The notes beneath the pieces are model-generated. The model did not search any database and was not told the DNA's origin. It saw only the letters and a program-made list of their open reading frames with translations. A DNA stretch of 26,149 bases, taken from a virus. Positions within the stretch are counted from its first letter, which is position 1. Every line of letters starts with the position of its first letter. Below are positions 1-26,149 of the stretch, one piece after another. The stretch spans positions 1 to 26,149 of IMG/VR virus record IMGVR_UViG_3300021197_000830; one strand, written 5' to 3'. A program made the position numbers and the translations under genes.

Positions 1-1471
1 AAACACCACTTCCATTTACACTTGCTCCAGTAAATTCTACGTTGGCAAAATTAGAACCAAGAACGTCAATACCACTTGTTATAGTAACTCCTGTACTTCC
101 CGTCGGTATACTTAATACCGTAGCATCAGCATCGTTTTTCACTGTAAAATCACTGGTGCTTCCTTGCCCTGTAAGTATTAACCCTTCTGCAGATGTATAC
201 CCTATTGCCGCATTATCACCTGCCGCTGTATCACCATCTGGCTCAAAAGTTGACGCGGTTGCGACATTGGTTATATCCATTGACGTGCCATTTAGCTCGC
301 CACCAGAGCCATAAATAACTGCTTTACTGTTGACAATAGAGCCAGCACTAGAGCCATCGACTAAATTTAATTCAGCGGTGGTGCTTGTAACGCCGTCAAG
401 GATGTTTAGTTCAGCAGTGGTACTTGTTACGCCATCGAGAATATTGATCTCGGCAGTTGTACTTGTAACTCCATCAAGTATGTTTAATTCAGCCGTTGAA
501 GCAGTAACCCCGTCTAAAATGTTTAACTCAGCGCCAGTTGACGTTACCGCCGTAGAACCTAAAGTTAATTGATTATCTGGCACAATTAAGCCAGCCGCGC
601 CATTTAGAATTAAATCATCGACTGAAGTATCCCAGGTGACATTGGCAGACGCCGTATCACCATAAAGAATCACGTCGTAACCTTGATCATTTGCACCAAC
701 GGTTACGGTCGAATTAAGCTGAGTGGCTCCTGCAACTGTTAGCGAACCGCCAACGCTTGCCGCTGCAACTAAAGTACATAATCCAGCGCTATCGATTGTT
801 ACTTGGAGAGTCGGGCTGTCGCCATCACTTCCATCATTAGTGTAAATTTGTAACTTGCCTTTTTGGTCGTCACTCGAACCATCATGCGAACCAATGATCT
901 TAACTAGCGTGGATTCTTCGGAACCTGACTGTAAACCTTTCCACTGGATAGTGCTTTCGCGCCCACCATCTGAATCTTCTGCGGTGCTGTTGCTTAAAGT
1001 TACCGAAGGGCTGGCGTTAAACACAAATATATTATCGCCACTAGCAGAAGTTGCTGACGCACCTACTAGTTGGAATTTACTGTTAGTCGCGTCATAAGCA
1101 ACCAGGTAAATACCGCCTGCCTGTATTTGGCCAGCGGCTAATGCAGATTGCGTGTTATTAACGATTGCCACCGCACCGACTGAATCGATGTTTAAAGTTG
1201 CCGCACCAGTGTTGGCGTGATTAGCTCTAAACATGTACGCATCGCCCTGGGCATACGCGGTCACTGTTCGAGCTGCCGCTAATACATAAGCATTAGAGCT
1301 GCCTGTTGTGCTTTTAGTGCCGTTGATGTCCTCATACCAGCGTTTGACTCTGGCGAACGATTCACGCCAGCTATTATTGACCCCAGATGGGGCCATGTTC
1401 TCAGGCATACCATTTGGACTTGCCGAGTTGTTATCATCAGCTGTGACTGAATAATCTTTAATTTCTGCCAT
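1..1471 (-). CDS. Tail fibre / appendage protein, C-terminus beyond window
   Basis: The frame stays open from the ATG at 1471 to the left edge (490 codons). The N-terminus has a fibre-like feel: a short polar head with a WRESFARVKRWYEDING segment (about residues 34-50), then Ser/Thr/Asn/Gly-rich beta-type sequence with almost no Lys or Cys. Between about residues 312 and 376 there are five tandem copies of a 13-residue unit of the type TTAELNILDGVTS, a motif common in tail fibres of marine and cyanobacterial phages. The gene follows the 293-aa gene with a 2-base gap and is the last of the tail genes seen. Likely role: trimeric fibre for receptor binding, with the receptor-binding tip off-window. 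The fibre class is fairly sure; the attachment point and receptor cannot be read. Confidence 0.8.
   Translation of the reverse strand, partial: MAEIKDYSVTADDNNSASPNGMPENMAPSGVNNSWRESFARVKRWYEDINGTKSTTGSSNAYVLAAARTVTAYAQGDAYMFRANHANTGAATLNIDSVGAVAIVNNTQSALAAGQIQAGGIYLVAYDATNSKFQLVGASATSASGDNIFVFNASPSVTLSNSTAEDSDGGRESTIQWKGLQSGSEESTLVKIIGSHDGSSDDQKGKLQIYTNDGSDGDSPTLQVTIDSAGLCTLVAAASVGGSLTVAGATQLNSTVTVGANDQGYDVILYGDTASANVTWDTSVDDLILNGAAGLIVPDNQLTLGSTAVTSTGAELNILDGVTASTAELNILDGVTSTTAEINILDGVTSTTAELNILDGVTSTTAELNLVDGSSAGSIVNSKAVIYGSGGELNGTSMDITNVATASTFEPDGDTAAGDNAAIGYTSAEGLILTGQGSTSDFTVKNDADATVLSIPTGSTGVTITSGIDVLGSNFANVEFTGASVNGSGV
344..538 (-). repeat. Five tandem 39-bp units inside the fibre gene
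   Basis: Five consecutive 39-bp units start at 538, 499, 460, 421 and 382 (minus strand) and encode variants of a 13-residue motif with core AELNILDGV; the last unit is diverged (AELNLVDG). DNA identity between units is partial because synonymous codons differ, so the protein repeat is older or under stronger selection than the DNA repeat. Copy number could change by recombination, altering fibre length. Confidence 0.85.
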
Positions 1472-1473
1472 TG

Positions 1474-2355
1474 TTACGTACCTAATGCTTTATAGTTGCT
1501 GTACAAATCCATCAAACCGCCAGCTATACCAATTCCACCACCAATATTTCTCATGGTCTTATCCGCATAATCGGGCTGTTGCATAACACTAGTACCGCCA
1601 AAATTGCCAGTGATTGCATTTTGATAATCTTGCAAGGCTCTTGTCGGTCTGGTTTGATCAAACATATATTGATTGTATTGGTCGGCTAATTGATTTTGCG
1701 CCTGCTCATCGCGCATTTTACCAGCGCCTAATAGTTGGCTTGCGTCAAAATAATTAAGGTTAGCCATGCCTGGTATTTTGCCCATCGCCGAATCTTGTCG
1801 GCCTCTTTCGGTCGCGTAATTTTGGCCATAAACATTGGTTGCAAGGCGTCCTAAAGAATCGCCTAGCTCACGTTGCGAATTAGCCATCATGTTTTGATAT
1901 AACCCTGAACCAAAACGACCTTGCGCATCTGCATTAGCGCCAATAGACGGCGCAACCGCTTCACGATAGTTTCGTGTGACATTATCAGCTGCTTGGTTAT
2001 ACATTTGGTCTAAGTAAGGATTTGAGTTTAAAAAATCGCCTGACAATGTCTGCCCTAGTAAGTTTTGGCCTATACCAATATTTGGGCTACCAGCCATTGC
2101 GGTGTTTTGTATGTTTTGCAACGCGGTTTCGGTTGGTGCACTAAAATCTGCGAATTTTGATTGCCCAAAACCTTTTGGACCACCAGTTTCATAAAGTCTG
2201 CGTGCTTCTGCAAAACTTTCGTCTAAATACGGTCGTTGGCCGGCATAGGGGGATGTTGTTGCGCTGGTTGTGATCATGCCTGGCGCGTTCATGTTAGTTG
2301 CACCCATATTCAATGGGTTTAAATTCGGTCGATAATTGGCGTATTCGAGGGCCAT
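1474..2355 (-). CDS. Internal virion / tail-associated protein
   Basis: The protein has 293 residues, is rich in Gln, Asn, Ala and Gly, and lacks a signal peptide. Its mid-part (about 125-200) is a long helical stretch with a QGRFGSGLYQNMM segment followed by LGDSLGRLATNVYGQN, a pattern seen in podovirus proteins placed between nozzle and fibre genes, often annotated as ejection or tail proteins. The C-terminus is Gly-rich and mildly hydrophobic (GGGIGIAGGLMDLYSN). The start is the ATG at 2355 with a GGAG ribosome site inside the end of the upstream gene. The position suggests a DNA-ejection or tail-tip role; no catalytic motif is visible, so function is inferred from place only. Confidence 0.6.
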   Translation of the reverse strand: MALEYANYRPNLNPLNMGATNMNAPGMITTSATTSPYAGQRPYLDESFAEARRLYETGGPKGFGQSKFADFSAPTETALQNIQNTAMAGSPNIGIGQNLLGQTLSGDFLNSNPYLDQMYNQAADNVTRNYREAVAPSIGANADAQGRFGSGLYQNMMANSQRELGDSLGRLATNVYGQNYATERGRQDSAMGKIPGMANLNYFDASQLLGAGKMRDEQAQNQLADQYNQYMFDQTRPTRALQDYQNAITGNFGGTSVMQQPDYADKTMRNIGGGIGIAGGLMDLYSNYKALGT

Positions 2356-2356
2356 G

Positions 2357-4180
2357 TCATACTCCCATAAAAGGATTATAAAAAGAACGATAGTCGATTG
2401 GTGTAAATTCCATCGGCGTAAAGCCTAATTCATACGGCATCCTTGGACGCCCTGTTACTGCTGGCGCTTTTGGCATTTCAAAAGGATTGCCGCTTGAGCC
2501 TGCGGTTGCAGTTGCAGTTTCATCAGGAAAAAACTCGCTAGCCGCGCCTAGCGCGAGCTTGGTTGCTTCAAATGGATTGTCTTTTATTTTGTCAAAAATA
2601 GAATCGTTAGGAAGTGTGCCAAGCGATTCAAACGCAGGATCTATAAATGCGCTGTAATCGGGCTGTTCTACAAAAGGATTATTAACATTAAACTGACCTT
2701 CGCCGAACAATGAATCAACTGTTGGGTCAGGAATTGTTGGCGCAGTAAATGTGTTATTAACTAAAGTCGTTGGATTAATATTATTTTGTAATGTGGCCTC
2801 TGCCGTACCGCCTTCAGGAAACAAACTATTTGTTAATCCTTCCTCGGCTGTTGGTATTGGCAAACTGTAATCAGGACTAAAACCTTGACCTGGTGCCGTT
2901 GGGCTTAATGATGTTGTTGAGGCCGGTATATCGACAGTCGGCGGTATTACTAGTGAAAAGCCTGGCACACTACTCGTTCCAACATAATTAAATGGATTAG
3001 ACGTTGGAGGAACAAAAGAATCATTGGTTAAATTTGTACTGACGGATGAGCCATCAGGAAATAATGGATCTGGTATATCAGCTGTTGGGTTTAAATAATC
3101 TGTTGTTGGTATTTCTGGCGCATTGCCTAAATATGTCGTTCCAGCTGTTAAACCCATTGATAACGGATCAAAATCTGTTCGCAAACCAGTGGTCAGTGTA
3201 TTTCCAGCCGTCACCCCGAAACGACCTGCGGCAGTTGTAGGATTGAAACCGCCACCACCTACAAACGCTTGGCCTGCATTAAGCGCAATTTCCCCAGGGC
3301 TTTTCCCTTGTGCCGCTCCAATACCTGCGGCTGTCGCCATTCCTAAATACGGATTTATAATTGTTGCGCCAGCTGTTAAAACTGGTGCTACAAATCGATC
3401 AAATATTGAGCCTGGTTTATTTTGAAATTTGTTTCCTGTATAGCGACCGCCGTAATCAAAAGCATCGAACGCCATACCAGCTGGCATAGCGTCGGTAATT
3501 TGGCCTGTTTTTATATAATTTTCATAAGCCGCCGCCGCTTCTGGGCCATAGCGATCACGCGAGCCACCGCCTTGCGGCCCTAAAAAGTCCTTCATGCCGT
3601 TCCAGATAGACTTATTGCCACCCATCTTAGCTTCTGACTCAGGAATGGGGCTTTCAGACCAAGGTTTTACACCTTCGGCATACTGTCCATAAGTTTCCCA
3701 AATGTCCTGAAAGCGGTCTGTCACGTTGTTTAAATCGACCCCGTAGTTTGTCGCCCCTAACCCAACCATGTTGTATGGAAGTTCTTTTGCGTCAAATTGC
3801 CCAGGCTTAACATACCATGCCGAGTTTTCTACATAATCGGGTAAGTTCCACAGTGCCGTATCAGAAAATCCAGCAGAGCGTAATTCATTTTTTTGATCTT
3901 GTACCTCACGACTGTCAGGCACATAATCTTCGTGCGACATTAGATTAGGCACTATGTTTTCTAAAGTCGGATCTGTTTCAAACGGATTGCCTAAACTTAA
4001 AGCGTTGTTTTGAGCTGTTTTATAAGCCTCAAGTTCATCCAAATCGTACTCGTTTACCTTGTTATAAGTTTCTAACCCTTGATTATAACCGGCCATATAA
4101 TCGGAATTAGATGAAAAATTTTCATTGACAGGAATACCTTTTTGCCCAGCGATACGACCAAGTTGTTCTATGGTTAGCAT
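2357..4180 (-). CDS. Large Asn/Pro-rich putative ejection or internal virion protein
   Basis: The protein has 607 residues. The N-terminal third is charged and Tyr-rich. Around residues 265-320 there is a small-residue hydrophobic stretch (VAPVLTAGATIINPYLGMAT and a following Ala/Gly run) resembling the membrane-active glycine-rich segment of phage internal proteins. The second half is low-complexity, rich in Pro, Asn, Thr and Phe, with recurring LFP(D/E)G and NPF motifs. The C-terminus ends in a YRSFYNPFMGV tail. It sits between the nozzle-like and 293-aa genes, where podoviruses place ejection proteins. No lysozyme motif was seen. Ejection function is an inference from position and composition; it could instead be a tail-needle or scaffold-like component. 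Confidence 0.55.
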   Translation of the reverse strand: MLTIEQLGRIAGQKGIPVNENFSSNSDYMAGYNQGLETYNKVNEYDLDELEAYKTAQNNALSLGNPFETDPTLENIVPNLMSHEDYVPDSREVQDQKNELRSAGFSDTALWNLPDYVENSAWYVKPGQFDAKELPYNMVGLGATNYGVDLNNVTDRFQDIWETYGQYAEGVKPWSESPIPESEAKMGGNKSIWNGMKDFLGPQGGGSRDRYGPEAAAAYENYIKTGQITDAMPAGMAFDAFDYGGRYTGNKFQNKPGSIFDRFVAPVLTAGATIINPYLGMATAAGIGAAQGKSPGEIALNAGQAFVGGGGFNPTTAAGRFGVTAGNTLTTGLRTDFDPLSMGLTAGTTYLGNAPEIPTTDYLNPTADIPDPLFPDGSSVSTNLTNDSFVPPTSNPFNYVGTSSVPGFSLVIPPTVDIPASTTSLSPTAPGQGFSPDYSLPIPTAEEGLTNSLFPEGGTAEATLQNNINPTTLVNNTFTAPTIPDPTVDSLFGEGQFNVNNPFVEQPDYSAFIDPAFESLGTLPNDSIFDKIKDNPFEATKLALGAASEFFPDETATATAGSSGNPFEMPKAPAVTGRPRMPYELGFTPMEFTPIDYRSFYNPFMGV

Positions 4181-4181
4181 T

Positions 4182-5663
4182 TTATCTAAGTCCTTTCGCT
4201 GCTATGTTGGCTCGAACACCAAGTGCATGATCAAAACCACCGGCAATATCAACTCGAAATCGCATATAACGCGCACTCTTTCTTAAATTGTGTTGCCCTG
4301 TGGCGCTATTAACCGTCACACCCGACGAATAGGTTATGTCTGAGTTTTGATTGGCTCTAGTGGCCACATAGACGGTATTAGTAGCGGTTGAGCCTTCAAC
4401 TAACGGCAATACGTTGTTGCACGTTAAAATGTTAGTGTTTTCGCTTCCCACTTCCTCACTTTCTAGGCGTGCAGTCAGCGCTGTTCCAGTAAAATCGCCT
4501 GATTTATGGCTGGTATTAAAGCCATATAAACCAGCCGCACCGCCTTTCCATAAGTCAGAATCAAGCGATGCTGGCAAACTGTCGAGTGTATAAGTCGTGC
4601 CACCCACCGAATCTAACGAGTCCATCGTGTAACCTGGCGATAAGCCATCAAATATAATTTCTGTATCGATTACCGCATAACCCCAGCGCCCTGACTTCCA
4701 ATCGTAAATCAACAGTTCATCATTACCCGATGCGCCGTTAGCATACGACCAGACTACTTTGGAGTTTGCGGGATCGATTGCAGATGAAATGGTGTAATAA
4801 CTTTCTTTATTAACGCGGTCTAAGAACCAGCGATCAACCTTTTGGTCACCTATTGGTGTTGTGCCTTTTCCAATGTCGTAACGCTGAAAGCCGGACTCGG
4901 ATAAAAAGAAAACACTATTACCGTAACGCACCACAGAACCCTCAGAAGGCGTGCCAATCCCGACCGAAACCTCATTAAACGACCAAACTAAAGGCGGCCC
5001 CTCGTAACGCATTTCCCATATTGAGCGCTCTTGAAATATCACGCCAATATCACCGCCAGTAATCGCCATTATTTTGCCGCCGTTACCGACTAAATCCTGA
5101 AAATCACTTTGTGTACTAGGGACAGTCCCCCAACTCGTTTCGTTATTTTGGCCTGACCATTGAACCCTAGTTGGATGCTCAGTGGAACCACTTAAAATAT
5201 CACCAAGCACAACAAAAGAGCGCACGCCTGTAATAAAACGAGCCTTTGGGGGACTTCCACCGAGATCGGCAAAAGCAGACGTGCCGTCAATCGGGCCTAT
5301 CTGAATATTATCTGCGTAATTGGTCGCAATTACTTGCGTTCCAAACTTTAAAAAATTCCAATTATCAAGCGTGTCATTGTTATAACCGCCCGATTTTGAT
5401 TTATCAGTCCAAGTGCCACCATCATATCGATATAACTTAGTCGCATCACCGGCAAACATGCGCACATTTGCGTCGCCATCAATCATTGCAACCGCGCCCC
5501 TAGCTTTATCGCTTAACGCTGTTGAATCAGTAGCAAGTGAACCCCAACTGCGAAAGCCTGTGCCATGCGGTTGTATGTTCTGCGCTTCCGTCACGCCTGG
5601 CGAAGACAAAGCAGCTTGATCGGGCAACCACTCGCCAAATTTTAAAGTTGTTGGTTTTATCAT
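4182..5663 (-). CDS. Tail nozzle-like beta-propeller protein
   Basis: The protein has 493 residues and opens with MIKPTTLKFGEWLPDQAAL, then a NIQPHGTGFRSWGSL segment. This opening is typical of podovirus tail proteins of the P22 gp10 / T7 gp12 nozzle type. The rest is beta-rich with many Gly, Asp and aromatic residues, consistent with a propeller: repeated short strands such as RSFVVLGDIL, KIMAITGGDIGVIFQ and SVFFLSESGFQRYDIGKG. It overlaps the adaptor gene by 4 bases (5660-5663). Its role would be to continue the adaptor ring downward to the tail tip. The family call rests on the N-terminal pattern, size and order in the operon. Confidence 0.7.
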   Translation of the reverse strand: MIKPTTLKFGEWLPDQAALSSPGVTEAQNIQPHGTGFRSWGSLATDSTALSDKARGAVAMIDGDANVRMFAGDATKLYRYDGGTWTDKSKSGGYNNDTLDNWNFLKFGTQVIATNYADNIQIGPIDGTSAFADLGGSPPKARFITGVRSFVVLGDILSGSTEHPTRVQWSGQNNETSWGTVPSTQSDFQDLVGNGGKIMAITGGDIGVIFQERSIWEMRYEGPPLVWSFNEVSVGIGTPSEGSVVRYGNSVFFLSESGFQRYDIGKGTTPIGDQKVDRWFLDRVNKESYYTISSAIDPANSKVVWSYANGASGNDELLIYDWKSGRWGYAVIDTEIIFDGLSPGYTMDSLDSVGGTTYTLDSLPASLDSDLWKGGAAGLYGFNTSHKSGDFTGTALTARLESEEVGSENTNILTCNNVLPLVEGSTATNTVYVATRANQNSDITYSSGVTVNSATGQHNLRKSARYMRFRVDIAGGFDHALGVRANIAAKGLR

Positions 5664-6310
5664 GGGTTAATTGAATCCGTTTTTACGCTAATTGGCCCTT
5701 GATTAACCCGCCCTTGCCGATACGTTTCAGATGCAGACCAGGCAGCAACCTTGTATTGGTCTAACCAATCTTTTGAGGTTGCATCGTCTTGAGTAAAACG
5801 AAACGCATGAAATAAAGCAGCCGCTAAATACACATCGGGATAGTCCGTTAATATCCAGTTTGTAGTGTTCGACGCGCTTAATGGGGTAACTTTTGGAAAA
5901 TAACTTAGCTCGTAGGCGTAAGTTGAGTCTGGCGTGCGGTCAAACTCTATCTTATCTGATATGGTGTACCACCTGGGCAAACCAGCCGCATCACGTTGAT
6001 AAATGCTTAACTGCGTTGGATCGACGTAACGTATTACACCTGTCACCCCATTTGAGGTTAATGTCAGTCGGTACGAGTCCAAATAATCAGCAGGTAAATC
6101 AAGCGTATTAGCTGAAGTTGAAAGCGAGCCTGACAATCGCGTGATGTTACCTCGAACGCCACCAATCTCCGGCAAACGCGGCAATGATGGCGCACGTTTT
6201 AGATAGGTTTCAGCGAGATCAATAAAATTATCAATGTAACTGGTTAAATCATCTCGCGCAGTCCAATCGGCAATGGCTGTTTTTAATTCACTGTATGTCG
6301 AGATTGCCAT
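5660..6310 (-). CDS. Head-to-tail adaptor protein
   Basis: The protein has 216 residues. The N-terminal helix MAISTYSELKTAIADWTAR, followed by a FIDLAETYLKR helix, is the usual start of podovirus adaptor (tail tubular A / P22 gp4-like) proteins. The middle is beta-rich with an LPADYLDSYRL segment, and the last third returns to helix (YPDVYLAAALFHAFRF, WLDQYKVAAWSASETYRQGR). It should form a ring under the portal and carry the nozzle. It overlaps the glycosyltransferase gene by 28 bases upstream and the nozzle gene by 4 bases downstream. Confidence 0.72.
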   Translation of the reverse strand: MAISTYSELKTAIADWTARDDLTSYIDNFIDLAETYLKRAPSLPRLPEIGGVRGNITRLSGSLSTSANTLDLPADYLDSYRLTLTSNGVTGVIRYVDPTQLSIYQRDAAGLPRWYTISDKIEFDRTPDSTYAYELSYFPKVTPLSASNTTNWILTDYPDVYLAAALFHAFRFTQDDATSKDWLDQYKVAAWSASETYRQGRVNQGPISVKTDSINP

Positions 6311-6966
6311 GCTTTTCGTTTCTCCGTTATGTTATTTAAGACCAACTCAACGTGTACCGAGTCGCCCATCAATTCTAACCAACTGCAATTACCCACCATC
6401 GAATCAAACTCTTGAGTCCAGGCCTCGGCGTAATCGCAATCTTTAGTTTCGGGGAAATGCGGTATGCCAGCGGTGTAATGAATCAATTTAGGTTGCTCAA
6501 TAGGCTTGTCGTAACCTACGGTAAAATTCCATTCGCGAGGCAACTCGCCTACTGATTCGGCCCAACTAAAATCATCAAGAATGTTGGTTTCATTATTAAT
6601 GTAATCAGCTGTCAATGTTTTGCACTTTTCATTGTTAAACACCATCATCGACGGCCATTCAAACTGATTTGCGCTTTTGACTACCGATACCGCATCATCT
6701 GGGTTAATCAATGTCTCTAGCTCGTTAATATCAGCCTGTAACAACATGTCAGCGTCTAGAAACACGCTAATTCCTTGGAAGCCTGATAACGCCGGCACTA
6801 AGTAACGAGAATACGTAAAATCGGTTAAACCTGTTCTCGTAATCGGTAATGTCGGCAAAACTAACGGCACAATAGCTAATGGTCTGCTGGTGCGCCTGGT
6901 GATTGACCATTGCAACACGTTAAAGGCGACCGGCTGTCTTGGATCTATGCCTATATAAACTCTCAT
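6283..6966 (-). CDS. GT-A fold glycosyltransferase-like protein
   Basis: The protein has 227 residues. It starts MRVYIGIDPRQPVAFNVL, as family 8-like glycosyltransferases do, and carries a metal/nucleotide-sugar DxD motif in VFLDADMLL (Asp71-Asp73). An NFTVGY segment and an LIHYTAGIPHF segment (His163) follow, matching the C-terminal metal-binding His of this class. It would transfer a sugar from a nucleotide donor to an unknown acceptor in the cytoplasm. It overlaps the upstream TPR/glycosyltransferase gene by 4 bases and the adaptor gene by 28, so it is co-translated with virion genes. Donor and acceptor cannot be told from sequence. Confidence 0.75.
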   Translation of the reverse strand: MRVYIGIDPRQPVAFNVLQWSITRRTSRPLAIVPLVLPTLPITRTGLTDFTYSRYLVPALSGFQGISVFLDADMLLQADINELETLINPDDAVSVVKSANQFEWPSMMVFNNEKCKTLTADYINNETNILDDFSWAESVGELPREWNFTVGYDKPIEQPKLIHYTAGIPHFPETKDCDYAEAWTQEFDSMVGNCSWLELMGDSVHVELVLNNITEKRKAWQSRHTVN

Positions 6967-8333
6967 CCGACTTTGACCTCGCCAGTGCGCGTATCGCGTA
7001 AACTGTTAATAATTGAGTCTCGAACCGCTAAAACAGCGTTTTCAGTGCCTAACTCTGGCCTGCGGTAAAATTTCACCGACTCCCACCAAGGACAATCGCC
7101 TGCAATGCCTTCGTGAAAATGCGGTTGGTCGTGTACTAATACCATTGCTGGCTTGCCTAACGCTCCGGCTAAGTGGTAAATCGTTGTCGGTACCGATACC
7201 ACCATATCCAAACAATTAACTAATGCTGCTTGGTCGTCGTAATTATTTGACATTGAACCCCAGGGCCAATCATGAATTGTAATGCCGGTTTCTTTTTTAA
7301 ACTGATCTATTTCTTCGGTGCGGTCTTTATATTCCAAGCTAACAAACGTCGCATCGAGTTCTAATATTGGTTTTAAGTCATGCAGCGTAAGGTTTCTATT
7401 TTTCCAACCATCTGACTTGATCGCGCCACCTGTCCAGGCGATGCCGATCTTTGGTTTGTTGTGTCCTTGCGCGGATAACAAACCAGTCCATTGAATTTCT
7501 TTTTGTCTGCGAGGCTTTAAGAATTTGCCTCGTGGCTTCATTTCTGCATAAGGCATGAAGCTGGCCATTGATATTTGATGCGTTGCTTTAACACGCCCTT
7601 TGAAGTCGCTAAACTGCGCTCCATGCACATCGGAAAACGGAAACGATAAACTGAACAGCGTTTCTAGTTTTGGGTTGCAAACAATTTGCGATGGCGTGAT
7701 CGGGCACGCTGACATATAGGCTATTTGATCGCCTAACCCTTGTTCGCCGTACACTAAAACGCTAGCGTCTTTCTCGCCTTTCCATTCAGGCAGGCCATAA
7801 TCTTGCAACTCGCGTTGCGTGGTAGTGCCTAATTGCGATCTGTATAACTTCCACCCTAGCTCCCAATCACGTTCGTGCAATGCAGCAAACGCCAGTGAAG
7901 TTTTAGGTTGGTGGTGATCTTCTAACTTGAGCGATAAATTGGCGTAATGCTTGGTTTTTTTAAAGTTATAGCCCTGAACATACGCACTAGCTAATTGTCG
8001 ATACACAATGGCTTTATTGCTATCCGGCTCGTTCTCAGGCATTAAATCAAGCGCCTGGTGTAAGGTTTTACACGCTTCACTAACTTCTTGTAATACTGCT
8101 TGGACAGAACCAAGCAACAACAAATTGCGCCAGGTCTTGCTTTCACTTACCGCCGCCACCGCTATCGGGTACGCATAAGGCGCTTTACCAGCATCAATTA
8201 AAAAACGCGCTAATGTTGTCCAGGCTTCGTGATTAGTTGGATCTTGAGAAAGAACCTTTAATAACCCATGACCTGCAAAATCTAAATCGCCGTATTCAAT
8301 TGCTTTATCGCAATCAGCCAGCAACTCAGACAC
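6963..8333 (-). CDS. TPR protein with C-terminal GT-B glycosyltransferase-like domain
   Basis: The protein has 456 residues from a GTG start (8333) that overlaps the upstream gene by 8 bases. About residues 1-155 are helical tetratricopeptide-like repeats (segments DPTNHEAWTTLARFLIDAGK, AIVYRQLASAYVQGYNFKKT, LAFAALHERDWELGWKLYR). From about residue 185 the sequence matches the glycosyltransferase-9-like / TPR-GT pattern: VLVYGEQGLGDQIAYM, then KIGIAWTGG, and near the end MVVSVPTTIYHLAGALGKPAMVL. The N-terminal repeats may hold a protein acceptor. Its partner is probably the next gene, a GT-A enzyme. Whether it modifies the virion or host surface sugars is not known. Confidence 0.75.
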   Translation of the reverse strand: MSELLADCDKAIEYGDLDFAGHGLLKVLSQDPTNHEAWTTLARFLIDAGKAPYAYPIAVAAVSESKTWRNLLLLGSVQAVLQEVSEACKTLHQALDLMPENEPDSNKAIVYRQLASAYVQGYNFKKTKHYANLSLKLEDHHQPKTSLAFAALHERDWELGWKLYRSQLGTTTQRELQDYGLPEWKGEKDASVLVYGEQGLGDQIAYMSACPITPSQIVCNPKLETLFSLSFPFSDVHGAQFSDFKGRVKATHQISMASFMPYAEMKPRGKFLKPRRQKEIQWTGLLSAQGHNKPKIGIAWTGGAIKSDGWKNRNLTLHDLKPILELDATFVSLEYKDRTEEIDQFKKETGITIHDWPWGSMSNNYDDQAALVNCLDMVVSVPTTIYHLAGALGKPAMVLVHDQPHFHEGIAGDCPWWESVKFYRRPELGTENAVLAVRDSIINSLRDTRTGEVKVG

Positions 8334-8679
8334 GTCCTGTACCTGTTCTTAAATACGCCCAATCACGATCGTTTAATAACTTCTTAACCGCAGGCAGGTG
8401 ATCTTTATTGTATATATCAACGCCTAGCTCTTTCTTCCATTTTAAAATAACGGAATTAGGAACGCTCGCCGCGTGCCACCAGTTGTTTTTAATACCGCGC
8501 TGGGCCACTTCATTTAAACCTTTAGCGCCACCATTACCCTGATTCCTAGCAACTTTATTAGCTTCGAGTACTGGCGCCACGTCTTGCACTTCCGCTATAA
8601 CGGTTTGCTTAGTGTGGTGGTCGTAATCGTGCCAGGTCTGAATACCAGTATCAGCATCGTAATCAAGTAGTCGTTTCAT
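8326..8679 (-). CDS. Small conserved-looking protein next to capsid gene
   Basis: The protein has 117 residues and starts at the ATG at 8679, overlapping the upstream small gene as ATGA. The N-terminus reads MKRLLDYDADTGIQTWHDYD. The C-terminal half (NNWWHAASVPNSVILKWKKE, then LNDRDWAYLRTGTGRV) looks like a compact alpha/beta unit. Proteins of this pattern occur beside capsid genes in aquatic phages, but I know no function. It could be a minor head protein. It is acidic/aromatic, unlike its very basic neighbour. Confidence 0.65.
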   Translation of the reverse strand: MKRLLDYDADTGIQTWHDYDHHTKQTVIAEVQDVAPVLEANKVARNQGNGGAKGLNEVAQRGIKNNWWHAASVPNSVILKWKKELGVDIYNKDHLPAVKKLLNDRDWAYLRTGTGRV

Positions 8680-8822
8680 GCGTGAGTTTTAGACTTGTTG
8701 CCAAATGTCGCGTTCTTGCCCATTTGAGACATGGTTTTTTTAAAGTTTCCAGTATTTTTCATTGCTTGCTTACCGCTTTTCTTAAAGTTCTTTAATGAAC
8801 CTTTTTTAGAGTCCGCTTTCAT
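8676..8822 (-). CDS. Small very basic protein (48 aa)
   Basis: The reading frame ATG 8822 to TGA 8676 gives 48 residues, with 13 Lys and no acidic residue after position 4, and regularly spaced Met and Asn (KQAMKNTGNFKKTMSQMGKN). It has a GAGGTGA ribosome site and its stop overlaps the next start (ATGA), which supports translation. It sits directly after the capsid gene and hairpin. It may bind DNA or the inner capsid face; this is only suggested by charge. Confidence 0.6.
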   Translation of the reverse strand: MKADSKKGSLKNFKKSGKQAMKNTGNFKKTMSQMGKNATFGNKSKTHA

Positions 8823-8844
8823 AATTCACCTCGTAGAATAGATA

Positions 8845-8866
8845 ATGGGGGCCTTTCAGCCCCCAT
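8845..8866 (-). terminator. Perfect 8-bp hairpin after the capsid gene
   Basis: Arms ATGGGGGC (8845-8852) and GCCCCCAT (8859-8866) enclose a 6-base loop in the gap after the capsid gene. On the minus strand the stem is followed by TATCTATTC, not a T-run, so a classic intrinsic terminator is unlikely. It may instead be a leaky terminator or an mRNA 3'-end stabiliser that raises capsid message over downstream genes. Confidence 0.6.
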
Positions 8867-8921
8867 CAAGGGACGCGCTACAAATGGAGTTGCAACGCTA
8901 TTTGCGTAGTGAAACGCAGGG

Positions 8922-9887
8922 TTATGTAGTCGTGTAGATCTTCCCAGACGCCGCTTCGTTCAATGACGAAAGCGTGTACTCAGAAATAATCATAGACCTG
9001 TCTGAGTCACCAGTTTTACTTAGTGCTTCAGTTTGGATAGGTCGCAGATAATCAACACTCCAATAGTCCATATCAAGCGCATAAACATTTACCGCAGACA
9101 TGAAACGGTTAGCTACAATTTGTAACTGCCCAAAGTCTGAAATGTAAATGTCAGCTGCACCGACGATTGAACCTGGCGCCACTGGGCCATTAGGCTGCAC
9201 ATCTCGGAATTGAGTTCCGATACCTGCAAACGCTGAGGCTAGCTGCTTGTTTGCGCTTCCGCACATAACAACACCAGGATTACCGCCTGAGTTCCAGACA
9301 GCCGCTAGACATGCCTTTAACTGTACTTCGCTAAAAGCTGCCGCTGTTCCTGGAGTAGGAGCAGTTGCCGGAGCACCAGAAGTTGTCGCAGGTGTAGTAG
9401 TATCTGCACCTGACTGCGCCTGGTTAGTTGATAGCCATGAGCCGATACCTGCTAGTTGTCTAGCTGTACCTGCACCGCCAGCTGTACCGATCTGAAGGCC
9501 GGTTAAAGCAACTTCCATATCACGTTTTAGCTCGCGTCCAGATTTTGAGATCTGATAGCTCATTTCATCAGCTCGGCCCGCCGTTGAAACACTTTGCAAT
9601 GTTCCAGTAACACGAGGCACTTTAGTGCTGATCTGTGTGTAGTTACCTAGACGATTAGTCGCTACCGCTGTATCAGTAGTTGCGTCGTCGCCTTCGATAT
9701 TAGCGTTTAGTGCTGCCGCCGTTAATGAGTCTGTTTGCCACTCATGAAAGGTTGCTGAAGCGCTACCGCGTTTCGCATTGGACAGAAACGGCGTATCCAT
9801 AGGCGATATGTCGTAAATAATGTCCGATAAGTCCTCTCTCTCGCCTACTGCGAGGAAAGTTGTAAAAGTACCCGCTGGTGTAGCCAT
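8922..9887 (-). CDS. Major capsid protein, SU10-like (DUF5309 type)
   Basis: The protein has 321 residues. It begins MATPAGTFTTFLAVGERED and continues LSDIIYDISPMDTPFLSNA, with ATFHEWQTDSLTAA next; this N-terminal pattern is the hallmark of the SU10-type capsid family. Ala/Thr/Gly-rich stretches (about 135-180) are likely the flexible loops of an HK97-type fold, and a C-terminal YWSVDYLRPIQTEALSKTGD segment would be the core beta domain. There is a good GGAG site 9 bases before the ATG at 9887. It is preceded by the scaffold gene by 13 bases, the usual order. It forms the capsid shell. Confidence 0.88.
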   Translation of the reverse strand: MATPAGTFTTFLAVGEREDLSDIIYDISPMDTPFLSNAKRGSASATFHEWQTDSLTAAALNANIEGDDATTDTAVATNRLGNYTQISTKVPRVTGTLQSVSTAGRADEMSYQISKSGRELKRDMEVALTGLQIGTAGGAGTARQLAGIGSWLSTNQAQSGADTTTPATTSGAPATAPTPGTAAAFSEVQLKACLAAVWNSGGNPGVVMCGSANKQLASAFAGIGTQFRDVQPNGPVAPGSIVGAADIYISDFGQLQIVANRFMSAVNVYALDMDYWSVDYLRPIQTEALSKTGDSDRSMIISEYTLSSLNEAASGKIYTTT

Positions 9888-9900
9888 TAGGTTAACTCCT

Positions 9901-10986
9901 CTATTTACTTAGTCGATGTTTGATCAACGCCGCTGCATCTTCGGTTGAGCCTGATTTACGCAAACTCTTTCTTAACGCGCCTTCTGCGGTGACCGCTTGT
10001 TGTGCTTTCGAGCGTTTGGCACCAGGTGTTAAAACCTTAGAACCTAACTTAAGCACTTTCTTTTTAGCTACATCCGTTTTTCTCATAGACTTGTCGTACA
10101 TCATCGCTTTGTGCGCTAACACAATAGTGCGGTGATCGTAGGAGCTGTCTACGTCTTGCTGGCTGTAACCTTGATCGAGTAAATAATTGACTAGCTCGGC
10201 CTGCTCGGCTTGGCGTGTTTCACTATTTTGCCACGATGGTAAAGCTGTCGTTAAAGCGCGATGCTCTCGCTCTATAACTTGGCTTAATTCTTTTTGATGC
10301 TGTTCACTAATAGTCGCTTTGTTTTGCTCGTATGCTTGAGCAGCTTGTTGGCGCATGGTTTGTAATTTGCCATTGCGCTCCTGAAATTCTTGTCGTTTAG
10401 CCGTCCATTCGGTCGGATTGTTGATACGCAAATTGTCCCAATCGATAGACTGAAATTCAGTTTGTAATGTTTGCTGCACCTGGTTCAAAAACATAGCGCC
10501 TTCTTGCGCTTGCCTTTCCATTGCCTCGGCCGCTTGTTGTTGTTGCGACTGTAACTCAGCTTTTAACGCTTCGCTTTCTTGCGCTAATCGTTGCGCACGC
10601 TCGTTGTTCTGAAACGTGTCCTTCCATTCGCCTAAGCTAACTTCTTTTCTCTCGCCATTAGCATCGGTTATTGGAATTGAGACATTATATAAATCAGCTG
10701 TTTCTACGCCTAAATGTTCAGCTAAGTCGCTAATCGAGCTGACTTCTAACGCTTCTTCCTCTACCGCCTCTGCTGTTTCATCACTTGCTTGTGGCAGTTC
10801 TTCGGTTTGCTCCGCTTGTTCTGGTTGCTCTGGTTGCTCAGCTTGTTCTACTGGTTGTTCTGTCTCAACCGCCTCTAGTTGTGGCGCTGTTTCTACCGGC
10901 GCTGCCTCAGCTGGTGCTTCTGCTACCGGCTCTGGCGATAAACTTGCGCTAATACGTTCTTCGATACTTGGTTGCCTCTCAGCCAT
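9901..10986 (-). CDS. Capsid scaffolding protein
   Basis: The protein has 361 residues. The first 90 are extremely acidic and low-complexity (Glu/Gln/Pro/Ala, with repeated EQPEQ-like units). A long helical coiled-coil region follows (about 130-260, rich in Gln and Glu: EALKAELQSQQQQAAEAMER). The C-terminus is basic with many Lys and Arg (KKKVLKLGSKVLTPGAKRSK). An acidic, coiled-coil protein with a basic capsid-binding tail directly before the capsid gene fits a scaffolding protein. It has a GGAG site before the ATG at 10986. No protease motif was seen, so release may be by exit rather than cleavage. Confidence 0.8.
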   Translation of the reverse strand: MAERQPSIEERISASLSPEPVAEAPAEAAPVETAPQLEAVETEQPVEQAEQPEQPEQAEQTEELPQASDETAEAVEEEALEVSSISDLAEHLGVETADLYNVSIPITDANGERKEVSLGEWKDTFQNNERAQRLAQESEALKAELQSQQQQAAEAMERQAQEGAMFLNQVQQTLQTEFQSIDWDNLRINNPTEWTAKRQEFQERNGKLQTMRQQAAQAYEQNKATISEQHQKELSQVIEREHRALTTALPSWQNSETRQAEQAELVNYLLDQGYSQQDVDSSYDHRTIVLAHKAMMYDKSMRKTDVAKKKVLKLGSKVLTPGAKRSKAQQAVTAEGALRKSLRKSGSTEDAAALIKHRLSK

Positions 10987-11006
10987 GATGTACTCCTTAT
11001 CGCCTC

Positions 11007-11267
11007 TCAGCGTGTTTTATCAAGTTCCATTTGTGCCATTTTGCCGGTCGTCAATACGCTTTCAATGTGGCTAAACACCGAACGCGATGCGACTAGCATC
11101 TGGTATATCTTTTCTCGTTCCTCACTTTGATTCATGCTGGTGGTTTGCCAGGCTTCTACTAAATTGTTGGTAATCATTTCTTTAGTTTCGATGAACAACG
11201 GATTGCTCATTAAAATTTGCGCTTGGTGCGCACGCTCACGCTCTTTGATTAAATTGTTTTTATCCAA
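11007..11267 (-). CDS. Small helical protein between portal and scaffold
   Basis: The protein is about 86 residues if it starts at the TTG at 11267, which overlaps the portal end by 8 bases; an in-frame ATG at 11210 (MSNPLFIETKEM) would give 67. It is predicted all-helical (MITNNLVEAWQTTSM, REKIYQMLVASRSVFSHIES) with no Cys. Similar-sized helical proteins follow the portal in many podoviruses and siphoviruses. Its function is unknown; an assembly co-factor is a guess. Confidence 0.55.
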   Translation of the reverse strand: MDKNNLIKERERAHQAQILMSNPLFIETKEMITNNLVEAWQTTSMNQSEEREKIYQMLVASRSVFSHIESVLTTGKMAQMELDKTR

Positions 11268-13638
11268 TTTGCGTTACCTGGCCAGACTCATCACGAATAA
11301 TAGGTTGGTCGCCTACTTGTATAATTAGCCCTTGTTCATCACGCACAATGGTTTTAGGCGATGATGAGCTTTGAGAAATAGCGTCAATGCGCTCGGCTAT
11401 CTCTTGATTCTGCGCTAACAAACTCCCAATCAGCTCCCGCATTTCGGATAAGTCGACCGGCGATTCCGCTTTAGCTTCCGAGGTCACTAGCTTAGTGATG
11501 TTGTCTAACTGCGCTTTATATTGCGCTACCTCACTACTGCGCTCGGACTGCACCGCATCTAACTCTAAGTTCAAACGCGCTAGGGCTTGCTCGGTGTCTT
11601 GTTTTTCCATTTGCAGCTCTAAACTTGCGATCTTAGCGTCCGAATCGTTGGAGTTTTTAAACTGTGTTAATTGCGCTTTCATCCGCTCAATGTCAGCTTT
11701 TAACTGCGTTTCTTGCATAGTCAACTCTTGCTGGCGCATCTTTAACTGTTGCTCCATCTGCATTTGTTGCATCTTGACCTGGTTGGCGTCGAGCTTGCTT
11801 TGCGCCTCCATCATTAACGCTTGTGCGTGCGTCTTAGCTAACTCGGCCTGCATGTCGGGTTGCGGTGGTGCAGGTGGAATAGTTCTAGGATCTGTGAAAT
11901 ACGCACTTGGCTCTAAGCCAAACGCATCAGTCATATCAGCTAACGATTGATACAACTGATAAGGCTGTACAATGGAACCTAACCCACCGGCTTGTACTTG
12001 CTCCATCTGTTTAGCCATGATTGAGTCGAGCGCTACCATGCGTCTTTCGCGTGATACCGTACCAACTCCAACCGTAATCGTGGTATTAACCCGCTCACGC
12101 CACTCACTAGGGTTAAACGCACCAAACTGGCCTGATACATTGACCACCATTTCTTTATCCTGGTGCGTCATCAATAACCTATGGATAAGTTTAAAGACTG
12201 TTCTAAACCCAACTTCAGCAACAATGCGTGCAATCAGTTCGATTTTCATGCGTGCCGAGTCATACGCTAACGCCGCAACGCCAGTATTCACATTGGCTAA
12301 ACTGTTCTTATCTAAGCCAGCCACCTCATTGCCTACGCCCGTACGCTGTTTACGCACTTCATCCAGGTAATTAACCATGTTATAGGCTTCTGGAGGCAGG
12401 CTATTGTGTGGCATTGGCGTGATGTAACTACTCGCACCGCCATCGCCTTTAAACCGCACCACGCCGCCAGGACGCGAGGTTAGCAAGTCATCAAGGTTTA
12501 CATGTTGATCATTAACTGCCGTTCGGCTGTTGTTTGCTAGATAGGTGTTATCAAGCATCGAGCGAGTCAATGTTGATTTGATCAACTGCAAGTCCATTGT
12601 CAGGTCTGCAATCGACATACCGAAAAACTTGTGCGGCATTAAGATAGGACTAACGCAAGCAAACGGCACAAAATCAACTGGCTCTATACTTAACAATTGG
12701 CTAGATGATGAACTGTAATTGCCACCAGCCATGCAAACTTTCAATAATTCTGCGATGCCATCGCCGTCCCTATCCACATCAACGTAGCACTCACTGATCC
12801 AGTACATCCGCATCGACTCGGTTTCTGAGTAGTCAAACGGCATTTGCTCGTCGGTATCATTGCGCCTGGCTAACTCTTCCGGCGTCAATACGTCGTCGTC
12901 AAACGGCAGACTGCGGATGGTGTCAATGTCATAACCCATCTGCACTAATTCAGTGAATGATTTTTGCGTCCTGTGGTAGCAGAAGTTAGTGTCCTCAGCG
13001 TACGGACTCCTAGCATAACGCGCTATACCAAACTCTTCCGGGGGTACAGGCTCTATACGTATCCGGCCTTTTGAGGTGGTTTCCCTGAAGGTACAATCAA
13101 GCACGCCAGGCTCAGTCTCCTCAATCTCTAACAACTCCCGCTCGACGTTTGGATCCATCATTAATTGGCCAAACTGAATTTCATCTAAGCCGGTGTAACT
13201 TTCTTTTGTTTCTTCCGGCGTATCATCCCAATATATTTTTAATATGCCGGTCTTAGACAGTAAGGCATCTTTGAGCATGGTGTAGGTGTTGTAGAAGCCG
13301 CGATTCTGTTTCCAGAAAACGTGATTGACCACTTCGGTTTCAATCTTAGCCTGCTCAATGTCGTCGCCGTTGACCGGATCAAACTGCACCATGTTATCCA
13401 CATCAGTGAATATGCGTACTAAAGACGGCAACATCCACTCAACCGTTTCCATTACTTCGCGTGTTACAACACTAGAACGACCTTCGACCTCGTTTCCATA
13501 AGGCTCGCCGTAATAGTAATCTAGCGCTTCTGCACGTTCGTTTGATACATCACCACCATCACGCCCTGCCGCGTTATCCATCTCTGATCGACATATCGCT
13601 GCTATTTGGTCGTCGGTTACTGGTTGTGCTTTAGCCAT
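11260..13638 (-). CDS. Portal protein (P22-like)
   Basis: The ATG at 13638 overlaps the terminase stop as TAATG, giving 792 residues (MAKAQPVTDDQIAAICRSE); an upstream in-frame ATG at 13677 lies within the terminase gene and is less likely. The region with VVTREVMETVEWMLPSLVRI and FTDVDNMVQFDP, and a central WISECYVDVDRDGDGIAELLKV segment, are typical of large podovirus portals. The C-terminal 200 residues are a Gln/Met-rich coiled coil (about 600-740) that may form the barrel inside the head. It is the dodecameric channel for packaging and ejection. Order terminase-portal-scaffold-capsid is standard. Confidence 0.87.
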   Translation of the reverse strand: MAKAQPVTDDQIAAICRSEMDNAAGRDGGDVSNERAEALDYYYGEPYGNEVEGRSSVVTREVMETVEWMLPSLVRIFTDVDNMVQFDPVNGDDIEQAKIETEVVNHVFWKQNRGFYNTYTMLKDALLSKTGILKIYWDDTPEETKESYTGLDEIQFGQLMMDPNVERELLEIEETEPGVLDCTFRETTSKGRIRIEPVPPEEFGIARYARSPYAEDTNFCYHRTQKSFTELVQMGYDIDTIRSLPFDDDVLTPEELARRNDTDEQMPFDYSETESMRMYWISECYVDVDRDGDGIAELLKVCMAGGNYSSSSSQLLSIEPVDFVPFACVSPILMPHKFFGMSIADLTMDLQLIKSTLTRSMLDNTYLANNSRTAVNDQHVNLDDLLTSRPGGVVRFKGDGGASSYITPMPHNSLPPEAYNMVNYLDEVRKQRTGVGNEVAGLDKNSLANVNTGVAALAYDSARMKIELIARIVAEVGFRTVFKLIHRLLMTHQDKEMVVNVSGQFGAFNPSEWRERVNTTITVGVGTVSRERRMVALDSIMAKQMEQVQAGGLGSIVQPYQLYQSLADMTDAFGLEPSAYFTDPRTIPPAPPQPDMQAELAKTHAQALMMEAQSKLDANQVKMQQMQMEQQLKMRQQELTMQETQLKADIERMKAQLTQFKNSNDSDAKIASLELQMEKQDTEQALARLNLELDAVQSERSSEVAQYKAQLDNITKLVTSEAKAESPVDLSEMRELIGSLLAQNQEIAERIDAISQSSSSPKTIVRDEQGLIIQVGDQPIIRDESGQVTQIG

Positions 13639-14900
13639 TAAACTATTCCTTGTTCGCCGTAATCTAACGGCTGCCAACTAATATTCGGTGCTTTAAACAT
13701 CGCACCATAGCGAAACGAATCAGCGGCGTGAGACGCCCAATCGTGCTTCGGTTTCAATCTGAATGTTCTGTTCTTGTCGTCGTACTCGGCTCGATACTGG
13801 CGCAACGCATCTAAACCGCGCTTACACCGCAACTCATCAAACCAGCAATTCTTTAGCATCCGGCGTACTGCCTCAATGCCATCCTCAACTCTATCCGCTG
13901 CCATTACGTGCGGCTCTATGCCTAACGTTTGAAGCGTTTGGACTCGTGTTTTACCTGTATCTAACGACCTGGCTTTAACATCATGCGGAAATACATGGTG
14001 CGAATACTGATAGCCGCCTTGTCGCTTGTCATCAAGTAATTGCGTGTAGTGGCTTAACGGCTCGCCTGAGTTCTCGTAGTAATCAATCAGCCGTACTTCA
14101 GTCCCAACACGTTGAGCAAACCAAATAGCTGTACTATCGCCGATGCCTAAGTCCCACCAGGTTTCAACTTCTAACGCGGTATCGTGAGCCACTTTGCCTA
14201 TACGGTTTTCTGTCTCTGCTTCCTCGAGCAATCGACCGTAATAAGAACCCATTACCGCCGCCTGCCAGGAACACTCAAACTCTTGTCGATATTGTTCTTC
14301 GGACATTGCTTTTTTAGCAGCGTCTAATTCTTCCTGCTCGACGTATTCAGTATCACTGGCTTTATGCAATCTAACGTACCAGTCAGAATCGTCTTTAACC
14401 TCTGAGTACATGTCATAAAAAGCATTGTGTCCCATTGGCGTTCCAATAAAGATGGCGCCACCTTTTCTATCAGCTAACGCTGGCCTAATTACTTCTGGCC
14501 ACAATCGTTCTGACATTTGCGCGTATTCATCCATCACGCAATCATCGAGATAGATGCCTCGCAACGTATCCGGCGAATCACCACCGTATAAGCTAATGCG
14601 TGCGCCATTAGGGAAATCAGCCCTTAACTCGGCTTCGTTGTACTTGATGCCAGGGATCGGTCGAGAGAATGTTTTAACCATATCCCAAGCAACACTCTTA
14701 GCCTGGCGGTACAAAGGCGCAATATAAGCAAACCTTGGATTTTCTTTAGTGCTGGTGCAAGCCGCTTTAATCAGCTCATTCACCGCGAATACGGTCTTGC
14801 CAAAGCGTCGATGGCAAACTAATAATTTAAAACGTGCTGGGTTGTTGTGGGCTTCGCGTTGTAATGGTCGAGGGCTGTAAGGGATCTCAATTATTGCCAT
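13638..14900 (-). CDS. Terminase large subunit
   Basis: The protein has 420 residues. The ATPase domain has a Walker A-like CHRRFGKT (29-36), a Walker B-like DDCVMDEY ending in the catalytic Asp-Glu, and a coupling motif region IFIGTPMG. The C-terminal nuclease domain shows an RNase H-like strand with WDLGIGDSTAIWF (Asp near 247), an FPHD segment and a terminal HAADSFRYG Asp, which should bind the two metals. It overlaps the small subunit by 14 bases and the portal by 1. It cuts and pumps DNA into the head through the portal. Confidence 0.92.
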   Translation of the reverse strand: MAIIEIPYSPRPLQREAHNNPARFKLLVCHRRFGKTVFAVNELIKAACTSTKENPRFAYIAPLYRQAKSVAWDMVKTFSRPIPGIKYNEAELRADFPNGARISLYGGDSPDTLRGIYLDDCVMDEYAQMSERLWPEVIRPALADRKGGAIFIGTPMGHNAFYDMYSEVKDDSDWYVRLHKASDTEYVEQEELDAAKKAMSEEQYRQEFECSWQAAVMGSYYGRLLEEAETENRIGKVAHDTALEVETWWDLGIGDSTAIWFAQRVGTEVRLIDYYENSGEPLSHYTQLLDDKRQGGYQYSHHVFPHDVKARSLDTGKTRVQTLQTLGIEPHVMAADRVEDGIEAVRRMLKNCWFDELRCKRGLDALRQYRAEYDDKNRTFRLKPKHDWASHAADSFRYGAMFKAPNISWQPLDYGEQGIV

Positions 14901-15228
14901 CTAACCATTTAACCGTAATGCCGCCGTCCACTTCTTGCTTTTGCGTTTCTTTCCAGCCCATACGTGCTTTAGACCACCATATAGCGGCTGTTGTATTGCC
15001 GCCGGTGGCTTGTCGGTACAGCGATTCGGCTATCTTTGCGTTAGCTTTAGTCATGCCGACCGATAGCTCGTTCTTAAACTTGTTATACATCGTGGCCTTA
15101 CATACCGCTTCGCCTGTATTAGGATTAATGACCATTTTAGCCATGTCCTCAACAGGGATACCGTAGCCAGCCATCGCTTCAACGCTTTTACGTTGTTCAT
15201 CGGTTGGATCGAATACTTTATTAACCAC
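14887..15228 (-). CDS. Terminase small subunit-like DNA-binding protein
   Basis: The best start is the GTG at 15228, overlapping the methyltransferase stop by 8 bases, giving 113 residues; a longer in-frame start at 15276 would lie inside the methyltransferase. The N-terminus (FDPTDEQRKSVEAMAGYGIP, then VEDMAKMV and ATMYNKFKNEL) is a helix-turn-helix pattern of small terminases, followed by a helical AESLYRQATGGNTTAAIWW segment and a WKETQKQEV tail. It should recognise the packaging site and recruit the large subunit, whose gene overlaps it. Confidence 0.75.
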   Translation of the reverse strand: MVNKVFDPTDEQRKSVEAMAGYGIPVEDMAKMVINPNTGEAVCKATMYNKFKNELSVGMTKANAKIAESLYRQATGGNTTAAIWWSKARMGWKETQKQEVDGGITVKWLDGNN

Positions 15229-16417
15229 GCTCGGCCACCTCGCCTGTAAAATCTTCCCAGCGCTTGACCGCCACATCGACGTAAGCAGGGTTTAGCTCAA
15301 TAGCGTGTGCAACACGTCCTGTCATCTCAGCGGCTATAATTGTTGTTCCGCTACCGCTAAACGGTTCATATACTGCCTGACCAGGCGATGAGTTGTTTTC
15401 AATAGGACGTTTCATGCACTCGACAGGCTTTTGCGTGCTGTGTCCTGTTTCGCTTTTCATTGGCTTGCTAATATCCCAGATCGTTGTTTGCTTGCGACCT
15501 CCAACGTAATGACCTGTCTTTTTGTCTTTTACCGCGTACCAGCAAGGTTCATGTTTGGGATGGTAATCACCACGCCCAATCACCATATTGTTTTTAGCCC
15601 ATATGATCTGTGCGCGTATGTTAAAGCCGTTATCGATTAAGCTATTAGCGACAATATGCGCTTTTTTATCAGCGTGCCACACATACGCCACGTCCCCAGG
15701 GAACAGCGCCCAGGCTTCCGACCAATCAGCTTGATTGTCGTTTGCTACTTCGCCAACAGCAAAAGCACCATAAGATTTCCCATCGGGTCTTTTTGCATTG
15801 TTTCTCCAGCTAGCATCATACTCAACGCCATACGGAGGATCGGTGACCATTAGATGCGGCTCTACGCCGTTTAAGCATTTAGCCACAACATCCGCGTCTG
15901 TACTGTCGCCGCAAACTAAACGATGTCGCCCTAATATCCACACATCACCTAAACAAGCGGTCGGCTCATCAGGAACGTCAGGCACATCATCGGGATCGGT
16001 TAGCCCTTCGTTTGTATCTAAAAACCCTGCCAACTCGCTATCACTAAAGCCCGTCAACGACAGGTCAAACTCTAGCGCGTCCAAGCCAGCCAACTCACCC
16101 TGTAACAGCTCAACGTCCCAACCAGCGTTTAGGCTTAGTTTGTTGTCAGCTAAGATGTACGCTTTACGCTGTACTGGCGTGAGATAACTTAGATCAATAG
16201 TCGGCACGCTTTTAAGCTGTAACTTACGCGCCGCTTGTACTCGACCATGACCAGCAATAATTCCGTTATCCCCATCCACTAGCACTGGGTTAGTAAAACC
16301 AAACTCTTTAATGCTTGCCGCTATCTGCGCAACCTGATCGTCAGAGTGTGTCCTGGCGTTATTGGAATACGGTATTAAATGTTCGACTTTAATCTCTTTT
16401 ATAGCGTCTACTTTCAT
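15221..16417 (-). CDS. ParB-domain fused DNA methyltransferase (adenine/N4-cytosine type)
   Basis: The protein has 398 residues. About residues 8-95 form a ParB/sulfiredoxin-like N domain (IPYSNNARTHSDDQVAQIAA and the GHGR box in IIAGHGRVQAARKL). About 155-398 form the methyltransferase: catalytic DPPY at 193-196 and, later, the SAM-binding FSGSGTT at 353-359. This order (catalytic motif first) is the beta class. The STQKPVE segment is also typical. It methylates DNA on an amino group, N6-adenine or N4-cytosine. No restriction enzyme is nearby, so it probably protects phage DNA or marks packaging sites. It is directly upstream of the terminases, with ATGA overlap to a 9-codon reading frame ahead of it. 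Confidence 0.88.
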   Translation of the reverse strand: MKVDAIKEIKVEHLIPYSNNARTHSDDQVAQIAASIKEFGFTNPVLVDGDNGIIAGHGRVQAARKLQLKSVPTIDLSYLTPVQRKAYILADNKLSLNAGWDVELLQGELAGLDALEFDLSLTGFSDSELAGFLDTNEGLTDPDDVPDVPDEPTACLGDVWILGRHRLVCGDSTDADVVAKCLNGVEPHLMVTDPPYGVEYDASWRNNAKRPDGKSYGAFAVGEVANDNQADWSEAWALFPGDVAYVWHADKKAHIVANSLIDNGFNIRAQIIWAKNNMVIGRGDYHPKHEPCWYAVKDKKTGHYVGGRKQTTIWDISKPMKSETGHSTQKPVECMKRPIENNSSPGQAVYEPFSGSGTTIIAAEMTGRVAHAIELNPAYVDVAVKRWEDFTGEVAERG

Positions 16418-16505
16418 AACGCTAAGTCTTTGATTTTATTCATATTGGCTCTCACCACGATAGATTGTAGACCTATTAACTCTCGCTAACGATCCACGTG
16501 GAACA

Positions 16506-16763
16506 TCACCAGGCTTTACAGCTCCAATACCTAGCCTTAGTTTTTGGCCCAGGTGTTGCGCAGTTATGCCTAGCTCTAAAATTACTTCTGCGTCCAGGTT
16601 GGTCTTTCTTAATCTTCATATTAGGGTCGCCAAATGTCACTCGGCGTACCTTCCCGCCTTCCTGCACAAATACTTCGCTTTTCTTTCTGCCGTAACTAAC
16701 GTCGCCTTGGCGTATTCTTCTTGGCTTGTTTAACGTAACTGTGCGGCCTCGATACTCAGCCAT
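16506..16763 (-). CDS. Small basic phage protein with C-terminal RHNC / YWSC motif
   Basis: The protein has 85 residues. It starts MAEYRGRTVTLNKPRRIRQG at the ATG at 16763, which overlaps the previous stop as TAATG. It has KVRRVTFGDPNMKI in the middle and ends with FRARHNCATPG followed by ARYWSCKAW; this combined pattern (RVTFGDPNM, RHNC, YWSC) recurs in a small family of viral proteins, sometimes fused to capsid or protease genes. Two Cys and one His could hold a metal. Function is unknown; head assembly is plausible from family use and position. Confidence 0.75.
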   Translation of the reverse strand: MAEYRGRTVTLNKPRRIRQGDVSYGRKKSEVFVQEGGKVRRVTFGDPNMKIKKDQPGRRSNFRARHNCATPGPKTKARYWSCKAW

Positions 16764-16789
16764 TACTTGCCTACTTTTTTCAAAGCCAT
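16763..16789 (-). CDS. Eight-codon relay reading frame
   Basis: The frame MALKKVGK is joined at both ends by TAATG overlaps: its ATG overlaps the stop of the 46-aa gene and its stop overlaps the ATG of the 85-aa gene. It may only serve to pass ribosomes from one gene to the next, as re-initiation at these overlaps is efficient. No evidence for a functional peptide. Confidence 0.3.
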   Translation of the reverse strand: MALKKVGK

Positions 16790-16929
16790 TATTTTTTTCT
16801 AGGTCTTGGTTTTATTGAACCTAAAGCACCACCTGTTGGCGCAGAAGCTCTTCTGCGAGATATTTTCTTCTTCGTCTTTTTTGGTGGCCGGCCTCTAACA
16901 TTGCCGTACGTTCCTTTTCCCATTGGCAT
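16789..16929 (-). CDS. Small Arg/Lys-rich protein (46 aa)
   Basis: The ATG at 16929 to TAA at 16789 gives MPMGKGTYGNVRGRPPKKTK and then a further basic tail ending RPRKK. The GRPPKK box resembles an AT-hook-like DNA-binding element. The start MPMGKGTYG is a recurring opening of small proteins found near portal or terminase genes of aquatic phages. It has an AAGGAAG ribosome site inside the end of the previous gene. Probably a DNA-associated or head-filling protein; role not known. Confidence 0.65.
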   Translation of the reverse strand: MPMGKGTYGNVRGRPPKKTKKKISRRRASAPTGGALGSIKPRPRKK

Positions 16930-16931
16930 GA

Positions 16932-17090
16932 TTACTTCCTTTTTTTCTTTTTAACTGTTTTTGCAGCTTTTTTAAACGATTTGGCTGTCGGAGCGCCTTT
17001 TGTGCCAGGCTTCCTCATCTTTTCGTTAGAACCTGCTTTGATTCTTTTGCGTTTGGCGTGGATATTTGAATATAAACCTGGCTTAGCCAC
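16932..17090 (-). CDS. Small Lys-rich protein (52 aa)
   Basis: The GTG at 17090 (ribosome site GGAGCTAAGG) to TAA at 16932 encodes a protein starting VAKPGLYSNIHAKRKRIKAG, then SNEKMRKPGTKGAPTAKSFK and a run of Lys. This sequence pattern (KPGLYxNIHAKRKRIxxGS...MRKPG) is common among phages as a small uncharacterised protein. It has about 17 Lys in 52 residues. With the 46-aa and 85-aa genes it forms a set of basic mini-proteins ahead of the packaging genes. Confidence 0.72.
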   Translation of the reverse strand: MAKPGLYSNIHAKRKRIKAGSNEKMRKPGTKGAPTAKSFKKAAKTVKKKKRK

Positions 17091-17099
17091 CCTTAGCTC

Positions 17100-17366
17100 C
17101 TACAATAATAAAAATAACTCATCGTCATCTAATAACTTCTTTTGCCAAGCATCAGCACGCACTTTGCTGGGGCCAGCCAATCGGTTATCGATACGTTTGG
17201 TTTTGCGAGTAATTAATAAACCTAAATTCTCATCACCTAGCGCATTGGCTAACTTAGCTTCATCGCTGGTTTGTGATTTACTGCGCTCTAACAGCTCCCT
17301 TTCTTCCTGCGGATTCTTTACCAGGACACGTTGACCTTGTACCTGGACTCGTCGTGGATAGCGCAC
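17100..17366 (-). CDS. Small conserved phage protein, unknown role
   Basis: The GTG at 17366 overlaps the holin stop (TAGTG) and gives 88 residues, starting VRYPRRVQVQGQRVLVKNPQ, then a charged helix (EERELLERSKSQTSDEAKLA). The frame is open further upstream to 17450 but this lies inside the holin gene. The C-terminus is acidic with a Leu cap (LLDDDELFLLL). No catalytic motif was found. The place between holin and packaging genes suggests a virion or lysis accessory role. Confidence 0.6.
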   Translation of the reverse strand: MRYPRRVQVQGQRVLVKNPQEERELLERSKSQTSDEAKLANALGDENLGLLITRKTKRIDNRLAGPSKVRADAWQKKLLDDDELFLLL

Positions 17367-17755
17367 TATTTCTTTTTGCCAAATGTAGAAACAGCCCAGC
17401 GTATTCCCATGCTCGCCGCGATAACTGCGCAAAATAATGGCCCATACCAACTTGGGCTGTGTTCAGCTAAATGGATCCATCCTTGCTTTACATATTCTTG
17501 CGTCCAAGGCAAAAAAGAACCAATAAACGGGGCCACAACTACCGCCATCGCAACTTCATCTTTATAGCTATATTGGGTTTGCTTTAACGCTTCTAAATCA
17601 TAATCGCCTACGGTTTGAGCCGCACTTTCTAGTCTTTTTATTTGTGCGTTAGTTTGTGCTGATTCTAGGTCTAGCTTATGTTTTTGCTTTACCGCCCTAG
17701 TTTCCATGAAACCTTTAGCAATCCCCAAAACTGGCCCCAAAAATGCTTGAAACAT
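17366..17755 (-). CDS. Holin-like membrane protein
   Basis: The protein has 129 residues: an N-terminal amphipathic helix (MFQAFLGPVLGIAKGFMETR), a charged linker (about 20-65), then two hydrophobic segments, VAMAVVVAPFIGSFLP (about 68-83) and WYGPLFCAVIAASMGIRW (about 103-120), and a basic end STFGKKK. Two membrane segments with a basic tail next to an endolysin is a good match to phage holins, which open the inner membrane at lysis. There is a GGAG site 9 bases before the ATG at 17755. Confidence 0.7.
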   Translation of the reverse strand: MFQAFLGPVLGIAKGFMETRAVKQKHKLDLESAQTNAQIKRLESAAQTVGDYDLEALKQTQYSYKDEVAMAVVVAPFIGSFLPWTQEYVKQGWIHLAEHSPSWYGPLFCAVIAASMGIRWAVSTFGKKK

Positions 17756-18127
17756 TTAATAACTCCAGATAGTTGGCCGTAAGCCTTCAGTAATTGTGTC
17801 CAAATGTAGAAAGCGGCCACCGCCTTTCTGCTTCACGCCAATCCCTGTAAAGCCCATTGCCATAGAGGCTCTCAAAGTTTCATAAGCGAACGAGCGGTCT
17901 ACAGCTAGGTCGACGGCCTTGCCAGTAGTGTGCGGGCCTGTTTCGCCTGTCCCTGATACCTTACTATTATGTGATGGACACCGAAAACCAGACGAGACAC
18001 GTAGTGGTTTGTTTAATTTTGAGCGCAATTCATCGAGCATCATCAAAAACTGCGGATCCATTGGCGCTTGTTCGCACCCGCATTTGCATTGCAATTCAGC
18101 TTTAGAAAAATACTGGCTACTGTCCAT
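17756..18127 (-). CDS. M15-type peptidase endolysin
   Basis: The ATG at 18127 gives 123 residues (MDSSQYFSKAELQCKCGCEQ); an in-frame TTG at 18136 is possible. It belongs to the M15 peptidase family (VanY/D-Ala-D-Ala type): the GFRCPSHN box, then GPHTTGKAVDLAV with zinc ligands His66 and Asp73, and FLHLD with His108. It should cut cell-wall cross-links. There is no signal peptide, so it depends on the holin whose gene starts at the next base. It overlaps the one-TM gene by 11 bases. Confidence 0.85.
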   Translation of the reverse strand: MDSSQYFSKAELQCKCGCEQAPMDPQFLMMLDELRSKLNKPLRVSSGFRCPSHNSKVSGTGETGPHTTGKAVDLAVDRSFAYETLRASMAMGFTGIGVKQKGGGRFLHLDTITEGLRPTIWSY

Positions 18128-18350
18128 GCCGATCAACTACCCATGCACCAATGGTTGCAAGCCCTGAAAATATAGCCAGGACAGCAGCGCCTATAGCCGA
18201 CTGCCATACTTTTTCCCACCGTTTATTGCGTTTTACTTGCCGCTCAATCTCATCGCGTAACCATTGATGATGTTGTGCGTGTTCTGAGGTATTTTGTGAT
18301 TGCTCGATAGCAGCAGCTATCAGTTGCGCATCTTTTTCACTGATAGCCAT
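18117..18350 (-). CDS. Small one-TM protein at the start of the lysis genes
   Basis: The protein has 77 residues: a helical, charged N-terminus (SEKDAQLIAAAIEQSQNTSE, then HHQWLRDEIERQVKRNKRWE) followed by one membrane segment (about 50-72, IGAAVLAIFSGLATIGAWVV) and a VDRHGQ end. Proteins of this kind precede endolysin genes in many phages and are called holin-like or antiholin-like. With the separate two-TM holin at 17366, it may be an antiholin or a second holin. It starts 14 bases downstream of the intrinsic terminator. Confidence 0.6.
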   Translation of the reverse strand: MAISEKDAQLIAAAIEQSQNTSEHAQHHQWLRDEIERQVKRNKRWEKVWQSAIGAAVLAIFSGLATIGAWVVDRHGQ

Positions 18351-18363
18351 AAGTCGCTCATAA

Positions 18364-18390
18364 AAAAAGCCAGCACTCGGCCAGCTTTTT
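18364..18390 (-). terminator. Intrinsic terminator ahead of the lysis genes
   Basis: On the minus strand an 11-pair stem (AAAAAGCTGGC / GCTGGCTTTTT, two G-T pairs) with a 5-base loop CGAGT is followed by seven T. It lies between the gene ending at 18509 and the gene starting at 18350. It would stop transcripts coming from upstream, unless read through with an antiterminator. Confidence 0.72.
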
Positions 18391-18404
18391 AGTTAGAAAT
18401 CGTA

Positions 18405-18443
18405 ATTATAGACTTATTATCCGTATTTTTTCCGCAAACACAA
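18405..18443 (-). promoter_or_regulatory. Candidate late promoter
   Basis: On the minus strand TTGTGT (18443-18438) and GATAAT (18421-18416) are 16 bases apart, and a perfect TATAAT lies at 18410-18405. Either -10 box would start RNA 10-20 bases before the terminator stem at 18364-18390. The -35 match is weak (3 of 6), so this is only a candidate. Confidence 0.3.
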
Positions 18444-18468
18444 GCATTTTTATACGTTTGCCGCACCC

Positions 18469-18491
18469 TACTAAAACATGATCTTTTAGTA
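18469..18491. promoter_or_regulatory. 8-bp inverted repeat in the control gap
   Basis: TACTAAAA and TTTTAGTA are perfect arms around a 7-base CATGATC centre. Neither side is followed by a T-run of note, so a protein-binding site (operator, or site for the late regulator) is at least as likely as a hairpin. Confidence 0.4.
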
Positions 18492-18508
18492 CCTTGACAA
18501 ACTATGTT

Positions 18509-18964
18509 TTATTTGTTTAGCGGATTTTCTAAAGCTCGTTTAATTCGCAAGTCTAACTTTTCCTCAAGCCCATCAATTTGATCATCCAATCGCGCCATCT
18601 TATCGGCTAACCGTCCCTCAAAAGCTGTGATCATTTCTCGAACAGACTCTACATTAGCCCTATTCCTAAGATCTTGTTTATCTAAATTTCGGTACAGCGT
18701 CGCTATATCTTCCCTGGTCTGATTGCGCATATCGACCACTAGCTCTTTTGTGGCTTCGTTGTCTTGTTTAAATAACTCAACCGTCGCCTCGATACCCGAC
18801 AGATCTGGAGCGACATAACTTTGTATTTTTTTCTCCATCGAAAGGTATCGGCTATATAGCTCAAAGCCACCCCATAAACCACCGATAATTGTTCCAACCA
18901 ATGGGACTATCAATAACAGCTTTGAGCCTCCAATTTTGATGCCGCCATACTCTATTTCTGCCAT
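18509..18964 (-). CDS. Membrane-anchored coiled-coil protein
   Basis: The start chosen is the ATG at 18964 (MAEIEYGGIKIGGSKLLL), which has a GGAGG site and overlaps the previous gene by 13 bases; an upstream start at 19012 lies deep in that gene. It has 151 residues: a short polar head, one membrane segment (about 17-37, LLLIVPLVGTIIGGLWGGFE), then a long coiled coil (about 45-140, with REDIATLYRNLDKQDLRNRA). The shape resembles an inner-membrane spanin or a tape-like anchor, but no lipoprotein partner gene is nested in it. Function unknown. Confidence 0.6.
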   Translation of the reverse strand: MAEIEYGGIKIGGSKLLLIVPLVGTIIGGLWGGFELYSRYLSMEKKIQSYVAPDLSGIEATVELFKQDNEATKELVVDMRNQTREDIATLYRNLDKQDLRNRANVESVREMITAFEGRLADKMARLDDQIDGLEEKLDLRIKRALENPLNK

Positions 18965-20625
18965 TGTTGTTCCTCCATTTGTAAATAAAGCTCGTTTTCT
19001 GTGGCAAACCAAAACCTTGAATAAGGATGATCGTAATTTGTACCGCCTGATAACTCAGTCGCTTGGTACCAGGTTGGATTATCAACGAGCTGATTGTTGT
19101 AACTTGATATATCTGTGCCGTAAGTCATTGCGGCTAATGCGACGTTTTGCACCTGTGAGGTTGTGTAACTCTCGGCCAACTTAGCTACAATTGCCGTTGC
19201 CACTCGTTTAGCGATCTCTTGTTTAGTTGGTTTTGTCTTACTTTTAGGCTGATTTGCTACTTTTTTGGACGCCTGTGGTGCTTTCTTTTCGCTTTCACTA
19301 GGGCTAGATGCTGTTCGTGTGGCCATAGGCGCTTCATTTTCTGGCTCAACTGGCGTATTTTCGACCTCCGGCTGGCTTTCAACTACTGGTTCAGGCTCAC
19401 TTGGCGTAGGCTCAACAGGCTCTATATCAAAACTTTCCACAGTTAATTCAACCTCAACTTCTGCATCAAATGTTGCGATTGGCGCTATTTCAATCTCAGG
19501 CTCTAGCTCCATTGTCGGCATATCAACAGTCGGAACCTCCACTGGCTCACTCACTTGGGCCATAACAGCTTGTGTTGTTATATCTGTTTGATCGTCAAAG
19601 TTCACAATCGATGGTGGCTCAATCTCCACAACCGTTGGCAGTTCAACTACTTCCGGCTCGACTGCTTCGGTGTCAGCAACCGCCTGTACTGCAGCTAATC
19701 GTTCTTCCTCTATTCTTTCTTCCTCCAGACGCAAACGCTCTATTTCTGCTAATCGCGCTTCCTCTAAAGCAACCAACCTCAAGCGTTCAATCTCTGCTAG
19801 GCGTTCTTGCTCTAGCCTTTCAGCTTCCAACCTAGCGGCTTCAATCTCTGCTAGGCGCAATGCCTCGGCTTCTTCCAATGTGGATAACCTCGCCAATCGG
19901 TCGTCTAAAGAGTTAGTAACATCTAAAACGTAATCATCCATTAGCGTATTTTCAATCAGCCGATAGATTTCTGAGCTGATGTATTCAATCTGTGTGTAGG
20001 TACTAATCACAAACGCATCGCTAAATTGCGGCCCCCATAGCCCAGAACCATAGCCATCATCTTTACCTGTAAGAGACATTAGCGCATCAAGCGCTTCATA
20101 AGTGTTTGGCGCAATGTCCTGGCTAAACTCGTAATCTTTTGAGCCGCCATAATCTATGACAAAATTATGCGTGTATTTTTCGACCGATTCATTGTTATTA
20201 AATAACTCCAGGGCAATCGTTAAACTATCCTTACAATCACCATTCGTATCAGCGCACAATGGCAATGACGCATTTGAGCTATGGCTTTTAACTGTAGCTC
20301 CATAATCTAAAGTAAAGCCTGCCTGTATTTCTTCGATTGACATGCTGTCGTTAAGTTTAATTTTGTCAGTATAAAACGTGCCACCTTGATACCCTGTGCA
20401 ATTTGAGCCTGTCACGCAATAACTACGAAAATTTGTCGTCGAGGTCGCATCGCCCGATGTATTCCAAGTTGATATGCCTGGCACCAAGTTTCCTGTTTTG
20501 CCAGCGCTGGTGCTTTGCGTTGTTATTGTCTCGACATTGCAATTAGCCAAACTGGTACAGGTCGCATTGTCATCGGCTAACGCGGCCCCAATAAACAAAT
20601 AAACTAAACATATTAAATACCGCAC
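18952..20625 (-). CDS. Secreted coiled-coil, Pro/Glu-rich protein of unknown function
   Basis: The protein has 557 residues from a GTG at 20625. A signal peptide (about 1-17, YLICLVYLFIGAALA) is followed by a Cys-rich N domain (about 18-215; Cys near 23, 29, 69, 75, 124, 131). A charged helical repeat region (about 235-315, units of LAEIERLRLEEER type) comes next, then a Pro/Glu/Val-rich stretch (about 320-440), a Lys/Ser-rich patch and a short C-terminal domain. The build recalls TonB-like or envelope-spanning linkers. It overlaps the PAPS-reductase-like gene by 13 bases. It may act in the envelope during lysis or superinfection exclusion; no homology-based role can be given. Confidence 0.6.
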   Translation of the reverse strand: MRYLICLVYLFIGAALADDNATCTSLANCNVETITTQSTSAGKTGNLVPGISTWNTSGDATSTTNFRSYCVTGSNCTGYQGGTFYTDKIKLNDSMSIEEIQAGFTLDYGATVKSHSSNASLPLCADTNGDCKDSLTIALELFNNNESVEKYTHNFVIDYGGSKDYEFSQDIAPNTYEALDALMSLTGKDDGYGSGLWGPQFSDAFVISTYTQIEYISSEIYRLIENTLMDDYVLDVTNSLDDRLARLSTLEEAEALRLAEIEAARLEAERLEQERLAEIERLRLVALEEARLAEIERLRLEEERIEEERLAAVQAVADTEAVEPEVVELPTVVEIEPPSIVNFDDQTDITTQAVMAQVSEPVEVPTVDMPTMELEPEIEIAPIATFDAEVEVELTVESFDIEPVEPTPSEPEPVVESQPEVENTPVEPENEAPMATRTASSPSESEKKAPQASKKVANQPKSKTKPTKQEIAKRVATAIVAKLAESYTTSQVQNVALAAMTYGTDISSYNNQLVDNPTWYQATELSGGTNYDHPYSRFWFATENELYLQMEEQQWQK

Positions 20626-21410
20626 ATTCCCTCACATTCGTCTAAAAAAGACAGCTGACCTTGCGATTCTGGAGTAATAAAATCAATTTCATCCAATGGT
20701 TTACCGCTTCTATGTAAAAACGGCGTACCGTTGAGATTATTTTTTTTTCTAATTTCTTTATCAAATTTAATTACGTTTTGCCATTCGTCACTTGGCCCAT
20801 TTTTAATCCGTAACCATTCTTTATCGCTATGAAACGGACAACATAAACAAGCGCTTCTTGGCGGTGACGGATAATTATTTTTTTGCATCCATTCCAGACA
20901 ATGACCGCGAGTTAATTTGTTTTCGATTAAGGGATACACATTTCTTTGCCATTTGTTTGTAAAAGGAATTTTGCATCGCTGAATTTCATCTAAAGAAATC
21001 CCCATCCACATATCAACAACATGATATTTTGGAGCGTGTTGTTTCGGCTTTAGCCCTAAAACATTTTTTCTTACATATTGCTCGATGGGTTTTATTTTAT
21101 AATCAGCAGTACATTGACGTTTTCCTAAACCTATTTCACCACGTTCATTTTTTACAAAATACGGCACGCGATTTTTGTTGCCGGCTAATTCATCGTGATA
21201 TAGATTGCCATGCGTAACTCGCTTTATCGGAAATGGTAATTGTTTTTCTAGCCAATCTAACCATCGATACACTTGCGCTGGCTCATAACCTGTATCAGAA
21301 AATATGGCTACATCAGGCATTGGTTTAATATTACCTTTTGCCGCCATTAAAGCTAAAGCGCTACTTTGCACGCCTGCACCAAGCGATAAAATTGTTTTAA
21401 TCGTAAACAT
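20613..21410 (-). CDS. PAPS reductase-like PP-loop protein
   Basis: The protein has 265 residues and belongs to the adenine nucleotide alpha-hydrolase / PAPS reductase superfamily. It has a modified PP-loop (ILSLGAGVQSSALALM, about 8-22), an IFSDTGYEP segment after it, an RQCTADYKIKP box (98-108) and a CLCC motif (188-191) in SACLCCPFHSDKEW. The Cys pairs could bind a metal or iron-sulfur cluster. Such phage proteins could reduce sulfate, activate a base or transfer sulfur to nucleic acid; the reaction cannot be told here. It is co-transcribed with a methyltransferase gene and overlaps a lipoprotein gene by 14 bases. Confidence 0.8.
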   Translation of the reverse strand: MFTIKTILSLGAGVQSSALALMAAKGNIKPMPDVAIFSDTGYEPAQVYRWLDWLEKQLPFPIKRVTHGNLYHDELAGNKNRVPYFVKNERGEIGLGKRQCTADYKIKPIEQYVRKNVLGLKPKQHAPKYHVVDMWMGISLDEIQRCKIPFTNKWQRNVYPLIENKLTRGHCLEWMQKNNYPSPPRSACLCCPFHSDKEWLRIKNGPSDEWQNVIKFDKEIRKKNNLNGTPFLHRSGKPLDEIDFITPESQGQLSFLDECEGMCGI

Positions 21411-21924
21411 ATTTGACCTCGCCTTTATGGCGTTGCCATCTGCCAGACTTGTATTTGGTTTTTCTTAGCTGTTTCCAATCTGGTCTTTCATGTGGATTTT
21501 CTGTCCATTTCGTTTTAGCAGCGTCGCCGATAAGCCCCTGGTAAGGACATGGCGTGCCTGCGTGCAGCATTGACTGAAAAACAGTTGGGTCAGTACATAA
21601 AACAGAAATCGCCGCAACTTTCATATTCATCATGTACAGCTGACGCGACAGTTTTATTAATTTGCAGTTTTCATCCTCGAACGTCTTAGCAGCCGCCAAG
21701 CCCACAAATGTTCCTTGAACGCCTACGCTCGCACCCACCGCGCAGGTATCTTGAATAGAGCTAATGATATTAGGAGCTGAGGCAGAGCTTACGGTGCGGT
21801 CTATGGTAGTCGTGCCAGATAATGTCGATGATATGGTGTTGGTTTGCGCCTCGACTTTCTGAACGATCGGCGTGGCGCACCCGACTAAAATTAAAATAAT
21901 AAAAGCAATTATATATTTAACCAT
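21397..21924 (-). CDS. Lipoprotein of unknown function
   Basis: The start is the ATG at 21924 with a GGAG site five bases upstream; the in-frame GTG at 21927 is too close to it. The 175-residue protein starts MVKYIIAFIILILVGCATPI, a clear lipoprotein signal with lipobox LVGC (Cys about 15). The mature part has a VGVQGTFVGLAAAKTF segment, three or four Cys (CAVG, ENCK, VLCTD, TPCPY) and a basic end. Ala after the lipid Cys (not Asp) fits outer-membrane sorting. Its role could be superinfection exclusion or lysis; not resolved. The stop overlaps the start of the PAPS-like gene. Confidence 0.7.
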   Translation of the reverse strand: MVKYIIAFIILILVGCATPIVQKVEAQTNTISSTLSGTTTIDRTVSSASAPNIISSIQDTCAVGASVGVQGTFVGLAAAKTFEDENCKLIKLSRQLYMMNMKVAAISVLCTDPTVFQSMLHAGTPCPYQGLIGDAAKTKWTENPHERPDWKQLRKTKYKSGRWQRHKGEVKYVYD

Positions 21925-22090
21925 CACCGCTCCTTGGTTTTTTCTTCGTTACTTTCTTTTTTTTCTTAATTGGCTCAACTTTTGCCATTGGTTTTTCCGG
22001 CAAAATCTCCTCTTTCTTTCGATAAACACGAACAAGTTTATACAAGCCATAAATTACTGCCGCACTGAATAAAATTTGTATTAGATCCAT
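21917..22090 (-). CDS. Small one-TM protein with Lys-rich tail (57 aa)
   Basis: The ATG at 22090 to TAA at 21917 encodes an N-terminal membrane segment (DLIQILFSAAVIYGLYKLV) followed by a basic tail with runs of Lys. It has a GAGGA site and overlaps the lipoprotein gene by 8 bases. The arrangement (small inner-membrane protein overlapping a lipoprotein) resembles a spanin-like pair, though a spanin inner subunit is normally longer with a coiled coil, so this is unlikely to be a classical one. Confidence 0.55.
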   Translation of the reverse strand: MDLIQILFSAAVIYGLYKLVRVYRKKEEILPEKPMAKVEPIKKKKKVTKKKPRSGDG

Positions 22091-22095
22091 AATTT

Positions 22096-23154
22096 TTAAT
22101 CCTCAGTTTTTGTTGTCATTAATTTTGCGTTTAATATTTCCCAAGCTAATGCCGCAGTTTGTGGCACTACCCCATTACCAATCGCCATTAACCTAGAAAT
22201 GCGATCATCGGTATCATCTATTCTTGTCCAGCCAACAGGCAGCCCCATCAATTGCTCGCACCAATCAGGATTTAATTTGCCAGACCGCTTTTCTTTCATT
22301 TTGCTAACTAATGTTTCGCCTCGTTCTCCGTTCCATGTATCTTTCATATCGCTTTTGGTTGGCGTCGGCCAGTTCTTTGCCGCTTTAACTCTCAAACTAT
22401 TGGCCGTTCCAACATGGCTCGTATTCATTTCCCAATCAGTAGGCCCTGCGTGCTTTCCGTCTTGGTGTCTAGGTGTTGGCCAGTTAGACAACTCTTGGTT
22501 CTTCCCATTCATGCTGGTCTTGTCCTGGTCTGGCTGGGAAAGCTCCCCATTCAATGCCATTGCTGTTAAATTCTTCGATCTCTGAGTCTTTTCCTGCCCA
22601 TCTTTCTGTAAAGAATATTTTTGCACTGTCCACGCTTCCGGCGTCGGCCAAGATAAACACTCTTTTTCTTTGATGAGGAGCGCCGACTTCTTCCGCTGAG
22701 AATATTCCCCACGTTGTTCGATAACCCAGTTCTTCCAGATCTGAGATGACTGTGGAGAGTCCCAACGTAATATGTCCTTGCACGTTTTCGAAGAAACATT
22801 GAATAGGTCGTATTGTTCTGATGTGTTCTTTGATGTAGGGCCATAGGTGGCGTGGATCATCTTCCCCCCCCGTCGACCGGCTTGGCTAAACGGTTGGCAG
22901 GGATAGCCTGCAAGTAAGAGATCAACCTTGTCTCGAAAGATCTGTGCTGGGAAGGTTTTAAGATCTGTCCACAAAGGCGCTGAAACCATTTGTCCCGCTT
23001 CCATTTTCTCAAGAGTGAGCTTTTGGACATAGGCTTCGATCTCACAAAAAGCGATGAGGCGATGATCGTATCCAGCAAGCTCAAGTCCTCGCTCGATGCC
23101 ACCATATCCGCTACATAGTGAGATGACAGTGGGTAATTCTTCGGTAATATCCAC
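22096..23154 (-). CDS. DNA cytosine-C5 methyltransferase, reading frame split at a G8 tract
   Basis: A GTG at 23154 opens a 352-codon frame. Motif I (VISLCSGYGGIERGLELAG) and the catalytic motif IV PCQPFS (85-90) are in this frame up to GRRGG (93-97). Just after the run of eight G (22864-22871) the expected sequence continues in the -1 frame: EDDPRHLWPYIKEH, motif VI with ENV (CFFENVQGH) and motif VIII QRKRVFILA, ending at a stop at 22484. The first frame resumes the family pattern downstream: WPTP repeats, QLMGLPVGWT, and motif X GNGVVPQTAALAWEIL to 22096. An intact enzyme needs a -1 step at the G run and a +1 step back before 22484. It may be a phase-variable gene, a programmed-frameshift gene, a decayed gene or a sequencing error. 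Confidence 0.75.
   Translation of the reverse strand: MDITEELPTVISLCSGYGGIERGLELAGYDHRLIAFCEIEAYVQKLTLEKMEAGQMVSAPLWTDLKTFPAQIFRDKVDLLLAGYPCQPFSQAGRRGGKMIHATYGPTSKNTSEQYDLFNVSSKTCKDILRWDSPQSSQIWKNWVIEQRGEYSQRKKSALLIKEKECLSWPTPEAWTVQKYSLQKDGQEKTQRSKNLTAMALNGELSQPDQDKTSMNGKNQELSNWPTPRHQDGKHAGPTDWEMNTSHVGTANSLRVKAAKNWPTPTKSDMKDTWNGERGETLVSKMKEKRSGKLNPDWCEQLMGLPVGWTRIDDTDDRISRLMAIGNGVVPQTAALAWEILNAKLMTTKTED
22864..22871 (-). repeat. Homopolymer run of eight G in the methyltransferase gene
   Basis: The minus strand reads CGA C followed by G8 then AAGATGATCC. In the opening frame this is CGG GGG GGG AAG, which contains a G GGG GGG slippery heptamer; a -1 slip gives GAA GAT GAT CCA (EDDP), the family sequence. 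Adding one G has the same effect, so length change or slippage would both join the frames. Confidence 0.85.
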
Positions 23155-23155
23155 A

Positions 23156-23515
23156 TTACGCCGCCTTTAAAAATCCTTTCAAACACGCTTCGCCCTGACT
23201 TTTTAAGGTATAAAAACGCGTCTGGCTTAACTTAAATTCTTCGATAGTTTTGTCCTTGCCGTTAATATGAAAACTACGAACCACCGTTACAGCCAAACCG
23301 CAGTCGCTTTGAATTAAATTGTTCATGGCTAAATTAATTTTATTAAGGCTAGCTGGTGGGATGACGCCTTTCGGTAGACTGCCGCAAAATTCAGTATCAC
23401 CTGGCGCATGCAAAATACGCCAAATCGCAGTCGAAGATGGATAGCTGCCGGTTTCAGCGTTAGAAAACCATCGCGCCCAATCCTCTAATAATGGCGTCAG
23501 CCAATCATTCTTCAA
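23156..23515 (-). CDS. Late-gene regulator, Q antiterminator-like
   Basis: The TTG at 23515 has a strong GGAGG site 7 bases upstream and overlaps the previous gene; it gives 119 residues. The N-terminus (WLTPLLEDWARWF) and the C-terminal helix-turn-helix-like end (LSQTRFYTLKSQGEACLKGFL) match the pattern of short Q-type antiterminators and sigma-region-4-like late regulators. It is the last gene of the early block, as Q is in lambdoid phages, and it abuts the methyltransferase with 1 base. It should act at a late promoter; the best candidate site is the gap at 18351-18508. Confidence 0.6.
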   Translation of the reverse strand: MKNDWLTPLLEDWARWFSNAETGSYPSSTAIWRILHAPGDTEFCGSLPKGVIPPASLNKINLAMNNLIQSDCGLAVTVVRSFHINGKDKTIEEFKLSQTRFYTLKSQGEACLKGFLKAA

Positions 23516-23672
23516 CGCACACCTCCGCCCAGTCTGTTTCGCTTATTAGTATTCCGTCCCTAGTCTGTTCAGCATCAAATGTTCTAAATTCCAGCACGAC
23601 ACGCCGACCATCAATTAACTGCAATAAATCAGTTTCGTCGGTATCAACTACACGCAAACGCAAATCAATCAT
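23505..23672 (-). CDS. Small unknown early protein
   Basis: The start is the ATG at 23672 (GGAG site 10 bases upstream, ATG within the end of the nuclease gene), giving 55 residues: MIDLRLRVVDTDETDLLQLI and then an acidic C-terminus (SETDWAEVCVEE). A longer frame from 23708 is open but lies inside the nuclease gene. It is beta-rich and acidic. No motif was recognised. Confidence 0.5.
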   Translation of the reverse strand: MIDLRLRVVDTDETDLLQLIDGRRVVLEFRTFDAEQTRDGILISETDWAEVCVEE

Positions 23673-24099
23673 AATTAACAAACTCCAGGTACCCTGTAAC
23701 GCCGTCATCGCGTAACTTTCTAAGACGTCGGTATTCTTCCCTGTAATGCTCCGACATTTCTTTTTTATCTGCTTTGCTATATTTAATTCGAGAGTCGTTG
23801 ACGCGCTCCCTCAACAGCTCCATGTGTCCTTCGCCTAAATAATTGTTAAGCCAGGCCATAAAATGCGGTGGATTTTCGGTGAAATAGCGATGCTGATAAT
23901 GTGTGAGTGCAACGGCGTTCATGCCGTTCCAACGAACAGTTTTATTGCGTCGACCATAAATATGACAACATTCGAGCCCCTGGCATTTGCCTTTAATCTG
24001 GCCTTCATCAAAAACTAATTGCGTCGATTCGCACGTCCAGTTAGATCGCTCTCTAATGCAGAGAGAAAACCAGTTATCTAATGCATCGCGTTTAATCAT
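23665..24099 (-). CDS. HNH-type nuclease-like protein (recombination/NinG-like place)
   Basis: The protein has 144 residues. The core has Cys at about 39, 44 and 45, then HIYGRRNKTVRWNGMNAVAL and HYQHRYF, an HNH-like fold with His46, Asn61 and His70 as the likely metal and catalytic residues. The second half is a charged helix (RERVNDSRIKYSKADKKEMS). Phage proteins with this SHIxGRR...VRW...NA pattern sit near the end of the early operon beside a Q-like gene, where lambda has NinG. It may process branched DNA. The usual third zinc Cys positions are not all clear, so activity is uncertain. Confidence 0.68.
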   Translation of the reverse strand: MIKRDALDNWFSLCIRERSNWTCESTQLVFDEGQIKGKCQGLECCHIYGRRNKTVRWNGMNAVALTHYQHRYFTENPPHFMAWLNNYLGEGHMELLRERVNDSRIKYSKADKKEMSEHYREEYRRLRKLRDDGVTGYLEFVNYD

Positions 24100-24392
24100 G
24101 ATCTTCTTTGATTGGCATTAATAGAACGCCAGACGTCTATGCCCATGATCCATTGTTCGCGCTGTAAATGAAGCAATGTTTTTTCGTACTCAGCAGCACT
24201 TAGTTTTTTAACGGCAACTTCGTACTCAGCAGAAATCAATGCTTGTTTCTCGCGTTCGGCAACGGTTCCACCGTTTGGCATGGCCGCTGCTTTGGCTATC
24301 TTTAGCCCTTCCTTAGCAGCAGTATAGACAGCGCAAGCATTAGCATAAGCGTGGTCTGACTCACCTAAATCATTTAGCCACTTCTCCACCAT
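24096..24392 (-). CDS. Helical early protein of unknown function
   Basis: The ATG at 24392 gives 98 residues; a GTG at 24413 is in frame. It is almost all helix, with a long central coiled coil (VYTAAKEGLKIAKAAAMPNG, then EREKQALISAEYEVAVKKLS) and an Arg-rich end. It overlaps the nuclease gene as ATGA and so is probably made together with it. Proteins of this type lie before HNH-type genes in other phages, but no activity is known. Confidence 0.6.
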   Translation of the reverse strand: MVEKWLNDLGESDHAYANACAVYTAAKEGLKIAKAAAMPNGGTVAEREKQALISAEYEVAVKKLSAAEYEKTLLHLQREQWIMGIDVWRSINANQRRS

Positions 24393-24555
24393 GTGCTCGT
24401 TTGGTAATGACACTGTTTACGTAACTCTTAGCTTCGGGCAAACGCCAAAAGTTCTTGTGAATGATTGCATTTTCATAAACGAGGTAGCTCCATTTATCAG
24501 TAACTTTTCCAGCAACAATACGAAATTCACCTTTTTCAAGAACATACTTATCCAC
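24370..24555 (-). CDS. Small unknown early protein
   Basis: The better start is the GTG at 24555 (GGAGAAAG site just before it, overlapping the replication gene end), giving 61 residues: VDKYVLEKGEFRIVAGKVTD and then KWSYLVYENAIIHKNFWRLP. The in-frame ATG at 24600 lies 53 bases inside the replication gene. A beta-beta-alpha-like layout is likely. No motif was recognised. Confidence 0.5.
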   Translation of the reverse strand: MDKYVLEKGEFRIVAGKVTDKWSYLVYENAIIHKNFWRLPEAKSYVNSVITKRAHGGEVAK

Positions 24556-24901
24556 CTTTCTCCAGCGTTTGGATGATGTTTTTAATGTTTTTGAGGCCAT
24601 TGGTTTTTTGTTCCGGCGTTCTTTTTTCTGTCAAAGCCACGACGTTGCTGTGATATTTAGGTGTTACTTTCTTACAAGCCCTTATAAATTCGGGGAGGGA
24701 AGGGGGAAATTTGTGGTTGTTGTCAATCAATTCGTCGATGCCGATTGTTATTTTCTCCACCCCCAATTGATATAATTTTTTTCTCCAAATTTGAGAAGGC
24801 TCGTTGCCAAACTGTTTAGTCCAGGCTTTGCCGTATATCTCCTCCATCGCGGCCCAAAATCTGTTGGCTATTTGTTCATCTGTTACCATCTCGTTCCTCA
24901 T
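24548..24901 (-). CDS. Replication protein P-like helicase loader
   Basis: The protein has 117 residues. The N-terminal helix (DEQIANRFWAAMEEIYGKAW) and the segment WRKKLYQLGVEKITIGIDEL with KFPPSLPEFIRACK resemble the lambda P family, which brings the host DnaB helicase to the origin. The FPPSLPEFIRAC signature is a fair match to the conserved end of that family; it is shorter than lambda P and lacks the usual N-terminal part. No O-like initiator gene was found in the window. Its start overlaps the stop of the broken reading frame upstream (ATGA). Confidence 0.65.
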   Translation of the reverse strand: MRNEMVTDEQIANRFWAAMEEIYGKAWTKQFGNEPSQIWRKKLYQLGVEKITIGIDELIDNNHKFPPSLPEFIRACKKVTPKYHSNVVALTEKRTPEQKTNGLKNIKNIIQTLEKGG

Positions 24902-25125
24902 AGTTCACGCCCGTCCCAAATCGCAAACTCTTTATCGTGATGTTTATCTCCACCAGCTTGCGACTGACTTAGGAGCGATCGGGCCTAGTTTCCACACTAT
25001 CCAGTTTCTTACGCTGGCCAATCGGAGTAGCCTCATTTGATATACCGCTCGGCTATCTGCGGCTCTGAGATAAACGGCTCAGTCCTACCTAATTTTTTAA
25101 ACAGAGATCCAAACGGTAGAACCAT
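24898..25125 (-). pseudogene. Possible broken or multi-frame small gene
   Basis: An ATG at 25125 opens a 30-codon frame (MVLPFGSLFKKLGRTEPFIS, then EPQIAERYIK) that ends at 25033 with an ATGA overlap to another 30-codon frame (25036-24944). The first frame has four in-frame stops and then reads LSQSQAGGDKHHDKEFAIWD, ending with a stop that overlaps the next gene as ATGA at 24898. N- and C-terminal parts share one frame, so it looks like one gene with a broken middle, perhaps of the AlpA-like helix-turn-helix type. Two tiny separate genes are the alternative. Confidence 0.35.
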
Positions 25126-25390
25126 CCCTAGTTCTGCCAGAATCGCGTAACAAGTATTTTTTAGTCAGCTCGTTTACCCTGGGGCAAACTGTTTGTAACT
25201 TCATTCCATTGCTTTCGGCTATCTCGTTGTTAGTCGCTCCATGAAAAGAACGGCCTTTCACAAAAGCCAATACAATGGCTCGCTTAGTTGGTGCTTTTGG
25301 CTGAATGGCTTTAGCTGCCGCCTTGGATGTGCGGCTGCTACGCTGAAATGGCGCTGGCGCGTCAAATAATCCAATTTGCAGGTTCTCCAT
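25097..25390 (-). CDS. Winged-helix DNA-binding protein
   Basis: The protein has 97 residues. A disordered, Ala/Lys/Ser-rich N-terminus (about 1-30) leads into a winged helix-turn-helix: helix IVLAFVKGRSFHGATNNEIA, recognition helix TVCPRVNELTKKYL and wing RDSGRTRDGSTVWISV. The wing with DSGRTRDG is typical of small phage proteins found first in early operons. It has an AAGGAGAAAGG ribosome site before the ATG at 25390. It may regulate early transcription or bind the replication origin. Confidence 0.7.
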   Translation of the reverse strand: MENLQIGLFDAPAPFQRSSRTSKAAAKAIQPKAPTKRAIVLAFVKGRSFHGATNNEIAESNGMKLQTVCPRVNELTKKYLLRDSGRTRDGSTVWISV

Positions 25391-25568
25391 AACCTTTCTC
25401 CTTTTGAATACAAATAAAAGTTGTATTGGTCAAATTAAAAATACCAATAAAAGGTTAAGTGTGCAACTTTTAATATCAGGTATTGATTTTTTATTTGGTT
25501 TCGCGTAGATCTAAAGGGGTAGTGAAAACCGGCTGAGGGGTCAGCCAACGTTAAAGGGAAAAATAAGT
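25391..25568. promoter_or_regulatory. Divergent switch region with overlapping inverted repeats
   Basis: The 178-bp AT-rich gap separates the early minus-strand gene from the plus-strand repressor. TATTGGT (25424-25430) and ACCAATA (25443-25449) form one inverted repeat; ATACAA (25408-25413) and TTGTAT (25421-25426) form another that shares three bases with it, a good candidate operator. On the minus strand TTGACC (25433-25428) and TATTCA (25410-25405) are 17 bases apart, but that promoter would start RNA inside the ribosome site, so it may be used leaderlessly or not at all. A hairpin GGCTGA-GGGG-TCAGCC (25531-25546) lies before the repressor ribosome site. Confidence 0.55.
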
Positions 25569-25952
25569 ATGGGTAAACTCAACATAGCCATGTTGCGTCA
25601 ATTGATCATTCAAAAATTTGGTACAGCCAAACAATTTTGTGAGATTTATGGGATCACAGAAAATGGATTGCAAGGCTGGTATAAAACCGCCGAGCTTGCT
25701 GACAGTAAAATTGACCGAGTAGCTGAAATGCTAGGCGTTGATTCATCTGTTATTAATCAAAGCTCTGGTACTATTGATTCAGAGCAGTTTATGGCGACAT
25801 TGAAAGAAATCAGAAAAGTAGCTGAACGAACCGGAGCAGATCCATTATCAGATGACATGATCCAATGGGCAATTTTTTGCATGTCCCCTGGAGAGACTGT
25901 TGCTGCTAATGAAAAAATTATTGAGAAAGCACTGAAATTAAAAGGTGCGTAG
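25569..25952 (+). CDS. Repressor-like helix-turn-helix protein without peptidase domain
   Basis: The protein has 127 residues, starting at the ATG at 25569 with an AAAGGGA site. A phage-repressor-type helix-turn-helix fills about 1-58 (FGTAKQFCEIYGITENGLQG, then LADSKIDRVAEMLGV). The rest is helical (QFMATLKEIRKVAERTG, EKIIEKALKL) and could mediate pairing. There is no S24/LexA-type serine-lysine dyad, so RecA-driven self-cleavage is not expected. It diverges from the early operon and probably binds the repeats at 25408-25449. It is followed by a PAS-like gene after 17 bases. Confidence 0.65.
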   Translation: MGKLNIAMLRQLIIQKFGTAKQFCEIYGITENGLQGWYKTAELADSKIDRVAEMLGVDSSVINQSSGTIDSEQFMATLKEIRKVAERTGADPLSDDMIQWAIFCMSPGETVAANEKIIEKALKLKGA

Positions 25953-25969
25953 AAAAAGGTAAAATAGAA

Positions 25970-26149
25970 ATGAGTGTAGAACAAGATTTAAGCGATTTAA
26001 TAGCGCAAATGTGGGAGCAATCAGCACAACCTCTCAAGTCAGAAAACAGTTTTTTTTCAAAGATAGCTGTCAATATATTAAAGGAAAGTCCTATGGGCCA
26101 TTCGTTACTTGCACGCGACGGCACAATCATTTGGGTCAATGACACATAC
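25970..26149 (+). CDS. PAS-domain-like protein, 3' end off-window
   Basis: The frame from ATG 25970 (ribosome site AAAAAGGTAAA) is open through the window end for 60 codons. After a helical lead (SVEQDLSDLIAQMWEQSA) and KIAVNILKESP, the segment MGHSLLARDGTIIWVNDTY matches the opening of a PAS domain (small ligand/redox sensor fold: S-x-G-x-x-x-x-D-G-x-I-x-x-V-N). The rest and any effector domain lie beyond the window. Co-transcription with the repressor is likely. PAS is suggested by one pattern only. Confidence 0.5.
   Translation, partial: MSVEQDLSDLIAQMWEQSAQPLKSENSFFSKIAVNILKESPMGHSLLARDGTIIWVNDTY

Follow-up and report, generated by a model that had tools for sequence, protein, structure and literature searches.

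A probable dual-coded split C5-cytosine DNA methyltransferase of tailed phages with two overlapping start codons

The methyltransferase gene on the minus strand of a 26,149-nucleotide stretch of viral DNA (IMG/VR record IMGVR_UViG_3300021197_000830, positions 1 to 26,149, referred to here as the window) very probably belongs to a large family of dual-coded split C5-cytosine methyltransferases of tailed phages, in which two chains, alpha and beta, are encoded by the same DNA; in the window copy, parts of the two frames are joined at a run of eight G (G8). In the proposed mechanism, alpha would be read from a GTG codon and provide the SAM-binding and catalytic motifs I-VIII, and beta would begin at an ATG that shares a base with this GTG (ATGTG), occupy the +1 frame and provide a region with WPTP repeats, motif IX and, in the window lineage, motif X. 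A ribosome reaching this one site could start either frame, so that the amounts of the two chains would be linked. Both chains would assemble into one enzyme, and motif X could be carried by either of them. In the window the poly-G run has one G less than in relatives, by which the N-terminal part of alpha is joined to the C-terminal part of beta. From sequence we infer dual initiation in the phage, formation of a heterodimer, methylation activity and a role of the WPTP region.

The methyltransferase locus of the window

Positions 22096-23154 (minus strand) contain an open reading frame of 352 amino acids with a GTG start, in which motifs I (CSGYGG), IV (PCQPFS) and X (GNGVVP) are found. The -1 frame 3' of G8 (22484-22864) begins with the residues EDDPRHLW, contains the ENV and GAPHQRKRV motifs and terminates with WEEPRVV* without a motif X. 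The original prediction had placed motifs I, IV and X in one frame and motifs VI (ENV) and VIII (QRKR) in the -1 frame, with the frames changing places exactly at G8 and a G GGG GGG heptamer in the register for a -1 slip into EDDPRHLW; motifs, site of exchange, heptamer register and continuation were all found as described. It had missed the lack of motif X at the end of the -1 frame and the fact that the 0 frame 3' of G8 encodes a conserved protein family of its own.

The start region reads TAATGTG (23152-23158, minus strand), in which the stop codon TAA of the upstream gene (23158-23156), the ATG of beta (23156-23154) and the GTG of alpha (23154-23152) overlap by one base each. The N-terminal part of alpha (22864-23154, minus strand) carries motif I at about 23115-23098 and motif IV at 22902-22885 and extends to the G tract (22864-22871, minus strand), the sole G/C run of at least seven in the window. 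Because of G8, the C-terminal part of alpha (22484-22864, minus strand) is read in a frame shifted by -1 from that of the N-terminal part; here motif VI is found at 22789 and motif VIII at 22684. The Pfam profile PF00145 is matched contiguously by the two pieces, residues 9-97 of the 0 frame corresponding to profile positions 2-82 (E 2.2e-16) and the -1 frame to positions 84-161 (E 1.4e-12), and the latter piece also matches phrog_363 (E 2.2e-23). The original assignment to the phage C5-methyltransferases is right, and motifs I, IV, VI and VIII are present in order, in two frames in the window and continuously in its relatives. Among about 190 loci fetched, the window is the only one in which PCQ and motif VIII lie in different frames.

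The N-terminal part of beta (MWILPKNYPLSSHYVADMV..., 22857-23156, minus strand) meets a stop just past G8 in the window and runs unbroken into the C-terminal part in the relatives. The C-terminal part of beta (22096-22863, minus strand) is fused in frame to the N-terminal part of alpha in the window. It contains WPTP repeats at 22650, 22482 and 22371, the motif IX region LNPDWCEQLMGLPVGWT at 22275-22225 and motif X at 22179-22162, such that motifs IX and X of the window are both located in the beta frame. The original prediction was also right in that the openness of the two frames exceeds chance. Residues 99-342 of the 352-amino-acid frame match phrog_1008, annotated as 'DNA methyltransferase' (E 4.5e-24), and the open 0 frame after G8 is therefore not due to chance. 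Both frames are broken at G8 in the deposited copy; simple decay is ruled out, both halves being still open and conserved.

Two further genes on the minus strand of the window deserve mention. What appears to be a second methyltransferase of this phage is encoded at 15221-16417; the 398-residue protein matches families of DNA methyltransferases as well as of ParB-like nucleases (phrog_498, E 3.2e-143; phrog_620). An auxiliary metabolic gene of the phosphoadenosine phosphosulfate reductase family is located at 20613-21410 (phrog_424, E 7.4e-49).

Conservation of both frames across the phage family

Conservation of the two frames, of their overlapping starts and of the motif partition is apparent at the sequence level, as is the difference between G8 and G9 described below. 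Relatives were gathered by their alpha sequence only and made non-redundant, and the expected numbers of stop codons were derived from shuffling synonymous codons. Between PCQ and motif VIII the +1 frame contains no stops where 51.6 are expected (48 non-redundant genes), and between motif I and PCQ there are none against 48.0 expected (46 non-redundant genes). The +2 frame, which served as internal control, behaves as expected in both segments (166 versus 165.4 and 211 versus 203.7, respectively). Such shuffles ignore relatedness, yet the +2 frame, with the same relatedness, has no stop deficit. Furthermore, the third alpha codon position accounts for a fraction of 0.48-0.56 of the differences between close pairs within the gene, compared with 0.67 in flanking open reading frames. 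The amino acid identity of the beta frame likewise exceeds that of synonymous shuffles; this measure is not decisive alone, because shared ancestry raises the +2 frame as well, and we therefore relied on the stop test with its +2 control and on the codon position shares relative to flanking open reading frames. All 55 beta proteins match phrog_1008. The window's family thus shows the feature of an alternative frame within the gene for the first polypeptide that encodes a second one.

Several observations were made on individual relatives. In L006 the 5' two-thirds are divergent and the 3' part, from NGKNQESSNW, reads as L004 in all three frames, a mosaic which points to recombination inside a dual-coded gene. 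The two ends of the contig IMGVR_UViG_3300035162_002567 (L005 and L007) each hold a piece of the methyltransferase gene; the pieces overlap but differ in sequence and are therefore not a clean terminal repeat. A C11 run is present inside the dual-coded gene of L172 (at about 2827-2837), 317 nucleotides after PCQ, and is a candidate phase-variable tract. A more distant subfamily comprises two loci in Acinetobacter genomes (L102 and L104) and one in phage ABMM1 (L001); here too the +1 frame is open over nearly the whole gene, and it begins with MSWLFSQALVAEYS.

The shared start site

In this family, long conserved frames begin at both of two overlapping start codons. Of 82 genes, 73 have the start codon of beta (ATG, with the exception of six GTG and two TTG) exactly two nucleotides 5' of the alpha GTG, giving ATGTGG, GTGTGG or TTGTGG, and in the remaining nine the two starts are 4-11 nucleotides apart, as in ATGACATGG. 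This variant and ATGGACACATGG retain both starts. Residues W2 and P5 of beta are invariant (73/73), and at position 4 only L, I or V occurs. The alpha residues overlapping them vary, with T, N, I, S, A, R, H, D or C at position 3, T, P, S or A at position 4 and mostly K, E or Q at position 5. A scan with a 20-nucleotide pattern that covers the start site and leaves the gene body aside gave 81 matches, of which 60 are methyltransferase genes, and both frames are long in 56 of the 57 complete cases. Shine-Dalgarno matches of at least four nucleotides precede the site in only 49 of 73 relatives. One contig (L211) contains two ATGTGG start-like sites (9586-9605 and 10178-10197), one of which opens a long alpha frame and a beta frame of just 24 codons.

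Only a handful of bacterial cases are described in which two genes on one strand overlap over a long distance and share their start site (PMC9841429). In E. coli reporters, AUGUG and GUGUG sites can initiate translation of either frame, and rnpA-rpmH of Thermus is the only earlier bacterial case according to the same authors (Kohl et al., PMC9841429).

Partition of motifs between alpha and beta

Motif IX was not found in alpha in any of 88 non-redundant phage genes. Motif X is located in alpha in 76 of these genes, in beta in 12 and in both in none; three genes that were first scored as having it in neither chain carry GNGVTP, GNGVLP or GNGCQP in alpha. In most of the 12 genes with motif X in beta, alpha stops soon after motif VIII. 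Mapped onto the alpha tree, whose deep branches are weak, the location of motif X has changed at least four times and seven times by parsimony. This distribution of motifs IX and X is as would be expected if alpha and beta together form one enzyme.

The C-terminus of beta from relatives aligns with the region of motifs IX and X of single-chain methyltransferases (hhalign 97.8%, E 6.8e-13). In single-chain Streptomyces enzymes (L096, L098 and L100), motif VIII, xPTP repeats and motifs IX and X follow each other in one frame, and from its position in these homologues the WPTP region may be regarded as target-recognition-like. AlphaFold yields a mean pLDDT of 54.7 for beta alone and of 46.9 for the Streptomyces homologue L096; neither model is good enough for use, and no fold supports a function in target recognition.

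Searches of Pfam and NCBIfam gave no real match for beta, and the beta profile, run against PDB sequences, produced matches at chance level only. The beta region of the window found no match in phage records by tblastn; with other beta sequences, phage C75C1 and Synechococcus and Rhodobacter phages were matched. In the records of C75C1 and ABMM1, alpha is annotated and beta is not. With beta lacking a Pfam or NCBIfam match and records listing alpha alone, annotations of phage methyltransferases would commonly miss half of the enzyme.

The G tract and alternative explanations

It is extremely improbable that only alpha is made and that codon bias or the conservation of alpha keeps the second frame open. 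Conservation of the +2 frame is indeed raised as well, from shared ancestry, but this reading would have to account for the absence of all of the approximately 100 expected stops in the +1 frame only, for the conserved start, W2 and P5 of beta, for the location of motifs IX and X in beta and for a beta frame that stays open where alpha ends early, as in most of the 12 genes with motif X in beta. Close relatives of the window are found on two IMG/VR contigs, one with L004 and the other with L005 and L007 at its opposite ends. All three copies have nine G where the window has eight (22864-22871), and a pattern scan of IMG/VR for the tract returned, besides the window, these same two contigs only. 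Alpha is unbroken through motif VIII to WEEPRV, and the +1 frame of beta, which opens ahead of the alpha start, has no stop up to motif X, for L005 and L007 as far as the pieces reach, since L005 starts inside the gene and L007 stops at the contig edge. Because three relatives have G9, the window run is a shortening by one base, which joins the N-terminal part of alpha to the C-terminal part of beta.

With a single sequence having G8, a homopolymer indel, by assembly error or by a recent slip mutation, is its most likely origin; a phase switch is possible. We consider it fairly probable that the indel or slip was a one-off event, that the functional gene of the phage has nine G and two intact frames and that the run has no regulatory role, an account which explains the G8 of the window and is compatible with dual coding. 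It agrees with G9 and intact alpha and beta frames in the relatives as far as they reach, with the still stop-free C-terminal part of alpha and N-terminal part of beta in the window, and with the provenance of the window as a virus record from a contig collection. It sits less well with an independent lineage (L037 and L039) whose G9 lies at almost the same site, a few bases away at most, two of only five G/C runs of at least nine in 437 kb of related loci being located at this place in the methyltransferase gene. This coincidence keeps phase variation by slipped-strand mispairing in consideration, in which G9 (alpha and beta intact) would be the on state and G8 (the fusion of alpha N-terminus and beta C-terminus) the off state, and tract lengths of 8 and 9 do occur in different contigs. 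Such a switch is nonetheless rather unlikely, as a single off copy was observed, a long G run at this place is absent from most homologues, both L037 and L039 have nine G, and the Gly/Arg-rich sequence makes G-rich codons likely at the run.

It is very unlikely that alpha is made from the 352-residue frame by slippage at G8, either of RNA polymerase or of the ribosome in programmed -1 frameshifting at G GGG GGG. The heptamer is in the right register and one slip would restore both frames, but the slippery site is not conserved, most homologues lack the G tract, no significant stimulatory RNA structure was detected 3' of G8 (z 1.04 and -1.42), and the G9 relatives require no slip. The slipped product would also still be devoid of motifs IX and X and would thus not be a complete single-chain enzyme, as alpha stops at WEEPRVV* and both motifs lie in beta. 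The idea of a single phase-variable or frameshift-controlled enzyme put forward in the original prediction therefore survives in part: a phase-variable tract is possible in view of G9 in L037 and L039, but frameshift control is weak and both frames are coding in all relatives. An extended version of dual coding, in which a near-coextensive two-chain enzyme is started at AUGUG in a ratio set by start-codon competition and a reversible poly-G switch yields a third, hybrid protein of alpha N-terminus and beta C-terminus, appears unlikely to us.

Comparison with known systems

A family present in many phage contigs appears to co-encode two complementary chains over nearly the whole gene with starts overlapping by one base. 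In such a simple enzyme, direct tests would become possible of how start codons compete, how subunit stoichiometry is set and how a sequence evolves under double constraint, and the movement of motif X between the chains would provide a natural series of domain swaps. Literature searches for overlapping phage methyltransferase genes found none. Split C5-methyltransferases and a frame nested in such a gene are already known, the latter also as an annotated internal gene of Paenibacillus phage Diva; coextensive overlap from an AUGUG start and a mobile motif X are new as far as our searches show.

The beta chain of M.EcoHK31I is an internal product of 176 amino acids, for which an alternative frame within alpha is reportedly used as well. 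In BsuMI, YdiO (alpha) carries motifs I-VIII and YdiP (beta) motifs IX-X, as in M.AquI. Two types of partition are established for split C5-methyltransferases, namely motifs I-VIII and X on one chain with IX separate in M.EcoHK31I, and motifs I-VIII on alpha with IX-X on beta in M.AquI (PMC3404938). The former, with motif IX on a small separate polypeptide (PMC3404938), recurs in 76 of 88 relatives. Unlike in M.EcoHK31I, where beta is internal, the beta frame described here comprises about 350 codons, is coextensive with alpha and has an overlapping start, and in the window lineage motif X resides on beta instead of on the first chain. The partition of M.AquI (PMC3404938) is that of the window lineage and was found in the window, L004, L005, L118 and others, 12 non-redundant genes altogether. 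In contrast to M.AquI, the beta frame here overlaps the whole alpha gene and the start site is shared.

Methyltransferases of Paenibacillus larvae phages (DIVA_50, 'g49 internal gene') likewise contain a +1-frame protein inside a C5-methyltransferase, with W-TP repeats and LNPDWVECLMG, but in phage Diva the beta frame opens only inside alpha, without the shared ATGTG start of the window family. With rnpA-rpmH of Thermus and the AUGUG and GUGUG sites of E. coli, on the other hand, the family has in common one initiation site with two start codons for two frames (PMC9841429). Whereas Thermus rpmH is nested in rnpA and the alternative open reading frames of E. coli are short, the site in the phage family would serve two long chains of one predicted enzyme.
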